From Gelidibacter salicanalis (lineage in GTDB: Bacteria > Bacteroidota > Bacteroidia > Flavobacteriales > Flavobacteriaceae), in contig NZ_VORX01000010.1 in NCBI RefSeq assembly GCF_007997285.1, positions 1-64,000 of the forward strand: 64,000 nt of DNA. Reading direction: 5' to 3'. Under the pieces are notes generated by a model. It did no database searches, was not told the origin of the DNA, and saw nothing but the letters and a program-made list of their open reading frames with translations. Of this stretch, positions 1 through 64,000 are shown piece after piece (positions within the stretch are counted from its first letter, which is position 1; each line of letters opens with the position of its first letter). The position numbers and the translations under genes are program-made.

Positions 1-1595
1 CCGGCAAAGATGTAACCATCAATGCCGGAGATAAGGTGACCCTTTCTGCTACGGGGGCGAAGTACTTTAAGTGGAGTACCGGCGACAAGACATCTACTAC
101 CACGGTTCGGCCAACAGCCACTACGACCTACAGTGTACGGGGCACCAATGATGACGGATGCGAAGGCACGGATACCGTAACAGTGATCGTGAAAAAGGAA
201 GAGTCTGCAGGTATTACGGCAGATGCGGGAGTAGAGCAGACCATCTGCGAGGGTTCCAGCGTCACTCTATCGGCCACTGGCGGCTCTACTTATTTATGGA
301 GCACAGGAGATAAAACCCAAACTATTACCGTAGTTCCGGAGAAGACAACAAAATATACCGTTACCGCCTATGATAGTACGGGAAAAAAATCTGACAGCGA
401 TGAGGTTTCAGTAAGAGTCAACCCGTATGCCAAAGTAAATGCCGGAAAGAATGTCACCATCAATGCTGGAGAAGAGGTTACCCTCTCTGCTACGGGGGCC
501 AAATATTTTATGTGGAGTAACGGAGTCAAAGAGTCCAGTATTACGGTTCAGCCGACGGTTACTACAACCTACAGTGTGCGGGGCAAGAATGATGATGAGT
601 GTGAAGGTAGGGATAAGGTCACCGTAACCGTGCTGAACAATGATAGAGCAGTGGCTGATGCAGGTTCAGACCATACCATTTGTGAAGGATCAACTATAAC
701 ACTTAATGCAGAAGGTGGAGATTCCTATTTATGGAGTACTGGGGAAACCACATCCACCATTGTCGTAAATCCAACAACTACTTCAAAGTATTCAGTTACA
801 GCCTATGTTGGTGAAACTGAAGATACAGATGACGTTATAGTTTATGTAGACTCAAAACCTAATGTAAATATTACCAATGGTACAGAGACTTCAATTCTTA
901 AAGGAGAGTTTATAACCCTTTCGGCTACTGGTGCAAAAACATATAAATGGAGTAATGGTTCTACTGACCCTAATATAGCAGTGAGTCCAGAATCCACTAA
1001 ATCCTATAGTGTCATTGGTAGCGTAGATAAATGTTCTGCGACAAAATCAATAACCGTTAATGTTTATGACAAAGTGGTGGCAAATGCAGGTAAGGATGTG
1101 ACAATATGTAAGAATGAAACAACAATTCTCACCGCTAAAGGTCCTGAAAACAGTAATTATTTATGGAGTACTGGTGAGACTACGAAAAGTATTATTGTAG
1201 AGCCCAAAGTGGATACCGAATACTCTGTAATGGTTTACCATGATTTAGATACTGACACAGACAGTGTTATGGTAAAGGTCGAAGACTGTAAAACTTCCCC
1301 AGACATCATTGATCCAACCACAGATATAATTGAAGGGTCAACAGAACTGAAATTGTCAATTTACCCTAATCCTACACATGGATTAGTACATATCAACATT
1401 TCAGGCCTTACTAATCTATCAAGTATTCACTTGTATGATATTTCCGGCAAGTCCTTATATAATGAAACGATTAATAATGGTCAAACAAAAAGTTACGTAA
1501 AAAAATTGAATTTATCAGATTATGCAGCGGGTATTTACCTATTACAACTGGTAGATAACCAACGCGTTATTACTAAAAAAATCGTGGTAAGGTAA
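1..1595 (+). CDS. T9SS-exported repeat adhesin, C-terminal part (5' end outside window)
   Basis: The reading frame is open from the first bases of the window, so the gene begins upstream and only its end is seen. The protein is made of about 72-residue Ig/PKD-like beta modules of two alternating kinds. The A kind carries LSATGAK (codons near 42, 483 and 918). The B kind carries a TIC(E/K) motif followed by YLWSTG. Each A-B pair spans about 435-441 nt and three pairs are visible. The last ~80 residues form a type A T9SS sorting domain: YPNPTHG, then LYDISGK, then the ending AAGIYLLQ...KKIVVR. By family knowledge the protein is exported across the outer membrane by T9SS and held on the surface or released. 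Ligand unknown. G+C falls strongly from the first to the last repeats. Confidence 0.93.
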   Translation, partial: GKDVTINAGDKVTLSATGAKYFKWSTGDKTSTTTVRPTATTTYSVRGTNDDGCEGTDTVTVIVKKEESAGITADAGVEQTICEGSSVTLSATGGSTYLWSTGDKTQTITVVPEKTTKYTVTAYDSTGKKSDSDEVSVRVNPYAKVNAGKNVTINAGEEVTLSATGAKYFMWSNGVKESSITVQPTVTTTYSVRGKNDDECEGRDKVTVTVLNNDRAVADAGSDHTICEGSTITLNAEGGDSYLWSTGETTSTIVVNPTTTSKYSVTAYVGETEDTDDVIVYVDSKPNVNITNGTETSILKGEFITLSATGAKTYKWSNGSTDPNIAVSPESTKSYSVIGSVDKCSATKSITVNVYDKVVANAGKDVTICKNETTILTAKGPENSNYLWSTGETTKSIIVEPKVDTEYSVMVYHDLDTDTDSVMVKVEDCKTSPDIIDPTTDIIEGSTELKLSIYPNPTHGLVHINISGLTNLSSIHLYDISGKSLYNETINNGQTKSYVKKLNLSDYAAGIYLLQLVDNQRVITKKIVVR

Positions 1596-1623
1596 ACTGT
1601 CATTAGTATTTATATGCCAGCAT

Positions 1624-1654
1624 AAAGCCGTCTCAAATCTTGAGGCGGCTTTTT
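1624..1654 (+). terminator. Rho-independent terminator after the surface protein gene
   Basis: A 12-bp stem (AAGCCGTCTCAA with TTGAGGCGGCTT, one G-T wobble) with a 3-nt loop is followed by a T run. It lies about 30 nt after the stop codon. Confidence 0.85.
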
Positions 1655-1954
1655 CCATTATACCAAATGTATATATGTAACAGGTACTATTATAAAGGTT
1701 GTCTGCTTTGTGATGTATGATTCAGCGCGAGAAGCAATAGGCTTTTGTAAAGAAAGCATATGCTGAATTTTCCAAGCCCTCAGGAAAGTGTTTTCAACAT
1801 TGTAATTAATCATATTTAAACGAGTTTATTGATGCGGCTCTGTGATTTATAAGGAAAAGTCCATTAAAAAGTAGTTTAGCATATATTAACTGGTTGCTTA
1901 CAATTTACATTATGAGGTAATTTATATCGGAGCACGAATGCGGAAATGTAAGAC
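1655..1954. other. Intergenic stretch without a recognised gene
   Basis: AT-rich space between two convergent genes. I see no convincing open frame, RNA gene or repeat in it after the terminator hairpin at its left end. Confidence 0.5.
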
Positions 1955-3058
1955 TCAAATAAGTTCTTCTAAAGTGTCTTCTGTCTTTAACTTATAAATT
2001 TGATATTGAACCCACATCGCTGCAAATGTGACATAGTAAAATCCAAAAAAGTTATGGTTTGCCATTAAAAATAAAGCTAACGCAATTATTTGCATAATTA
2101 GATTAGGTGCTCTGCGGAAGTAAATGAAACTCATATAAAGCAAGTAAATGATATACATCACAAAAATAATGAAGGGTATAATTCCTGCCTCTCCTATTAT
2201 TCTTAAATACGTATTATGAACACCTAAGTTCATATTGCCCTTTCCTGAAAATGTTCCGTATCCATTACCTATTAACGGAGAATCATAAATTTGATCATAA
2301 AATAATGCCCATGTGTCGGCTCTCGAATCGGAAGTTATTTCTTGATTGGAAACCTTTTCATTGCTTACCAAATTTTTCAGCTGGTTAAACCGCGGATTAT
2401 TTAGGCCTACCAGTTCATCTATAAAAAATAATGTACCTAAGATCAATACACCACTACCTAAAATACGGAGATTTTTGATACTTATTTTTAAGGAGATTAA
2501 ATTAATAAAAAGCCAGATAACAATAAATGTTCTGGAGAAGGTTAGCAGTCCTGCTAATGTAAATACAAACTGTCCTATATATTTTAAACTTGCTCTTTTC
2601 AAGCCATAGGTTAAGGCAAATCCCGTTATGCAAATAAACCCGGCTACATTCGGATTGAGATAAAAGCCAGAATAACGCCCAAAACGCGTTGGAAAAAATA
2701 TGGATTCGACCCCAATACTCAACGCGCCAATCAATAGAAACACATAGAGTTCAGTGATTTTAATGTGTTTGGAGAGTTCATACCCACATATAATAAAAAG
2801 TAGATATTTTATAAATTCCATTAAAAAGGTAAACGGATCACCAGAATATTGCAGTCCTGAAATGGAATAAAACAGTAAAGCAATAATCAACAGCCACCAA
2901 TTAGGAGCAGACTTTTTTTCTAAAAAATAATATATGGCTAATAATACTATGGTTGCATAACTTAATATGCTCCCGAGAGCACCTCCGTAAATAGACAAAG
3001 CAATTGAAGGCAAGTTCAATATCACTAAAGCAAAAATTATATATTTTAAAATTTTCAT
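1955..3058 (-). CDS. O-antigen ligase / Wzy-type polymerase family membrane protein
   Basis: A 367-residue polytopic inner-membrane protein with roughly ten hydrophobic segments. In the C-terminal half it has the family signature: SRADTWALF, then SPLIGNGYGTF, then a periplasmic loop with GVHNTYLRIIGEAG. This is the pattern of the Wzy_C/O-antigen ligase family, which either polymerises polysaccharide repeat units or ligates glycan to lipid A core or protein. Which of these it does cannot be read from sequence. It starts 22 nt after the stop of the upstream glycosyltransferase, so the two are probably co-transcribed. It converges on the T9SS surface protein gene. Confidence 0.85.
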   Translation of the reverse strand: MKILKYIIFALVILNLPSIALSIYGGALGSILSYATIVLLAIYYFLEKKSAPNWWLLIIALLFYSISGLQYSGDPFTFLMEFIKYLLFIICGYELSKHIKITELYVFLLIGALSIGVESIFFPTRFGRYSGFYLNPNVAGFICITGFALTYGLKRASLKYIGQFVFTLAGLLTFSRTFIVIWLFINLISLKISIKNLRILGSGVLILGTLFFIDELVGLNNPRFNQLKNLVSNEKVSNQEITSDSRADTWALFYDQIYDSPLIGNGYGTFSGKGNMNLGVHNTYLRIIGEAGIIPFIIFVMYIIYLLYMSFIYFRRAPNLIMQIIALALFLMANHNFFGFYYVTFAAMWVQYQIYKLKTEDTLEELI

Positions 3059-3080
3059 AGTTTTAGTAGTATATAATCGC

Positions 3081-4181
3081 TTATTTGATGTGCCTTGTTA
3101 TAATAGCACCCCATTGGGCCGTAACCTTTTTACTGGTATAATGTTCTGAAGTTTCCCTAGCTTTTTCTGAAAATTGTGTTCTTAAGTTTTCGTCAGAAAT
3201 CAATTGAGAAATTTTTGAAGTTAATAAATTCTGGTCATCAACCGGTACCAAGAACCCATTAACACCATCATTGATTAAGTCTGAAGGCCCATAATCACAA
3301 TCCGTGGATATACAGGGTAAACTAAAATGCATTGCCTCTAATAGTGCGTTAGGGAAGCCTTCTGATCGCGATGTAAATACAAAAAGCGATGCTTTATTAT
3401 AATAATTATGAATGTCTTTTATATGTGATAAAATTTCAATTTTATCTTCTAGATGATAAGACTTTATCAGTTCTATTAAAGTTGTCTTTTTAGGACCTGC
3501 TCCAATAATTATGACTTTCCAACCCTCTGGCTTTAGAGTGTTAAAAGCATTGATTAGTTTATAGTGTTGTTTATCATCATTAAGCCGTCCCACGGAAAGT
3601 ATAATGTTTTCTCTTGTAACAGATTCGTTTCTTAATAGAGACAGTTCTGAAGATAATGGATTGGGGAGTATAGAGATGTCAAGCGATTTACCAATAGGTT
3701 CATAAAACCGTTTCACGTTTTTTGTCTGTACAATTAAATGATTGGCCAAGGGGTAGACAAGCTTTCTCAAAATCAACCAAAATTTAGGAATGGCATTGCT
3801 TTTTGGATTATTACGTTCACTTATCAAACATGGGATGTGATTTAATTTTGCAGCCACCGTAGCAATTATATTTGCAGAAGTTATAAACCCTATAAGCAAG
3901 TCAATCTGTTCATTTTTGGTAATTTTGGATACTCTTCGCGTTAAGTCAAAATTCAATTTGATAGATCCAATGGCTGAGACTGGTTTATCAATGTCATCAA
4001 AGCATGATATCACCTTAATTCTATTGTCTAGAGGATAGAATGGGTCAGATTTTGTAAATGTAATAATGGTAACTTGATATTTTTCAACAAGTTGATTGCT
4101 TAGAGTTGAAATAACGCGTTCTGCACCACCTGGTCTTAGAGCCCCAATGACAAAAGCTATTTTCTTTTTATTTGTTTTCAG
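3081..4181 (-). CDS. Family 4 glycosyltransferase with an anomalous 5' end
   Basis: The C-terminal half is a GT-B fold GT4 domain. It shows SVGRLNDDKQ, IIGAGP and the donor-binding E-x7-E motif in SEGFPNALLEAMHF. The first in-frame GTG is at 4013, which would give a 310-residue protein lacking the acceptor-binding start. The same frame stays open upstream and encodes a typical GT4 N-terminus (KKKIAFVIGALRPGGAERV) up to a TAA at 4236-4238. There is no ATG, GTG or TTG in between. I placed the start at a CTG (4181), but an ATT at 4220 is equally possible. An ATG at 4307 lies in frame but on the far side of the TAA. The gene may therefore use a non-standard start or be damaged. It likely makes surface polysaccharide together with the downstream Wzy-like protein. 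Confidence 0.75.
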   Translation of the reverse strand: MKTNKKKIAFVIGALRPGGAERVISTLSNQLVEKYQVTIITFTKSDPFYPLDNRIKVISCFDDIDKPVSAIGSIKLNFDLTRRVSKITKNEQIDLLIGFITSANIIATVAAKLNHIPCLISERNNPKSNAIPKFWLILRKLVYPLANHLIVQTKNVKRFYEPIGKSLDISILPNPLSSELSLLRNESVTRENIILSVGRLNDDKQHYKLINAFNTLKPEGWKVIIIGAGPKKTTLIELIKSYHLEDKIEILSHIKDIHNYYNKASLFVFTSRSEGFPNALLEAMHFSLPCISTDCDYGPSDLINDGVNGFLVPVDDQNLLTSKISQLISDENLRTQFSEKARETSEHYTSKKVTAQWGAIITRHIK

Positions 4182-4238
4182 AACCTTAACTAAATTAGTA
4201 TTTAGACTATTATCTTTAATGGAAGAAGATGGTTTTTA

Positions 4239-4477
4239 TAAGCAACAAAGTTTATTTTGAAATAGTAAAGGCACATCATAGTACCTATATAAACTTCGGT
4301 TAAACATGTGTATATCTTCTCTATTTCAAAATATATATTTTATTGTTTGAAATAGGCCACAATATACTCAAATAATTATTTCATTTGGATAGTCCGTAAA
4401 TATATTTAAAATGTTCCCTAAGATGGAAGCAGCGCGATGATTGTGGAACTAAAAATGTGGTATAGGTTGTCTGAAGC
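4239..4477. other. AT-rich intergenic region upstream of the glycosyltransferase
   Basis: No gene is recognised. On the minus strand a 23-codon frame (ATG at 4307, TAA at 4236-4238) is in register with the glycosyltransferase and may be its disrupted start or chance. No clear TAnnTTTG promoter element was found reading toward the glycosyltransferase. Confidence 0.4.
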
Positions 4478-4858
4478 CTAATCATTTACATGTAAAACAA
4501 TAGTTTCAACAGTGGCCAAAGAATCGCAATTTTTAACTTGCAATCTAAACTCTTGCTCCTTATAGCTGTTTTCTATAATATAAGTTTTACATGGTTCAGT
4601 TTTGGTATCACTTTCTGAAAAATTGACTGATCCATATTTAATCATATCAGAAACCACGGTGGTGTCTAAGTCAAATGTTCGCATGGTTTGTAAAGCTTCT
4701 TCAGAGAATGCTTTCTTATTCAAGGAAATAATTTTAGTGGTTCTGGCATTGGGACTGTAAGCGCAGGAAGTTTTTTTCCCGCTTAAAAAGAAAGCAAGGA
4801 TAACTAAACCAATGGAAAAGCCACCTAAATAATAGCCCAAACGATGAATAAATTTCAT
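4478..4858 (-). CDS. DUF4258 domain-containing membrane-anchored protein
   Basis: A 126-residue protein with one N-terminal hydrophobic segment (about residues 8-26, ending FFLSGKK) and a small globular domain. It carries the DUF4258 pattern of flavobacteria: an early SCAYSPNARTTK segment, VNFSESDT, CKTYIIE and a late CDSLATVET. Two or three conserved cysteines are present. Function unknown. Its ATG follows the alanine dehydrogenase stop by one nucleotide, so the two are co-transcribed and probably translationally coupled. Confidence 0.8.
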   Translation of the reverse strand: MKFIHRLGYYLGGFSIGLVILAFFLSGKKTSCAYSPNARTTKIISLNKKAFSEEALQTMRTFDLDTTVVSDMIKYGSVNFSESDTKTEPCKTYIIENSYKEQEFRLQVKNCDSLATVETIVLHVND

Positions 4859-4859
4859 T

Positions 4860-6059
4860 TTAAAAAATTAAGAGATTGACGTCACTGTATTTTAAATCGA
4901 ACCAATTGGCAACCGACTTGTTTGTTAAAATACCGTGGTAAAAGTACAATCCATTTTTTAAACCTCTGTCAAAACGTAGTGCATTTTCGATTCCGCCATC
5001 GTCGGCAATTTTTAAAAGATAAGGAGTAAACATATTACTGATTGATACAGAGGCTGATCGAGAATAGCGTGCAGGAATATTAGGCACACAATAATGAACA
5101 ACTCCATTGTGTTCAAAGGTAGGTTTATCGTGGGTGGTCACTTCACTGGTTTCAAAACAGCCACCCATATCAATGCTCACATCAATAATTACTGCCCCAG
5201 ATTTCATGCAATCTACCATAGATTCAGTGACCACAATTGGCGCCCTATTAGTGCCGCGTACGGCGCCAATAGCTATATCACAACGTTTCAAAGCTTTCAG
5301 TAAATTTTTAGGCTGCAGAGTTGAGGTGTATAAGGTTCTGCCTAAATTGGATTGAACCGACCTTAATTTGGTGATTGAGTTGTCAAATATTTTAACATTC
5401 GCCCCCAAACCAATGGCTGAGCGTGCGGCAAATTCGCCAACAGTACCAGCCCCAATAATGACGACTTCGGTGGGTGGAACCCCACTGATATTCCCAAACA
5501 TCAGCCCATTACCTCCGTTTATATTGGACAGGAGTTCAGCGGCAATAAGTATGGATGCAGTTCCGGCAATTTCGCTTAAAGATCGCACTGCAGGATAAGA
5601 GCCGTCATCGTCTTTTATAAACTCAAAAGCCAAAGCGGTAATGCGCTTTGCCGCTAAAGTTTCAAAATATTTCTTGTTTTGGGTTTTAAGTTGGAGGGCA
5701 GAGATTAATAAGGTTTGTGGATTAATCATCTTAATTTCATCCAAAGATGGCGGTTCCACTTTTAAAATAATAGGGCAGGAGTACACTTTTTCGGTGTCTT
5801 TGGTGATTTCGGCACCAGCTTCGCTATACGTTTTATCTTTAAAATTAGCGCCTTCGCCAGCACCAGCTTCAAGCATAACCCGATGACCGTTAGAGACGAT
5901 CGCCGATACTGCATCTGGAGTTAAACAGACGCGTTTTTCCTGAAAATAAGTCTCTTTGGGAATGCCTATAAAAAGCTTTCCTTTTTTTTTATAGATTTCG
6001 AGCGTCTCTTCTTGAGGAAGTAACTGTTCTCGGGTAAAAGGGGACATTGATTTGCTCAT
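4860..6059 (-). CDS. ald: Alanine dehydrogenase
   Basis: A 399-residue protein of the alanine dehydrogenase/pyridine nucleotide transhydrogenase family. It interconverts L-alanine with pyruvate and ammonia using NAD in the cytoplasm. The N-terminal catalytic domain begins with IGIPKETYFQEKRVCLTP and continues with LKVEPP, which supplies a substrate lysine. The Rossmann domain has VVIIGAGTVGEFAARSA near residue 200 and FDNS at the end of the second strand. PNIPARYSRSAS is the conserved late motif. Length fits the family. The 3' end is next to the DUF4258 gene. The N-terminal extension of about 25 residues before the core is typical of flavobacterial versions. Confidence 0.92.
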   Translation of the reverse strand: MSKSMSPFTREQLLPQEETLEIYKKKGKLFIGIPKETYFQEKRVCLTPDAVSAIVSNGHRVMLEAGAGEGANFKDKTYSEAGAEITKDTEKVYSCPIILKVEPPSLDEIKMINPQTLLISALQLKTQNKKYFETLAAKRITALAFEFIKDDDGSYPAVRSLSEIAGTASILIAAELLSNINGGNGLMFGNISGVPPTEVVIIGAGTVGEFAARSAIGLGANVKIFDNSITKLRSVQSNLGRTLYTSTLQPKNLLKALKRCDIAIGAVRGTNRAPIVVTESMVDCMKSGAVIIDVSIDMGGCFETSEVTTHDKPTFEHNGVVHYCVPNIPARYSRSASVSISNMFTPYLLKIADDGGIENALRFDRGLKNGLYFYHGILTNKSVANWFDLKYSDVNLLIF

Positions 6060-6120
6060 TTGAATTTGAAATAGGCACTCAAATTACAAATATTTATTTT
6101 AATACGGGCGTTCTAAATTA

Positions 6121-6663
6121 TTAGAAGTACTCGTTGACTTTTTCAAAAAAATTCTTTGGTTTTATTCTGAACTCATCTTCTAATTCTTGCATTGTTTTTC
6201 CCGCGTCGTTGATTTTGCTAAAAATTTTCGCTCTAATCAAATAAATCGAAGGTATTACTATAGCCATAATGGGAATTAAATAGAAGAATTGCTTGCTGTC
6301 AACATATTTTAAATCATCATTTAAAACAGTAAAAACCTGAAACGAGAACATGCATATGGGCACTAAGAGTACATGATACCACCAATGTCTACAAGTGAAA
6401 AACCAAATAAATAATAATAATAAAGGAATAACTTTATTTGCTAATGTCCACGCCACAGTCAATGCACTTCCATAAAATTTACTATCGTACGTAAATAAGA
6501 ATGTGTGCCAGACTGGAACGTCGGGCACACTTTCATATAAATAAAACAAATAGGGGGTAGCTGCGATTAAAGTCGCAATTATACTTCCTATTATAAAATT
6601 CTTTTTATCCGTGCGTCGGAACTCTGATTTTATCTCTGTCAATTTGGGTTTTTGTTTGTTCAT
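6121..6663 (-). CDS. Hypothetical membrane protein (about four TM segments)
   Basis: A 180-residue protein that I do not recognise. Hydrophobic stretches lie near residues 24-42, 72-88, 92-112 and 125-145, with charged ends. The hydrophilic C-terminus (EDEFRIKPKNFFEKVNEYF) is probably cytoplasmic. The chosen start overlaps the end of a tiny exported-peptide frame by 59 nt. A TTG eight codons in is a possible alternative start. It lies 61 nt upstream of ald on the same strand. Confidence 0.6.
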   Translation of the reverse strand: MNKQKPKLTEIKSEFRRTDKKNFIIGSIIATLIAATPYLFYLYESVPDVPVWHTFLFTYDSKFYGSALTVAWTLANKVIPLLLLFIWFFTCRHWWYHVLLVPICMFSFQVFTVLNDDLKYVDSKQFFYLIPIMAIVIPSIYLIRAKIFSKINDAGKTMQELEDEFRIKPKNFFEKVNEYF

Positions 6664-6748
6664 TTAAATCAATAAGATTTGTCGCTTGTGCAGTGAACAA
6701 TGCACCTCCAAATATTGCTAATGCAATAACGTACTTTTTTGTTTTCAT
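6605..6748 (-). CDS. Tiny exported peptide (47 aa)
   Basis: A short frame beginning MKTKKYVIALAIFGGALFTA, a clear signal peptide with basic start, hydrophobic core and an AQA cleavage-like site. A polar mature part of about 25 residues ends KIRVPTHG. An AT-rich leader and a TAATTTTG promoter-like element sit upstream. The frame overlaps the start of the following membrane protein gene by 59 nt in another frame. Function unknown. It is too small for a firm call, but the composition is that of a real secreted peptide. Confidence 0.5.
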   Translation of the reverse strand: MKTKKYVIALAIFGGALFTAQATNLIDLNEQTKTQIDRDKIRVPTHG

Positions 6749-6780
6749 AATTCTAGGGTTTTTAATTAATTAATTTGATT

Positions 6781-6788
6781 CAAAATTA
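6781..6788 (-). promoter_or_regulatory. TAnnTTTG -7 element upstream of the tiny exported peptide
   Basis: Read on the minus strand the bases are TAATTTTG, matching the Bacteroidota -7 consensus. They lie 32 nt before the ATG at 6748. The nearest TTG upstream is about 28 nt away, longer than usual. Confidence 0.4.
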
Positions 6789-6956
6789 GTCTGAACACGT
6801 AGTAAATCGTGTTAAACAAACGTTAAAATAAATCCCTAAACCCTTGTAAACGTTACGGTTTTCCCGTACTCTTCAAAATTGACGTGGGGTGCCGATGCCT
6901 AATTTTTGCAAATTATTTTCTGCTTTTTTGCTTAATGTTGGTTTCAGTTAGTTTTT

Positions 6957-7361
6957 TTAATCAATATATAGCGTTCTTGAGCCGTCTACATTCGATTTTA
7001 TAGTAATTTTAGTGTATTCTTCAGGCAGTAAATGCTCAATTCGTTCTGGCCATTCTATAAAAACATAGTGATCAGAAAACAGATAATCTTCAATTCCGAA
7101 ATCCAGCGCCTCTTCTTCGTTCTTTATTCTATATAAATCAAAATGGTAAATGAGACCATCTTTGATCTCATATTCGTTGACTATAGAAAATGTTGGACTA
7201 CTAACATTTCCTAAAATACCCAGTTGTTTTGACAATGCTATGATCAAAGTGGTCTTTCCTGAGCCCATATCGCCATAGAATAAAAGCGTTTTAGAAGTGA
7301 GTTGTTTTATAATAGCGTCTGCAACAGATTGAATATCTTCAAGTTGATATGTAAATTCCAT
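6957..7361 (-). CDS. tsaE: tRNA threonylcarbamoyladenosine biosynthesis ATPase TsaE
   Basis: A 134-residue P-loop protein of usual family length. The Walker A motif is GDMGSGKTT (about residues 30-38), followed by SSPTFSIVNEY and HFDLYRI, then the terminal FIEWPERIEHLLP. All are diagnostic of TsaE. By family knowledge it is the ATPase partner of TsaB/TsaD in making t6A at position 37 of ANN-decoding tRNAs. It lies downstream of porX on the same strand, separated by a 470-nt gap. Confidence 0.92.
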   Translation of the reverse strand: MEFTYQLEDIQSVADAIIKQLTSKTLLFYGDMGSGKTTLIIALSKQLGILGNVSSPTFSIVNEYEIKDGLIYHFDLYRIKNEEEALDFGIEDYLFSDHYVFIEWPERIEHLLPEEYTKITIKSNVDGSRTLYID

Positions 7362-7710
7362 TGATACATTTAATAATTATTTTGCCAGACAATAATAGAC
7401 ATTATTACTGAAAAGAACTAATAAAAAATGCATTTCGTCGGGATTTTGATGCGTTACATGGAGCTATTGTCGAATATAGGGTTAAAACCCTGCAAGTTAT
7501 TGCAGTTATTCTAGTTCTTATAATGTTTTCGTCTTGTTGTAGGTCACAACTACTTTCTGAATTCTCATTCCAGAAGTATTTTGAGTTGTCTTTCGTAGGA
7601 TGACACCTTTTGATTACCCTGTTTTAGAAAGGGAATACAACAACGTTGACGTGTTTTAATGGTCCACATATTAACTTACCTTTTTCGGATTGACCTACTG
7701 TAAAAAGCAT
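7362..7710. other. Intergenic region, possible decayed repeat remnants
   Basis: No gene is recognised between tsaE and porX. Around 7575-7605 there is a segment whose minus strand reads GTGTCATCCTACGAAAGAC, of the general kind seen in short dispersed repeats of flavobacteria. I cannot show a second copy in this window. Confidence 0.3.
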
Positions 7711-7795
7711 GTTTTCATCTCGATAAAGCGAGGAGTGAGTGTTGAGAAATCTCAGGATTATATGACTCCTCTTCGTTCCTCATTCGAGATGATAA
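7711..7795. repeat. Intergenic imperfect inverted repeat (CATCTCGA arms)
   Basis: CATCTCGA at 7716-7723 is mirrored by TCGAGATG at 7784-7791, with further partial pairing outside and inside (GCGAGGAGTGAG against GTTCCTCATTCG). The 60-nt interior holds GAGAAATCTCA. It resembles small REP-like dispersed elements of Bacteroidota and sits just after the porX stop. Confidence 0.45.
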
Positions 7796-7833
7796 GCTGT
7801 TTTAAAACTATGAACTTCCAATCCGAAGTGCAT

Positions 7834-9387
7834 CTATTTAGGATTAAGCACTACAAAAGGGATAATCATTTCCTCCAATGACACTCCGCCATGTTGGTAG
7901 GTGTTTCTGAAATAACTCACATAGTGGTTATAATTGTTAGGATAGGCTAAAAACATATCGCCTTTAGCAAAAATAAAAGAACTGCTCATGGTGATGGTTG
8001 GGAGGTGAATATCCTTCGGATCTTTTACGACAAACACATCCTTGGCCTCGTAAGTTAAGCTTCTTCCGGTTTTATACCGCAGGTTTAAGCTGGTTTCTCT
8101 GTCGCCAATAACCTTTGTCGGATTGTTTACATTTATAGTACCATGGTCCGTGGTCAGGATTAATTTAAAGCCCATTTGCTGTGCTTTTTGAATCATTTCT
8201 AATAATGGCGAGTTTTTAAACCAGCTCAATGTTAAGGAACGATAAGCTTTGTCATTGGAAGCAAGCTCTTTTACCACTTCCATTTCGGTTTTGGAATGGG
8301 AGAGCATGTCTACAAAATTATAAACAATCACCGAGAGGTCATTGGTTTTTAAAGATTTGAAATTTTCAAGTAATTTTTTTCCTGATTGCAGATTGGTGAT
8401 TTTATGGTACTCCGTTTTCATTTGTTGAAGTCCTAAACGTTTCATCTGAGCTTCTAAAAATTCGGCCTCGTAAAGATTTTTGCCGCCATCATCTACATCA
8501 TTTTTCCAATAATCAGGATGGCGTTTTTCCATCTCACTAGGCATTAACCCTGAAAAAATGGCATTTCTAGCGTATTGAGTGGCGGTGGGAAGAATGCTAT
8601 AAAACGAACTTTCCGCACTTTTTTTATAATAGTTGCTTACAATAGGTTCAAAAGCTTTCCATTGATCATAGCGCAAATTATCAATCACAATCAATAATGT
8701 AGGTTGCCCGGTTTTTAGTTCTGGAACAATTTTGTCCTTAAACAGATTGTGCGACATGACCGGAGCGTCCGCATTCTTTTCAAACCAGCTGGTGTAATTT
8801 TTTTCAATGAATTTCCCGAACTGGGCATTAGCTTCAGTTTTTTGTGATTCTAAAATTTCCGTCATTCCAACATCTTCAATATCTTCTAACTGCAATTCCC
8901 AATAAATCAATTTTTGATATAAATCAGCCCACTCTTCGTAGCTGTTTACCATAGACATGTCCATGGCTATTTTTCTAAATTCTTGCTGATAATTGGAAGT
9001 GGTTTTTTCTGAAATCAAACGGGAATGGTCCAAATTCTTTTTTAAGCTCAGCAAGATCTGATTAGGATTAACTGGCTTGATCAGATAATCGGCAATTTTA
9101 TTACCAATCGCTTCTTCCATGATATATTCTTCTTCGCTTTTGGTAATCATAACTACTGGAAGATTGGCACGACGTTCTTTAATCTCATTCAAGGTTTCTA
9201 AACCGGTTAAGCCTGGCATATTTTCGTCTAAAAAAACGATGTCAAAATTGGTGTCATTAATAATCTCTAAGGCTTCTGTACCACTTTTGCAGGTCGTGAC
9301 CTGATAGTTCTTTTTTTCTAAAAAAAGGATGTGTGGTTTTAGTAAGTCAATTTCGTCGTCAACCCAAAGAATATTTATATGGTTCAT
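7834..9387 (-). CDS. porX: PorX: response regulator with PglZ-type phosphodiesterase domain
   Basis: A 517-residue two-domain protein. The receiver domain (about 1-125) has the acidic pair in VDDE, the phospho-acceptor Asp in IVFLDENMPG and the switch region VMITKSEEE. The C-terminal alkaline-phosphatase-like PglZ domain (about 215-515) shows VIDNLRYDQW, PTATQYARNA with the nucleophile threonine, and TTDHGTI with metal ligands. This is the architecture of PorX, which with sensor PorY controls T9SS and whose effector domain cleaves signalling oligonucleotides. It is read divergently from the HD-domain gene, 20 nt apart. The window also holds a T9SS cargo protein at its left edge. Confidence 0.92.
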   Translation of the reverse strand: MNHINILWVDDEIDLLKPHILFLEKKNYQVTTCKSGTEALEIINDTNFDIVFLDENMPGLTGLETLNEIKERRANLPVVMITKSEEEYIMEEAIGNKIADYLIKPVNPNQILLSLKKNLDHSRLISEKTTSNYQQEFRKIAMDMSMVNSYEEWADLYQKLIYWELQLEDIEDVGMTEILESQKTEANAQFGKFIEKNYTSWFEKNADAPVMSHNLFKDKIVPELKTGQPTLLIVIDNLRYDQWKAFEPIVSNYYKKSAESSFYSILPTATQYARNAIFSGLMPSEMEKRHPDYWKNDVDDGGKNLYEAEFLEAQMKRLGLQQMKTEYHKITNLQSGKKLLENFKSLKTNDLSVIVYNFVDMLSHSKTEMEVVKELASNDKAYRSLTLSWFKNSPLLEMIQKAQQMGFKLILTTDHGTINVNNPTKVIGDRETSLNLRYKTGRSLTYEAKDVFVVKDPKDIHLPTITMSSSFIFAKGDMFLAYPNNYNHYVSYFRNTYQHGGVSLEEMIIPFVVLNPK

Positions 9388-9388
9388 G

Positions 9389-9396
9389 TATATTTG
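9389..9396 (+). promoter_or_regulatory. TAnnTTTG -7 element for the HD-domain gene
   Basis: TATATTTG lies 11 nt before the ATG at 9408 in the short divergent gap with porX. No good -33 TTG is seen, so support is moderate. Confidence 0.4.
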
Positions 9397-9407
9397 TTTA
9401 TAAATTA

Positions 9408-10661
9408 ATGTTTAAATTCTCAAGTTTGAATAAAGTAAACAAACTCAAAATATTCAACGACCCAATTTACGGATTTATTACCATACCGAATTCGTTAATC
9501 TTCGATTTGATTGCCCATAAGTATTTTCAAAGACTGCGCCGAATTTCTCAAATGGGCATGTCTTATTTGGTATATCCAGGAGCTCACCACACGCGGTTTC
9601 ATCACGCTATGGGAAGCATGCATCTCATGCAAAAAGCGGTCAATGTGCTTCGTTTTAAGGGTGTTGAAATTTCTAATGATGAAGAAAACGGGTTGTTAAT
9701 AGCCATTTTGTTGCACGATATTGGTCATGGCCCTTTCAGTCACGCCATGGAACACAGCATCGTCACTGGCATTTCGCATGAAGCTATTTCGTTGCTTTTT
9801 ATGCAGCGTTTGAATGCTGAGTTTAACGGAAGTTTAACGCTAGCCATCTCAATTTTTAAAGGTGAATACCATCGAAACTTCATGTGTCAGCTCATTTCCG
9901 GTCAACTCGACATGGATAGAGCAGATTACCTGAAGCGCGACAGTTTCTACACGGGCGTGGCTGAAGGCAATATCAATGCCGAACGTTTAATTACCATGCT
10001 CAATGTTGTGGATGATGAATTGGTAGTAGAAGAAAAGGGGATTTATAGTGTGGAGAAATTTCTTGTAGCGCGAAGATTGATGTATTGGCAAGTGTATTTG
10101 CACAAAACGAGTGTCGTGGCAGAGCAGTTGCTGATGCGTGTATTAAAGCGCGCCAAAGAATTGACCAATAAAGGGGTAGAGTTACGAGCCAGTAGAGCTT
10201 TGTCCTATTTTTTGAAGAACGATATTAATACTACTAATTTTAATGATGAAACTTTAGAGGTGTTTGCACATTTGGACGATTATGATATTGTATCCGCTAT
10301 GAAGGAATGGCAATATCATGAGGATTTTGTGTTGAAGAATTTATGTGATATGATTATCAATCGCGACCTTTTAAAAGTGAAATTGAAAGATAAAAAGCGC
10401 AAAATTGAAAAGGTAAAGGAACACAAGGATATGTTGATGAAACGCTATAACATATCTCCTGAAGAAGCAGATTATTTCGTGTTTACCGGGCAAATCTCCA
10501 ATCAGGCCTACCAACTCAAATCTCAGAACATAAACATTTTGCACAAATCAGGCAAAATCCAAGACATTGTAAAGGCATCAGATCAATTAAATTTAAAGGC
10601 CCTTTCAAAACCAGTTACAAAATACTATATCTGCTATCCAAAGCCTGAGTCAATTTCCTAA
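9408..10661 (+). CDS. HD domain phosphohydrolase (dGTPase-like)
   Basis: The frame is open from 9333, but upstream codons overlap the porX start. The ATG at 9408 (MFKFSSLNKVNKLKIFNDP) fits the family, giving 417 residues. The HD superfamily metal site is visible: a His in HHTRFHHAMG, the HD pair in LLHDIGHGPFSH, and the late Asp in QLDMDRADYLKRD. Family members hydrolyse dNTPs or other phosphoesters. The exact substrate is unknown. It lies upstream of the lipid A genes in the same orientation. Confidence 0.88.
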   Translation: MFKFSSLNKVNKLKIFNDPIYGFITIPNSLIFDLIAHKYFQRLRRISQMGMSYLVYPGAHHTRFHHAMGSMHLMQKAVNVLRFKGVEISNDEENGLLIAILLHDIGHGPFSHAMEHSIVTGISHEAISLLFMQRLNAEFNGSLTLAISIFKGEYHRNFMCQLISGQLDMDRADYLKRDSFYTGVAEGNINAERLITMLNVVDDELVVEEKGIYSVEKFLVARRLMYWQVYLHKTSVVAEQLLMRVLKRAKELTNKGVELRASRALSYFLKNDINTTNFNDETLEVFAHLDDYDIVSAMKEWQYHEDFVLKNLCDMIINRDLLKVKLKDKKRKIEKVKEHKDMLMKRYNISPEEADYFVFTGQISNQAYQLKSQNINILHKSGKIQDIVKASDQLNLKALSKPVTKYYICYPKPESIS

Positions 10662-10768
10662 ATAGTCAATAATTAGAGTAACTTCGTGATGAATTGTCAA
10701 TTTTGGACCGTTGATAACTCCATTATAAACAACTCTCCAACAAACAGGAATATATGGTACATTTTTTC

Positions 10769-10776
10769 TATTTTTG
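10769..10776 (+). promoter_or_regulatory. TAnnTTTG -7 element immediately upstream of lpxD
   Basis: TATTTTTG ends 6 nt before the lpxD ATG at 10783. If it is used, the lpxD transcript would be nearly leaderless. It overlaps a TTG alternative start at 10774, which argues for the ATG at 10783. Confidence 0.4.
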
Positions 10777-10782
10777 CGTTTG

Positions 10783-11811
10783 ATGAAATTTACAGCATTA
10801 CAAATAGCAGAAATTTTAGATGGCGATATCGTGGGCAATCCGGATGTCGAGGTCTCTAAACTTTCAAAGATAGAGGAAGGTACGGAAGGTTCGTTGACGT
10901 TTTTAGCCAATCCCAAGTACAAACCCTATATCTATTCTACAAAAGCGTCTATCACCATTGTAAGTAAAACTTTTGAAGCGGAAAGCGTCATAAGTACAAC
11001 GCTTATTAAGGTAGAAGACGCTTACAAATCCTTTTCGAAACTTTTAGAATATTACAATCAAGCAAAACTGAATAAGTTTGGTATTGAGCAACCATCCTAT
11101 GTTGCTGAAACGGTTACTTATGGTGATGATGTATACATTGGTGCATTCACCTATATAGGCGAAAATGTAAAAATTGGAAATAATGTAAAAATTTTCCCCA
11201 ACTCTTTTATCGGCGACAACGTTAAAATTGGGGATCATACGGTAGTATTTGCCGGCGCAAGAATATATTATGATTGTGTTATTGGCAAAAATTGTGTTAT
11301 TAATTCCGGGGTCATCCTTGGTGCCGATGGGTTTGGTTTTGCACCGGATGACAAAGGCGAATATTCTAAAGTACCTCAAACAGGGAACGTTATATTAGAA
11401 GATTTTGTTGATGTTGGAGCGGCCACTACCATTGATCGCGCCACCTTAGGCTCTACAATTATCCGAAGAGGGGTTAAATTGGACAATCAAATACAGATTG
11501 CCCACAATGTTGAAATTGGCAAAAACACGGTCATTGCTGCTCAAACCGGCGTTGCGGGATCTACTAAAATTGGCGAAAATTGTATTATTGGGGGTCAAGT
11601 TGGGATTGCGGGACATATTGCTATAGGTAATAATGTAAAAATACAAGCGCAATCTGGAGTCGGCAGAAATGTGAAGGATAATGAAGCTATTCAAGGGTCT
11701 CCAGCATTTGGGTACGCGGAGTGGAATAAATCTTATGTATATTTTAAAAATTTGCCTAAAATCATGAAAGAAATAAATGATATTGATAAAAAAGTAAATG
11801 GGAATAGTTAA
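10783..11811 (+). CDS. lpxD: UDP-3-O-(3-hydroxyacyl)glucosamine N-acyltransferase LpxD
   Basis: A 342-residue trimeric hexapeptide-repeat acyltransferase. It adds the N-linked 3-hydroxyacyl chain in the third step of lipid A synthesis. The N-terminal uridine-binding domain ([23 protein letters not shown]) is followed by a long left-handed beta-helix. The catalytic His is in [11 protein letters not shown], and GVAGST and FGYAEW lie near the end. Its stop overlaps the lpxC/fabZ start by 14 nt, so the two are coupled. A second, shorter LpxD-like gene lies 3 kb downstream. Confidence 0.93.
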
Positions 11812-13204
11812 AACAAACCTTAAACAGAAAACCATTCAAGAGTCTGTATCTCTTACAGGCGTTGGGTTGCATACCGGTAAAGATGTAACGATGACGTTTT
11901 CACCAGCTCCAGTTAATTCTGGATTTTCATTCAAACGGTTGGATCTTGAAGGCACGCCCATTATTGAGGCGGATGCAACTTTTGTAACCAATACACAGCG
12001 CGGAACTTGTTTAGAAAAGAATGGTGTCCTCATTCAGACTTCGGAACATGTGTTAGCCGCCCTCGTGGGAATGGATCTGGATAATGTGAGCATTGAATTA
12101 AACGCATCCGAACCTCCAATTATGGATGGCTCATCAAAATTCTTCGTAGAAGCTCTAGAAAAAGCTGGTGTTGCTGAGCAAGACGAGTTTAGGGAAGAAT
12201 ATGTCATCATAGAAGTTGTCTCATATATTGATGAGGGTACTGGAAGTGAGATTATCATTTTGCCTGCCAACGAATACCAAGTGACTACCATGGTCGATTT
12301 TGGCACAAAGGTTTTAGGCACCCAAAATGCAACCTTAAACACGATTTCAGACTTCAAAGAAGACATTTCAGATTCGAGAACCTTCAGTTTTTTACATGAA
12401 ATTGAAATGCTTCTTGAACATGGACTTATAAAAGGTGGTGACTTAAATAACGCTATTGTGTATGTAGACAAGGAATTGTCTACGGAAACCATGGAGAAAT
12501 TAAAAATAGCATTTAAAAAAGATACTATTGCGGTTAAGCCCAACGGAATTTTAGATAATTTGACATTGCACCATCCAAATGAGGCCGCACGTCATAAATT
12601 ATTGGACGTTATTGGCGATTTAGCGTTGATTGGCATCCGATTAAAAGGTAAAGTCATTGCGAACAAACCAGGACATTCCATCAACACACAGTTTGCCAAA
12701 AAAATGTCCAAGATGATTAAACTCGAAAGAAGGAGCAATGTTCCTATCGTCGATTTAAATCAGGAACCGTTAATGGACATCAACCAAATTATGGACATGT
12801 TGCCACACAGGCAACCATTTTTGTTGATTGATAAAATCTTCGAATTGACCGATACTGGGGTCATCGGTATGAAAAACGTCACCATGAATGAGCCGTTTTT
12901 TGCCGGCCATTTTCCAGGTGCTCCTGTAATGCCAGGGGTTTTAATAGTGGAGGCTATGGCGCAAACAGGCGGTATATTAGTGTTAAGCACTGTTCCAGAT
13001 CCTGAAAATTACCTAACCTTCTTTATGAAAATTGATAAGGTGAAATTCAAGCAAAAAGTTGTGCCAGGGGATACCCTCGTTTTCAAGTGTGACCTGATCA
13101 CGCCTATCCGAAGAGGTATTTGTCATATGCAGGGTTATGCCTATGCCAATGGGAAACTTTGTGCGGAGGCCGAATTGATGGCGCAAATATCAAAAGTCAA
13201 ATAA
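11798..13204 (+). CDS. lpxC/fabZ: Bifunctional UDP-3-O-acyl-GlcNAc deacetylase / 3-hydroxyacyl-ACP dehydratase (LpxC-FabZ)
   Basis: A 468-residue fusion. The LpxC part (about 1-310) has [17 protein letters not shown] with a zinc His, PPIMDGSS, and [14 protein letters not shown] with zinc His and Asp. It deacetylates UDP-3-O-acyl-GlcNAc, the committed lipid A step. The FabZ part (about 325-468) has [11 protein letters not shown], the catalytic His in [13 protein letters not shown] and the catalytic Glu in VEAMAQ. It dehydrates 3-hydroxyacyl-ACP. The fusion is typical of Bacteroidota and ties the two competing uses of hydroxyacyl-ACP into one polypeptide. Confidence 0.95.
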
Positions 13205-13278
13205 GAATAACATTTCAGTTCTTAGAAAGCAACTCACTTAAAGTGCGTCTAAAGACATCAAACTAATAAAAAAATTAA

Positions 13279-14064
13279 ATGAACCAGCCACTCGCATATG
13301 TGCACCCTGGTGCTAAAATAGCCAAGAATGTTGTAATTGATCCATTTACAACCATACACAATAATGTGGTGATTGGAGAAGGCACATGGATAGGAAGTAA
13401 CGTGACCATTATGGAAGGCGCTCGGATTGGTAAAAACTGTAATATTTTTCCAGGAGCGGTAATTTCAGCTGTACCCCAAGATTTAAAATTTAAGGACGAA
13501 GACACCACTACCGTTATCGGTAATAATGTGACCATCAGAGAATGTGTAACCATCAATAGAGGTACTTCTGACCGAATGAAAACCATTATTGGCGATAATT
13601 GTCTCATCATGGCCTATTGTCATATTGCGCATGATTGCATTGTGGGTAATAATTGCATCTTTTCTAACAGCAGCACTTTAGCTGGACACATTACTGTAGG
13701 AGATTATGTTGTTTTGGCCGGGATGGTTGCCGTGCATCAGTTTTGTTCTATCGGAAATCATGCCTTCGTTACAGGTGGATCTTTGGTGCGTAAAGATGTG
13801 CCTCCGTTTGTAAAAGCGGCTCGTGAACCATTATCTTATGTGGGAATTAATTCTGTAGGCCTGAGAAGACGCGGTTTTTCTTCAGATAAAATCAGAGAGG
13901 TTCAGGATATTTACCGAATTCTCTACCAGAAAAATTACAATAATACCCAAGCTTCAGAAATTATAGAAGCAGAAATGGAAGCAACGCCAGAACGTGACGA
14001 AATTTTGCAATTCATAAAAAACTCCCACAGAGGGATTATGAAAGGCTATTTCAAGTCGAACTAA
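13279..14064 (+). CDS. lpxA: Acyl-ACP--UDP-N-acetylglucosamine O-acyltransferase LpxA
   Basis: A 261-residue hexapeptide-repeat protein for the first lipid A step, transfer of 3-hydroxyacyl to UDP-GlcNAc. The start AYVHPGAKIAKNVVIDPF, the NRGTSD motif, the catalytic His in YCHIAHDCIVG and HQFCSIGNHAFVTGGS are all diagnostic. The C-terminal helical part (VGLRRRGFS...) matches the family. It lies 74 nt after lpxC/fabZ and 43 nt before efp, probably in one transcript. Confidence 0.94.
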   Translation: MNQPLAYVHPGAKIAKNVVIDPFTTIHNNVVIGEGTWIGSNVTIMEGARIGKNCNIFPGAVISAVPQDLKFKDEDTTTVIGNNVTIRECVTINRGTSDRMKTIIGDNCLIMAYCHIAHDCIVGNNCIFSNSSTLAGHITVGDYVVLAGMVAVHQFCSIGNHAFVTGGSLVRKDVPPFVKAAREPLSYVGINSVGLRRRGFSSDKIREVQDIYRILYQKNYNNTQASEIIEAEMEATPERDEILQFIKNSHRGIMKGYFKSN

Positions 14065-14107
14065 GCATATATTATAAATCAAAGCATAACTACAAATAAC
14101 ATTTAGA

Positions 14108-14674
14108 ATGGCAACAACATCAGATATAAGAAATGGAATGTGCATTAAGTACAACAATGATATCTATAAAATCACCGAATTTTTACATGTCAAACCAGGT
14201 AAAGGACCAGCGTTTGTAAGAACCAAAATGAAAAGTGTAACCAATGGTAAAGTTTTAGACAATACCTTTTCTGCTGGACATAAAATCGAAGAAGTACGGG
14301 TTGAAACTCATAAATTTCAATTTTTGTACCATGATGGTGAATTTTACCATTTCATGAATCAAGAAGATTATACTCAAATTAGGTTGATAGAAGCTGCACT
14401 AGACCGACCAGAATTAATGAAGGAAGGGGAAGTGGTGACGATTCAAATCAACACTGAAGATAACCTGCCACTTTCAGTAGAATTGCCTGCAACTGTCACT
14501 TTAGAAGTCACGTCTACGGAGCCAGGAATTAAGGGAAACACTGCAACTAACGCGACTAAACCAGCGACTGTAGAAACTGGAGCGGAAGTAAATGTCCCTT
14601 TATTTATTAATGAAGGGGATAAAATTAAAGTGGAAACTGAAAAAGGAACTTATAAAGAGCGCGTAAAAGAATAG
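14108..14674 (+). CDS. efp: Translation elongation factor P
   Basis: A 188-residue three-domain protein of standard length that helps ribosomes pass polyproline stretches. Domain I (KOW-like) carries the tip loop HVKPGKGPAFVRTK, whose lysine is the site modified in some bacteria. Domains II and III follow, with TVTLEVTSTEPGIKGNTA and the closing INEGDKIKVETEKGTYKERVKE. I see no modification enzyme gene in the window. It sits inside the lpx group. Confidence 0.95.
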   Translation: MATTSDIRNGMCIKYNNDIYKITEFLHVKPGKGPAFVRTKMKSVTNGKVLDNTFSAGHKIEEVRVETHKFQFLYHDGEFYHFMNQEDYTQIRLIEAALDRPELMKEGEVVTIQINTEDNLPLSVELPATVTLEVTSTEPGIKGNTATNATKPATVETGAEVNVPLFINEGDKIKVETEKGTYKERVKE

Positions 14675-14796
14675 GTTTGGAAGTTTCAAAGTTTAGAACT
14701 GTTGATGATGTTGAATCTTCAAAGTTTTCAAGCTTCTAGCACTTCTAACTCCTAAACGAATAACTCATCCATTTAGAAATTCATCAAGAAAAGTAA

Positions 14797-15732
14797 ATGA
14801 AATTCCCAAAACCATATACGTTAAAACAAATTTCTGAGATCATCGGTACCACCTTTGTTGGTGATGCTGATTTTCAAGTTTTGGGCATGAATGAGATTCA
14901 TGTGGTGGAGCCTGGGGATATCGTTTTTGTAGACCATCCTAAATATTATGATAAAGCTTTAAAATCGGCAGCCACTATTGTGTTAATCAATAAGGAAGTG
15001 GATTGCCCGGATGGTAAAGCATTACTTATCAGTGATGATCCTTTTCGCGATTTCAACAAACTTACCCAGCATTTTAATCCGTTCCAAAGTGCGAATCAGA
15101 GTATTTCTGAATCGGCTAAAATCGGCAAAAACACGATAATTCAGCCCAATTGTTTTATCGGGCACAACGTTGAGATTGGCGAAAACTGTTTAATTCATGC
15201 CAATGTCATCATTTACGACGACACCATCATCGGCAACAACGTTACCATTCATGCCGGAACAGTATTAGGTGCAAGTGCCTTCTATTATAAAAAACGTCCT
15301 GAAGGCTTTGATCAATTGATTTCAGGAGGTCGTGTTGTGGTGAAAGACAACGTTCACATTGGTGCCTTATGCTCTATAGATCGTGGTGTTACAGGAGATA
15401 CCATTATTGGAGAAGGTTCAAAACTGGATAACCAAATTCAAATTGGACATGATACCGTAATTGGCAAGAAATGTTTAATTGCTTCTCAAGCCGGCATTGC
15501 GGGCTGCGTGATTATTGAAGATGAAGTTACCATTTGGGGACAAGTTGGGAGTACCAGTGGCATCACCATTGGCACAAAAGCTATTGTCCACGCCCAAGCG
15601 GGGATCAGCAAATCTTTAGAAGGTGGTAAAACTTATTGGGGAAGACCTGCTCAAGAGGCAAAAGCGGAGTTGAAAGATAAAATATTTATCAAAAGAATAC
15701 CAGAACTAATTGAACAATTAAAGAAAAAATAA
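14797..15732 (+). CDS. Second LpxD-like hexapeptide acyltransferase
   Basis: A 311-residue LpxD-family paralogue. The N-terminal LpxD-type domain (TLKQISEIIG, GDIVFVDHPKY) is followed by a beta-helix that keeps a QIQIGHDTVIG motif. Here the position equivalent to the catalytic-motif His of LpxD reads GHD rather than AHN. GIAGCV and WGRPAQEAK lie near the end. It is shorter than LpxD and diverged. It may N-acylate another UDP-sugar or a lipid A variant; this is inference. Its stop overlaps the next start by one base (TAATG). Confidence 0.82.
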   Translation: MKFPKPYTLKQISEIIGTTFVGDADFQVLGMNEIHVVEPGDIVFVDHPKYYDKALKSAATIVLINKEVDCPDGKALLISDDPFRDFNKLTQHFNPFQSANQSISESAKIGKNTIIQPNCFIGHNVEIGENCLIHANVIIYDDTIIGNNVTIHAGTVLGASAFYYKKRPEGFDQLISGGRVVVKDNVHIGALCSIDRGVTGDTIIGEGSKLDNQIQIGHDTVIGKKCLIASQAGIAGCVIIEDEVTIWGQVGSTSGITIGTKAIVHAQAGISKSLEGGKTYWGRPAQEAKAELKDKIFIKRIPELIEQLKKK

Positions 15733-16139
15733 TGTCTGCAAAAGAATTTGTCAAATCTTTTTACGAATCTAATTTAGCCAACGGAATTGAGCTAGCGCCA
15801 AAATATTTCCATAAAGACTGTCAATTGCATTGGAATAGTTCTACAGGTTATAACGTAAAGGACTATGAAGGCATTATCCAGTTTTTTAAACATATTCAAG
15901 CCTCATATGATTCTGTAAGGGTTCAGATTAGCCACTTATTAGAAGATGGAGACCACGTTACCACAAGGTATACCATGTTTGTAAGCACCATTGAAGATCC
16001 TGAAAATGAACAGGCTTTAGCTAATTTTATAAGCATTTGGGAGCTAAAAGATGGCCAACTGTACAGAGGTTATGAAATCAGTCAAATGGTAGACGACAAT
16101 ATAGAAAGTTACAAATCATTTTCAGAAATAAAAGTTTAA
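15732..16139 (+). CDS. NTF2/SnoaL-like small protein
   Basis: A 135-residue cone-fold protein of the nuclear transport factor 2-like type. Features are the starting KEFVKSFYES helix, HKDCQLHWNSSTG, the pairs of strands RVQISHLLEDGDHVTTRYTM and a LANFISIWELKDGQLYRGYE end. Families of this kind are enzymes or binding proteins with very varied ligands, so no function is assigned. It is translationally coupled (1-nt overlap) to the second LpxD-like gene. Confidence 0.75.
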   Translation: MSAKEFVKSFYESNLANGIELAPKYFHKDCQLHWNSSTGYNVKDYEGIIQFFKHIQASYDSVRVQISHLLEDGDHVTTRYTMFVSTIEDPENEQALANFISIWELKDGQLYRGYEISQMVDDNIESYKSFSEIKV

Positions 16140-16207
16140 CAAAGACTTCCTAAGTGCTGTTAAAAAGATTACTTTTGCCAAGTCTTAAAATTTAAAAAAT
16201 AATATAA

Positions 16208-17083
16208 ATGAGCGTTTTAGTAAATAAAGATTCAAAGATAATTGTTCAAGGTTTTACAGGCAGTGAAGGGACTTTTCACGCTGAACAAATGATAGAATAC
16301 GGAACAAATGTGGTTGGTGGAGTAACACCAGGTAAAGGTGGACAAAGCCATCTAGACCGACCTGTTTTCAATACTGTTGAAGACGCAGTAAAAGAAGCCA
16401 AAGCAGATACGTCAATTATTTTTGTACCGCCAGCTTTTGCTGCAGATGCTATTATGGAGGCTGCAGATGCGGGAATTAAAGTGATCATTTGTATCACTGA
16501 AGGTATTCCAGTTGCTGATATGATTAAGGCTGCCAATTATATTAAAAATAAAGACTGTCGTTTAATCGGTCCTAACTGTCCAGGAGTTATCACTCCGGGT
16601 GAAGCTAAAGTTGGCATCATGCCAGGTTTCGTTTTCAAAAAAGGAACTGTAGGTATTGTTTCTAAATCAGGAACTTTAACCTATGAAGCGGCTGACCAAG
16701 TTGTAAAGCAAGGTCTTGGTATTACTACGGCTATCGGTATTGGTGGAGATCCAATTATTGGAACCACAACTAAAGAAGCGGTTGAATTATTGATCAACGA
16801 TCCTGAAACCGAATGTGTGGTAATGATTGGTGAAATTGGTGGACAGTTGGAAGCTGATGCTGCAAATTGGTACAAAGCTAGTGGTAGTAAAAAACCTATT
16901 ATCGGATTTATTGCTGGTGAAACTGCACCTGCAGGTCGTACAATGGGACACGCGGGAGCTATTGTTGGCGGAAGTGATGATACCGCTCAAGCTAAAAAAG
17001 AAATTATGAGAGCTTGTGGAATTCACGTTGTGAATTCTCCTGCTGAAATTGGTAAAAAAGTAGCCGAGGTTATGGCTAAATAA
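16208..17083 (+). CDS. sucD: Succinate-CoA ligase alpha subunit
   Basis: A 291-residue TCA-cycle enzyme subunit. It has the CoA-binding Rossmann start ([18 protein letters not shown]), [21 protein letters not shown] and the phosphohistidine loop GHAGAIVGG. It converts succinyl-CoA plus NDP and phosphate to succinate with the beta subunit SucC, which is not in this window. It is followed by a strong terminator, so it closes the transcription unit. Confidence 0.95.
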
Positions 17084-17102
17084 CCTTTTACAAATATTTA
17101 AG

Positions 17103-17129
17103 AACCTCACATTTTTGTGGGGTTTTTTT
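17103..17129 (+). terminator. Rho-independent terminator after sucD
   Basis: An 8-bp stem (AACCTCAC with GTGGGGTT, one wobble), a 6-nt loop and a run of T, 20 nt after the stop. Confidence 0.85.
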
Positions 17130-17151
17130 ATTTCAAACAGCATCTAATCCT

Positions 17152-17159
17152 TATATTTG
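17152..17159 (+). promoter_or_regulatory. TAnnTTTG -7 element upstream of fabG
   Basis: TATATTTG lies 72 nt before the fabG ATG and just after the sucD terminator. No -33 TTG at normal distance is seen. Confidence 0.35.
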
Positions 17160-17231
17160 AATTGAGAACTATCAACCTAGTGAGGGTGCACACGTGTAAT
17201 GAAGCCCGCATTCACTACTAAATTTATATTT

Positions 17232-17978
17232 ATGAAATTACTACAAGGAAAAACAGCAATTATAACTGGCGCAAGTAGAGGTATAGGTAAGGGTATTGCC
17301 CAGGCTTTTGCTGAACACGGTGCAAATGTTGCATTCACATACAGTTCTTCTGCAGAATCAGCAAACGCGCTAGAAACTGAATTGAATACTTTAGGAATCA
17401 AAGCCAAGGGCTACCAAAGTAATGCGGCCGATTTTGATGCCGCCCAAAAATTGGCTGAAGAGGTGCTTGCCGAATTTGGAAGCATTGATATTTTAGTGAA
17501 TAACGCCGGAATTACAAAGGATAATCTCTTAATGAGAATGGGTGAGGACGATTTTGATAAGGTTATTGAAGTGAACCTTAAATCTGTTTTTAATATGACT
17601 AAAGCGGTTCAACGCACGATGCTGAAACAACGCAAAGGGTCTATTATCAACATGAGTTCTGTGGTAGGTGTTAAAGGAAATGCAGGTCAAGCCAATTATG
17701 CCGCATCTAAAGCCGGTATAATCGGGTTTTCTAAATCTGTGGCCTTAGAGTTGGGTTCTCGTAATATTAGAAGCAACGTGATTGCTCCCGGATTTATTGA
17801 GACGGAAATGACTGCGAAATTAGATGAAAACACCGTAAAATCATGGCGCGAAGCGATTCCTTTAAAACGTGGTGGAACTCCTGAAGATATTGCTAATGTC
17901 TGTGTGTTTTTGGCGAGCGATTTAAGTGCATATGTCACAGGTCAAACCATCAATGTTGACGGAGGGATGCTGACCTAA
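17232..17978 (+). CDS. fabG: 3-oxoacyl-ACP reductase FabG
   Basis: A 248-residue short-chain dehydrogenase of FabG length, reducing 3-oxoacyl-ACP with NADPH in fatty acid synthesis. It has the cofactor loop [23 protein letters not shown], the catalytic Ser in INMSSVVG, Tyr and Lys in NYAASKAG, and the end [14 protein letters not shown] chose the ATG at 17232; an upstream ATG at 17199 would add an untypical 11-residue stretch. It is followed by an inverted repeat. Confidence 0.92.
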
Positions 17979-17987
17979 AAGTTTCAA

Positions 17988-18055
17988 TTTACGATTTACG
18001 AATTATGATTGTTACGAATCTTAAAATCCGTAGATTGTAATTCGTATATCGTAAA
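17988..18055. repeat. 18-bp imperfect inverted repeat between fabG and the VWA gene
   Basis: TTTACGATTTACGAATTA at 17988-18005 pairs with TAATTCGTATATCGTAAA at 18038-18055 (one mismatch), around a 32-nt interior. There is no T run, so it is not a standard terminator. It ends only 7 nt before the next ATG. Confidence 0.6.
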
Positions 18056-18062
18056 TTTTATA

Positions 18063-20096
18063 ATGCAAACAGAAACTCTTCTATACATTATATTAGCTGG
18101 AATTATAGCGCTTTCATTAGCGCTTTTTCAGTATGTCTACAAATCAAGACAGAAGAGTAAAGTGAATCTGTTCTTGACCTTTTTGCGGTTCATTAGCTTG
18201 TTTGCAATTTTTCTCCTATTGATTAATCCGAAATTTGACAAAACAACATACTTTAACGTCAAACCAAATTTACTAATCGCGGTAGATAATTCAGAATCGA
18301 TTAATTTTTTAAACCAAATTGAAAACACGAACACTTTTATTGCGCTACTTAAATCTCACGACGCGTTAAATAAGCGCTTCGATCTCGAATTTTATAGTTT
18401 TGGTAAGGATGCTAGTCCATTGTCTGAGTTGACGTTTACTGACAAACAAACTAACCCAAGTGTCATTTTCGATCGGTTTTCGCAGGTTTACAATGAGGTC
18501 ATTGCGCCCATAATTTTAGTGTCGGATGGAAATCAAACTTACGGTAGCGATTATGAATTTACCACCCAAGATTATAAACAACCTATCTTTCCTATAATAT
18601 TGGGAGACACCATCCGCTATAATGATTTAAAGATTGAACAACTCAACGTCAATAAATATGCATATTACAAAAATAAGTTTCCAGTAGAACTTATTGCCGT
18701 GTATAACGGCAATGAAAATGTTAGCACAGCTTTAACGATTACTTCCGGAGATAAAACTGTGTATTCTCAAAATTTGACGTTTAGGCCAGAGCAATCCAGT
18801 CGCGTAGTGACCTTAAATTTGCCAGCGAACAGTTCTGGTGTGCATGCCTATAAAGCAGAGTTAAAGCCCATATCCAACGAAAAAAATACCATTAATAATA
18901 GCAAGAATTTTGCGGTTGAAGTGATCGACCGGAAGACCAAAATTGCTATTATATCTTCAATCACACACCCAGATTTAGGGGTGTTGAAAAAAGCTATAGA
19001 AAGTAATGAGCAGCGCGAAGCAGCGATTCTAACTCCATCCGAGTTTAACAATATAAGTATTGATTTTCAACAAGCTATACTATATCAGCCTAACAATAGC
19101 TTTAAGACCACTTATGAGATTTTAGAAAATTTAAAATTGAATACTTTTACAATTTTAGGCACTAAAACCAATTGGCCGGAGCTAAATACATTGCAATCTG
19201 AGTTTAAGCAAAACGTCACCAATCAGTATGAAGAGTACCAATCTGCCTTAAATATAAATTACAGCACTTTTATTATAGACGATTTAAATTTCTCAGATTT
19301 TCCGCCTTTGCAAACAGAGTTCGGTCCTCTTGTGTTTTCCATGCCTACAGAAACCATCTTGTACAAAACGGTTAATGGTATTCAACTAAAAGAACCCTTG
19401 CTGCTCACTTATGAAATAAATCAAAAAAGAGGCGCAGTCCTGAACGGTGAAGGCATTTGGCGTTGGAGAGCTCAACATTATCTTAACGAAAAATCATTCC
19501 TTGACTTTGATGATTTTATTGGAAAAATTATTCAATATCTTGATTCGAATCAACAAAGAAGCCGATTAAACGTTTCCTATGAGTCGTTTTATGATGGCAA
19601 TGATAACGCAATAATATCAGCCCAGTTTTTTAATAAGAACTATGAATTCGATACTACTGCCAACCTTGAAATTACCGTCACCAATCAAACTAATAAGGTG
19701 ACGCAAACCCTGCCGTTTATTTTAAAACAAAACATTTATCAGGTTGATTTGAGCGGACTTCAGGCCGGCGACTATCAGTTTGTTGTAAAACATCAAAGTG
19801 AACATATTTCAAAATCTGGTGAATTTAAAATTTTAGAGTATAACGTCGAACAACAATTCTTAAATGCGAATGTATCAAAACTTCAAAATGTGGCATCTAA
19901 CAGTAAAGGAACTGCTTATTTTATTGAGGACAGCAACGGAATCGTCGCTCAGCTGTTAAACGACGAAAGGTTCGTAACCATTCAAAAAAGCACTAAAAAA
20001 GTCGTACCTTTGATAGATTGGAAATTTCTACTCGCCTTAATCGCGTTAAGCCTTTCTACGGAATGGTTCATTAGAAAATACAACGGATTAATTTAA
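18063..20096 (+). CDS. Membrane-anchored von Willebrand factor A-type protein
   Basis: About 677 residues. Two N-terminal TM segments (about 5-25 and 38-58) and one C-terminal TM (FLLALIALSLSTEWF) frame a periplasmic or cytoplasmic globular part. A MIDAS-type DNSES motif in LLIAVDNSESI and ILVSDGNQTYGS support a VWA domain, with beta-rich repeats after it. The layout recalls Bat-type and other VWA proteins of Bacteroidota. Role unknown. I chose the ATG at 18063 (MQTETLLYII) because the upstream codons lie in the inverted repeat. Confidence 0.75.
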   Translation: MQTETLLYIILAGIIALSLALFQYVYKSRQKSKVNLFLTFLRFISLFAIFLLLINPKFDKTTYFNVKPNLLIAVDNSESINFLNQIENTNTFIALLKSHDALNKRFDLEFYSFGKDASPLSELTFTDKQTNPSVIFDRFSQVYNEVIAPIILVSDGNQTYGSDYEFTTQDYKQPIFPIILGDTIRYNDLKIEQLNVNKYAYYKNKFPVELIAVYNGNENVSTALTITSGDKTVYSQNLTFRPEQSSRVVTLNLPANSSGVHAYKAELKPISNEKNTINNSKNFAVEVIDRKTKIAIISSITHPDLGVLKKAIESNEQREAAILTPSEFNNISIDFQQAILYQPNNSFKTTYEILENLKLNTFTILGTKTNWPELNTLQSEFKQNVTNQYEEYQSALNINYSTFIIDDLNFSDFPPLQTEFGPLVFSMPTETILYKTVNGIQLKEPLLLTYEINQKRGAVLNGEGIWRWRAQHYLNEKSFLDFDDFIGKIIQYLDSNQQRSRLNVSYESFYDGNDNAIISAQFFNKNYEFDTTANLEITVTNQTNKVTQTLPFILKQNIYQVDLSGLQAGDYQFVVKHQSEHISKSGEFKILEYNVEQQFLNANVSKLQNVASNSKGTAYFIEDSNGIVAQLLNDERFVTIQKSTKKVVPLIDWKFLLALIALSLSTEWFIRKYNGLI

Positions 20097-20114
20097 AAAA
20101 ACTATTTATTATTT

Positions 20115-20930
20115 ATGGAAAAATTACCTAAGATCGCATTACCTGTTATTATTGGTGCAATTATTTTAATTATTATCATTGCTAAATCAGCAGTTACTGT
20201 CGATTCAGGACAAGCAGGGGTGTTGTATAAAACTTTTGGAGGTGGTGTAGTGACTGATGAACCAGCACTTGGTGAAGGATTTCACGTAGTAGCACCTTGG
20301 AACAAGGTATTTATTTACGAAGTAAGACAGCAAGAAATTTTTGAAAAGATGAGCGCTTTATCTTCAAATGGATTGGATATCAAATTGGACGCATCTATTT
20401 GGTTTCAACCTGAATATGAAAATTTAGGAAAATTACATCAAGAAAAAAGTGAAATGTATAAAGAGCGTATCTTATTGCCAGCTGTAAGATCAGCAGCAAG
20501 AAGTGTTGTTGGGCGTTACACCCCAGAGCAATTGTACTCTAGTAAAAGAGATGCTATTCAATCTGAGATTTTTGAAGAAACTAAAAATTATGTCGATGAT
20601 CAATACATTCAACTGATTGATATTTTAGTGCGCGACGTCACTTTGCCTCCAACAATTAAAGACGCAATTGAACGCAAATTAAAGCAAGAGCAAGAATCGT
20701 TAGAATATGAATTCCGATTGGTTACCGCGGCTAAAGAAGCAGAGAAAGTAATTATTGAAGCTCAAGGTAAAGCGGATGCCAACAGAATTTTGAGCGCATC
20801 CTTAACTGACAAAATTCTTCAGGATAAAGGTATTGAAGCCACCGTTAAATTATCTCAATCTACTAATAGCAAAGTTATTGTTATTGGTTCAGGAGATTCG
20901 GGATTGCCTGTAATTTTAGGTAATCAATAA
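20115..20930 (+). CDS. Prohibitin-like SPFH (Band 7) membrane protein
   Basis: A 271-residue protein with one N-terminal TM (about 7-26, VIIGAIILIIIIAKSAV). An SPFH domain follows (VDSGQAGVLYKTFGGG, EGFHVVAPW, RSVVGRYTPEQLY, LVRDVTLPPTIKDAIERKL), then a helical C-terminal coil rich in Glu, Ala and Lys. Family members form large oligomers on membranes and often regulate proteases such as FtsH. It lies 18 nt after the VWA gene, so the two are likely co-transcribed. Confidence 0.88.
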   Translation: MEKLPKIALPVIIGAIILIIIIAKSAVTVDSGQAGVLYKTFGGGVVTDEPALGEGFHVVAPWNKVFIYEVRQQEIFEKMSALSSNGLDIKLDASIWFQPEYENLGKLHQEKSEMYKERILLPAVRSAARSVVGRYTPEQLYSSKRDAIQSEIFEETKNYVDDQYIQLIDILVRDVTLPPTIKDAIERKLKQEQESLEYEFRLVTAAKEAEKVIIEAQGKADANRILSASLTDKILQDKGIEATVKLSQSTNSKVIVIGSGDSGLPVILGNQ

Positions 20931-21037
20931 AGTAAAAGCCTGATAGTGTAGGTATTGAAAATTCTTTTAAATTTTTTCATTCTATCATTAGGATTTATAA
21001 AATTTATTTTACGACATTTGTAAAACATAAGAAGAAC

Positions 21038-21085
21038 ATGAAGTTTATTCAATCACATCATCACCATCATCATATTTGCACTTAA
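21038..21085 (+). CDS. hisL: his operon leader peptide with six consecutive histidine codons
   Basis: A 15-residue frame reads MKFIQSHHHHHHICT and stops at TAA (21083-21085). An AG-rich ribosome-binding stretch (AAGAAGAA) precedes the ATG. Six His codons in a row, directly upstream of a terminator and then hisG, are the signature of a transcription-attenuation leader. When charged tRNA-His is scarce the ribosome stalls on this run. The stop codon lies inside the proposed antiterminator strand. Confidence 0.9.
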   Translation: MKFIQSHHHHHHICT

Positions 21086-21136
21086 GCGAACTGAAGATGT
21101 ATTGAATAAAGTCAACATATTTTAAAACCGTTTGAG
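21081..21136 (+). promoter_or_regulatory. Proposed antiterminator pairing of the his attenuator
   Basis: CTTAAGCG at 21081-21088, covering the leader stop codon, can pair over 8 bases (with two wobbles) with CGTTTGAG at 21129-21136. The latter is part of the left arm of the terminator. A ribosome stalled on the His codons leaves the first strand free, so the terminator cannot form. A ribosome that reaches the stop codon covers it. The pairing is read by eye and untested. Confidence 0.6.
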
Positions 21137-21155
21137 TAACTCAAGCGGTTTTTTT
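21125..21155 (+). terminator. his attenuator terminator
   Basis: AAACCGTTTGAG (21125-21136) pairs with CTCAAGCGGTTT (21140-21151), a 12-bp stem with one wobble and a 3-nt loop, followed by T's. It lies between the leader peptide and hisG. Confidence 0.88.
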
Positions 21156-21224
21156 GTTTCTATTTATTTAGAAATCTCACCAACAGGTTTACTCAGACAA
21201 CACTTAAGTTTAACTAAAAAGACA

Positions 21225-21238
21225 CCCACCTTAGTGGG
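21225..21238 (+). promoter_or_regulatory. Small hairpin just before the hisG start
   Basis: CCCAC (21225-21229) pairs with GTGGG (21234-21238) around a 4-nt loop. It ends 7 nt before the ATG at 21246, where a ribosome would bind. It could limit translation initiation of hisG; this is inference. Confidence 0.4.
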
Positions 21239-21245
21239 CACTACA

Positions 21246-22103
21246 ATGAGTAAATTAAAAATAGCAGTACAAAAATCGGGTCGTCTACACGACGATTCCA
21301 TGAAGCTCCTCAGCGATGTAGGCATTTCAATAGACAATGGTAAAGACCAATTAAAAGCGTCTGCCAAGAATTTTCCCTTGGAAGTCTTTTATCTTCGTAA
21401 TGGCGATATCCCGCAATACCTTAGAGACGGCGTGGTGGATGCAGCCATTATAGGTGAGAATATTCTAGTAGAAAAAGGCAATGATATATCCGTTGTTGAA
21501 AAATTAGGATTTTCTACCTGTAAAGTTTCTATTGCCGTACCTAAATCCTTCAAATACAAATCTTTTAAGGATTTAGAAGGTAAACGAATAGCTACATCCT
21601 ATCCCAACACCGTAAACCAATTCTTGGAGAAAAACAAGATCTCAGCTCAACTGCACATAATTAATGGCTCTGTAGAGATTGCTCCTAATATTGGGCTCGC
21701 TGATGCAATCGTCGATATAGTGTCCAGTGGAAGCACCTTGTTTAAAAACAATTTAAAGGAGGTGGAAGTGCTATTGAAGTCTGAGGCCGTATTGGCAGCA
21801 TCACCATTAATTTCCGCTTCTGATGAAGCTATATTAAAACGCTTACAATTCCGGTTTCAATCGGTTTTAAAAGGGAGACAGTCTAAATATGTCCTTTTAA
21901 ACGCTCCCAATGACAAGCTCGATAAAATCATCAGTGTCCTGCCCGGCATGCGTAGTCCAACCGTGTTGCCCTTGGCGCAAGAAGGCTGGAGCTCCATTCA
22001 TTCCGTAATTACCAAAAATGAATTTTGGGATGTCATTGATGATCTGAAAGCAAATGGGGCTGAAGGAATTTTAGTTTGTCCCATCGAAAATATGGTGGTA
22101 TAA
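21246..22103 (+). CDS. hisG: ATP phosphoribosyltransferase HisG (long form)
   Basis: A 285-residue protein of the long, self-regulated HisG type, so no HisZ is needed. It joins ATP and PRPP, the first step of histidine synthesis. It has LKIAVQKSGRLHDDSM, IIGENILVEKG, the phosphoribosyl loop in IVDIVSSGSTLFKNN and a C-terminal ACT-like histidine-binding domain ending EGILVCPIENMVV. I chose the ATG at 21246; the frame is open upstream into the attenuator, which cannot be coding. It is the first structural gene of the operon. Confidence 0.94.
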   Translation: MSKLKIAVQKSGRLHDDSMKLLSDVGISIDNGKDQLKASAKNFPLEVFYLRNGDIPQYLRDGVVDAAIIGENILVEKGNDISVVEKLGFSTCKVSIAVPKSFKYKSFKDLEGKRIATSYPNTVNQFLEKNKISAQLHIINGSVEIAPNIGLADAIVDIVSSGSTLFKNNLKEVEVLLKSEAVLAASPLISASDEAILKRLQFRFQSVLKGRQSKYVLLNAPNDKLDKIISVLPGMRSPTVLPLAQEGWSSIHSVITKNEFWDVIDDLKANGAEGILVCPIENMVV

Positions 22104-22186
22104 ATTTAAAATAATAAAGTTCAGAAAAATTCAACCTTCGAGTCAAGCTTGAAATAAAAGATGGACACGAACATAATATCAACGCA

Positions 22187-23473
22187 ATGAAAATTATAAA
22201 AAACCCTGATAGATCAGCTTGGGCGGATTTAATTAAAAGACCAACCCAATCCCTAGAAAGCATCGAAGAGACCGTGGTTCAGATTTTTGATGATGTCCAA
22301 AGAAATGGCGATGTGGCAGTGCAAAAGTACACCTCGCTTTTTGACGGCACAGATGCTGAGCTCACCACTGTAACCAATACAGAAATCACAAATGCAGCTC
22401 AAAAAGTTTCTGAAGATTTAAAATCAGCAATTCAAGTTGCCAAACAAAATATCGAAACTTTTCATAGTGCTCAGAAAACCGGTAAAATTGAGATAGAAAC
22501 CATGCCTGGCGTCATGTGTTGGCAAGAAAAACGTGCTATTGAAAGAATAGGTTTGTACATTCCGGGAGGAACTGCACCGCTCTTTTCAACGGTGTTAATG
22601 TTAGCAGTGCCTGCACAACTTGCGGGCTGTAAAGAGATTATTCTTTGTACGCCACCCAATAAAAATGGTGTGATTGCCAATGAAATTTTATTCGCTGCAC
22701 AATTGTGCGGAGTCACAAAAATTTATAAAGTAGGAGGGATACAAGCGATTGCAGCCATGACTTTTGGCACTGATACCATCCCGCAGGTATATAAAATTTT
22801 TGGCCCAGGAAATCAGTTTGTCACCGTAGCAAAACAATTGGCCACAAAATATGGAGTCGCGATTGATATGCCAGCAGGACCGAGTGAGTTGCTGGTTGTC
22901 GCGGATGACAGTGCAAATCCTGCTTACGTTGCCTCAGATTTGCTAAGTCAGGCTGAGCATGGTGCCGATAGTCAAGTTATTTTAGTCTCCAATTCTGAGG
23001 CCCTGCTAACAGCGGTCGAATTAGAAATCCAACAGCAATTGACCGCACTGCCAAGACAAGCTATGGCACAAAAAGCCATTGACAATTCTAAATTGATTTT
23101 AATAGGAGATGATCAAGATGCTTTAGATTTTATTAATGCTTACGGACCCGAACATTTTATTGTATGTACTCAAAACGAGATCTTTTTTTTAGAAGGTATA
23201 CGTAATGCAGGCTCTGTATTTGTTGGAAATTATACCCCAGAAAGTGCGGGAGATTATGCTTCTGGCACCAATCACACCCTGCCAACAAACGGCTACTCCA
23301 AAGCGTACTCAGGGGTTAATTTAGACAGTTTTTCTAAAAGTATGACCTTTCAAAAAATTAGCAAAGAAGGCTTAAAAACTATAGGCAAAACCATTGAACT
23401 CATGGCGGATGCCGAGGGTTTGCAAGCACATAAGAATGCGGTCTCTATCCGATTAAATGATTTGGCAAAATGA
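22187..23473 (+). CDS. hisD: Histidinol dehydrogenase HisD
   Basis: A 428-residue zinc enzyme that oxidises L-histidinol to L-histidine in two NAD-dependent steps, the end of the pathway. It has GLYIPGGTAPLFSTVLM, GPGNQFVTVAKQ, AGPSELLVVAD, SQAEHGADSQV with zinc ligands, GPEHFIV and GTNHTLPTNGYSKAYSG. Length is normal. Its stop overlaps the hisC start by 4 nt (ATGA), so the two are translationally coupled. Confidence 0.95.
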   Translation: MKIIKNPDRSAWADLIKRPTQSLESIEETVVQIFDDVQRNGDVAVQKYTSLFDGTDAELTTVTNTEITNAAQKVSEDLKSAIQVAKQNIETFHSAQKTGKIEIETMPGVMCWQEKRAIERIGLYIPGGTAPLFSTVLMLAVPAQLAGCKEIILCTPPNKNGVIANEILFAAQLCGVTKIYKVGGIQAIAAMTFGTDTIPQVYKIFGPGNQFVTVAKQLATKYGVAIDMPAGPSELLVVADDSANPAYVASDLLSQAEHGADSQVILVSNSEALLTAVELEIQQQLTALPRQAMAQKAIDNSKLILIGDDQDALDFINAYGPEHFIVCTQNEIFFLEGIRNAGSVFVGNYTPESAGDYASGTNHTLPTNGYSKAYSGVNLDSFSKSMTFQKISKEGLKTIGKTIELMADAEGLQAHKNAVSIRLNDLAK

Positions 23474-24507
23474 GCATACAACACTTAATAAGACCGACGA
23501 TACAAGCTTTAAAGCCGTATTCCTCGGCGCGAGACGAATTTAAAGGGGAAAAGGAAGATTTAATTTTCCTCGATGCCAATGAAAATCCTTTTGATAATGG
23601 CATCAATCGGTATCCAGACCCCCAACAGACCGCATTGAAATCCGTACTCTCTGAATTGAAAAATGTACCTGTCGCCAATATTTTGTTAGGCAACGGAAGT
23701 GATGAAGTTCTGGATTTGTTGATCCGGATGTTCTGTGAGCCAAATGTAGATAATATCGTTATTCTTCCGCCTACCTATGGTATGTACGAGGTGTTGGCAA
23801 ATATCAATGCAGTAAAAACCTTAAAGGTTAATTTATCAGCAGAAGAATTTCAGCCGCAAACCGCAAAGATTTTAGAAACGGCGGATGCAAATAGTAAGAT
23901 TCTTTTTTTATGCTCACCAAATAATCCTACAGGTAATAGTTTTAAAGTGTCCACAATCGAAGGTTTGTTGAACGATTTCAAAGGAATAGTGGTTATTGAT
24001 GAAGCTTATATCGATTTTTCAAGTGATAAAAGTTGGGTGTCCAGACTTCAGGAATTTCCTAATTTGGTCGTCACCCAAACCTTGTCAAAGGCATATGGCA
24101 TGGCGGGCATTCGTTTGGGAATGTGCTTTGCATCATCAGAAATAATAGCCACCTTAAACAAAATTAAACCCCCGTATAATGTCAACACCCTGACTCAAAA
24201 AAGAGCTATTGAAGGATTTAAAAATAGTAGACTTTTTGAAACCGAAATAGGCTGTTTATTAGAAGAAAGGAAAGTTTTAAGTAAAGCTTTAGAGGATGTC
24301 AATTTCGTGAAGAACATTTATCTTTCTGATGCCAATTTCATCATGATCAAAGTTGATGATGCCAATAAACGTTACCAACAATTAATTGATCATGGCATCG
24401 TAATTCGCAACAGAACGAGCCAACCACTTTGTGACAATTGTTTGCGTCTTACCGTGGGTACCACAAAAGAAAATACACATTTAATTGAAACCTTAAAGAG
24501 CTTATAA
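23470..24507 (+). CDS. hisC: Histidinol-phosphate aminotransferase HisC
   Basis: A 345-residue class I/II PLP aminotransferase converting imidazole acetol phosphate to histidinol phosphate. It has [52 protein letters not shown], the PLP Lys in [14 protein letters not shown] and the late Arg in NCLRLTVGT. Length is normal. It is in the order hisD-hisC-hisB usual for the operon. Confidence 0.95.
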
Positions 24508-24517
24508 AAACATCATC

Positions 24518-25639
24518 ATGAAGAAAAAAGTTTTATTTATAGATCGCGATGGCACTATCATTTTAGAACCCAAAGATTATCAAATTGACAGTTTTGAGAA
24601 ACTCCAGTTTTATCCTAAAGTGTTTCAGTATTTAGGGCGAATTGCGCGCGAATTAGATTATGAATTGGTCATGGTCACCAACCAAGATGGTTTGGGCACC
24701 GACTCATTTCCTGAAGACACATTTTGGCCGGTTCATAATTTTATGGTCCAAGCCTTTCAGTCGGAAGGCATCAATTTTAAAGCGCAATACATAGATCGCT
24801 CGTTTGAAGAGGACAATGCGCCCACTCGCAAACCAAGAACAGGATTGCTGCACAATTATCTGACAGAAGATTATGATTTGGAAAATTCCTTTGTTATCGG
24901 AGATCGGTTAACAGATGTTGAATTGGCCAAAAACTTGGGAGCGAAAGGGATTTATATGAATGCGCTCACGGAAAATGAACCCTCTACAGAAGAATTACGT
25001 AAGTATATTGGACTGGCTTCAACAGACTGGGAAACGATTTATAACTACTTAAAAACAGAAGATCGGACCGCGAGTTTGGAACGCAATACCAACGAGACCA
25101 AAATTGCCATCCAACTGAATTTAGATGGAACTGGTAAGAGTAGGATAGATACAGGAATTGCTTTTTTTGACCACATGTTAGATCAGATTGCGCGTCACGG
25201 TCAATTGGATTTAGATGTTAAAGTAAAAGGTGACCTTGAAGTAGATGAACACCATACAATTGAGGATACTGGCATAGCTTTGGGTGAAGTTTTCGCAAAG
25301 GCCTTAGGCAATAAATTGGGTGTTGAACGCTATGGTTTCTGTTTGCCCATGGACGACTGTTTAGCGCAAGCTGCAATTGATTTTGGCGGTCGGAATTGGT
25401 TGGTTTGGGAGGCGGAATTTAAGCGTGAAATGATTGGTAAAATGCCTACCGAAATGTTTTTCCATTTTTTTAAATCCTTAACGGATGGGGCAAAATGTAA
25501 TTTGAATATCAAGGCTGAAGGCGATAATGAACACCATAAAATTGAAGCAATTTTCAAAGCTTTTGCCAAATCAATAAAAATGGCCATTAAGCGCGATCTG
25601 GAAAAAATGATTCTGCCGTCCACCAAAGGGGTACTGTAG
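24518..25639 (+). CDS. hisB: Bifunctional histidinol-phosphatase / imidazoleglycerol-phosphate dehydratase HisB
   Basis: A 373-residue fusion. The N-terminal HAD-type phosphatase (about 1-165) has FIDRDGTII with the nucleophile Asp, VTNQDG and [13 protein letters not shown]. The C-terminal dehydratase (about 180-373) has the metal-binding repeats [10 protein letters not shown] and NEHHKIEA and the [13 protein letters not shown] motif. It carries two non-adjacent steps of histidine synthesis. The 67-nt gap before hisH is the second-largest inside the operon. Confidence 0.95.
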
Positions 25640-25706
25640 ATTAGTAAAAAAACAACAGCATGGTTATAAGAAATTTAAGCGCTAAAACGCATTTTATAAT
25701 GAATAT

Positions 25707-26288
25707 ATGAAGGTAGTTATCATAGATTATGGTGCGGGAAATACCAAAAGCGTTCAATTTGCTTGTAATCGGTTAGGATTCGAACCGCTATTAAGCAAAG
25801 ATCCAGAGGTCATTACAGCAGCGGATAAGGTGATTTTTCCTGGGGTCGGGCAAGCGCGTAATGCGATGAATATGCTCAAAACTTCAGGATTGGACAACCT
25901 TATTCCGCAGCTTAAACAACCTGTACTTGGCATTTGTTTGGGAATGCAATTGTTGTGTCGCAGTACAGAAGAAGGGAATACCAAAGGTCTTGGCGTGTTT
26001 AATGTAGAGGTCAAGCGTTTTTCTAATACCGTCAAAGTGCCCCAAATGGGCTGGAACACCATCCTCAATTTGGAATCCAATCTTTTTGAAGGCATAAAAA
26101 ATGAAGCTTATATGTACCTTGTGCACAGTTATTATGCTGAGCTTTGCGAGCATACAATTGCCCAGACGGATTACGACTTAAAATACAGTTCTGCGCTCAG
26201 AAAAGATAATTTTTATGGGGTGCAATTCCACCCCGAAAAAAGTAGTACTGAAGGCGCGCAGATATTGAAGAATTTTTTAAAATTATAA
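25707..26288 (+). CDS. hisH: Imidazole glycerol phosphate synthase glutaminase subunit HisH
   Basis: A 193-residue class I glutamine amidotransferase. The nucleophile Cys is in [10 protein letters not shown], and the His and Glu of the triad are in VQFHPEKSS. The oxyanion region [10 protein letters not shown] is intact. It supplies ammonia to HisF. One nucleotide separates its stop from the hisA start. Confidence 0.95.
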
Positions 26289-26289
26289 C

Positions 26290-27024
26290 ATGAGAATAAT
26301 ACCAGCAATAGATATTATAGACGGAAAATGCGTGCGTTTAACCAAAGGCGATTATAACACTAAAAAAATATACAATGAAAATCCGCTAGAAGTCGCTAAG
26401 CAATTTGAAGCTTCAGGTATTGAATATCTGCATTTGGTCGATTTGGACGGTGCAAAGGCCCAGCATATTGTCAATTACAAGGTTTTGGAGCAAATTGCTT
26501 CTAAAACTGGTTTAAAAATCGATTTTGGTGGTGGACTTAAATCGAATGAAGATTTGCATATTGCTTTTAATTCTGGCGCCAAACAGGTTACTGGAGGAAG
26601 TATTGCGGTGAATGACCATCGGACCTTCGAGTCCTGGTTAGCGCAATATGGCTCGGCTAAAATTATTTTAGGAGCAGATTGTAACAACGGAAAAATCGCA
26701 ATTAGCGGATGGCAGGAGGAAAGCAGTCTAGATGTGATTCCTTTCATTAAAAATTACCAACGCCGGAAAGTGCAATACGTCATCTGTACGGATATTGCAA
26801 AAGATGGCATGCTAGAAGGCCCGTCCTTTGATTTGTACAAGAATATTATCGAAGAATGTTCTAATAGCAGTTCTGGTCAATCTATAAAATTAATTGCTTC
26901 TGGGGGGATTTCGCATATTGATGAACTTCCAAAACTTCAGCAAATGGGCTGCGAAGGTGTGATTATCGGAAAGGCTATTTATGAAAACAAGATAAGCCTT
27001 CAGGAATTGGAGCAATTCTTATAA
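26290..27024 (+). CDS. hisA: Phosphoribosylformimino-AICAR isomerase HisA
   Basis: A 244-residue (beta/alpha)8 barrel that isomerises ProFAR to PRFAR. It has the first catalytic Asp in [15 protein letters not shown] and GDY in the early loop. [11 protein letters not shown] and [11 protein letters not shown] are the two phosphate-binding half-barrel motifs, and [13 protein letters not shown] holds the second catalytic Asp. HisF follows 14 nt later with the same half-barrel logic. Confidence 0.95.
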
Positions 27025-27038
27025 AATGTAACTAACAG

Positions 27039-27794
27039 ATGCTTACAAAACGAATCATTCCGTGTTTGGATATTAAAAACGGTCGTACCGTTAAAGGGGT
27101 TAATTTTATCAACCTAATTGATGCTGGAGATCCTGTGGTTTTAGCGAAACAATATGCTGAAAAAGGTGCAGATGAACTTGTGTTTTTAGATATTTCAGCC
27201 ACTTTAGAGGGGCGAAAAACGACTTTAGATATGGTATTAAAAGTTGCCGAACAAGTAAATATTCCCTTTACGGTGGGCGGCGGAATCGCATCAGTGGAAG
27301 ATGTAGATGTGCTTTTAAGATCTGGTGCTGATAAAGTTTCCATCAACTCTTCAGCCATTAAACGTCCAGCGTTAATTAATGAATTGTCCAGCAAATTTGG
27401 CAGCCAATGTGTTGTCGTTGCCATTGATGCCAAGCAAATTGACGGCCAATGGATCGTGCACTTGGCAGGTGGCAGCGTGCCAGCCCAACTAAATCTTTTT
27501 GATTGGGCAAAAGAAGTAGAGGCAAGAGGCGCGGGAGAGCTCTTATTTACTTCCATGGACCATGATGGTACTAAAGATGGATTTGCCAATACAGCCTTGT
27601 CAAGATTGTCATCTGAATTGAACATCCCGATTATTGCTTCGGGAGGTGCCGGAACCATACAGCATTTTGTAGATACCTTTCTAATAGGAAAAGCCGATGC
27701 GGCGCTGGCGGCAAGTGTGTTTCATTTTGGTGAGATAGAAATTAAAGATTTAAAAGAAAATTTAAAGCGCAATCAAATTGAAGTGCGACTTTAG
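27039..27794 (+). CDS. hisF: Imidazole glycerol phosphate synthase cyclase subunit HisF
   Basis: A 251-residue barrel that uses ammonia from HisH to make imidazole glycerol phosphate and AICAR. It has [19 protein letters not shown] with the catalytic Asp, [30 protein letters not shown] with the second catalytic Asp, and [11 protein letters not shown]. Length is normal. A 92-nt gap, the longest among the structural genes, separates it from hisIE. Confidence 0.95.
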
Positions 27795-27886
27795 AAGATG
27801 TCCATATGATACACATTTTTAAGAATCTGTCATTTGAAATTAGTATGAATTAGAGAAAAGAATGGCTTAATAAAATACAGAAAACA

Positions 27887-28483
27887 ATGAATTTAAAATT
27901 TAATACTGAAGGATTAATTCCCGCCATCATTCAAGATGCTACGACCAAAAATGTATTGATGCTGGGTTATATGAATGCTGATTCGTTTAAAATAACCCAA
28001 GACCTGAAAAAAGTCACATTTTATAGTAGAAGCAAAGGGCGGTTATGGACTAAAGGTGAAGAAAGTGGAAATTTTCTAAACGTGGTAGACATCAAGTTAG
28101 ATTGTGATCAAGATACCTTGTTGATTCAGGCGCACCCCGAAGGTCCCACGTGTCATAAAGGCTCAGACACCTGTTGGGATGAGCGTAATAGTCCTAATTT
28201 CGGATTTATTTCGCATTTGGAAAATACCATAGAAGAACGTCGCAGTAACGCTACACCTGAAGAATCATACGTAGCATCATTGTTTGCTAAAGGCATTAAT
28301 AAATTAGCTCAAAAAGTAGGTGAAGAGGCGGTAGAGGTGGTGATTGAAGCCAAAGATTCTAATGATACCCTGTTTTTAAATGAAAGTGCGGACTTGCTAT
28401 TTCATTACCTCATGTTGCTCCAGGCTAAAGGCTTTAGATTGGAAGATATCGAGAGCGTGCTCAAAAATCGGGAGAAAAAATAA
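27887..28483 (+). CDS. hisIE: Bifunctional phosphoribosyl-AMP cyclohydrolase / phosphoribosyl-ATP pyrophosphatase HisIE
   Basis: A 198-residue fusion. The HisI part (about 1-105) has FYSRSKGRLWTKGEESGN, the metal site DCDQDT and the zinc cysteines in GPTCHKGSDTCW. The HisE part (about 110-198) is helical with KVGEEAVEVVIEAKD. Together they carry the second and third steps of the pathway. Its TAA is directly followed by the ATG of the next gene, with no gap. Confidence 0.95.
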   Translation: MNLKFNTEGLIPAIIQDATTKNVLMLGYMNADSFKITQDLKKVTFYSRSKGRLWTKGEESGNFLNVVDIKLDCDQDTLLIQAHPEGPTCHKGSDTCWDERNSPNFGFISHLENTIEERRSNATPEESYVASLFAKGINKLAQKVGEEAVEVVIEAKDSNDTLFLNESADLLFHYLMLLQAKGFRLEDIESVLKNREKK

Positions 28484-29260
28484 ATGAACTATTTTTATCT
28501 GATCAATATACAGTACTTAGGGTTTCGTTATCATGGTTGGCAAAAGCAGCCCAAACTAAAAACGGTTCATTTAATGATTGATAAAACCTTAAATTTTGTA
28601 TTTGGGGGCGAGATTAAATTCAAGTCGTTGGCCGTGGGAAGGACAGACGCTATGGTATCCGCCAATAATACCGCCTTTGAATTGTTTGTAGAACAACCCA
28701 TCCTAAATTTTGACATTTTTATTGCCCAGTTCAACTATTACCTGCCACAAGATGTCCGAGCAGTAGCGATGCAGGCTGTAGACAAGGATTTTAATGTTAT
28801 TCAAAACGCTAAAATCAAGGAATATATATACGTTTTTGCGCACGGGCAGAAAGCCCATCCCTTTTGCGCTTCCCTGATGACCACGTTTAGAGATGTTTTG
28901 GATATTGACCTTATGGCGCAGGGCGCTGAGCTATTTATTGGTACACATAATTTTAGAGGTTACTGCTCTAAAGTATCTGAGAAAGGCTTGTACACAAGAA
29001 CGGTAGCACATTGTGAACTTATTCCTAATACACTCATTACCGCCAGTTTTTTTCCTAAAGCGTCTTATCTCTTAAAAGTTCATGGGGAAGGCTTTGGTTA
29101 TAATCAAATCAGGACCATGATGGGTACGCTGGTAAAACTTGGTCGACACGATATCACATTGACCGATATTTCAGAAAGTTTAAAGCCAAACAGTACTTTA
29201 GTAATGGATTTTATAGCACCAGCATCCGGGTTGATTCTGAATCGTGTGGCGTTTGAATGA
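28484..29260 (+). CDS. TruA-family tRNA pseudouridine synthase
   Basis: A 258-residue protein starting at the base after the hisIE stop, so it is the last gene of the his operon. It has the TruA start YLGFRYHGWQKQP, the catalytic Asp in VGRTDAMVSA, YYLPQDVRA, GTHNFRGYCSK and the late VHGEGFGYNQIRTMMGTLV. Known TruA makes pseudouridine at positions 38-40 of many tRNAs including tRNA-His. In Salmonella its gene is hisT because loss derepresses his attenuation. It is divergent enough that substrate sites are inferred. Confidence 0.88.
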   Translation: MNYFYLINIQYLGFRYHGWQKQPKLKTVHLMIDKTLNFVFGGEIKFKSLAVGRTDAMVSANNTAFELFVEQPILNFDIFIAQFNYYLPQDVRAVAMQAVDKDFNVIQNAKIKEYIYVFAHGQKAHPFCASLMTTFRDVLDIDLMAQGAELFIGTHNFRGYCSKVSEKGLYTRTVAHCELIPNTLITASFFPKASYLLKVHGEGFGYNQIRTMMGTLVKLGRHDITLTDISESLKPNSTLVMDFIAPASGLILNRVAFE

Positions 29261-29284
29261 ATTTTAATCTGAAATTTTAATTTT

Positions 29285-29704
29285 TTAGGTCAGCCATTTT
29301 CTAGCCACGGCACGTTTTGAAAACCAAATTAGAAATACTGAAATCACCATGATGGCTAAGCTTAAAAAGATATCTCTTGGATTGACTTCAGTCAGGATGT
29401 AAAACTGCTGCAAGCCGACTGCTAAGAACGAGACAATAAATAAAACGTAAGCCCAACGTTTGCGAAGGAGTAGGGAAATAGACCCTAACAATCCGGCAAA
29501 TACCGCAATAGCAAATACGGAAATATACCAAGTCGGCAAATCGGTATAGATGGTTTGCTCGGTTTTTGAGAGTTCTGTCAGTTGCGCTTCGTTCATAAAA
29601 GCGTGTGCCAGGTAGTTGTAGACGCCAATAGCATTCCATAAAAAGGCAATAATGCTTACCACCCAAAAGTAGACTGGAGGCTTATTTAAACTAGTAAAAT
29701 TCAT
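29285..29704 (-). CDS. Hypothetical membrane protein (four TM segments)
   Basis: A 139-residue protein from the ATG at 29704 (MNFTSLNKPPVYFWVV). Four hydrophobic segments are seen: about 10-30, 58-77, 82-101 and 108-130. The short basic end RAVARKWLT is probably cytoplasmic. I do not recognise the family. It converges on the his operon end, 24 nt away. Confidence 0.65.
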   Translation of the reverse strand: MNFTSLNKPPVYFWVVSIIAFLWNAIGVYNYLAHAFMNEAQLTELSKTEQTIYTDLPTWYISVFAIAVFAGLLGSISLLLRKRWAYVLFIVSFLAVGLQQFYILTEVNPRDIFLSLAIMVISVFLIWFSKRAVARKWLT

Positions 29705-29797
29705 AAACTGTCGGTTTTGAGATTTAAAACACAACAATTTATGAATTTTTTGGTAAGGAATAGCACGAATTTCTAAATGGCTGTTTTAAGAGATGAA

Positions 29798-30025
29798 TTA
29801 ATCCTCATCTACTACATGAAGTACGGGCGTTTTATTTACCCATTTTCCATTTTTAGATTCGCCCAAGATGTAGACTTCCTTTGTCAATTCATACTCTTTG
29901 ATCGTTCGAAGCATGTGTTCTTTGGTATCTCTATGGATTTTTATTCCTGTAGTTTTTCCTTTATTTCTGATTTCTATATAAAAACCGTCTCTAAATTTGA
30001 TAGGTCTTGTAGGTGGTCTTCCCAT
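29798..30025 (-). CDS. Small conserved hypothetical protein
   Basis: A 75-residue, basic, soluble protein: MGRPPTRPIKFRDGFYIEIR, then GIKIHRDT and VYILGESKNGKWV. It looks like a small conserved flavobacterial protein; I cannot name a domain. The opposite strand is also open here (29777-30091), but that frame reads as noise. Its start is a normal ATG, and the region up to corA is about 200 nt without other genes. Confidence 0.65.
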   Translation of the reverse strand: MGRPPTRPIKFRDGFYIEIRNKGKTTGIKIHRDTKEHMLRTIKEYELTKEVYILGESKNGKWVNKTPVLHVVDED

Positions 30026-30231
30026 GAATTTAAATGTTTGAAGTATTTAACTCGCATATTAAACAAAATAATGTCAAAAAGCAAACGTTAATTGAACTTT
30101 TCAAATATAGGCCTCTATAAGTTCTAACTTATAGATTATTGATAGTAATTTTATATTCACAAATTGAGCTACACTATAGAGAAAAAAAAGTTATTTTTAA
30201 ACCATTGATGTGCAAAAGAAATCGATATCTA

Positions 30232-31302
30232 ATGAGATCTAAAAAGAAAAAAAAATCATATAAAACAATCAATCGCTCCCCTGGTTCTGCCCATTATCGC
30301 GGTAAAAAGCAGTCGACCGTTACTGCCGTCGATATTATAAATTATACTAAGGAGGATTATCATAAATTTGAAACGGAGAAGGTAGAAGACGCGTTTCATT
30401 TAAAAGGAAATAACAAAGTTACTTGGATTAATGTTAATGGCCTTAATAACACCTCCGAAATTGAGAAGTTGGCGCATCATTATGGCCTACATCCTTTGAC
30501 CTTAGAAGACATTCTGAACACTAACCATCGGCCAAAGTTGGACGAGTTTGATAATTATTTATTCATTGTTCTAAAAATGTTGTATTTTAAAGACGATGAA
30601 GAATTGGTCTACGAGCAAGTGAGTATCGTTGTGGGAGACGATTATGTGTTAACTTTTCAGGAAGCTGACGGCGACGTTTTTGATGATTTAAGGCTCCGAA
30701 TAAGTTCAGGAAAAGGTCGAAGCCGCAGTTTGGGATCAGATTATTTGACATTTGCCATCATGGATGCGGTGGTGGATAATTATCTGACCGTTATTGAAGC
30801 TTTTGGGGATAAGATTGAAGATATAGAAGAGTATATTTTTGATGCCAACGCAGAAAGTGATCATACAGCAAATACCATTCAAGCTCTAAAACGCGAGGTG
30901 CTTAAAATCAGACGCTCGGTGATGCCATTAAGAGAAGTCATCAACCGACTGGAAAAAATTGAGCACCCTATTGTCAATGAAAAAACCCGTAATTTTATAA
31001 GGGATTTATATGACCATATTGTGCATGTCAATGAAAGTATTGAATCTTACCGAGAAATGGTTTGGAGTTTACTGGATATGTACATGACCATCATTAGCAA
31101 TAAAATGAACGAAGTGATGAAGGTGCTTACCATAATCGCCACCATTTTCATTCCTTTAACTTTTATCGCAGGGATTTATGGGATGAATTTTGATTACATC
31201 CCAGAATTACATTATAAATATGCGTATTTTATTTTGTGGGGCTTTATGATCTTTATATTCTTGATGATGTTAATCTACTTCAGAAAAAAGAAATGGCTGT
31301 AA
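30232..31302 (+). CDS. corA: CorA-type magnesium/cobalt channel
   Basis: 356 residues from the ATG at 30232 (MRSKKKKKSYKTINRSPG). A long cytoplasmic alpha/beta domain with a stalk helix is followed by two C-terminal TM segments. The universal pore motif GMN is in AGIYGMNFDYIPE after TM1, and a basic end RKKKWL closes the protein. Family members carry Mg2+ or Co2+ inward as pentamers. Upstream in-frame ATGs at 30139 and 30208 are possible but untypical. Confidence 0.9.
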   Translation: MRSKKKKKSYKTINRSPGSAHYRGKKQSTVTAVDIINYTKEDYHKFETEKVEDAFHLKGNNKVTWINVNGLNNTSEIEKLAHHYGLHPLTLEDILNTNHRPKLDEFDNYLFIVLKMLYFKDDEELVYEQVSIVVGDDYVLTFQEADGDVFDDLRLRISSGKGRSRSLGSDYLTFAIMDAVVDNYLTVIEAFGDKIEDIEEYIFDANAESDHTANTIQALKREVLKIRRSVMPLREVINRLEKIEHPIVNEKTRNFIRDLYDHIVHVNESIESYREMVWSLLDMYMTIISNKMNEVMKVLTIIATIFIPLTFIAGIYGMNFDYIPELHYKYAYFILWGFMIFIFLMMLIYFRKKKWL

Positions 31303-31406
31303 TACTTTTCTGGTTACCACTTACTTAATCGCGCCTATTTTATACCATAAAGCAATTGATACACTATTTACTGAAACACAACATAAGAGTTCTTTAAGCC
31401 TGCTGA

Positions 31407-31427
31407 ACAGAAGTATTTGGCTTCTGT
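31407..31427. repeat. 7-bp hairpin in the corA-mscS gap
   Basis: ACAGAAG pairs with CTTCTGT around a 7-nt loop. There is no T run. It is the only structure I see in the 199-nt gap. Confidence 0.3.
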
Positions 31428-31501
31428 ATTGAACCTCATAAGTTTAATTAAACTATACGTAGCGCAATTGATATTAACCTTTAAATTTTAAAATTAATTA
31501 T

Positions 31502-32395
31502 ATGAGAGATGAATTAAACAAATCATTAGACACGCTCATGGACAAGTTGTTGGGCTGGATGAATGCGATTATTGAGAATATTCCAAATTTAGTGTTGGCT
31601 ATTATAGTGATGACAATAGCGTTTTTCATGGCGAGATATGTCAGCAAACTTGTCCTAAAACTGGTGGGGAGTCGTGTACAACAAAAATCAGTGAGTAATA
31701 TCATTGCCAGGTTGACCACTATTTTTGTAGTCTTTGTCGGATTGTTTTTAGCTCTAGGAATTTTAAATCTTTCCCAAACACTAACTTCACTCATTACCGG
31801 AGCAGGTGTTTTAGGATTGGTAATTGGTCTGGCTCTTCAAGGTACTTTATCCAATACCATCTCAGGAATTGTCATTTCATTTAGAGATAAAATTCAAATT
31901 GGACATTGGGTAGAAACTAATGACTTTGCTGGTGAGATTATTGATATCAATTTAAAGAATTTCACCTTAAAGGAATCGGATAACAACATGGTGTTAATTC
32001 CCAATAAGACCATTCTCGAGACGCCAATGAAAAACTATTCGTTGACGCCGTTTATTAGAGTAACAGTCTCTTGTGGGGTGGGCTACGAGTCCGATTTGGA
32101 GTTTGTAGAATCCTTAACTAAAAAGACTTTAGAAGCTAGCTTTGAGAAAATTGACGACATGAAACCTGTAGAATTCTTTTTTACCGAATTTGGAGACAGT
32201 TCTATAAATTTTAAATGCCGATTTTGGATTGAAGGCACCAGAAATGTCCATAAACTTAACGCCACCAATACAGCGATAATTGCGATAAAGAAAGCATTTG
32301 ATAAAGAAGGTATTAACATTCCGTTCCCAATTAGAACACTTCAATTTAATAATAAATTGACGGTCAATCAAAATCCTGACCAAACTGACAGCTAA
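31502..32395 (+). CDS. Small-conductance mechanosensitive channel (MscS family), copy 1
   Basis: A 297-residue protein with three TM segments (about 20-45, 62-84 and 88-120). The third carries the glycine/alanine-rich pore pattern (LITGAGVLGLVIGLALQGTL) and runs into FRDKIQIGHWVE, the start of the beta domain. A cytoplasmic C-terminal domain follows. Family members open under membrane tension to release solutes. It is one of three MscS-type genes within 10 kb. The others are at 36029 and 40724. Confidence 0.9.
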   Translation: MRDELNKSLDTLMDKLLGWMNAIIENIPNLVLAIIVMTIAFFMARYVSKLVLKLVGSRVQQKSVSNIIARLTTIFVVFVGLFLALGILNLSQTLTSLITGAGVLGLVIGLALQGTLSNTISGIVISFRDKIQIGHWVETNDFAGEIIDINLKNFTLKESDNNMVLIPNKTILETPMKNYSLTPFIRVTVSCGVGYESDLEFVESLTKKTLEASFEKIDDMKPVEFFFTEFGDSSINFKCRFWIEGTRNVHKLNATNTAIIAIKKAFDKEGINIPFPIRTLQFNNKLTVNQNPDQTDS

Positions 32396-32415
32396 ACAAT
32401 TGAAAATTTGTTTGC

Positions 32416-32423
32416 TAACTTTG
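32416..32423 (+). promoter_or_regulatory. TAnnTTTG -7 element before the DUF2461 gene
   Basis: TAACTTTG lies 20 nt before the ATG at 32444, in the short gap after the mscS stop. The nearest TTG (32400-32402) is only 13 nt upstream, shorter than usual. Confidence 0.4.
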
Positions 32424-32443
32424 CGCTTAAAATTTACTTCTCT

Positions 32444-33127
32444 ATGACCTTATCAAGTACATTCTCCAAAGATTTATTAGTGTTTTTAGCACACTTAAAA
32501 GTAAATAATAACAGAGATTGGTTTAATGAACATAAAAATGAATTCACAAAACTTCAAATGGCCGCGAAACAAAATTTTAATCGGCTATTTGAAGCATTAA
32601 AAGTACATGATGATGTAGATCAGGTTAAAATATTCCGTATTCACAGAGATGTGCGATTTTCTAAAAATAAATTGCCTTATAAAAGCCACTTTAGCGGTTC
32701 TTTTCAGAGGCGTAAGCCAGAATTACGCGGGAGCTATTACTTACATATCCAACCTGATAATAACTCATTTATAGCGGTGGGTTTTTGGGATCCTTCCAAA
32801 GAGGATTTGTTGAGAATTCGCAAAGAATTTGAAATGGACGACGCAGACATTCGAGCCATTATCGGCAATAAAAAATTACGTAACGTTTGGGGTGAACTGA
32901 CGGGAGATGAGCTTAAAACCGCTCCCAAAGGTTTTGATAAAGTACATAAGGCCATTGATTTGATTCGTAAAAAACAGTTTGTATTCACCAAAACGTATAC
33001 GGATGCAGAAATCCTGTCTTCAAATTTTTTAGAGAATGTCAACGCATCTTTTATAGCCATCAGGCCATATTTTGATTATATGAGTGATGTGCTCAACACC
33101 AATAGCAATGGGGAGTCACTTATATAA
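32444..33127 (+). CDS. DUF2461 domain-containing protein
   Basis: 227 residues from the ATG at 32444 (MTLSSTFSKDLLVFLAHL). It carries the DUF2461 pattern: NNRDWFNEHKNEF, IFRIHRDVRFSKNKLPYKSH, YLHIQPDNN, and the late FTKTYTDAEILS with FLENVNASFIAIRPYFDYMS. The family is widespread but its biochemical role is not known. Its last 8 nt overlap the converging GreA/B-like gene. Confidence 0.88.
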   Translation: MTLSSTFSKDLLVFLAHLKVNNNRDWFNEHKNEFTKLQMAAKQNFNRLFEALKVHDDVDQVKIFRIHRDVRFSKNKLPYKSHFSGSFQRRKPELRGSYYLHIQPDNNSFIAVGFWDPSKEDLLRIRKEFEMDDADIRAIIGNKKLRNVWGELTGDELKTAPKGFDKVHKAIDLIRKKQFVFTKTYTDAEILSSNFLENVNASFIAIRPYFDYMSDVLNTNSNGESLI

Positions 33128-33566
33128 TTTCAGTAATCGTAAACGTGTTGCCATTAAATTCAACCTTTTCGCCAATGGTTTTATTATTTAAAAGTAAACC
33201 AATAGGAGAGCTGGGTGAAATTGCAAAAATACTTAAGGCATCCAAATCAATTTTTCCAGCACTAATGGAAATAAAGAAATGATTGGACGTCGTTTTAACC
33301 AAACTCCCAAGGGAAACAGAACTGTGTACGGACTTCGCACTAATGGTTCTTAAACTGTCCAACATTTTTTGGGCATCAATTAAATGGAGCGAATTTTTCT
33401 CCAAGTCATTAAACAACTTACCGTTTCCGGAATCGTCATCGTTTCCGTTTCCTTTGTCATTGCTTTCTATGGAATCTTTAATAGTTTCAATTTCATTTTT
33501 ATAATTGGCAATTCGTCTGTTAGCATAATCATAACAAGCTTGTAGAACATCACTTTTTAAATTCAT
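33120..33566 (-). CDS. GreA/GreB-family protein
   Basis: A 148-residue protein. The N-terminal part is a charged helical region (YANRRIANYKNEIETIKDSI) interrupted by a low-complexity Asp/Gly/Asn stretch. The C-terminal part looks like the GreA/B FKBP-like domain: FFISISAGKI, IFAISPSSPIGLLLNNKTIG and a final VEFNGNTFTI. Gre factors bind RNA polymerase and rescue stalled complexes. Whether this shorter form does so is inference. Its ATG overlaps the stop of the upstream gene by 4 nt. Confidence 0.75.
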   Translation of the reverse strand: MNLKSDVLQACYDYANRRIANYKNEIETIKDSIESNDKGNGNDDDSGNGKLFNDLEKNSLHLIDAQKMLDSLRTISAKSVHSSVSLGSLVKTTSNHFFISISAGKIDLDALSIFAISPSSPIGLLLNNKTIGEKVEFNGNTFTITEII

Positions 33567-33976
33567 AGCACGGGCGCCATTTCTGGCCTAAAGAGTTGGA
33601 TATGACTAACCAAACGCTCCTTTACAAGGTTCATCATGCGCTTGTTGAGCGCGGATGAATTTTCGGTATAAACGGTGTATTCTTCAATAGTAAATTGACC
33701 AATGATCATTCCTTTTATTGAATTTCTCAGTTTCATATCTTTGTTAATGGCATTTTCAATATAGTCCAATTGTTTCGGCAAAGATATATCATAAAACACA
33801 TTTTTGTGCTTCCCAATATAATTTTTAAACACCGCAATGATTAGGTCGTTTTGGAGCTTTAATAAAGGTCTCAAAGTGCCATTTTGAAATCGCTCCTCAC
33901 TGCTCATCGTGTCGTAGATTCTAGCACTTGAAATGCCAGGTCTTATTTTCAGAAGATCTTCTGTTCTATTTATCAT
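33563..33976 (-). CDS. Conserved hypothetical protein coupled to the GreA/B-like gene
   Basis: A 137-residue, mostly helical soluble protein: MINRTEDLLKIRPGISSARI, then NGTLRPLLKLQNDLIIAVF and SSALNKRMMNLVKERLVSH. I do not recognise a named domain. The 4-nt overlap with the following Gre-like gene indicates translational coupling and a possibly related job. Confidence 0.65.
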   Translation of the reverse strand: MINRTEDLLKIRPGISSARIYDTMSSEERFQNGTLRPLLKLQNDLIIAVFKNYIGKHKNVFYDISLPKQLDYIENAINKDMKLRNSIKGMIIGQFTIEEYTVYTENSSALNKRMMNLVKERLVSHIQLFRPEMAPVL

Positions 33977-34180
33977 AATTTTCGATTTAATTAAATTTAT
34001 GCATAATGCCCTGTATATAAGTTAAGGGCTATAGATGTTGTTAACTACGTTATTAACAACACTCTTATTTTAAACACATTTTAGCAGTACCGAAAATTGT
34101 AAATAGGCGTGGTAACTATAAAATAGCATTATAGTCAGTAAAAATTTCAATATGATTAAGGTTGCCATTGCAACTGTGCT
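33977..34180. other. Divergent intergenic region with a 9-bp dyad
   Basis: There is no gene. TGTTGTTAA (34036-34044) and TTAACAACA (34053-34061) form a perfect 9-bp inverted repeat with an 8-nt centre. It sits between two divergent genes, a fitting place for an operator. No binding protein can be named. Confidence 0.4.
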
Positions 34181-34188
34181 ACCTTTGT
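34181..34188 (+). promoter_or_regulatory. TAnnTTTG -7 element for the acyl-CoA thioesterase gene
   Basis: TACCTTTG, with a TTG at 34163-34165 (15-nt gap, slightly short). It lies about 100 nt before the ATG at 34291. Confidence 0.4.
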
Positions 34189-34290
34189 AGGTAATAAGCA
34201 CAGTCGAATTTAGCTGACAACCATTTATATGTCTTGGCTTATTTTAAGTGCTTATCCGACTTAGATAATAAGAACAAATTAAATTTTTTT

Positions 34291-34677
34291 ATGAGATTTC
34301 ATACACGTAAATGGGTAAAACCTGAAGATCTAAATCCCAACGGCACCTTATTTGGAGGTCAATTATTGGCTTGGATCGATGAAGAGGCAGCACTCTATAC
34401 CGTCATTCAACTTGAAAATTCTAAAATCGTAACCAAATATATTTCTGAAATCAATTTTATGAGTTCCGCCAAACAGGGAGATATCATTGAAATTGGCATG
34501 GATGTTGTCAAATTTGGAGGCACTTCTGTGACTTTAAAATGCGAGGCCCGAAATAAAATGACTAGAGAAACAATACTCACCGTGGACAATATTATTATGG
34601 TGAATTTGGGTCAGGATGGCAAACCAGCTCCGCATGGAAAAACAGAAATTGAATATGTAAGAAATCGATTGCTTTAA
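34291..34677 (+). CDS. Acyl-CoA thioesterase (hotdog fold)
   Basis: 128 residues from the ATG at 34291 (MRFHTRKWVKPEDLNPNGTL). The family motif of cytosolic acyl-CoA hydrolases is intact: NPNGTLFGGQLLAWIDEEAA holds the catalytic Asn and Asp. VKFGGTSVTLKCEARN follows. It hydrolyses acyl-CoA to free acid and CoA. The true chain-length preference cannot be read. A start at 34234 is open but lies in leader sequence. Confidence 0.88.
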   Translation: MRFHTRKWVKPEDLNPNGTLFGGQLLAWIDEEAALYTVIQLENSKIVTKYISEINFMSSAKQGDIIEIGMDVVKFGGTSVTLKCEARNKMTRETILTVDNIIMVNLGQDGKPAPHGKTEIEYVRNRLL

Positions 34678-34773
34678 TTTTTTCAAATACCATAACAAAA
34701 TATGGGAAAGCCTTAACAACCCCAATGTAGTAATATTCGTATATTTAATATAAACCACTATAACTTAATCACA

Positions 34774-35256
34774 ATGAAAAAATTAGGAATTATACTTCTC
34801 GTGTCGACACTTTTTGTGTCGTGCTCTTTATCAAAAGTAGAAAAATCAGCGCGTAAAACCGTTGATGGCAACTGGGTACTCAACTCTGTAACCTATGATA
34901 CACCAGGAACTTTCAATACACTCTTGTTTAACGATGCCACGGCTTCCTGCTTTGAGGATAGTCAATGGTTTTTCAGATCTAACAATAGTACGGGAACCTT
35001 TAATATTATTAACGCCGACTGTACTACGGGAGTTAGAAATTTTAGATGGGCAGCCAATGAAATTGGAAAAAACAGCGGTAATTTCGATTTTACAATGAAA
35101 TTCACCGATGAGAAAAATAAAGACTTGCAAGAAGATGCAGGGTATAGAATGAACCTGAAATACTTGGATGAAAATAGTATGCAAATCAAACAAACTATTC
35201 AATTTGAAGGCAAACCTTTTAATATTAATTTAAACTTTACAAGAACAACTTTATAA
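34774..35256 (+). CDS. Lipocalin-like lipoprotein
   Basis: A 160-residue exported lipoprotein. The signal sequence ends in a lipobox (LFVSC, Cys at about residue 17). The mature part is a small beta barrel (DGNWVLNSVTYD, WFFRSNNSTGTFNI, FRWAANEI, MQIKQTIQFEGKPFNINLNF) of the lipocalin-like type of Bacteroidota. Ligand unknown. It precedes an OmpA-family gene by 10 nt in the same direction. Confidence 0.78.
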   Translation: MKKLGIILLVSTLFVSCSLSKVEKSARKTVDGNWVLNSVTYDTPGTFNTLLFNDATASCFEDSQWFFRSNNSTGTFNIINADCTTGVRNFRWAANEIGKNSGNFDFTMKFTDEKNKDLQEDAGYRMNLKYLDENSMQIKQTIQFEGKPFNINLNFTRTTL

Positions 35257-35266
35257 ATTTAGAAAC

Positions 35267-35959
35267 ATGAAAAATACGATAAAAACAATTGCATTACTAT
35301 TTATGGTAATGGCATTAGTAAGTTGCGACGCAACTAGAAACGCAAACAATAAACAAAAAGGAACCGTTATTGGCGCCGGTAGTGGTGCTGTAATAGGTGG
35401 TGTTATTGGCAATAACGTGGGCAGCAAAAACAATTCGGCTTTAGGTGCTATTATTGGTGCCGTTGTTGGAGGTGTTGCGGGTAATGCTATTGGTGACAAA
35501 ATGGATAGACAAGCTGAGCGTATTGAGGAGGAGATTCCAGGGGCTCAAGTAGAACGTGTTGGTGAAGGGATTAATGTAGTATTTGATGAGACAAGCGGTG
35601 TGTATTTTGATACAAACAAATATACGATCAATGCGGCATCATCTGAAACCTTGAAAAAATTGGCGAATGTCTTTAAGGAATATCCTGATACTAATATCTT
35701 AATTGAAGGACATACAGATAGTACAGGTCCAGACAATTTTAACATGACCTTGTCTAAGCAACGTGCAACTGCAGTAACTTCTTTTTTGTCCAATCAAGGC
35801 ATTCCTTCTGGTCGTTTTACAACTAACTGGTATGGTCCTAATCAACCAAAATATGATAATAGTACTGTAGACGGAAGAGCTAAAAACAGACGTGTAGAGT
35901 TGGCAATTATTGCAAATGAGAAAATGAAAAAAGAAGCGATGGAACAATCTGGAAATTAG
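35267..35959 (+). CDS. OmpA-family lipoprotein with glycine zipper
   Basis: A 230-residue lipoprotein. The lipobox is LVSC at about residue 20. A glycine-zipper segment follows (VIGAGSGAVIGGVIGNN and GAIIGAVVGGVAGNAIGDK), then a C-terminal OmpA domain that binds peptidoglycan (YFDTNKYTI, ILIEGHTDSTGPDNFN, GRAKNRRVELAI). It probably links the outer membrane and the cell wall. It is 10 nt after the lipocalin-like gene, so the two are an operon closed by a terminator. Confidence 0.9.
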   Translation: MKNTIKTIALLFMVMALVSCDATRNANNKQKGTVIGAGSGAVIGGVIGNNVGSKNNSALGAIIGAVVGGVAGNAIGDKMDRQAERIEEEIPGAQVERVGEGINVVFDETSGVYFDTNKYTINAASSETLKKLANVFKEYPDTNILIEGHTDSTGPDNFNMTLSKQRATAVTSFLSNQGIPSGRFTTNWYGPNQPKYDNSTVDGRAKNRRVELAIIANEKMKKEAMEQSGN

Positions 35960-35985
35960 ATTTTTCTACGCTTTGTAATTTTTTA

Positions 35986-36022
35986 AAGCAGCCTTATGTC
36001 GCGTATCGATATAAGGCTGCTT
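35986..36022. terminator. Bidirectional terminator between convergent genes
   Basis: A perfect 12-bp stem (AAGCAGCCTTAT with ATAAGGCTGCTT) and a 13-nt loop lie between the stop codons of the ompA-like gene (+) and an MscS gene (-). T runs are short on both sides. Confidence 0.7.
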
Positions 36023-36028
36023 CATTAT

Positions 36029-37288
36029 TTAAAGAGTTTTGAAATTATCTGTATTAAACAGAGTTGGCGTTAATTCAAACAACTCTAAGTCGAAGTAGGT
36101 AATGGCAGCAATAACATGATCAAAGATATCTGACATAATGTATTCATAATTAACCCAACGCTTATCGCTACTAAAGGCGTATACTTCCAATGGAATGCCT
36201 TGAGAAGTGGGTTCCAATTGCCGTACCATGATGGTCATCTCTTTATTAATACCAGAATGACGTTCTATATAGGTTTGAATGTATTTTCTGAACACTCCTA
36301 AGTTGGTCAGGTTTCTACCATTTATTAAGGTTGTTTTATCAACATTATTAGACGCGTTGTACTCTAGCAATTCCTTTTGTTTGGTGCTCAAATAAGCTGA
36401 AATGAGTTCGATTTTCTTAAGATTTTCTATTTCATCATCTTTTAAATAATGAACACTCTTTGATTTAATTAAAATAGAGCGTTTGATACGACGTCCTCCA
36501 GAAGATTGCATCCCGCGCCAATTTTTGAACGATTCTGATATGATGGCATAGGTTGGAATGTTGGTAATGGTCATGTCAAAGTTTTGCACTTGTACGGTAG
36601 ACAGGTTTATTTCAATGACATCGCCATCCGCGCCATATTTATCCATGGTAATCCAATCTCCAATTCTCAGAGTATCGTTAATGGCTACCTGAATACTTGC
36701 CACGAAACCTAATATGGTATCCTTAAAAATCAATAATAAAATGGCGGAAGCGGCACCAATGGTGGTGAAAAACTTTAAAAAGGATAAGTTAATAAGCGCT
36801 GCAAGAATAGAGGCAACCCCGATAACCCAAACAAAGAGCATCACGACCTGAATATAACTATCAATGGGTTTATCTCTTAAGCGAGGCAAAGTTTTAAAGT
36901 AGGATTCTAAACTTCTGAGCACACTACGCACAATCCAAATGGTTAGTAAAATACCATATACTTTCAGGACGATAATGAAAAATGCCTGAAATTTTGGAAA
37001 GTCATAAAACACGACCGGAAACAATTTAATGGTTAAGAACAAGGGCACCAAATGTGCTAAATTACGCGGTGCCTTATGACTCACTAAAAAATCATCGAAC
37101 TGAGTGCTGGAGCGTGTGGCAAACCTATTGAACGCCTGAACCAATATTTTTCGGGTTAATAAATCTGATATGAAAATGATCACCCCTAAAATGAGAAATA
37201 AGGTGAGCATGTTCAACAACGTGGCCCACCAGTCAGTCAGTCCAAGTTCAAGATAATAATCGCAAAAAATATGGCTGAATTCCGACAT
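36029..37288 (-). CDS. MscS-family channel with extra N-terminal helices (YbdG-like), copy 2
   Basis: A 419-residue protein with about five TM segments (near 25-45, 70-90, 95-115, 140-165 and 168-190). The last is a pore helix (TTIGAASAILLLIFKDTILG) leading to NDTLRIGDWITM and the beta domain. The long C-terminal cytoplasmic part (RRIKRSILIKSKSVHYLKDD) is of the YbdG kind. It overlaps the upstream DUF3817 gene by one base (TAATG), so the two are coupled. Confidence 0.9.
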   Translation of the reverse strand: MSEFSHIFCDYYLELGLTDWWATLLNMLTLFLILGVIIFISDLLTRKILVQAFNRFATRSSTQFDDFLVSHKAPRNLAHLVPLFLTIKLFPVVFYDFPKFQAFFIIVLKVYGILLTIWIVRSVLRSLESYFKTLPRLRDKPIDSYIQVVMLFVWVIGVASILAALINLSFLKFFTTIGAASAILLLIFKDTILGFVASIQVAINDTLRIGDWITMDKYGADGDVIEINLSTVQVQNFDMTITNIPTYAIISESFKNWRGMQSSGGRRIKRSILIKSKSVHYLKDDEIENLKKIELISAYLSTKQKELLEYNASNNVDKTTLINGRNLTNLGVFRKYIQTYIERHSGINKEMTIMVRQLEPTSQGIPLEVYAFSSDKRWVNYEYIMSDIFDHVIAAITYFDLELFELTPTLFNTDNFKTL

Positions 37289-37584
37289 TAGGCGGTGCGG
37301 TTTAAATATTTACGTTCAATGTAGAATGTTGCAAAAGGTATTAAAGAAGCTAACAATACAATTCCCAAGGTTTTAAAAGACCATTTAAATTTAGAACCTA
37401 CCAAAAGTGCCAAAAGCACATAGGCTATAAATAATAACCCGTGGGCCATACCAATGGGGTAAAGTAAAGTCTTGTAAATTTCCGGTTGGAAAGGTTTTAC
37501 CAATAACATGTTGCCAAACAATACTAAGTAGGAAATTCCTTCTAAAACGGCAACAATTTTGAAGCTCTTTAACAGTGTAAACAT
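37288..37584 (-). CDS. DUF3817 domain-containing membrane protein
   Basis: A 98-residue protein with three TM segments. It carries the DUF3817 features FKIVAVLEGISYLVLFG, YPIGMAHGLLFIAYVLLA and FATFYIERKYL. The function of the family is unknown. A TATTTTTG promoter-like element lies upstream (37603-37610, minus strand). It is co-transcribed with the MscS gene. Confidence 0.85.
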   Translation of the reverse strand: MFTLLKSFKIVAVLEGISYLVLFGNMLLVKPFQPEIYKTLLYPIGMAHGLLFIAYVLLALLVGSKFKWSFKTLGIVLLASLIPFATFYIERKYLNRTA

Positions 37585-37602
37585 GGTGATTTAAATTTTA
37601 TG

Positions 37603-37610
37603 CAAAAATA
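37603..37610 (-). promoter_or_regulatory. TAnnTTTG -7 element for DUF3817-mscS
   Basis: Minus-strand TATTTTTG, 18 nt before the DUF3817 ATG. No good -33 TTG is seen. Confidence 0.35.
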
Positions 37611-37716
37611 CCTATGTTATCCTGTATAAGCTAATTTTTTAAGGTGAGATTTTAATTGCTGAATGTTGCCGTTTTGGTATTGATTTATAAAGTTTAAGCT
37701 CGATATTTAGAAGTTT

Positions 37717-38178
37717 TTACGATTGATTTTCCGATAAATACAACCACTCAAAATGATCTTCATTTTTTAATGATTTGATACGGGTAAATCCATTTTTAAT
37801 GTAAAACTGGTGCAAGCGATTCTCTTCAGTTAAGAGGAAATATTTTTCGTGAGACTCGGCTTTCTTTAATTGACTAAGCCAATACGAGCCTAAATTGTTA
37901 CTGCGCTTGTGTTTGGCAATCCAAATAAAGCCAAGGTATAAATAGTCTTTGCTGAACCAATAATTGGCTTCATCTTCAAAATAAGTAAAGTTAGGCGGGC
38001 AAGCAGAAAACATGATGCCCCCACCAATAATTACATCATCTTCTTCAATGACATAAATTTTGGCTACCGATTCATAATCTTTCCAAAAAGGCGCAATTTC
38101 TTTTTGCCATTCTGAAGGTAACATATCAAAGAACTGTTGTGGTTCTGAATTTAATTGTCTAAACGAGAGGGATTCCAT
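37717..38178 (-). CDS. GNAT-family N-acetyltransferase
   Basis: A 153-residue protein of GNAT length. VIEEDDVIIGGGIMF is the central strand pair. LYLGFIWIAKHKRSNNLGSYWL matches motif A, where acetyl-CoA binds, though the usual Q/R-x-x-G-x-G/A loop is only partly kept. A late LHQFYIKNGFTRI fits motif B. Substrate unknown. Confidence 0.78.
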   Translation of the reverse strand: MESLSFRQLNSEPQQFFDMLPSEWQKEIAPFWKDYESVAKIYVIEEDDVIIGGGIMFSACPPNFTYFEDEANYWFSKDYLYLGFIWIAKHKRSNNLGSYWLSQLKKAESHEKYFLLTEENRLHQFYIKNGFTRIKSLKNEDHFEWLYLSENQS

Positions 38179-38241
38179 GATTAAAGTTTAATGCGTTTCA
38201 AAATTATGGTTATAAAGTTAGAAAATTTGTGGCGATTCAGA

Positions 38242-39537
38242 TTATAAAAGACCCCAAGACCATAATCGGTCTGAATCTTCAAACCATCTATCGCCAATGT
38301 CGGTTCTGTAATACCCATTATTGACAATAACATTGCTGATTCGATTATTCATCATTTTTTGGGCATCTTTCATAGTGATGCCAGTTCCGGTTACTAAAAG
38401 GGCTATACCAGTGTTTCCCGTAATCAGCCATTCCTCATTAACCTTCTTAAGATGCATGGGGTGAATGCCTTCCTTAAGATCCTTACGAAACACGACTACA
38501 GCATCCTTTGAAAACAGTTCAAAAGTCTTTTTGTCGTTATAAGGAAAGGGTGGCACAACTATAAATGCCCCAACTTGAAAACCTTTTTTTGTCGTAATTT
38601 TAAAGTTTTGGCCTGTGGCCACTTTATAAAGTAATTCTCCTATAGGTTCATTGATTCCTGCTCGCTGAATGAATATTTGCGGAAAGCCAAAACGCGAGGT
38701 AAATTCCAGTGGATATATGCCATTACCATTTACGATACAATTGATATCAATGTGGCCAACAAATTTCTGTTTGGCCAAAGAAGGTTCAAATTTTAATAAG
38801 GTGGCATCAAAAACAGGGGACTGGTTTACCCAAAACATGCTGGACCCCATTTCTCCTGTAGATACCCCCAATTCTTTTGGGAAAAGCTTTTTATGTTCAA
38901 ATGTGACATTTATGGGTTTTATAAATTCTTTGCCGTTAAAGAAAGCAGAAACTGATATTTCTACCCCTTTCACTTTCTTTTGAAGTTGAAAATTTCCAAA
39001 ATCATCGCCCCACGATTTATCATAAGCTTTTAACACGCGAATAACGTCAAGCCCTTCATCATCACTTCCTACAAATAAAAGTTGCTTTAGTTCTTGTGTT
39101 TCACCTGAAGGTTTGATCACATAGGCATCCGGATTCTTTTCAACGTAGGCAATAGCATCTTGAAAGCTCACAAACTCTTTAAAGGGTAGCGTTTTTATTT
39201 TGTGTTTTTGAAGTTCCTTTTGGCCGTAGTTGCGGTCCAATTCAAGAAGATCTGTATAGGCACTTCCGCCAAATACGACTTTGCCAGCGGCGCGTAATTC
39301 TGTACATTCCTTGCCAAAGCCAGTGTAGTCAAAAATGAGAATGTCCGCCCAATCTACGTGTTTTTTCCAATCTCTAACTTTTGTAACGAAGCCAGTGCCA
39401 ATTTCTCGCGATGGCTTGTCCTCAATATAAAGTTTAACATCGTGACCTTCGTTTTTTGTGGCATAAGCGATGTCTAGAATTTCTCCCCAACGAGAGATAA
39501 AAAGAAAGTTTTTAGGTAAGCTATTGTGCTTTTTCAA
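38242..39537 (-). CDS. ATP-grasp protein related to phosphoribosylamine-glycine ligase (PurD-like)
   Basis: A 431-residue protein with an N-terminal Rossmann-like part (NFLFISRWGEILDIAYA). An ATP-grasp core follows (YVIKPSGETQELKQLLFVG, VEISVSAFFNGKEF, GSSMFW), then YPLEFTSRFGFPQIFIQR and a C-terminal domain like PurD. It differs from canonical PurD in its start and is not in a purine cluster, so I do not give it that symbol. It ligates an acid and an amine using ATP; the substrates are unknown. Confidence 0.75.
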   Translation of the reverse strand: MKKHNSLPKNFLFISRWGEILDIAYATKNEGHDVKLYIEDKPSREIGTGFVTKVRDWKKHVDWADILIFDYTGFGKECTELRAAGKVVFGGSAYTDLLELDRNYGQKELQKHKIKTLPFKEFVSFQDAIAYVEKNPDAYVIKPSGETQELKQLLFVGSDDEGLDVIRVLKAYDKSWGDDFGNFQLQKKVKGVEISVSAFFNGKEFIKPINVTFEHKKLFPKELGVSTGEMGSSMFWVNQSPVFDATLLKFEPSLAKQKFVGHIDINCIVNGNGIYPLEFTSRFGFPQIFIQRAGINEPIGELLYKVATGQNFKITTKKGFQVGAFIVVPPFPYNDKKTFELFSKDAVVVFRKDLKEGIHPMHLKKVNEEWLITGNTGIALLVTGTGITMKDAQKMMNNRISNVIVNNGYYRTDIGDRWFEDSDRLWSWGLL

Positions 39538-39618
39538 GGGGTTGCTGAGATGAATTAAGTTCTACGAAATTACTTAATTTTTTGTCTCAAAATTTAATTT
39601 AATCAGCAATTTATAAAT

Positions 39619-39650
39619 AAAAAAGACTGTCATTTCTAACAGTCTTTTTT
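39619..39650 (-). terminator. Terminator after the OmpA-family gene
   Basis: A perfect 12-bp stem (AAAAAAGACTGT with ACAGTCTTTTTT) and 8-nt loop, with T runs for either direction. It separates the ompA-like gene from the PurD-like gene on the minus strand. Confidence 0.88.
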
Positions 39651-39679
39651 GAGGATTAATTAATTATAAATCGTTAGGA

Positions 39680-40507
39680 TTATTCTTCTGTACCCATTAA
39701 GGCAAAGAATTTATCCAAGTTTGGAAGAATCACAATACGTGTTCTTCTGTTTTTCGATCTATTATCATTAGTGTCGTTTTCAGCAATTGGCTTAAATGAA
39801 CTTCTACCAGCTGCAATCATCTTTTCAGGAGCAACACCATAATCATCTTGTAATTTTCTTACTACTGACGTGGCACGCAATACACTTAAATCCCAGTTGT
39901 CTGCAATTTTACTTGTACGGATGCTTCTGGCATCAGTATGACCTTCAACCATCACTTCAACGCTTGGTTCAGAATTGATCACATTAGCCAATTTTTGCAA
40001 GATGTCATTTGCTTTGTTACTCACTTTATAACTAGCAGTGTTAAATAACATTTTATCAGAAATTGAAATCATCACAACAGTTTCGTTGATGTCAATTGAG
40101 ATATCTTCATCTTCATTAAGATTATCCATAGACTTATTCAAATTATAGGACAAAGCAAGATTCATTGAATCTTTCAAGGTTTTTGCTTCAGAAAGTTTCG
40201 CTTGATCAACATTTCGCAAGGTTTTACGCATTGCTTTTTTAGTGTCATTGGAAATTACCGCAACGTTATCAACATTTACAAGCATTGCATCGTTTGCTTC
40301 TGTTAATGAATTGATTTTTTTATTATAACTATCAACTCTTGCCTGAATCGCATCAAATTTAGCTTCAAGATCTTCTTTCTCTACTCTTGTTTTGGTGAGT
40401 TCGCTTTTAATTTGACCGTTTTCTTGCTCTAGGGCAACATATTTCTTTTTAGAAACACATGAGGTAAACATCATGACGGTGAATACTGCAATTGAAATTT
40501 TTTTCAT
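39680..40507 (-). CDS. OmpA/MotB-family lipoprotein with coiled coil
   Basis: A 275-residue lipoprotein. The lipobox (FTSC, Cys at about residue 17) is followed by a coiled-coil region (about 25-75, YVALEQENGQIKSELTKTRV). A C-terminal OmpA domain (about 150-260) has the usual VEVMVEGHTDARS and NRSKNRRTRIVI. It likely joins the outer membrane to peptidoglycan. It differs from the glycine-zipper OmpA at 35267. Confidence 0.9.
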   Translation of the reverse strand: MKKISIAVFTVMMFTSCVSKKKYVALEQENGQIKSELTKTRVEKEDLEAKFDAIQARVDSYNKKINSLTEANDAMLVNVDNVAVISNDTKKAMRKTLRNVDQAKLSEAKTLKDSMNLALSYNLNKSMDNLNEDEDISIDINETVVMISISDKMLFNTASYKVSNKANDILQKLANVINSEPSVEVMVEGHTDARSIRTSKIADNWDLSVLRATSVVRKLQDDYGVAPEKMIAAGRSSFKPIAENDTNDNRSKNRRTRIVILPNLDKFFALMGTEE

Positions 40508-40723
40508 AATTTTAAATTTATCGGTTTAGTATATGTACGGACGTCTATGCCTTCTAGACGTTATACTCGCTCATATTTTTGATTATTTTAACATATAAAT
40601 CCTGTTATCACAACAGTATCTGTGGGTTAAGGGTAAAGCTTTTATTTGATTTTTTGGGTGTTCATCTACCATGAGGAGTCGTGTAAACAATCATCTGTTC
40701 TCCCGGTTCAAATTATGTATTGA

Positions 40724-41635
40724 TTACTTGAGTGTTTTTTCATCAGTTAAGGAATCACGTTCCAGACGCACTGGAAATCCTTTCTCGCCACCATACAATT
40801 TTATTTCCTGGATATCGGCAGGTAGATAATAGCCATTTTCCTCTAAAGCTTCTTTCACATTCCTTACAACATTTCCTTTGGTGATTAAGGCCATTCTTCT
40901 AAAATCTTTGGTATCGACCCAAAAAAAGACTTTGAGGTTGACCGTACTGGTGGCCAATTCATCTTCAATCACAAAATTGACGTGTTCATCATCCTCTATA
41001 ACGTTAGGTTCTCTTCGCAAGGCATCCATTATGGTCTGTTTAGCGCCCACAATATTGTCTTCATAAGCAATACCAATTATAAAGTTCCATCTAAAGAAAC
41101 CATCTTCCGTAAAATTGGTTACCGGTTTGGTCAGGACATCGCTATTAGGAATGTACACGTCTTTTCCGTCAAACGTTTTTAATTTGGTATACCTAAATTC
41201 TAAATTTTTGACCTTTCCAAAATTCTCACCAATCTCAACGGTATCATCCACATCAAAAGGACGATTAAACGCCAAAATTACTCCGGCAATAAAATTTTCG
41301 CCAATATCTTTAAACGCAAATCCTAAAACTAACGCACTAGCGCCAGCCGCGGTTAAAATGGCGGTGGCAATACCACCTAAACCCGCAGATTTTAAAGCAA
41401 TCATAATGGCAAAAATGATCAGAACATATTTTATGGCTTGGCCTAAAAACTTGCTCATTAACGGATCATGGGTTCTAGCCGAAATCCGTTTTCGAGCAAA
41501 TTGTCCAATCCATTTGGCAATGAGAGATCCTAACACTACAATTAAAACTCCAACGCCAATGCCCGGGAGTTGGTCTATTATATTATTGTAAAAGTTAATG
41601 AACGATTCGGTTACTGTTTTTGTATCGTATTGCAT
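40724..41635 (-). CDS. MscS-family mechanosensitive channel, copy 3
   Basis: A 303-residue protein with three TM segments (about 20-40, 62-80 and 85-115). TM3 has TAILTAAGASALVLGFAFKD followed by NFIAGVILAFNRPFDVDDTVE. The beta domain has VKNLEFRYTKLKTFDGKDVYIPN, and a C-terminal alpha/beta domain follows. It is closest in plan to classical MscS. It lies downstream of a stress-like hydrophilic protein gene, with a perfect inverted repeat between them. Confidence 0.92.
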   Translation of the reverse strand: MQYDTKTVTESFINFYNNIIDQLPGIGVGVLIVVLGSLIAKWIGQFARKRISARTHDPLMSKFLGQAIKYVLIIFAIMIALKSAGLGGIATAILTAAGASALVLGFAFKDIGENFIAGVILAFNRPFDVDDTVEIGENFGKVKNLEFRYTKLKTFDGKDVYIPNSDVLTKPVTNFTEDGFFRWNFIIGIAYEDNIVGAKQTIMDALRREPNVIEDDEHVNFVIEDELATSTVNLKVFFWVDTKDFRRMALITKGNVVRNVKEALEENGYYLPADIQEIKLYGGEKGFPVRLERDSLTDEKTLK

Positions 41636-41662
41636 AGGTGGGTTTAAAAGAACGTATTATGA

Positions 41663-41705
41663 AATGTGTTGCAGGCCTATACCAGTTATTTGCCTGCAAC
41701 ACATT
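41663..41705. repeat. Perfect 14-bp inverted repeat upstream of mscS copy 3
   Basis: AATGTGTTGCAGGC (41663-41676) and GCCTGCAACACATT (41692-41705) are exact complements around a 15-nt loop. It lies 28 nt before the mscS ATG and just after the stop of the preceding gene. It has no T run, so it may be a regulatory or processing hairpin rather than a terminator. Confidence 0.75.
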
Positions 41706-41714
41706 GCTTATTGT

Positions 41715-42029
41715 TTAGTCTATCTCCGTAGGATCGGTTTCTTCTAAATGGTCGTTTCCTGGTCCACCTTGACTGTAAAGTTGATTCTCTTCGTCTTTTA
41801 ATTTCTTTCTAGAGCGGTCTTCAGGTAAGGTTCTTCCGGGTATATCTAAATCTGTGCCCTCAAAATCTACAGGTTGCGATCTATTGGACTCATCCAATAG
41901 GGCATCGTCACCACCATCTGTTCTCAAATTTCTGTTTTTATCACCTAAAATGTCCTTGTCGTGCTCAGTGATGTCAGAATTGTAGGTGTGCTTTTCTGAG
42001 TTGTTTTTTTTCTTATTTGTGTCCATCAT
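41715..42029 (-). CDS. Small hydrophilic, probably disordered protein
   Basis: A 104-residue protein almost entirely of charged and polar residues (MDTNKKKNNSEKHTYNSD, LRTDGGDDALLDESN, LPEDRSRKKLKDEENQLY). There is no hydrophobic core. It resembles hydrophilin- or stress-type proteins, but no family is named. ATGs at 42029 and 42026 are both possible starts. It may be co-transcribed with mscS copy 3. Confidence 0.65.
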   Translation of the reverse strand: MMDTNKKKNNSEKHTYNSDITEHDKDILGDKNRNLRTDGGDDALLDESNRSQPVDFEGTDLDIPGRTLPEDRSRKKLKDEENQLYSQGGPGNDHLEETDPTEID

Positions 42030-42374
42030 ATAATGTTTTAAAAGTTCAAGTCATAAGGTAGGTGTGTTTCGTTTTAACATTTAACCGTTTCGGAATTAAT
42101 CTTAATCCGATAAAAAATACGTGCTATTCATTATGCTATTTTGAGATGAGTCCAGTTTTAATCGACTTGCATCAAGGTGTTAGCACTATCAGCTGTATTT
42201 TTGGAAATGTCTGATTCCTCAATTTGGTTTAAAAATGATTACTTGCCAGATGTTAGTCCCCAGGTGAGCTTTAAAATTGCCAACAACTAGCTTATTTATT
42301 TTATGAGAACACAATATAAATGGATGTTTATGTTGAGGACAATACCTAAGCGTTTCACCTAAATCATCGAGACT
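42030..42374. other. Intergenic region before the electrophile cluster
   Basis: No intact gene is present. On the minus strand a 24-codon stretch with no start (ending KNTADSANTLMQVD, around 42160-42235) may be a remnant or chance. I see no clear promoter motif. Confidence 0.3.
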
Positions 42375-42686
42375 ATGAAGCATATAAGCTTATTTATCTG
42401 AGTAAAATCAAAACCGAAATCCTCTTAACATGTTGCCCAATTATTAGAAAAAGCAGTAAATATGGTCAAAAATGAGATGCACATACTAACCTGTTATAGC
42501 TTTAGAACTGACAAAGATACCTTCGGGATTTTTGATACTTTTAATGATGAAAATGGGAGGGAAGCGCATTTGCAAGGTGCCTTACTGCAATTACTTAGAG
42601 ACAAGACTGAAGAATTACTTATTGGTCCACCAGATATTGAAAAAATTCAAATTTTGTCGGCTAAAGAATTTAAAACTATAGATTAA
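42375..42686 (+). pseudogene. ABM-family small monooxygenase, broken by two stop codons
   Basis: From the ATG at 42375 one frame runs 104 codons to the TAA at 42684-42686, the usual length of this family, but with TGA at 42399-42401 and TAA at 42426-42428. Read through, the N-terminus is MKHISLFI-stop-VKSKPKSS-stop-HVAQLLEKAV. That lines up with the normal start of putative quinol monooxygenases. The intact rest has DTFGIFDTFNDENGREAHLQ, LLIGPPDIEKIQIL and SAKEF. A 74-residue fragment could still be made from the ATG at 42462, but it lacks the first strand and helix. It heads the cluster with old yellow enzyme. Confidence 0.8.
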
Positions 42687-42690
42687 AAAG

Positions 42691-43809
42691 ATGTCAAAAC
42701 AACCCTTATTAACGCCTATTACAATTGGCGATTTAGAATTGAAAAATAGAATGGTGATGGCGCCAATGACGCGGAGCCGTGCAGCAAATAAAGGTAATAT
42801 GCCCACTGAAGAGCTGCACGTACCTTACTATACGCAACGGGCAACTGCAGGACTTATTATTACGGAAGGGTCTCAGGTGTCTCCACAAGCAGTGGGCTAT
42901 ATACATACGCCGGGTATCCATACCCAAGCGCAAGTTGACGGTTGGAAGAAAGTCACATCGTCGGTTCATGAGGCAGGCGGACGCATCTTCATCCAGTTAT
43001 GGCATGTAGGCCGCATGTCACATCCAGATTTTCATAATGGCGATCTGCCCTTGGCACCATCTGCTATAAATCCTAATTCAAAGTCTTATACGCCGTCCGG
43101 ATTTAAGGACACCGTAACTCCAAAAGAAATGACTTTGGAAGACATAAAAGTCACGATAGCCGACTTTCAGAATGCCGCAAAAAACGCTGTAGAAGCTGGA
43201 TTTGATGGTGTAGAAATCCATTCATCCAATGGCTATTTGTTTCATCAATTTTTCAATGGGACCAGTAACCAGCGGACGGATAACTACGGAGGAAGTATTG
43301 AAAATAGAGCGCGTTTCTTTTTTGAAACCCTCGAGGCCATCAAACAAGTGATGCCGGAGGATAGAATTGGAGTGCGGTTCAATCCGTCCTTGCATAATAT
43401 TTTCGGAATGACCATGGATGAGAAAACCATTCCTACCTTCGACTATATTATTGAAACCCTTGACAAAGACTATAATTTATCTTATCTTCATCTGTCTGAG
43501 CCATTTAATGATGTTTCCGAGGTGAAATTTGCAGTTACCGATATCGCGAAACACTTTCGCCCTAAATATAAAGGCACTCTAATGATCAGCACTGGTTTTG
43601 ACCAAGAGTCAGGAAATCAGGTCCTAGAAGACGGTGATGCTGACCTCGTGTCCTTCGCTAAACTGTATATTTCAAACCCAGACTTAGTGGGGCGTTTTAG
43701 AGAAAACATAGCCACTACACCATGGGATGAAGCTACGTTTTACACGCAAGGAGAAGAAGGCTACACTACCTACAAAGCAGAAACAAGAACATTAATTCCA
43801 AATATATAA
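42691..43809 (+). CDS. Alkene reductase of the old yellow enzyme family
   Basis: A 372-residue FMN-dependent (beta/alpha)8 enzyme that reduces activated C=C bonds and other electrophiles with NAD(P)H. It has VMAPMTRSRA, QLWHVGRMSHP, the substrate-binding His and Asn in GVEIHSSNGYLFHQF, DNYGGSIENRARF and the late FMN site VSFAKLYISNPDL. It starts 4 nt after the broken ABM gene and 2 nt before the aldehyde dehydrogenase, so it lies in one operon. Confidence 0.93.
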   Translation: MSKQPLLTPITIGDLELKNRMVMAPMTRSRAANKGNMPTEELHVPYYTQRATAGLIITEGSQVSPQAVGYIHTPGIHTQAQVDGWKKVTSSVHEAGGRIFIQLWHVGRMSHPDFHNGDLPLAPSAINPNSKSYTPSGFKDTVTPKEMTLEDIKVTIADFQNAAKNAVEAGFDGVEIHSSNGYLFHQFFNGTSNQRTDNYGGSIENRARFFFETLEAIKQVMPEDRIGVRFNPSLHNIFGMTMDEKTIPTFDYIIETLDKDYNLSYLHLSEPFNDVSEVKFAVTDIAKHFRPKYKGTLMISTGFDQESGNQVLEDGDADLVSFAKLYISNPDLVGRFRENIATTPWDEATFYTQGEEGYTTYKAETRTLIPNI

Positions 43810-43811
43810 TC

Positions 43812-45209
43812 ATGAGTACAACAGATAAAAAAACATTTGCAACAATAAACCCTGCAACTGAGCAGGAAATTAAAACCTATACGTATATGACTACTGAGGT
43901 CGCCTTAAAAGCGGTTGAAGATTGTCATAAAGCATACCTCGAATGGAGAATGACGCCTATAGAAGAGCGGGCCAAGATCATAAAAGCCATCGGTAAGGAA
44001 TTGGATAATCAGAAAGACAAATTAGCGGCATTGATGACTGAAGAAATGGGAAAACTTCTCAAACAAGGCTATCAAGAGATTGAGCTTTGTGCTGGAATTT
44101 GTGAGTTCACCGGCACAGAAGGCATTAATTATCTAAAAGATGAAGAGCGCGAATTGGCTGAGGGCGGAAAAGGCATTGTCAGTTATTCACCAATTGGTGT
44201 TATTTACGGCATCCAACCCTGGAATTTCCCATCGTATCAAGTTATTCGTTACTCCATTGCTAATTTGATGGCAGGGAATGGTGTCCTCTTAAAACACGCT
44301 AAAAATGTTACGGGTTCGGCACTATTGTTACAAGAAATTTACGAAGCAGCAGGACTTCCGAAAGGCTTATTTAAAGCTTTAATTATTGATCATGATCAAT
44401 CTGATGACATTATTGCTCATGAATTGGTCCGTGGTGTTACCCTAACGGGAAGTTCAGAGGCGGGACGGATCATCGCTGAAAAATCAGGCGCGGTGTTAAA
44501 GAAAACAGTTTTAGAATTGGGAAGTAACGATGCCTATCTTGTACTAGACGATGCCGATGTTGCATTGGCGGCAAAAACCTGTGTCCAAGGGCGTGTATAT
44601 AATAATGGAGAAACCTGCGTTTCAGCAAAACGTTTTATCGTGACTGAAAAGGTTTATGATCAATTTAGGGACGCTTTTATTGAAGGCATGAAAGCGATCG
44701 TGACTGGTGATCCTACTGATAAATCTTCTAAAATGGGGCCTTTAGCGCGGAAAGATTTACGTAAAACGCTTCACGAACAGGTGGAGAAAAGTGTTCAAAA
44801 AGGTGCTACTATTAGTCTTGGAGGTGAAATTCCAGAAGGAAAAGGGTATTATTATCCAGCAACCGTTTTAGAAAATGTAACTCCAGGGCAACCGGCTTAT
44901 GATGATGAGCTTTTCGGACCAGTAGCCTCTTTAATTAAGGCCAAGGATAATGAAGACGCCATGCGTATTGCCAATGACAGTCAGTTTGGATTGGGTGGTG
45001 GTATCTTTTCAAAAGACGAGAATAAAGCTATTGAACTGGCTCGTAAACATTTTAATACGGGGATGATCAATATCAATTCCTTCGGCTTGGCAAGACCAAA
45101 CATGCCTTTTGGAGGTATCAAAAATTCAGGATATGGTAGAGAGCACGGCGGTTTCGGTATTCGCGAGTTTGTAAATACCAAAGCGATTTTTGTTCCAAAG
45201 AAAAAATAA
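43812..45209 (+). CDS. NAD(P)-dependent aldehyde (succinate-semialdehyde-type) dehydrogenase
   Basis: A 465-residue protein of the aldehyde dehydrogenase superfamily. It has PWNFPSYQVIRY, TLTGSSEAGRIIAE, the catalytic Glu in LELGSNDAYLVLDDAD, the nucleophile Cys in NNGETCVSAKR and FGPVASLIKA. Residues around the Cys are like those of GabD/YneI-type enzymes. It oxidises an aldehyde to an acid; the precise aldehyde is unknown. It follows the old yellow enzyme by 2 nt. Confidence 0.92.
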   Translation: MSTTDKKTFATINPATEQEIKTYTYMTTEVALKAVEDCHKAYLEWRMTPIEERAKIIKAIGKELDNQKDKLAALMTEEMGKLLKQGYQEIELCAGICEFTGTEGINYLKDEERELAEGGKGIVSYSPIGVIYGIQPWNFPSYQVIRYSIANLMAGNGVLLKHAKNVTGSALLLQEIYEAAGLPKGLFKALIIDHDQSDDIIAHELVRGVTLTGSSEAGRIIAEKSGAVLKKTVLELGSNDAYLVLDDADVALAAKTCVQGRVYNNGETCVSAKRFIVTEKVYDQFRDAFIEGMKAIVTGDPTDKSSKMGPLARKDLRKTLHEQVEKSVQKGATISLGGEIPEGKGYYYPATVLENVTPGQPAYDDELFGPVASLIKAKDNEDAMRIANDSQFGLGGGIFSKDENKAIELARKHFNTGMININSFGLARPNMPFGGIKNSGYGREHGGFGIREFVNTKAIFVPKKK

Positions 45210-45238
45210 ATAGAATAGTAATTAAAAAATAGAACCTT

Positions 45239-45637
45239 ATGAATCTTACCTTAGAACAAGCAGAGAAAATCATTAGTAAGGCCAAAAAGAAAGCTTTGGC
45301 AATCGATACAAAAATGAATATTTCAGTGGTTGATGCTGGAGCGAATCAAGTGGCTTTCGTGCGAATGGATGGTGCATGGTTAGGTAGTGCCGATATCGCA
45401 CTTAAAAAAGCAAAAACGGCCCGATTTTTTGATATGCCTACCGGCGAAATCGGTAAATTATCTCAACCGGGTGAATCTCTTTATAATATAGAGCATTCCA
45501 ACGGCGGCTTGATCACATTCCCAGGTGGATTGCCCATAAAGGATAAAGCCGGCAATATTATTGGAGCCATTGGCGTAAGCGGCAGCTCGGTTGAAAATGA
45601 TCACGCGGTTGCGGAAGCCGGGGCCACATCATTATAA
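45239..45637 (+). CDS. GlcG/HbpS-type protein
   Basis: A 132-residue protein of the GlcG/HbpS family: [37 protein letters not shown], a G-rich [20 protein letters not shown] and [17 protein letters not shown]. In Streptomyces HbpS binds haem and senses redox stress. In many operons the role is not known. Here it sits between aldehyde dehydrogenase and OsmC. Confidence 0.88.
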
Positions 45638-45666
45638 AGAAATACTAATTATAAAACATAAAAATT

Positions 45667-46086
45667 ATGAAATTCAATAGAACAGCAAAAGCCCACTGGG
45701 AAGGTGGCGGAAAAGATGGTAACGGAACATTGACTACGGAGAGCGGGGTTTTGAAAGAATCACCTTATGCCTTTAAAACACGATTTGAAGATGCCGTAGG
45801 TACCAATCCAGAAGAACTAATTGGCGCAGCACACTCAGGGTGTTTTACTATGCAGCTGAGTTTCTACATCGTAGAAGAAGGTTTTACTGCCGAACATTTA
45901 GATACAAAAGCGAAAGTTTATTTTGAGGATGGCAGCATTCCTAAAATAGAATTGGAGTTATCAGGTAAAGTGCCTGGGATGGACGAATCAAAATTCAAGG
46001 AACTAGCTAAAAAATCAAAAGAGAATTGCCCAGTTTCGAAACTTTTAAATGCGGATATCACACTCACCACAACCTTTGAGAGTTAG
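45667..46086 (+). CDS. OsmC-family peroxiredoxin
   Basis: A 139-residue protein. The two reactive cysteines are present, in AAHSGCFTMQLSF and in KENCPVSKLL. The start NRTAKAHWEGGGKDGNGTL is typical of OsmC. It reduces organic hydroperoxides in the cytoplasm. It is part of the electrophile and redox cluster. Confidence 0.93.
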   Translation: MKFNRTAKAHWEGGGKDGNGTLTTESGVLKESPYAFKTRFEDAVGTNPEELIGAAHSGCFTMQLSFYIVEEGFTAEHLDTKAKVYFEDGSIPKIELELSGKVPGMDESKFKELAKKSKENCPVSKLLNADITLTTTFES

Positions 46087-46134
46087 AATTTAAATACTCT
46101 AATTTCAATCAGTTATTAATACAAGAAAAATATT

Positions 46135-47187
46135 ATGAAAACTACGATAAAGGCATATGGCGCAGCAGACTCTAAAGCAGATTTGAAACCCATGGATATT
46201 GAGCGACGCACCTGCGGTGATGATGACGTGAAAATTGATATTACCTATTGTGGTGTTTGCCATAGTGATATTCATACGGTTAGAAATGATTGGAAAAACT
46301 CTAAATACCCCGTAGTTCCAGGTCATGAAATTATTGGTCGGGTCACTAAAGTTGGGAAAAACGTCACTAAATTCAGAAAAGATGATCTAGTAGGAGTAGG
46401 CTGTATGGTGGATTCGTGCCAACAATGCTCCGCTTGTAAAGAGGATTTAGAACAATTTTGCGAAAAAGGGATGGTAGGCACCTATAACGGCAGGGATGTG
46501 CATTTGGGTGGACATACCTTTGGCGGCTATTCAACCGCTGTTGTAGTAAATAAGGAGTTTGTATTGCGCATTCCGGAAAACATTGATCCTAAGGGTGCAG
46601 CACCTTTATTGTGTGCTGGCATTACCACATGGTCGCCTTTAAGGGCTTGGAAGGTTAAGAAAGGTGATAAAGTTGGTGTCATTGGCTTGGGCGGACTCGG
46701 GCATATGGGTGTGAAATTCGCCAATGCCTTGGGCGCTCATGTGGTCATGATTACCACGTCTCCCGACAAAGCTAAAGATGCGAAAGCTTTGGGAGCTCAC
46801 GAAGTCTTGATTTCTAAGAATGCTGAAGACATGAAAGCACACCGAAATAGCTTTGATTTTATCTTAAATACCATTCCTGTAGGTCATGAAATGGATCCCT
46901 ATATTGGATTGCTAAAGCGGGATGCCACTATGGTGCTCGTTGGTGCTGTAGAACCTCTAAAACCATTTCATGGCGGTGGACTTATTGGCGGACGCAAACG
47001 GATTGCCGGTTCTTTAATTGGTGGTATCAAAGAAACTCAAGAAATGCTAGATTTTTGTGGTGAACATAACATCGTGTCTGACATTGAAGTGATTGACATG
47101 AAGGATATTAATGACGCCTATGAACGCATTATTGATGCAGATGTAAAATACAGATTTGTCATTGACATGGCATCCTTGAAAAACTAA
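46135..47187 (+). CDS. Zinc-dependent NAD(P) alcohol dehydrogenase (YahK/CAD-like)
   Basis: A 350-residue medium-chain dehydrogenase. Catalytic zinc ligands are in CGVCHSDIH and GHEIIGRV. The structural zinc has the Cys set in DSCQQCSACKEDLEQFC. The NADP Rossmann motif is VIGLGGLGHMGVKFA. It reduces aldehydes to alcohols in the same chemistry as the neighbouring genes. It ends the cluster and is followed by a strong terminator. Confidence 0.93.
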   Translation: MKTTIKAYGAADSKADLKPMDIERRTCGDDDVKIDITYCGVCHSDIHTVRNDWKNSKYPVVPGHEIIGRVTKVGKNVTKFRKDDLVGVGCMVDSCQQCSACKEDLEQFCEKGMVGTYNGRDVHLGGHTFGGYSTAVVVNKEFVLRIPENIDPKGAAPLLCAGITTWSPLRAWKVKKGDKVGVIGLGGLGHMGVKFANALGAHVVMITTSPDKAKDAKALGAHEVLISKNAEDMKAHRNSFDFILNTIPVGHEMDPYIGLLKRDATMVLVGAVEPLKPFHGGGLIGGRKRIAGSLIGGIKETQEMLDFCGEHNIVSDIEVIDMKDINDAYERIIDADVKYRFVIDMASLKN

Positions 47188-47212
47188 TGAGACATCATAA
47201 AATAACGATTTT

Positions 47213-47238
47213 AAAAGAGGCGTATCGACGCCTCTTTT
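47213..47238 (+). terminator. Terminator of the electrophile/redox cluster
   Basis: A perfect 11-bp stem (AAAAGAGGCGT with ACGCCTCTTTT) with a 4-nt loop lies 26 nt after the alcohol dehydrogenase stop. Confidence 0.9.
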
Positions 47239-47240
47239 CT

Positions 47241-47248
47241 TATTTTTG
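47241..47248 (+). promoter_or_regulatory. TAnnTTTG -7 element for the EamA transporter gene
   Basis: TATTTTTG follows the terminator directly, 36 nt before the ATG at 47285. Confidence 0.4.
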
Positions 47249-47284
47249 CCCATTAGCTTATATCACTTTTCCACATAGCGCATC

Positions 47285-48208
47285 ATGAACAGTTCTAAGA
47301 ACACTTTTTTTATACTCCTTGCTTTTTTTTCTATTTATATTATCTGGGGATCGACGTATTTATTGAACAAAATTGCAGTCACGGAATTGCCACCATTTAT
47401 GCTCGCGGCAATGCGCTTTATAACCGCGGGAGTCTTGATATTCATTATTGCTAAATTGATGGGCAAACCTTTAGCCATTACTAAAAAACAATTGATCAAC
47501 ACAGCAATTGCGGGTTTTTTATTCCTGACGTTTGGTAACGGAATTGTGGTTTGGGCGCTCAAATATGTCGACTCTGGATTTGCTGCACTCGAAATTTCTG
47601 CACAGCCTTTGGTAGTCCTGATTTTGATGCGTGTATTTCAAGGAAAGAAAATTCAAGCCATGTCGGTGTTGGGAGTCATTTTGGGGATCATTGGCATTTA
47701 CTTGCTAGTCAGTCAGAATGAAGTGGTCAGTAAGGAAGGCTCAATTTTGGGCATGATCATGATTTTTGTATGTATGGTTAGTTGGGCCACAGGCAGTTTA
47801 TTTGTAGGCAAAGCGGATTTACCATCCAATTATTTTGTCAATACCGGCTACCAAATGATCGCAGGAGGTATTATGCTGGTGATCTTGAGTATAATTTTTG
47901 GGGAATCGTGGAGTTTGCCTCATGTGTGGAGCGAAAAAGTACAAGTGTCAATGGTGTTATTGGTGGTTTTTGGAAGTATCGTTGCCTTTACATCATTTAA
48001 TTTCCTGTTGAAGAGAGTATCACCAGAAAAGGTAGCCACATCAACCTACGTTAATCCTATTATAGCTTTATTGTTAGGCTGGTATTTCTTAAATGAAGTG
48101 ATAACCACACAATCGATAGTTGCCGCGATCGTGTTATTAACAGGTGTTTACTTTATAAATACAAAGAAGAAATTGGTGCTTTTTGAAAGGTTTCGTAACA
48201 GAATTTAA
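47285..48208 (+). CDS. EamA/DMT-family transporter
   Basis: A 307-residue inner-membrane protein with about ten TM segments arranged as two EamA repeats. It has IWGSTYLLNKIAV in TM1 and TFGNGIVVWALKYVDSGFAAL, with a second-half counterpart FLLKRVSPEKVATSTYVNPI. Exporters of amino acids or other metabolites have this plan. Substrate unknown. It is followed 22 nt later by a PLP-dependent dehydratase. Confidence 0.9.
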   Translation: MNSSKNTFFILLAFFSIYIIWGSTYLLNKIAVTELPPFMLAAMRFITAGVLIFIIAKLMGKPLAITKKQLINTAIAGFLFLTFGNGIVVWALKYVDSGFAALEISAQPLVVLILMRVFQGKKIQAMSVLGVILGIIGIYLLVSQNEVVSKEGSILGMIMIFVCMVSWATGSLFVGKADLPSNYFVNTGYQMIAGGIMLVILSIIFGESWSLPHVWSEKVQVSMVLLVVFGSIVAFTSFNFLLKRVSPEKVATSTYVNPIIALLLGWYFLNEVITTQSIVAAIVLLTGVYFINTKKKLVLFERFRNRI

Positions 48209-48230
48209 ATATCTTTAGTTTTTAATTTTT

Positions 48231-49169
48231 ATGAATACACAAACGCTGATTGCTACAAGAGAACGGATTTCACCTTACATTCATAATACGCCCATTTTTA
48301 CGTCCCATTTATTGGACGACATGATTGGGTCAAAACTATTCTTCAAATGTGAAAACTTCCAGAAAATGGGAGCATTTAAAATGCGTGGTGCCATCAATGC
48401 TATTTTACAGCTAAGCGAAGCGCAACAGCAACGTGGTGTGGTAACCCATTCCTCAGGAAACTTTGCCCAAGCATTATCCTTGGCTGCAAAAAACTTAAAG
48501 GTGCCTGCTTACATCGTTATGCCCAAGAATGCTCCTAAAGTGAAAAAAGATGCTGTTATGGGCTACGGTGGCAGGATTACAGTGTGCGAATCGACACTTT
48601 TGGCGAGGGAAGTGGCGGCTGAAAAAATTGTGACAGATAAAGGCGCCACCTTTATTCATCCATCCAACGACCTCAATGTTATTTTAGGCAACGCAACTGC
48701 AGGCATGGAACTTTTGCAGGCCCATTCAGATCTTAATGCCATTGTTACTCCAGTAGGTGGGGGCGGTTTAATTGCCGGCACCGCTTTAGCTGCACATTAT
48801 TTTGGAAGTCATTGTAAGACGATCGGGGGAGAACCGCAAATAGTGAATGATGCTTATAGATCATTGCAAAGCGGACAAATAGAAACTAATACGACAGTTC
48901 ATACTATTGCAGACGGACTACGCACGCACTTGGGAGATATTAATTTTCCAATTATCAAACAACATGTTGATCACATTATCTGCGTGGAAGAAGATGAGAT
49001 TGTAAAGGCTTTGAAATTATTGTGGGAACGGTTAAAAATCGTGGTGGAGCCTTCAAGTGCCGTAGCATTTGCGGCAGTTTTAAAAAATAAATCCTATTTT
49101 AAAGACCAATCTGTAGGCATTATATTATCAGGTGGAAATGTAGACCTCGAAACTATTAAATTTTCTTAG
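48231..49169 (+). CDS. PLP-dependent threonine/serine dehydratase or serine racemase
   Basis: A 312-residue fold-type II PLP enzyme. The PLP lysine is in QKMGAFKMRGAINA. The phosphate-binding glycine loop is TPVGGGGLIAGTA, and SSGNFAQALSLAA, VVEPSSAVAFA and LSGGNVD match the family. It lacks the C-terminal ACT domains of biosynthetic IlvA, so it is catabolic TdcB- or racemase-like. The choice between dehydratase and racemase is open. A terminator follows. Confidence 0.9.
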   Translation: MNTQTLIATRERISPYIHNTPIFTSHLLDDMIGSKLFFKCENFQKMGAFKMRGAINAILQLSEAQQQRGVVTHSSGNFAQALSLAAKNLKVPAYIVMPKNAPKVKKDAVMGYGGRITVCESTLLAREVAAEKIVTDKGATFIHPSNDLNVILGNATAGMELLQAHSDLNAIVTPVGGGGLIAGTALAAHYFGSHCKTIGGEPQIVNDAYRSLQSGQIETNTTVHTIADGLRTHLGDINFPIIKQHVDHIICVEEDEIVKALKLLWERLKIVVEPSSAVAFAAVLKNKSYFKDQSVGIILSGGNVDLETIKFS

Positions 49170-49213
49170 ATAGTTTATTACATATTCAAAAGCTTCTGAT
49201 TTTTTAGACATAA

Positions 49214-49238
49214 AAAAACCCACTCTAAGTGGGTTTTT
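49214..49238. terminator. Bidirectional terminator between dehydratase and YtxH-like genes
   Basis: A perfect 11-bp stem (AAAAACCCACT with AGTGGGTTTTT) with a 3-nt loop lies between converging genes. Confidence 0.9.
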
Positions 49239-49253
49239 CCATGTTTATGCAAT

Positions 49254-49589
49254 TTAGTAGTTGCTCTTATTTGCTAAATGAGATGCATCGGTTTTTACAT
49301 TATTTGCAATGTCTGACGCATCATTCTTCACATTGTTTGCTATATGTGAAGCTTCGGTTTTAACATCTTTTCCAACCTCTTTGGCGGAATTTTTCAATTC
49401 GTCAAAAGATGATTTTACTGAAGACTCAACTTCAGTATATCGGTCTTTAACTTTTTGACCTACTTCATTAACTTTAGAGTGTAATTCATTCTTTTTTTCA
49501 GGAGATAGATTTTTATATGTCCACCAGGCGAAAACACCTGCTCCAAGTCCTAATAAAGCCAAAAGACCTTTTCCTTGTTGATTTTTCAT
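49254..49589 (-). CDS. YtxH-like protein with short helical repeats
   Basis: A 111-residue protein. A short N-terminal TM (LLALLGLGAGVFAWWTY) is followed by an amphipathic helical tail. The tail ends in an 11-residue repeat seen three times: SHIANNV, SDIANNV and SHLANKS, each after KTEA/KNDA/KTDA. YtxH-type and LEA-like proteins have this character and are often stress-linked. Function unknown. An ATGGAA-AAA-TTCCAT palindrome sits upstream (49645-49659). Confidence 0.8.
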   Translation of the reverse strand: MKNQQGKGLLALLGLGAGVFAWWTYKNLSPEKKNELHSKVNEVGQKVKDRYTEVESSVKSSFDELKNSAKEVGKDVKTEASHIANNVKNDASDIANNVKTDASHLANKSNY

Positions 49590-49830
49590 GATTTAAGTTT
49601 TTAGTTTGATTCTGTTCATTAAAGATAATAAAATTTTAATTCATATGGAAAAATTCCATCTGGATTGTGATTCCTTTAATATATTTTTAAGATAAATTTA
49701 AGAGAATAATATATCGCAGTAGTTCATAAAGACAGAATCTGCAATAGGATATGTTAAAATTATAAAAAATTAAGAATTTGAATCATGAAAATAGTAAATT
49801 ATACTAAATTTCCATTAAATATATGACACT

Positions 49831-50196
49831 ATGAAAACTTTAATAACAATATTAGTGCTTTTTGTTTCTACTAACATTTTTTCGCAAATACCAGATGGGG
49901 TTGATCCAATACGTATAAAGCATGAGGCAGATAGGATTACTAATGCCTATGATAAGCATTTAGGTCTTACTTCTATACAGTTTCCCTTGTTTAAAAATAA
50001 AGTTGCTGACTATTTACAATTGAGTGAGAAAATAAAAGAGAAAAATGAGGGTCGGGCTGAACTAGATGCTTTGGTTGAAATGCAAGCAAACGAATCTTTA
50101 GCTATGGGTGATATTTTGACCCGATTGCAATACAAGAAATACAAACGCGTGAAAAGGGAAATTCAACCATTAAAAACAGTGGATACCTTAGAGTGA
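49831..50196 (+). CDS. Secreted hypothetical protein
   Basis: A 121-residue protein with a signal peptide (MKTLITILVLFVSTNIFSQ). The mature part is helical and charged (IKHEADRITNAYDKHLGLTS, LSEKIKEKNEGRAELDALVE, LQYKKYKRVKREIQPL). I do not recognise it; the style is that of small periplasmic proteins made only of helices. A terminator is not evident before the converging SdiA-like gene. Confidence 0.6.
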   Translation: MKTLITILVLFVSTNIFSQIPDGVDPIRIKHEADRITNAYDKHLGLTSIQFPLFKNKVADYLQLSEKIKEKNEGRAELDALVEMQANESLAMGDILTRLQYKKYKRVKREIQPLKTVDTLE

Positions 50197-50233
50197 AATA
50201 CTTTAATTGTTTATGGACGACATTAAATTAAAT

Positions 50234-51100
50234 TTATTGAACAAGTAACTCTACTCGGTTAATTGTTGCCGATCCACTGGCAGCTTCATTAGAAATATAC
50301 AGATCACCGTCAGCACTAAAGGTTATCCCTTCAGGTTGCGGAAAACTAATTTCATCTAATTTATGCACTGCTTTCAACGCGCCTTCTGAATTCATAATCA
50401 ATAATTTCGGATTTTTACCTTCCAAGATGTAGAGGTCTTTGGTTTTGGGATGTACAGCCACTTCCGAAGGACTAAAAGTTTTGTGGAGCTTTTTATTTTT
50501 ATAAGGTTTTAAAACTGATGACGTCATGTCAATTTTATAAGTCGGAGTCTTTCTATTAACTTTTTTTGAAGTCAGATCAATTTTGTAAATTCCCTTGTAG
50601 GCCTCCTCGGTATCTTTATCTTTTGGGATGGTGAGTAGCGCAGCATCTTTTGTAGAATAAGTTAAGGATTCCAAATTATTGGATGACTTAAAATCGGTTT
50701 GATGTGAACTAACGACCTTGTTAGCGTCCTTCCAATTTTTGATTTCATAAAGTAAGCCGTCACTTTGCATCACATACAAATCATTTTTATGAAGGGCAAT
50801 CCCTTCATAATCACCATTACCGGCAAAAGGAAGTTCTTTTGTAATTTTCTTCTCATCCAAATTATAGATGTATACAATGCCATCTTCATCCTGTATACAG
50901 GCTAAGGTTTGACTGTCTAACCAAACGATACCGCTAATTTCATCAAGTTCTGGGGGGAGTTCCCATGTTTCTGAAATGGTGTAATTATCACTGCCTTCCG
51001 TTAGCTCAGCATTTGCCTTGTTGACCTTGGCGAATCCCACAACAGCTATACCAATTAATAAAGCGATGAATAGTCCTATAAAAATGGTTGATTTTTTCAT
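50234..51100 (-). CDS. SdiA-regulated-like periplasmic beta-propeller protein
   Basis: A 288-residue protein with an N-terminal signal anchor (about 5-24). A repeat-built domain of the SdiA-regulated family follows: WELPPELDEISGIVWL, FAGNGDYEGIALHKNDLYVM, SPSEVAVHPKTKDLYILEG and FPQPEGITFSADGDLYISNE. Repeats of GI/GV plus DLY are blade-like. Role unknown; it may belong with the neighbouring two-component system. It is 86 nt downstream of the histidine kinase gene on the same strand. Confidence 0.85.
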   Translation of the reverse strand: MKKSTIFIGLFIALLIGIAVVGFAKVNKANAELTEGSDNYTISETWELPPELDEISGIVWLDSQTLACIQDEDGIVYIYNLDEKKITKELPFAGNGDYEGIALHKNDLYVMQSDGLLYEIKNWKDANKVVSSHQTDFKSSNNLESLTYSTKDAALLTIPKDKDTEEAYKGIYKIDLTSKKVNRKTPTYKIDMTSSVLKPYKNKKLHKTFSPSEVAVHPKTKDLYILEGKNPKLLIMNSEGALKAVHKLDEISFPQPEGITFSADGDLYISNEAASGSATINRVELLVQ

Positions 51101-51185
51101 GATAAGTATTTATTATTTCAAAAGTCATGTTTAAAACTGAAAACAATTAGGAATAGGAGACCAGTGTGTATTATTTAATACTAAT

Positions 51186-52460
51186 TTAACGTCCGTCGGG
51201 AAAACTCAAAGTGAAATTATGTTGTGTAGTAAATTCATAGTTCCATTCGATAGAATATTTCTCAGTGATAGCTTTCGCAATTGCTAACCCTAGTCCGGTC
51301 GATTTTTTATCACTGCTCAATTTCTTGAATCGAGAAAATACGTAATGGGCATTTAATGGTTCTGCCGCTCCATAATTCTGCACCTTGATCAAATTTCTAG
51401 CGATGACAATGTGCACCGTATTATGTTGCTGTCCGTGTACAATAGCGTTTTTTATCAAATTGGTCAACAAAATAATGGCCAAATCTTTATTCATCTGAAA
51501 ATTAAGCTGTTCTTTGGCATCAATAGTTAAACGAATGTGTTTATGGGACGCTAAATCCTCAAAATCTTGAGTAATGGAAGAAATGAGTAGGTTAAAATCG
51601 ATATCTTCTTCGTCAGTAAACTGTCTATTTTCGATTTTTGATAGGAGCAATAAAGATTTGTTAAGTCGAGTCAAACGGCCTAAATTATCTAAAATAGAGG
51701 CCATGGTTTTCAGTTCATCTTCAGACAAGGTTGTGTTTTCTAAAAATAATTCAAGTTTATTAATACTTATGGCTAATGGTGTTTGAAGTTCATGAGACGC
51801 ATTTTCGATAAAATGCTGTTGCTCTAAATAGCGTGCCCTACTTTGTTCAACCATAGTTGTGATGGAAGCGTTAAGCAATTTAAACTCATCAATAGATGTG
51901 TCTTTTGTTGTAATCTGATGATTTTTTTCAATTCTGAAATTCGGTAATTGTGATACAAGACTATGAAATGGTTTCCAAATCTTTTTGAGCATCAGATTGT
52001 TCAAAATGACAATTGAAATCATGAGTAATATATAGAGTACGATAAGATAGGTGATGAGATCTTGAATCAAATCGTCCTCTTCAACCATAGAGGTGATAAA
52101 TTTGACCTTGTAATAACTGTCGTTGTAAGCAATTTTAGTTTCATAAACTCGCACAGGTTCATAATCCTTTTCATTTAGCATAAACATTAAGGTATCAGAA
52201 TACCGTTCTGTAAATTTATCATGATATGTTTTAGATACAGGAGTAATGCTATGGCTCCACAGTTCTAAGTCCTTATGTTCTAAAATTTCTGGATTTGTGG
52301 GTAAACGTTGTAATAATAGTACTTTTTGATTTTCCAAACCATCGTCAAGACTGTCATAAATTTCGTCCAGCATAGCATAATAAAAGATGAATGCCCAAAT
52401 GGTAATGAGAGGCACCAAGATAATAGCGAGATATTTAGAGGTATGGTTTAATAATTTCAT
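51186..52460 (-). CDS. Sensor histidine kinase
   Basis: A 424-residue membrane kinase. Two TM segments (about 10-30 and 138-158) flank a sensor domain of about 110 residues. The H box is in FIENASHELQTPLAISINKL, the N box is NLIKNAIVHGQ and the G box is STGLGLAIAKAI. It autophosphorylates and passes phosphate to the response regulator that is directly next to it (no gap). Its signal is unknown. Confidence 0.93.
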   Translation of the reverse strand: MKLLNHTSKYLAIILVPLITIWAFIFYYAMLDEIYDSLDDGLENQKVLLLQRLPTNPEILEHKDLELWSHSITPVSKTYHDKFTERYSDTLMFMLNEKDYEPVRVYETKIAYNDSYYKVKFITSMVEEDDLIQDLITYLIVLYILLMISIVILNNLMLKKIWKPFHSLVSQLPNFRIEKNHQITTKDTSIDEFKLLNASITTMVEQSRARYLEQQHFIENASHELQTPLAISINKLELFLENTTLSEDELKTMASILDNLGRLTRLNKSLLLLSKIENRQFTDEEDIDFNLLISSITQDFEDLASHKHIRLTIDAKEQLNFQMNKDLAIILLTNLIKNAIVHGQQHNTVHIVIARNLIKVQNYGAAEPLNAHYVFSRFKKLSSDKKSTGLGLAIAKAITEKYSIEWNYEFTTQHNFTLSFPDGR

Positions 52461-53132
52461 TTAAACCAGTTCTAGTTTGTAACCAACGCCATACACCGCT
52501 TCGATTGTGAGAGTAGCATGTTCTAATTTTTTTCGCAGGTTTTTTATTTGAGAATAGATGAAGTCAAAGCTATCGGCCTGGTCAATATGATCTCCCCAAA
52601 CGTGTTCGGCTAAGGCAGACTTGGTGACCAATCGTTTTTTGTTGGTAATGAGATACATTAAAATATCATATTCCTTCCGGTTCAGCGCCACCGATAAATC
52701 ATCAATCTTTACGTCCCGACTTTCCGGCGATATCACCAGGTTACCCAATTTGATTTGTTGATTGCCTTCAAAATGCCGACGTCTCAAAACTGCCTTTACT
52801 CGGGCGTGCAATTCGGCCATGTGGAAAGGTTTTGGCAAATAATCATCGGCCCCTAAATTTAAGCCTTCTAAGCGATCATCCAAGGAATCTTTTGCCGACA
52901 CAATAATAACACCTTCATCCTTTCCGGAAGATTTTAATTCTTTTAAAAGTTCTAAACCGTTGCCGTCTGGCAAGGATATATCCAACAGAATACAATCATA
53001 ATCATAAACGCCTATTTTGTATAGCGCAGTTTTATAATCTGAAGCTGTTTCTACTATATAGCGCTGACGTTCTAGAGTCTGTGTCATATTCTCCAACATC
53101 TCGGGTTCATCTTCTATAATCAACAATTTCAT
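52461..53132 (-). CDS. OmpR-family response regulator
   Basis: A 223-residue protein. The receiver domain (about 1-115) has IIEDEPEML, the phospho-acceptor Asp in DCILLDISLPDGNG and VSAKDSLDDRLEGLNLGADD. The C-terminal winged helix (about 128-222) has LNRKEYDILMYLITNKKRLV and IEAVYGVGYKL. It probably controls the flanking PepSY and DUF2490 genes. The kinase start follows its stop without a gap. Confidence 0.94.
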   Translation of the reverse strand: MKLLIIEDEPEMLENMTQTLERQRYIVETASDYKTALYKIGVYDYDCILLDISLPDGNGLELLKELKSSGKDEGVIIVSAKDSLDDRLEGLNLGADDYLPKPFHMAELHARVKAVLRRRHFEGNQQIKLGNLVISPESRDVKIDDLSVALNRKEYDILMYLITNKKRLVTKSALAEHVWGDHIDQADSFDFIYSQIKNLRKKLEHATLTIEAVYGVGYKLELV

Positions 53133-53332
53133 CTTGGTATTTTAAATGGTTTAGGCAATTGTACAGTCTAAATCTATAATCATTTAGGAATTCATCTAAA
53201 TTAATTAAAATGGATGGCTATTAATTTTAATCATCCTTTTATTTTGACAAAAGCTTAACATTTTAGAAGTCAGCTTTCCTAATTTGTTACAGTTTTCGCC
53301 CCTTACTTTGTTTCAAATTAAAAAATAATATT

Positions 53333-53779
53333 ATGAAAAATTTAAAAATAGCGACATTGGCTTTGTTTGCAACAGCAACAACGGCAATGAATGCTCAAGA
53401 TTTAAAAACTGAAGAAGTGCCAGCTAAAGTACGCACCACATTTACCACTGCCCACACCAATGCTCAAGATATTGAATGGGAAAAAAAGGGGGATCATTTT
53501 AAAGTTGAATTTGAAACCAATAAAATGGATCACGATATCTGGTATGACGCTGAAGGGACCGTTGTAAAATCGAAAATGGAAATTACAGAAAGTGAATTGC
53601 CAGCGGCGGTAGTTTCAGCGGTTAAAAAGGCATATGCGGACTATAAGATTGATTCTGTAGAAGTGCTTGAAATGAATGGCGCTAAAACCTATGAAGTAGA
53701 AATTGAAAAAGGATGGTTAAAAGAGCGTAAATTAATTATTGACGCTTCAGGAAAAGTGATCAGTGATATGGAAGATTAA
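53333..53779 (+). CDS. PepSY-like periplasmic protein
   Basis: A 148-residue exported protein. The signal peptide ends near NAQDLKTEEV. Two PepSY-like or BLG-type repeats follow: VRTTFTTAHTNAQDIEWEKK with FKVEFE, then AVKKAYADYKIDSVEVLEMN with TYEVEIEKGWLKERKLI. Proteins of this kind are often targets of a two-component system. It is read divergently from the regulator gene, 200 nt away. Confidence 0.85.
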   Translation: MKNLKIATLALFATATTAMNAQDLKTEEVPAKVRTTFTTAHTNAQDIEWEKKGDHFKVEFETNKMDHDIWYDAEGTVVKSKMEITESELPAAVVSAVKKAYADYKIDSVEVLEMNGAKTYEVEIEKGWLKERKLIIDASGKVISDMED

Positions 53780-53803
53780 TTTTATCATAGTGTACTGAGT
53801 AAG

Positions 53804-53834
53804 GGGATTGAGACTAGGTTTCAATCCCTTTTTT
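53804..53834 (+). terminator. Terminator between PepSY and DUF2490 genes
   Basis: An 11-bp stem (GGGATTGAGAC with GTTTCAATCCC, one wobble), a 3-nt loop and six T's. It lies inside the PepSY-DUF2490 gap, so much of the message may end here. Confidence 0.88.
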
Positions 53835-53855
53835 AGGTTAAATTTAATAGTTATT

Positions 53856-54539
53856 ATGAGATCAATGAAATTGAGATTTCTATCAAAAATTTTACTAGTA
53901 TTTTTAGCATCGATAAGTCAAGCGCAGAATGATTTTACTGGGTATTTTGAACCCGCTTTTGAACTGTCTCATCGTGTGAGTACGCGCTATAGTTATAGTT
54001 TTGCTATCGAAAATCGAAATGATATTTATAGGAATGACCGTGTAGAATATACTATGAAACAAATCGATCTATCCCATCTTTCTGAATACCAATGGCATCC
54101 TGAATTTACTGTAGGTTTAGGCGTACAATACCGCATTGAACACACTTTTGATAGGCATGAAGAAAACGAATTACGATTTCAGCAAAAATTGATCTACACG
54201 CCAGAAATCTCCCGTTTTAAAACAAAACACCGGGTACGTATGGAGCAACGACTTTATGCATCTGAAAATAAGCACCGGTTGAGATATCAGTTAGGTTACA
54301 CCTTTCCATTACATGCAAATAATGCCAGAGAACCTTATGCAAAGGTTGATACCGAAAGTTTGTTGGAAATTGCAAAAACCCAAAAACCTGAATTTGAGCA
54401 GCGCGTCGGTGTGGGATTGGGATGGTTGATGGGGCCTAAAACCACGCTGCAATTTAAAGTGGAATATCAGCTGGAGGATTTTACCCAGCACCTGAGCCAT
54501 GAAGTTTTTCTTTTGGCTGAAGTTGCTATTGCGTTATAG
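53856..54539 (+). CDS. DUF2490 outer-membrane beta-barrel protein
   Basis: 227 residues from an ATG at 53856. A signal peptide (SKILLVFLASISQAQ) is followed by alternating beta strands (FTGYFEPAFELSHRVSTRY, FTVGLGVQYRIEHTF, HRVRMEQRLYA, FEQRVGVGLGWLMGPKTTL) as expected for a small outer-membrane barrel. It carries the DUF2490 features QRLYAS and YTFPL. Substrate unknown. An upstream start at 53808 runs through the terminator and is unlikely. Confidence 0.85.
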   Translation: MRSMKLRFLSKILLVFLASISQAQNDFTGYFEPAFELSHRVSTRYSYSFAIENRNDIYRNDRVEYTMKQIDLSHLSEYQWHPEFTVGLGVQYRIEHTFDRHEENELRFQQKLIYTPEISRFKTKHRVRMEQRLYASENKHRLRYQLGYTFPLHANNAREPYAKVDTESLLEIAKTQKPEFEQRVGVGLGWLMGPKTTLQFKVEYQLEDFTQHLSHEVFLLAEVAIAL

Positions 54540-54681
54540 AGAACTTTGGAGTGTAGTAACATCAACACCTTTATGATAACAATGGCGCGACTCCGGTTGC
54601 TAATTAAGGTTTGGCTTCTTCTTTATCAAAATTAATAGGATTAGAGAGCGCCGTGACTAATAATACTCTAAAACGGAATCA

Positions 54682-54840
54682 TTATGATTCCTGTTCAATG
54701 TTTTCTGAATTGTCACTTTTCTTACTGCTCATCATAAAATTAATTACAATGCCCACCAAAGCGATACAAACTATGGCAAAGATGATGATCATTATGACGC
54801 CATTGTTCCAATTGGCATCTAAAAGGATTGGTTGATACAT
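54682..54840 (-). CDS. Small single-TM protein (52 aa)
   Basis: Reads MYQPILLDANWNNGVIMIII and continues through a TM segment to a polar end (SSKKSDNSENIEQES). The TM is about residues 15-36. Frame use and composition look real. It is not part of another gene. Function unknown; it may be a small subunit or regulator. Confidence 0.65.
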   Translation of the reverse strand: MYQPILLDANWNNGVIMIIIFAIVCIALVGIVINFMMSSKKSDNSENIEQES

Positions 54841-54984
54841 TTTTTCTTGTTTTGATTGTTTAGATAAAATTAGCCTTTTACGGACATAGAAAAAATGATT
54901 TATGTCAGTAAAAGCAATAATCCATTATTTAGATGCGTAACATCTTCAAAATATGACTACCTCAACATTAATATAAGTCTGAAT

Positions 54985-55017
54985 TTTGTTTTAAGATGCG
55001 GAAATTGCATAATTTTG
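54985..55017 (+). promoter_or_regulatory. Bacteroidota-type promoter for the secreted coiled-coil protein
   Basis: TTTG (54985-54988), a 21-nt gap and TAATTTTG (55010-55017) match the -33/-7 consensus with good spacing. It lies 22 nt before the ATG at 55040. Confidence 0.65.
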
Positions 55018-55039
55018 CAACGCCTTAAAACACAGAAAA

Positions 55040-55411
55040 ATGAAGCCATATATTGTACTGATCCTTTTGTTATTTTCTATAGGATCAGTAGCACAAATTG
55101 ATTACAAAAGACAGTTTGATAGTTTAACCACAGTGCACAAAGTTTGTAAAATTGAAAGCACCATCAGAAATCACCGAGTAAAGCTTGATCAGTTGAAAAA
55201 AGAGAAGAAACGGCTAAATGCACAATTGAGTGAATTGCAAAGCTTTAAATTGGGTCGTACCGATGCCGAAAAAGAAGAACAGATTTTAGAAGTTACTGCA
55301 CTTTTAGAGACCAATGCGGCTGCACTGACCAATGCTACCGTTCAATTGACCACTTTAATTACAGAATTGGTGATTGCAAGTGACGAAGTCAAAGAGTTAC
55401 AGCATAAATAG
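55040..55411 (+). CDS. Secreted coiled-coil protein
   Basis: A 123-residue protein. A signal peptide (MKPYIVLILLLFSIGSVAQ) is followed by a long coiled-coil helix (about 45-120): KLDQLKKEKKRLNAQLSELQ and QILEVTALLETNAAALTNAT. There is no recognised family. A strong promoter precedes it and a bidirectional hairpin follows. Confidence 0.7.
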   Translation: MKPYIVLILLLFSIGSVAQIDYKRQFDSLTTVHKVCKIESTIRNHRVKLDQLKKEKKRLNAQLSELQSFKLGRTDAEKEEQILEVTALLETNAAALTNATVQLTTLITELVIASDEVKELQHK

Positions 55412-55423
55412 TTTTGATATTTA

Positions 55424-55455
55424 AAAACGGGAATGTAGACTTACTCTCCCGTTTT
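55424..55455. terminator. Bidirectional terminator between the coiled-coil and CDGSH genes
   Basis: A 9-bp stem (AAAACGGGA with TCCCGTTTT) around a 14-nt loop, with A/T runs on either side. Confidence 0.7.
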
Positions 55456-55465
55456 ACTATTGTAA

Positions 55466-55690
55466 TTATACCTTTTTTGGGGGTAGGGCAAATGCAACTG
55501 CATCATGCTCAAAATGGTTTCGGTGAGACCCATCGCAAAAAGGTTTGTTTGAGGATAATCCACATCTGCAGAGCGATACAACATCGCGCCCACCAAGGTC
55601 GTAGGCATTGCCATCTTTATCGACAATTTCAAAATCGCCTTCAATTCGTAAAGACCCGTTGTTATTTACTTTTAAGATTGTTTTGCTCAT
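55466..55690 (-). CDS. CDGSH iron-sulfur domain protein
   Basis: A 74-residue protein with the complete 2Fe-2S motif in LCRCGLSSNKPFCDGSH (three Cys and one His). It is the small, single-domain bacterial form. Its role in redox or iron-sulfur handling is inferred. The opposite strand is also open (55414-55692), but that frame is antisense noise. Confidence 0.93.
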   Translation of the reverse strand: MSKTILKVNNNGSLRIEGDFEIVDKDGNAYDLGGRDVVSLCRCGLSSNKPFCDGSHRNHFEHDAVAFALPPKKV

Positions 55691-55965
55691 AATATTAAAA
55701 TTTAAGAAGTTTAGTTTTTAATTGAAGTCTGCTAATTTAATCTAAGTTTTTCAATTCCTCTAGCTTTCCTTTTTTTATACGGATCGCAATCTGGAGATCC
55801 GCTCTCGTTTAGTATACTACCGTATGTACTGCTTTACTTACTGAACCATCGCGTTCAAAACTTTAGGATTAACAAAGCCCTAACAGAAACACTGAGTTTA
55901 TTGCCGTAATTTAGTGTTTTGGGCAAATTTCAGCCTTCCAATCCAAAATACAACTATTTATATAC

Positions 55966-56979
55966 ATGAAATCTTCACATACTGCATATTCAATATTAGA
56001 CTTAGCCCTAGTTTCAGAAGGCCACAGTCTTAAACAGACATTTAATAATTCTTTGGCCTTGGCGCAAAACGCGGAGCAATTTGGCTACACCCGCTTCTGG
56101 TTGGCTGAGCATCATAATGCGGTCAATATTGGGAGTAGCGCAACCTCTGTGCTTATAGGCTATGTGGCAGAAGGCACAAAAACCTTGCGCATCGGTTCAG
56201 GTGGGATTATGTTACCCAACCATTCGCCCTTAATTGTAGCGGAACAGTTTGGAACTTTAGGAGCATTATATCCTAACCGTATCGATTTAGGATTGGGACG
56301 TGCACCGGGTACTGATCGAGAAACAGCCCAGGCTATTCGCTCTGATTTTATGCAAGCGGCCCATAAATTTCCTGAAGATTTGGAAGCCATTCAACAATAT
56401 TTTTCATTGGATAATGCCGAATCTAAAATTAGGGCTACCGTGGCAGAAGGCGTGGAGGTGCCCATTTATATTTTAGGATCTAGCACCGATAGCGCCCACT
56501 TGGCGGCTCGAAAAGGCTTGCCTTACGCGTTTGCCAGTCATTTTGCCACCAGACATTTAGAAGAAGCATTAGAAATTTATCGAAAGGAATTCCAACCTTC
56601 AGCAGTGTTATCCCAACCTTACGTTATGGCAGGAGTCAACATTATTATAGGAGAAACCGATAATGAAGCCGAAAGTTTCGCGACGTCGTTGATCAGAATG
56701 TTCCTCGGTATTTTTACGGGCAAGCGCGACTATATGCAGCCACCAACGGCAATGACTCAAGAATACCGTGAAATTATGGAACATCCACAGGTGCACCAAA
56801 TGCTTAAATATTCATTTATCGGGAGTAAAGCAACGGTAAAATCACAAATCAAGTCTTTTTTAGAAACCAATCCTGTTGAAGAGCTTATTGCGGTAACCAA
56901 TATCTATGATATACAGGATCGAATTCGTTCATATGAATTGTTTGCGGAAGTTATGGAAGAGTTGAAGAAGGAAATTTAG
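55966..56979 (+). CDS. LLM-class flavin-dependent oxidoreductase (luciferase family)
   Basis: A 337-residue FMN- or F420-type barrel. It has YTRFWLAEHHN, IGSGGIMLPNHSPLIVAEQF and the family loop LGRAPGTDRETAQAI. The MsnO8-type end is ELIAVTNIYDIQDRIRSYEL. Such enzymes add oxygen to, or reduce, varied substrates. The exact one is unknown. Confidence 0.9.
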   Translation: MKSSHTAYSILDLALVSEGHSLKQTFNNSLALAQNAEQFGYTRFWLAEHHNAVNIGSSATSVLIGYVAEGTKTLRIGSGGIMLPNHSPLIVAEQFGTLGALYPNRIDLGLGRAPGTDRETAQAIRSDFMQAAHKFPEDLEAIQQYFSLDNAESKIRATVAEGVEVPIYILGSSTDSAHLAARKGLPYAFASHFATRHLEEALEIYRKEFQPSAVLSQPYVMAGVNIIIGETDNEAESFATSLIRMFLGIFTGKRDYMQPPTAMTQEYREIMEHPQVHQMLKYSFIGSKATVKSQIKSFLETNPVEELIAVTNIYDIQDRIRSYELFAEVMEELKKEI

Positions 56980-57076
56980 ATTGATAACATCTCTTTTTTT
57001 ATTTGGGCTAATATAGTTTCAGATAGCAGTAAGAAAATAGCGAAATGTAAAGCATCTTTAAGATCTAAATTTATAT

Positions 57077-57586
57077 ATGATGATAAAACCGAGAACTAAA
57101 GCACCAGATTTGACCATTGACTTAGTGAATGATACCACTTGGTCCTTAGCTGATCAAACTCCAGATAATTTCACCTTAGTGGTTGTTTACAGAGGCAAAC
57201 ATTGCCCAATTTGTAAAAAATATCTCCAAACCCTTCAACAGCATTTACCAGAATTTACTGAAAAAGGCGTGAATCTCATTGCCATCAGTTCTGATTCTGA
57301 AAAGCGGGCAAAAGCGACTTATGATGAATGGAAAGTAAAAGATTTACCGATAGGTTATAACTTTCCGATTGCCGAGGCAAGAGCTTGGGGACTTGCCATT
57401 TCAAAAGGTATAAAAGAAGAACCTGAGGAGTTTATTGAACCAGCACTCTTCCTGATTCGTCCGGATCAAACGCTTTATGCCTCATCCATACAAACGATGC
57501 CGTTTGCAAGACCGGAAATTGAAGAGTTGTTAAAATCTATCGATTTTATCGTTAAAGAAAATTACCCAGCACGAGGTGAAGCCTAA
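57077..57586 (+). CDS. AhpC/TSA-family peroxiredoxin-like protein
   Basis: A 169-residue thioredoxin-fold protein. The redox centre is VVYRGKHCPICKKYLQ (two Cys), with KAPDLTIDLVNDTTWSLAD before it and IAISSDSEKRAKATYDEW after it. It is of the peroxiredoxin-like, bacterioferritin-comigratory type. The ATG at 57077 is followed by a second Met; either could be used. Confidence 0.88.
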   Translation: MMIKPRTKAPDLTIDLVNDTTWSLADQTPDNFTLVVVYRGKHCPICKKYLQTLQQHLPEFTEKGVNLIAISSDSEKRAKATYDEWKVKDLPIGYNFPIAEARAWGLAISKGIKEEPEEFIEPALFLIRPDQTLYASSIQTMPFARPEIEELLKSIDFIVKENYPARGEA

Positions 57587-57636
57587 TTGATTCCTACCAA
57601 AACACTTTTTGTTATGTTTCCAAATTTTCTTTCAAG

Positions 57637-58140
57637 ATGACTTCTCAAGATAACAGCGTAATTTATGACTTTCAGTCGCCACAACCAGATGCCCTTAGTT
57701 GGCATGTGGTTAATGACGGGGTCATGGGTGGACTTTCTAAAAGCAAAATAGTTTTGACTGACAAAGGGAATGGCTTGTTTACAGGTGCAATATCCACTGA
57801 AAACAATGGTGGATTTGCAACTGCGAAACGGTCGTTTTTACAGAAGGAGGTGTCTCAATTCGATAGGATTAATCTGCGCGTAAAAGGGGATGGAAAATCG
57901 TATCAACTCCGCATCAAATCTTATGAAGCACAGCAGTATTCCTACGTTCAAAAATTTAAAACTTCCGGGGAATGGCAAATGATTACCCTTTATTTTGATC
58001 AATTTTATCCAATTTATAGAGGAACTAGCCTAGATCGTCCCAACTACGATGGTAAGTTGATGGCAGAAATAACCTTTCTAATCGGTAATAAACGGGATGA
58101 ATCTTTTGCCTTAGAGATTGAACGTATGTGGTTGGCCTGA
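57637..58140 (+). CDS. CIA30-family protein
   Basis: A 167-residue beta-sandwich protein: WHVVNDGVMGGLSKSKI, FTGAISTENNGGFATAKR and FDRINLRVKGDGKSYQLRIK. These are the signature of the CIA30 (complex I intermediate associated) domain. There is no signal peptide. Its role in bacteria is not established. Confidence 0.9.
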   Translation: MTSQDNSVIYDFQSPQPDALSWHVVNDGVMGGLSKSKIVLTDKGNGLFTGAISTENNGGFATAKRSFLQKEVSQFDRINLRVKGDGKSYQLRIKSYEAQQYSYVQKFKTSGEWQMITLYFDQFYPIYRGTSLDRPNYDGKLMAEITFLIGNKRDESFALEIERMWLA

Positions 58141-58299
58141 AAATTTTAGTTTTATGTCCATATGGCTTCCATAATTTTGCTTTAAGAAATTTCTAAACGA
58201 TATTATTTGCGATATGTTTAAACAGATGTTGCCGTCTATTCACACCATTGCATCTTGTATTAATAGTCCAAATGATAGGATTCTCTGCCTAAGTGTGGT

Positions 58300-58307
58300 T
58301 ATCTTTG
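58300..58307 (+). promoter_or_regulatory. TAnnTTTG -7 element for the helicase pair
   Basis: TATCTTTG lies 15 nt before the ATG at 58323. No matching -33 TTG is obvious. Confidence 0.5.
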
Positions 58308-58322
58308 CACAAAATTTTGTAA

Positions 58323-59666
58323 ATGTCAAAACAGTTTTCAGATTTAGGAATACATGAGCAATTTCAAAAAAGTTTAGCAACTTTAAAAATTACTATTCCT
58401 ACGGATATTCAAATAAAGACCATTCCTATTGTTCTCAATCAACAAGAAGATGTTGTGGTGTTGGCAAAAACTGGAACAGGAAAAACCGCTGCTTTCGGTT
58501 TGCCTTTGTTACAATTGATTGATGCTGAAAAAACAGAGGTACAAGCGTTAATTTTAGCGCCAACAAGAGAATTAGGCCAACAAATTTATGACAACCTGAC
58601 TGCTTTTTCTGCAAACAGCCCTGAAATTTCCATCGCTTCACTATGTGGTGGTATTCCCATTAAACCTCAAATAGAACGTTTAAAAACAACTACTCATATT
58701 ATTGTTGCCACACCTGGACGTTTACTCGATTTGGTAAAACGTGGTGCTTTAAATATCAAAAGCGTACAGTATTTGGTATTGGATGAAGCGGATGAAATGG
58801 TCAGCGCCCTAAAAGATGAAGTGGATGCCATTATTAAAGACATTTCAAAATCGAGACGTACCTTATTGTTCACGGCTACAATGCCGGGAGCAATAAAACA
58901 ATTGGTTCAAAATTACATGTCCAAACATGTGGTGCATATTGAAGCCGATATGGCATCTGTAGGACATCAAGGTATTGATCATCAGTATGTCGTGGTGGAA
59001 CCCATTGAAAAGCTAGAAGTTTTATTGCATTTTTTAAATTCTAAAGAAAGCGAACGCGGGATTATATTTTGTAAAACTAAGGCTGCCGTTAATAAATTAG
59101 CTAAGAATTTAGCTATTAACAAGTTTTCATCAGGAGCACTTCACGGCAGTTTAACCCAAGGCATTCGCGACCGGATTATGGGACAATTTAGGGAAGGTTA
59201 TATTGATATTTTAGTTGCTACAGATTTGGCAGCCCGTGGCATTGATGTAAAAGAAGTATCCTACGTGGTTAATTATCATTTGCCAGACACTTACGAAGCG
59301 TATGTACACCGAAGTGGGCGTACGGCACGAGCAGGTGCTAAGGGGTTGTCTTTAACCATCTTACAACAAGAAGAAGTGCAAGACATTGCCGATTTTGAAA
59401 AAGAACTCGGTATTGTTTTTACTAAATTTAAAAAAGCGGACGCCCAAAGTATCGAAGAAAATAACGGCTTACTGTGGGCCAAAAAAATATTTAAGACCAA
59501 ACCAAATCGGGAGGTTTCAGAAGATTTTAAATCGAAGATAAAGACCATCTTTCATCACCTGACAAAGGACGAATTGGTCGATAAAATACTCGCCAATTAC
59601 TTGGCACAATCCAACACGGAAACGCTTAAACCAGAGGCTTCCAAAAAACATAAAAAGAACCAATAG
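58323..59666 (+). CDS. DEAD-box RNA helicase 1
   Basis: A 447-residue helicase. It has the Q motif region (GIHEQFQKSLATLKITIPTD), Walker A AKTGTGKTAAFG, PTRELGQQ, motif II VLDEADEMVS, motif III in FTATMPG and motif VI HRSGRTARAG. A basic C-terminal tail (KPEASKKHKKNQ) could hold RNA. Family members remodel RNA, ribosomes or cold-shock messages. It is directly followed (2 nt) by a second helicase gene. Confidence 0.93.
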   Translation: MSKQFSDLGIHEQFQKSLATLKITIPTDIQIKTIPIVLNQQEDVVVLAKTGTGKTAAFGLPLLQLIDAEKTEVQALILAPTRELGQQIYDNLTAFSANSPEISIASLCGGIPIKPQIERLKTTTHIIVATPGRLLDLVKRGALNIKSVQYLVLDEADEMVSALKDEVDAIIKDISKSRRTLLFTATMPGAIKQLVQNYMSKHVVHIEADMASVGHQGIDHQYVVVEPIEKLEVLLHFLNSKESERGIIFCKTKAAVNKLAKNLAINKFSSGALHGSLTQGIRDRIMGQFREGYIDILVATDLAARGIDVKEVSYVVNYHLPDTYEAYVHRSGRTARAGAKGLSLTILQQEEVQDIADFEKELGIVFTKFKKADAQSIEENNGLLWAKKIFKTKPNREVSEDFKSKIKTIFHHLTKDELVDKILANYLAQSNTETLKPEASKKHKKNQ

Positions 59667-59668
59667 CA

Positions 59669-60985
59669 ATGGCCAATACTATAAAAGATCAACAGGATAT
59701 TTTAGATAAGTTGAATATCCAAACCTTGCATCCCATGCAGGAGGAAGCCATTTCCGTAATAGCCGAACAGACCAATACCATCTTATTATCACCAACAGGT
59801 ACGGGTAAAACCCTGGCCTTTTTATTACCTTTATTGGATGTTTTAGACCCAACGAATCCTGACGTTCAGGCGCTTATAATTGTGCCGTCTCGCGAACTTG
59901 CCATTCAAATTGAGCAGGTAGCCCGTAATATGGGCTCCGGATTTAAAATTAACGCGGTTTACGGTGGACGACCAATGTCCAAGGATAAAATTGAACTGAA
60001 GCACACTCCGGCGGTGTTGATTGGTACTCCCGGGCGGATTCTGGATCATTTTGATGCGGATCGTTTCTCGAAAAAAAGTATTAAAACCCTAATTTTGGAT
60101 GAGTTTGATAAATCATTGGAAGATGGGTTTGAAGATGAAATGAAGCGCATCATTGGCCAATTGCCAAGTATTAATAAACGGATTCTAACCAGTGCTACAC
60201 AATTGGAGAAAATACCTGGGTTTGTAAGATTGGATAAACCATATGTAGTGGACTACCTTACGGTTAAACGAAAATCCACTTTAGCAATTAAGACTGTGGT
60301 GTCTCAAAAACCGAATAAACTGCCAACTTTATTGGAGTTGTTGCAACATATTGGTAATGAGCAAGGGATCATCTTTTGTAATTTACGGGAGAATATCGAT
60401 CGATTGAGTCACTTTTTGAAGCGTAACAAAATCAGTCATTCCACTTTTTCTGGAGGCATGGAGCAGCAAGACCGTGAACGCTCTTTAATAACTTTCAGAA
60501 ACGGCACGAGTCAAATATTGTTAGCCACTGATTTGGCCTCTAGAGGTATCGACATTCCGGAGCTTAACTTTATAATTCATTATGAATTGCCAAAGCATAA
60601 GGAGGAATTCATCCATAGGAATGGAAGAACGGCGAGAGTCAATTCTAAAGGTACTGCCTATATCTTAAAAGGTAGCGATGAAACCTTACCCGATTTCATC
60701 AAAGATTCACAAGGTGTAAACATTTCTAAAAAAGCGCCAAATACGCCGCCGCAATGGGAAACGCTATTTATCTCAGGCGGACGTAAAGATAAAATTTCCA
60801 AAGGTGATATTGTTGGACTTTTTATGAAGCAAGGAGGTCTTACTCAAGAGCAGTTGGGCACCATAGAACTGAAGCAGGATTGCGCATTTATCGCCGTCCC
60901 GCTTAAAGAATCCAAACGCATTGTCACTCTTTTGGACAATACCCGTTTAAAGAAGAAAAAAGTAAGAATAAGAGTATTGGATTAA
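59669..60985 (+). CDS. DEAD-box-like RNA helicase 2 with DbpA-type RNA-binding end
   Basis: A 438-residue helicase. It has Walker A SPTGTGKTLAFL, PSRELAIQ and motif III LTSATQLE, while motif II reads DEFD in place of DEAD (LILDEFDKSLEDG). Motif VI is HRNGRTARV. The C-terminal ~75 residues look like the DbpA RNA-binding domain (LFISGGRKDKISKGDIVGLF, LKQDCAFIAVPL). DbpA acts on 23S rRNA. Its place after helicase 1 suggests a shared job in ribosome assembly or cold stress. Confidence 0.9.
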   Translation: MANTIKDQQDILDKLNIQTLHPMQEEAISVIAEQTNTILLSPTGTGKTLAFLLPLLDVLDPTNPDVQALIIVPSRELAIQIEQVARNMGSGFKINAVYGGRPMSKDKIELKHTPAVLIGTPGRILDHFDADRFSKKSIKTLILDEFDKSLEDGFEDEMKRIIGQLPSINKRILTSATQLEKIPGFVRLDKPYVVDYLTVKRKSTLAIKTVVSQKPNKLPTLLELLQHIGNEQGIIFCNLRENIDRLSHFLKRNKISHSTFSGGMEQQDRERSLITFRNGTSQILLATDLASRGIDIPELNFIIHYELPKHKEEFIHRNGRTARVNSKGTAYILKGSDETLPDFIKDSQGVNISKKAPNTPPQWETLFISGGRKDKISKGDIVGLFMKQGGLTQEQLGTIELKQDCAFIAVPLKESKRIVTLLDNTRLKKKKVRIRVLD

Positions 60986-60998
60986 TAATCAGAAATTA

Positions 60999-61739
60999 TC
61001 ACTTCTTGATTCTAACCGGTTTTAGTTGAATAAGGCCTACGGCATCCAAAACTCTAATCACTAAATACGTCATATCAATTTCATACCATTTCACGCCAAA
61101 GTTAGCTCTACTGGCGTGTCTGTGGTGGTTGTTATGATAGCCTTCACCCATCATCAAGAAATCAAAACGAAATAGGTTTTTACTGGTATTTTTCATCTTA
61201 TAATTGGCGTACCCATAAATATGACCGAACCAATTGATGATCACCCCATGGATAGGTGCCATTAAAAAGGTAATGGGCAATAAAAGCCATTGCCACCATG
61301 CGGTTGCGAAAAACACGAATACTAAAATATAAATGCCTATCCAAAGTAATCTGGAAAAACGAGATCCTGCAAATTTATCAAAAGCAGCCCATTGCGGTAC
61401 ATTCTTGGTGAATTTCTGATCTACTTCTACACGCTGATCGTTGATATCTTGATAAATGGTTTTAGTCTTCCACATCATGGCGAATAAATTATCGTCGTAA
61501 GAAGGGGAGTGTGGGTCTTTTTCAGTATCCGTATAGGCGTGGTGCATGCGGTGCATGATGCCATAACCATAAGCACTCAAATAACTTGAGCCTTGAAAAA
61601 TCCAAGTCAATACAAAAGTTACACGTTCCATGCTCTTAGACATCGTAAACACTTGATGTGCAGCATAACGATGAAGAAAGAAAGACTGAAAAAACAAGCC
61701 TCCGTACCAAAGAACTAAAACGAAAATTACAATAACCAT
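60999..61739 (-). CDS. Acyl-CoA/fatty acid desaturase
   Basis: A 246-residue membrane desaturase of the Delta-9 type. The three histidine boxes are HRYAAH, HRMHHAYTD and HNNHHRH. Four TM segments flank them. It inserts a double bond in fatty acyl chains and so adjusts membrane fluidity. It converges on the helicase pair. A good promoter lies upstream. Confidence 0.93.
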   Translation of the reverse strand: MVIVIFVLVLWYGGLFFQSFFLHRYAAHQVFTMSKSMERVTFVLTWIFQGSSYLSAYGYGIMHRMHHAYTDTEKDPHSPSYDDNLFAMMWKTKTIYQDINDQRVEVDQKFTKNVPQWAAFDKFAGSRFSRLLWIGIYILVFVFFATAWWQWLLLPITFLMAPIHGVIINWFGHIYGYANYKMKNTSKNLFRFDFLMMGEGYHNNHHRHASRANFGVKWYEIDMTYLVIRVLDAVGLIQLKPVRIKK

Positions 61740-61751
61740 AATATTTTTTTA

Positions 61752-61782
61752 CAAAGATAAACTGATAGTTTGTGCGAAACAA
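61752..61782 (-). promoter_or_regulatory. Promoter of the desaturase gene
   Basis: On the minus strand TTG (61780-61782), a 20-nt gap and TATCTTTG (61752-61759) fit the Bacteroidota consensus well. It lies 12 nt before the ATG at 61739. Confidence 0.65.
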
Positions 61783-61805
61783 TGAACCTAGGTCAAGTAA
61801 TACGT

Positions 61806-62375
61806 CTATAAACGCTTTCTGATTCTGCTAAGTGCTTGAGCAGTAATGCCAATATAAGAGCTGATATATTTCAAGGGTACCTCTTTTAATAGTTCTGGGC
61901 GTTCTTTAAACAGTTTTATGTAGCGTTCTTCGGCCGTAAGATTCAATAAATGTTGTTCGCGTTTAGATTTTATCAAAAATAGACGCTCAGCAGTCAATCG
62001 GCCAATAAGATTCCCTATTTGCGTGGTTTTATAAACCGCCTGCAAATCGTCGTAAGTGATGCTTAACAACGTTGTCTCAGTAAGCGCTTGCAATTCATAG
62101 GCTGATGGGGTTTGCGTTAAAAAGGAATCATAAGCACTGACAAACTGATCTTTAAAACTAAAACCGAAAGTGATTTCCTTTTCTGGATTTTCCTTTGGAA
62201 TATATAAACGGACCACCCCTGATTCAATAAATGAAATGTAATTTTCAATCTGATTGGCCTGTAAAAAAACGCCTTTCTTTGGTATCACGCGCCGGTGCAA
62301 TTTGGAAGTGAAAAAATCCCAGTCTACGTTAGAGATGGTTGCAATTTGATCGAGATAGCTTCTAATTTGGTTCAC
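61806..62375 (-). CDS. Crp/Fnr-family transcriptional regulator
   Basis: About 189 residues from a GTG at 62375 (VNQIRSYLDQIATI). The frame is open to an ATG at 62471, but a good promoter (62405-62435) lies inside that stretch, so the later start is preferred. It has a cyclic-nucleotide-binding-type domain (about 20-120, NYISFIESGVVRLYIP, SYELQALTETTLLSI) and a C-terminal winged helix (VPLKYISSYIGITAQALSRI). There are no cysteine clusters of classical Fnr. It is divided from the nitric oxide reductase gene by a terminator. Confidence 0.82.
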   Translation of the reverse strand: MNQIRSYLDQIATISNVDWDFFTSKLHRRVIPKKGVFLQANQIENYISFIESGVVRLYIPKENPEKEITFGFSFKDQFVSAYDSFLTQTPSAYELQALTETTLLSITYDDLQAVYKTTQIGNLIGRLTAERLFLIKSKREQHLLNLTAEERYIKLFKERPELLKEVPLKYISSYIGITAQALSRIRKRL

Positions 62376-62404
62376 GGGTTTCTTTTGTAGGTTTAAGATC
62401 ACTG

Positions 62405-62435
62405 CAAAGATAAGGATTTGGAGTTGGTTTTGCAA
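62405..62435 (-). promoter_or_regulatory. Promoter of the Crp/Fnr gene
   Basis: TTG (62433-62435), a 20-nt gap and TATCTTTG (62405-62412) on the minus strand. It sets the likely start of the regulator at 62375. Confidence 0.6.
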
Positions 62436-62524
62436 TCCTCCGCGGACCCATCTAAGACTCATCTCTAGCAATAAAAATTACTTTCGGGCAGCAGAACATA
62501 AGGGGTTGTTTTTAAGTTCTTTTT

Positions 62525-62559
62525 AAAAAAAAAGAGGTCAGCATATCCTGCTGACCTCT
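62525..62559 (-). terminator. Terminator after the nitric oxide reductase gene
   Basis: A perfect 11-bp stem (AGAGGTCAGCA with TGCTGACCTCT), a 5-nt loop and, on the minus strand, a T run of nine bases. Confidence 0.92.
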
Positions 62560-62581
62560 CAATTAAAATAAAAACGATGAA

Positions 62582-64000
62582 TTACTGTCCAACTTTTTTT
62601 CGTCGGTAGTTATAGAGTGTTTCATCTATTGTAAACCAACAGAAATAAAAGATTCCGACAGAGAAGATGACATCGCCAATCATACGCAACCATTTTAGGG
62701 TTTGAACGACGGGAGAATATAATAAGTCCGCATCTCTGGCAAATGAGTAGCCTTTGGTAATAGAGGTATACGCCTGTATGATACCAATAGGCAATAAGCT
62801 AAAAATAACCATCGCCGTCAATCCGATATTCAATAACCAGAACGCCCGTTTCAACTTTGTATTTTGCCACACCCGGTCAGAATAAAAGCGGAGGCATATA
62901 ATGATAAAGCCCATTCCCAACATCCCATATACGCCAAATAAAGCGGTGTGGGCGTGTACTGCTGTGGTGTTTAAACCTTGAATATAGTATAGTGCGATGG
63001 GTGGATTGATTAAAAATCCGAAGACCCCGGCACCGATAAAATTCCAAAAGGCAACGGCAATAAAGAAAAAGATAGGCCATTTGTACTTTTGAATCCAATC
63101 TTTGCTTTTTAAAAGGTTCCAGTTTTCTCTGATTTCAAAGCCCATTAAGGTTAAAGGGACAACTTCCAACGCGCTAAAAGTAGCTCCAAGAGCAATAGCT
63201 TGAACGGGAGTTCCTGAGTAATATAAATGGTGTAAGGTTCCTATAATTCCTCCAGCTAAAAATATGGCTGCAGATGCCACAGAGACGCGCCCCGCAGTTT
63301 TTGTAGAAATAACCTTCATTCGAGAAAAAATAAAGGCGATAACCACAGTTGCAAAAACTTCAAAGAAGCCTTCCACCCATAGGTGTACCAGCCACCATCT
63401 CCAGTAATTAATCACGGGTAAGCTACTGTTTTCTCCATACATCAAACCTGAAAAGAAGAATAAACCTATAGCTACCACAGAAACTAATAAAATAATGATC
63501 AGATCTTTTGATTCGTCTTTCTTATTTATAGCGTACATCAAATGTCTGCCCACCATAATAACCCACAATACTAAGCCTATGGCCAAGAAATACTGCCAGA
63601 AACGCCCCAAATCCATATACTCATAGCCTTGGTGCCCAAAGAAAAAGTTGGTGGTTAAATCTAAGAATTGATGCACACCAAGCCATTCGCCCATCATAGA
63701 GCCTAACACAATAATAATTAGGGCAAAGAACAGGAAGTTGATACCAAATACTTGGTATTTCATTTCTTTCCCAGAAATCATAGGAGCTAAAAACAGTCCC
63801 GTGGCAAGCCAAGTGGCGGCAATCCAAAAAATAGCCAATTGCGTATGCCAAGTTCTGGTAATTGAATAGGGTAAATATTGCGATAACTCAAATCCGAAAA
63901 ACGCCTGACCTTCTACGGTGTAATGGACGGTAAGCGCTCCTAAAACCACTTGCAGTGCAATCAATAATGAGATGACAATAAAGTATTTTAAAACCGCCTT
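62582..64000 (-). CDS. norB: Quinol-type nitric oxide reductase, C-terminal part (5' end outside window)
   Basis: The frame is open to the right edge, so the start lies outside. The visible 472 residues hold the catalytic core with about 12 TM segments. LGALTVHYTVEGQAFFGF marks the quinol-dependent kind. Haem and iron ligands are in TRTWHTQLAIFW, HLWVEGFFEVFA, GTLHHLYYSG and AVHAHTALFGVYG. It reduces NO to N2O in the inner membrane with electrons from quinol, for detoxification or partial denitrification. A Crp/Fnr gene lies downstream. Confidence 0.93.
   Translation of the reverse strand, partial: KAVLKYFIVISLLIALQVVLGALTVHYTVEGQAFFGFELSQYLPYSITRTWHTQLAIFWIAATWLATGLFLAPMISGKEMKYQVFGINFLFFALIIIVLGSMMGEWLGVHQFLDLTTNFFFGHQGYEYMDLGRFWQYFLAIGLVLWVIMVGRHLMYAINKKDESKDLIIILLVSVVAIGLFFFSGLMYGENSSLPVINYWRWWLVHLWVEGFFEVFATVVIAFIFSRMKVISTKTAGRVSVASAAIFLAGGIIGTLHHLYYSGTPVQAIALGATFSALEVVPLTLMGFEIRENWNLLKSKDWIQKYKWPIFFFIAVAFWNFIGAGVFGFLINPPIALYYIQGLNTTAVHAHTALFGVYGMLGMGFIIICLRFYSDRVWQNTKLKRAFWLLNIGLTAMVIFSLLPIGIIQAYTSITKGYSFARDADLLYSPVVQTLKWLRMIGDVIFSVGIFYFCWFTIDETLYNYRRKKVGQ

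Follow-up and report, generated by a model that had tools for sequence, protein, structure and literature searches.

The 64,000-nt stretch of DNA analysed here, referred to as the window, carries the histidine biosynthesis operon hisGDCBHAFIE on its plus strand. The first gene of the operon, hisG, is at 21246–22103 (TIGR00070, 187.5 bits with a cut-off of 75.75) and is followed at 22187–28483 by hisD, hisC, hisB, hisH, hisA, hisF and hisIE on the same strand; all eight genes passed the cut-off of their own best NCBIfam family. A short ORF was identified upstream of hisG at 21038–21085 (+), running from an ATG at 21038 to a TAA at 21083–21085 and encoding the 15-residue leader peptide MKFIQSHHHHHHICT, and an SPFH (Band 7) gene lies upstream of this leader on the same strand. 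The codons of the leader ORF are ATG AAG TTT ATT CAA TCA CAT CAT CAC CAT CAT CAT ATT TGC ACT TAA, in which the six consecutive His codons that the initial annotation had pointed out, the putative regulatory codons, occupy 21056–21073 (+). For CAYCAYCAYCAY, 4 matches were found in the window against 0.07 expected in window shuffles; 3 of them overlap within the His run of the leader and the fourth is at 11120 on the opposite strand.

A likely promoter was located ahead of the leader at 20988–21020 (+), with TTAGG at 20988–20992 and GACATTTG at 21013–21020, which we take to correspond to the TTG and TAnnTTTG elements of Bacteroidota-type promoters. It was recognised by the conservation of T and G upstream of the leader ATG, as 109 sequences aligned on this ATG showed conserved T/G positions at about −50 to −46 and −21 to −18. 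Since the exact TAnnTTTG string is rare in the promoter region of the aligned leaders, with one occurrence at −26, we refer to this block as a putative promoter.

Between the leader ORF and hisG, the terminator scan detected an intrinsic terminator hairpin at 21124–21152 (+), which is also conserved in relatives; its arms, 21124–21136 and 21140–21152, form 13 pairs around a 3-nt loop and are followed by a T tract (21153–21159, with one G). It was the sole plus-strand terminator-like site upstream of hisG in the scanned region 20500–21600. The hairpin had been annotated initially as a 12-bp terminator directly before hisG: the hairpin itself was recovered, with 13 pairs by the scan rather than 12, and it is the next element upstream of hisG. 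As 93 nt separate its end from the hisG ATG (21246), "directly before" should be read as next upstream and not as adjacent. The locus therefore has a leader with His codons ahead of a histidine biosynthesis operon and an intrinsic terminator between the leader ORF and the first gene, as classical attenuators do. A small hairpin, CCCACCTTAGTGGG, was also observed at 21222–21241 just ahead of hisG, and similar ones are present in several genus members.

The strand at 21080–21088 (+) is a near-copy of the right arm of the terminator, overlaps the leader stop codon here, and pairs with 21129–21137 in folding. We refer to it as the antiterminator strand. The pairing first proposed from the window, between a stretch that includes the stop codon and the left arm of the terminator, held, with CTTAAGCG (21081–21088) and CGTTTGAG (21129–21136) forming 8 pairs, two of which are G-U. 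The protector helix P1 is formed by segment 1 (21044–21059, +), its 5′ arm within the leader ORF, and segment 2 (21096–21110, +), its 3′ arm, and both arms were identified by covariation. The small hairpin P2 (21075–21090, +), in which 21075–21079 pairs with 21086–21090, ties up the antiterminator strand and was identified from the ribosome-free fold and from changes at its outer pair. In the ribosome-masked fold a stem, P3 (21094–21123, +), in which 21094–21105 pairs with 21112–21123, is predicted when P1 is open, so that segment 2 meets a second partner. Since P1, P2 and P3 also take part in the predicted folds, the switch is richer than the simple two-state one suggested at the outset. The leader RNA (21026–21160) had a folding z of −4.98, and none of 200 dinucleotide shuffles folded as well.

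Leaders were compared at loci from the best 80 of 563 confirmed hisG candidates and at 35 loci from genus and family genomes, the window included; the sampled loci are the closest matches, hence weighted to near relatives. Removal of 5 duplicates from these 115 loci left 110, one of which (L109) had no upstream sequence, and 4 more identical pairs reduced the 109 leaders to 105 distinct ones. Identical rows were treated once (105) in covariation and pair counts, and the other counts were made on the 109 rows. The upstream sequence of the locus of one genus-mate (L005, genome G001) was the same as that of the Gelidibacter algens locus L037. Among the named genomes listed, Gelidibacter salicanalis had the best HisG match (96%), which places the window in Gelidibacter or a close ally.

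The leader, as a homologous ATG-started open ORF, and the terminator were found at all 109 hisG loci for which upstream sequence was available, 105 of them distinct and the window among them. The comparison of the His run and the terminator in relatives, which the initial annotation had called for, thus speaks for their conservation. The peptide consensus is roughly M-x-F-I-Q-x-H(3-6)...Q-A-x, and the ORF stays open throughout although one codon is absent in 39 of the 109 leaders. The longest His run is 6 in 14 leaders, 4 in 52, 3 in 41 and 2 in 2, and the stop codon is TGA in 92, TAA in 11 and TAG in 6. In the window the stop codon depends on T21083, which is shared with Formosa maritima (L039) only; the other 107 of the 109 have C at this position, a sense codon and a later stop, and the stop made by T21083 sits 9 nt before the stop position of these 107. 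The location of the stop codon within the antiterminator strand, first noticed in the window, is therefore true here but does not hold in general, as it occurs in 2 of 109 rows and in 2 of 105 distinct rows (the window and L039).

The computed antiterminator duplex of the window had −10.7 kcal/mol, compared with −12.9 to −14.9 kcal/mol in the nine other members of the genus that were listed, and its terminator hairpin −15.8 kcal/mol, compared with −14.6 to −15.5 kcal/mol in the same nine. A weaker antiterminator and a slightly stronger terminator than in its genus-mates may have shifted this leader towards termination. Among all 109 leaders the window is not extreme, with rank 33 for a weak antiterminator and rank 69 for a strong terminator.

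The alignment of the 109 leaders (A2) was the basis for the pairing counts and for a covariance model, R1. P1, P2 and the terminator together had 95.2% of cells paired over the 105 distinct rows and showed joint covariation, with two-sided changes in 7 of 27 pairs where shuffles gave 3.7 (7 was reached in 2 of 500) and 96 two-sided cells versus 30.1. The bulk of the 96 cells came from two pairs, the outer pair of P2 and one terminator pair, and the changes at these pairs may reflect few inherited events. In the core of P1, comprising 10 pairs with 21101–21110, 93.9% of cells were paired and 4 pairs had two-sided changes, and the last of its outer pairs (ACATC-GATGT) was standard in just 43 of the 109 leaders. 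Of these three elements, P2 was the weakest, with 87.4% paired cells and an inner pair that was non-standard in 37/105; its outer pair was C-G in 54, U-A in 40 and U-G in 11 of the 105 distinct rows. In the terminator, 99.4% of cells were paired over 12 pairs, one of which was C-G in 67 and A-U in 38.

The left arm of the terminator, CCGTTTGA (21128–21135), was identical in 109/109 leaders, and its partner in the terminator varied (CAAGCGG, CAAACGG, CAGATGG and others). Six core pairs of the antiterminator (alignment columns 59–64 with 118–123) could form in 105/105 distinct rows, and no covariation beyond shuffles was detected in this core over the same rows. The columns suggest that covariation is absent because a strand bound to two partners can drift with neither. 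One strand of the leader RNA is thus kept constant, apparently because CCGTTTGA requires two pairing partners. P3 had 93.0% of cells paired over the 8 pairs counted, as compared with at most 55.2% when the partner was slid, with no two-sided change and one pair non-standard in 37/105. The antiterminator and P3 are supported by invariance and folding.

The window RNA, truncated after the left arm of the terminator, was folded with the ribosome-covered nucleotides blocked; the footprint was assumed to extend from 13 nt upstream to 15 nt downstream of the first nucleotide of the P-site codon. With no ribosome, P1 was at 0.95, P2 at 0.91 and the antiterminator at 0.04. Folding of the leader in its two states, as had been proposed, gave the expected contrast in the window RNA: with the A site at His1–His4 the antiterminator was at 1.00, together with P3, falling to 0.99 at His5, 0.53 at His6 and 0.00 at the stop codon. 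It exceeded 0.5 in 109/109 leaders at His1, His2 and His3 and in 0/109 at the stop codon, the zero at the stop being largely due to the mask, which covers that strand. When left-arm pairing at His1 was compared with 60 shuffles for each of 9 leaders, 0–2 shuffles matched it. Without a ribosome, 20 of the 109 leaders favoured the antiterminator and 62 were below 0.1, and thus the default state is not uniform across leaders; P1 and P2 have two-sided changes and dominate the ribosome-free window RNA, yet those 20 leaders favour the antiterminator without a ribosome. In the computed folds, a ribosome on the His codons thus favours an antiterminator whose formation excludes the terminator. In the full-length window RNA the terminator was dominant in every computed state (0.92–0.97), which means that the decision of the switch must fall during transcription, with the polymerase between both arms. 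Known attenuators are likewise described as deciding while the polymerase sits between the terminator arms.

Conservation, covariation and ribosome-masked folding bear out the original claim of a complete histidine attenuator with leader, antiterminator and terminator, and on this basis we regard 21038–21152, with high confidence, as a ribosome-mediated transcription attenuator of hisGDCBHAFIE. The switch very probably halts transcription while histidine is abundant, and, judging from the sequence, it also occurs in many relatives, in which it has received little description. We infer that the leader is translated, that ribosomes stall on it and that transcription terminates at the hairpin in the cell. 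RNA polymerase would start slightly upstream of the leader, and a ribosome would load on the leader ORF at once. With plentiful charged tRNA-His, the ribosome would reach the leader stop codon and cover the antiterminator strand (21080–21088), the terminator arms would pair and transcription would end in the T tract. When charged tRNA-His is scarce, the ribosome would stall at the first His codons and cover segment 1, and P1 would open; segment 2 would re-pair as P3, the antiterminator strand would take the left arm of the terminator, and the polymerase would read through into hisG. With no ribosome on the Gelidibacter leader of the window, the loop of P1 would enclose the antiterminator strand and P2 would tie it up, so the terminator would form.

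Using a strong match as E ≤ 1e-5, we searched 249 family genomes with R1 and found matches in 227 at E ≤ 0.01 and in 203 at E ≤ 1e-5, the latter counted by eye. Also by eye, the strong matches fell in 201 of the 212 hisG-positive and in 2 of the 37 hisG-negative genomes, and R1 thus separates family genomes with hisG from those without it. Matches with 1e-5 < E ≤ 0.01 were not counted as leaders because 17 of 24 were in hisG-less genomes (by eye). The other 11 of the 212 hisG-positive genomes were negative at E ≤ 1e-5 (by eye), among them that of L193, in which a terminator is present and the His run is shorter. One genome with no hisG match (G034) has retained both a his leader and a terminator (L133, C11:14393-14521, minus strand), which precede a truncated start of hisG; this short start is fused to the end of another reading frame, perhaps hisIE, an arrangement suggestive of an internal deletion in the operon. 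L134, from the hisG-negative genome G123, was rejected as a leader, as it is a plain terminator without a His leader. Within the genome of the window, the window locus matched R1 with E = 1.1e-25, and the next match (L117, E = 0.008), ahead of 15 weaker ones, was rejected as a second leader and is an ordinary gene-end terminator. One family genome (G145) showed two full-length matches, C81:9267-9402 and C126:23065-23200, both with E of about 8e-27, which would reflect either duplication of the leader or a mixed assembly.

On the scale of the phylum, 158 genomes were searched for hisG and 138 matched, from which 60 upstream regions in 27 families were chosen for family coverage. An ORF was regarded as His-rich when it had at least 4 His in 8 residues. 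Such ORFs were found upstream of hisG in 32 of the 60 regions, from 12 of the 27 families, as compared with 1 of 60 on the opposite strand. All 32 belonged to the 42 regions with a closer HisG (E ≤ 8.7e-69), and none to the 18 with a distant HisG. A rule-based terminator lay beyond the His-rich ORF in 21 of the 32, and in 19 of these 21 the left arm paired upstream more with the ribosome at the first His codon than at the stop codon. Compared with shuffled middle stretches (mean 0.64 vs 0.35), 10 of the 21 were clear at the 5% level, and so an antiterminator is likely to be present in the distant families taken together, though not case by case. The rule found no terminator beyond the His-rich ORFs before hisG in families f3 (L156, L160, L161 and L163) and f21 (L167, L169, L171 and L173). 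Examined by eye, two f3 members had A+T-rich hairpins followed by a T run, a type that the terminator rule would miss; these leaders may have another readout or weak A+T-rich terminators.

Tentatively, and as a possibility rather than a probability, a His-codon attenuator of hisG may be ancestral to much of the phylum and may have diverged beyond recognition at the sequence level, with f3 and f21 having kept the leader, lost the strong terminator and come to read the stalled ribosome otherwise. Ribosome-mediated attenuation requires a ribosome close behind the polymerase, and transcription-translation coupling of this close kind has, to our knowledge, been little tested in Bacteroidota. If the ancestral reading were true, the leading ribosome in Bacteroidota would travel near enough to RNA polymerase for attenuation. 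The his switch could serve as a direct reporter of ribosome-polymerase coupling in this phylum.

The terminator might merely end the transcript of the SPFH gene, which is upstream on the same strand, with the His-rich ORF being coincidental. An SPFH homologue is present at 102 of the 110 compared loci, so synteny alone cannot separate this reading from an attenuator. However, the SPFH gene is separated from the terminator by a promoter-like block and an ORF, both of them conserved, and the leader is present at 7 of the 8 loci without an SPFH match, one of the seven (L082) being a short contig end and the eighth being L109, which has no upstream sequence. The strong R1 matches also track hisG in the family genomes, and His-rich ORFs precede hisG in 12 of the 27 sampled families, which makes a mere end of the SPFH transcript extremely unlikely.

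A stalled ribosome could also be read out through hisG translation or Rho instead of an intrinsic terminator. The His-rich leaders of f3 and f21, with no rule-based terminator, would agree with such a readout, as would the small hairpin just before hisG in several genus members. On the other hand, the window and every one of the 109 aligned leaders have the terminator stem, with nearly all of its cells paired, and the antiterminator has its conserved partner in the left arm of this stem; we therefore consider a readout of this kind very unlikely for the window. Six His residues in a row could bind metal, and the leader peptide is conserved, as would be expected if the peptide itself acted, for example by metal binding, and the RNA folds were secondary. 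This has a negligible probability, since the His run does not exceed 4 in 95 of the 109 leaders, the conserved FIQ and QA are encoded on paired RNA segments, and the partner of the FIQ arm shows compensating changes. A ribosome-mediated transcription attenuator thus remains our preferred reading.

Other attenuators were searched for in the same genome. A candidate second attenuator (L197, G000:C8) is upstream of a chorismate-binding gene (158000–158755, minus strand); its putative leader, MYTILNHTWWWNFSKQHS, has three Trp codons and a stop codon 88 nt upstream of the presumed start of the gene, and a GGCTTGTC...GACAAGCC hairpin and a T tract lie in this interval. Masked folding gave a modest rise in left-arm pairing, from 0.11 without a ribosome and 0.17 at the stop codon to 0.43 at Trp1. 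A simple scan of this genome did not reveal a Trp-run leader for two of the three chorismate-binding genes or a Phe leader for the pheA-like gene; for the best HMGL-like gene it gave just TTG-started Leu/Ile/Val-rich ORFs ending 299 nt upstream. Repeat units of about 110 nt were observed upstream of the pheA-like gene (L195, G000:C21, before 149760), each holding an GTGAAACGTTCATTTTAT-like stretch and a CCCGC/GCGGG hairpin. In the window, a scan for residue runs combined with a terminator listed 14 ORFs, including the his leader and an ORF at 20955 that shares the his terminator. Two were rejected on the DNA sequence: the one at 1522 lies inside an ORF, and the one at 16911 seems to precede a gene end.

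The leader resembles the enterobacterial his leader (RF00514, His_leader) in its short His-run ORF, its alternative hairpins and its intrinsic terminator before hisG. As in the Gelidibacter leader, the RF00514 alignment shows the His codons paired with an AUG-containing strand further downstream. RF00514 was the best-scoring family on the 501-nt leader stretch (29.5 bits, E = 0.007, full model length), a score below its gathering score of 49 bits, and the CAU repeats and the terminator may account for the resemblance. There was no Rfam gathering match anywhere in the window, including T-box, and none to RF00514 in the 12 relatives tested; T-box was also absent from the 17 leader-locus matches up to E = 10. 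The Gelidibacter leader differs from RF00514 in that its antiterminator consists of P3 and the strand in which the leader ORF ends, and in that the protector helix encloses this strand.

In Flavobacterium psychrophilum, a structured 5′ element upstream of hisG has been reported (PMC9723704), which is very probably the same element; the part of that report concerned with it gives neither the sequence nor the structure of the hisG leader. Within the open-access literature searched, the element of Flavobacteriaceae has been no more than mentioned. A 2022 study described his-gene attenuators in Proteobacteria and three Firmicutes lineages (PMC9413887); those of the Firmicutes have 3–5 consecutive His codons, a terminator and an antiterminator, and belong to another phylum, the term "bacteroid" being absent from the main text. 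The text of an article on his genes in the Bacteroidota superphylum (PMC8305728) refers to attenuation a single time, with respect to S. enterica and E. coli. The mechanism is thus classical and of a known kind, for which there is a brief precedent, and what is added here is a worked, testable anatomy for the hisG leader in Flavobacteriaceae, together with its covariance model and its distribution.
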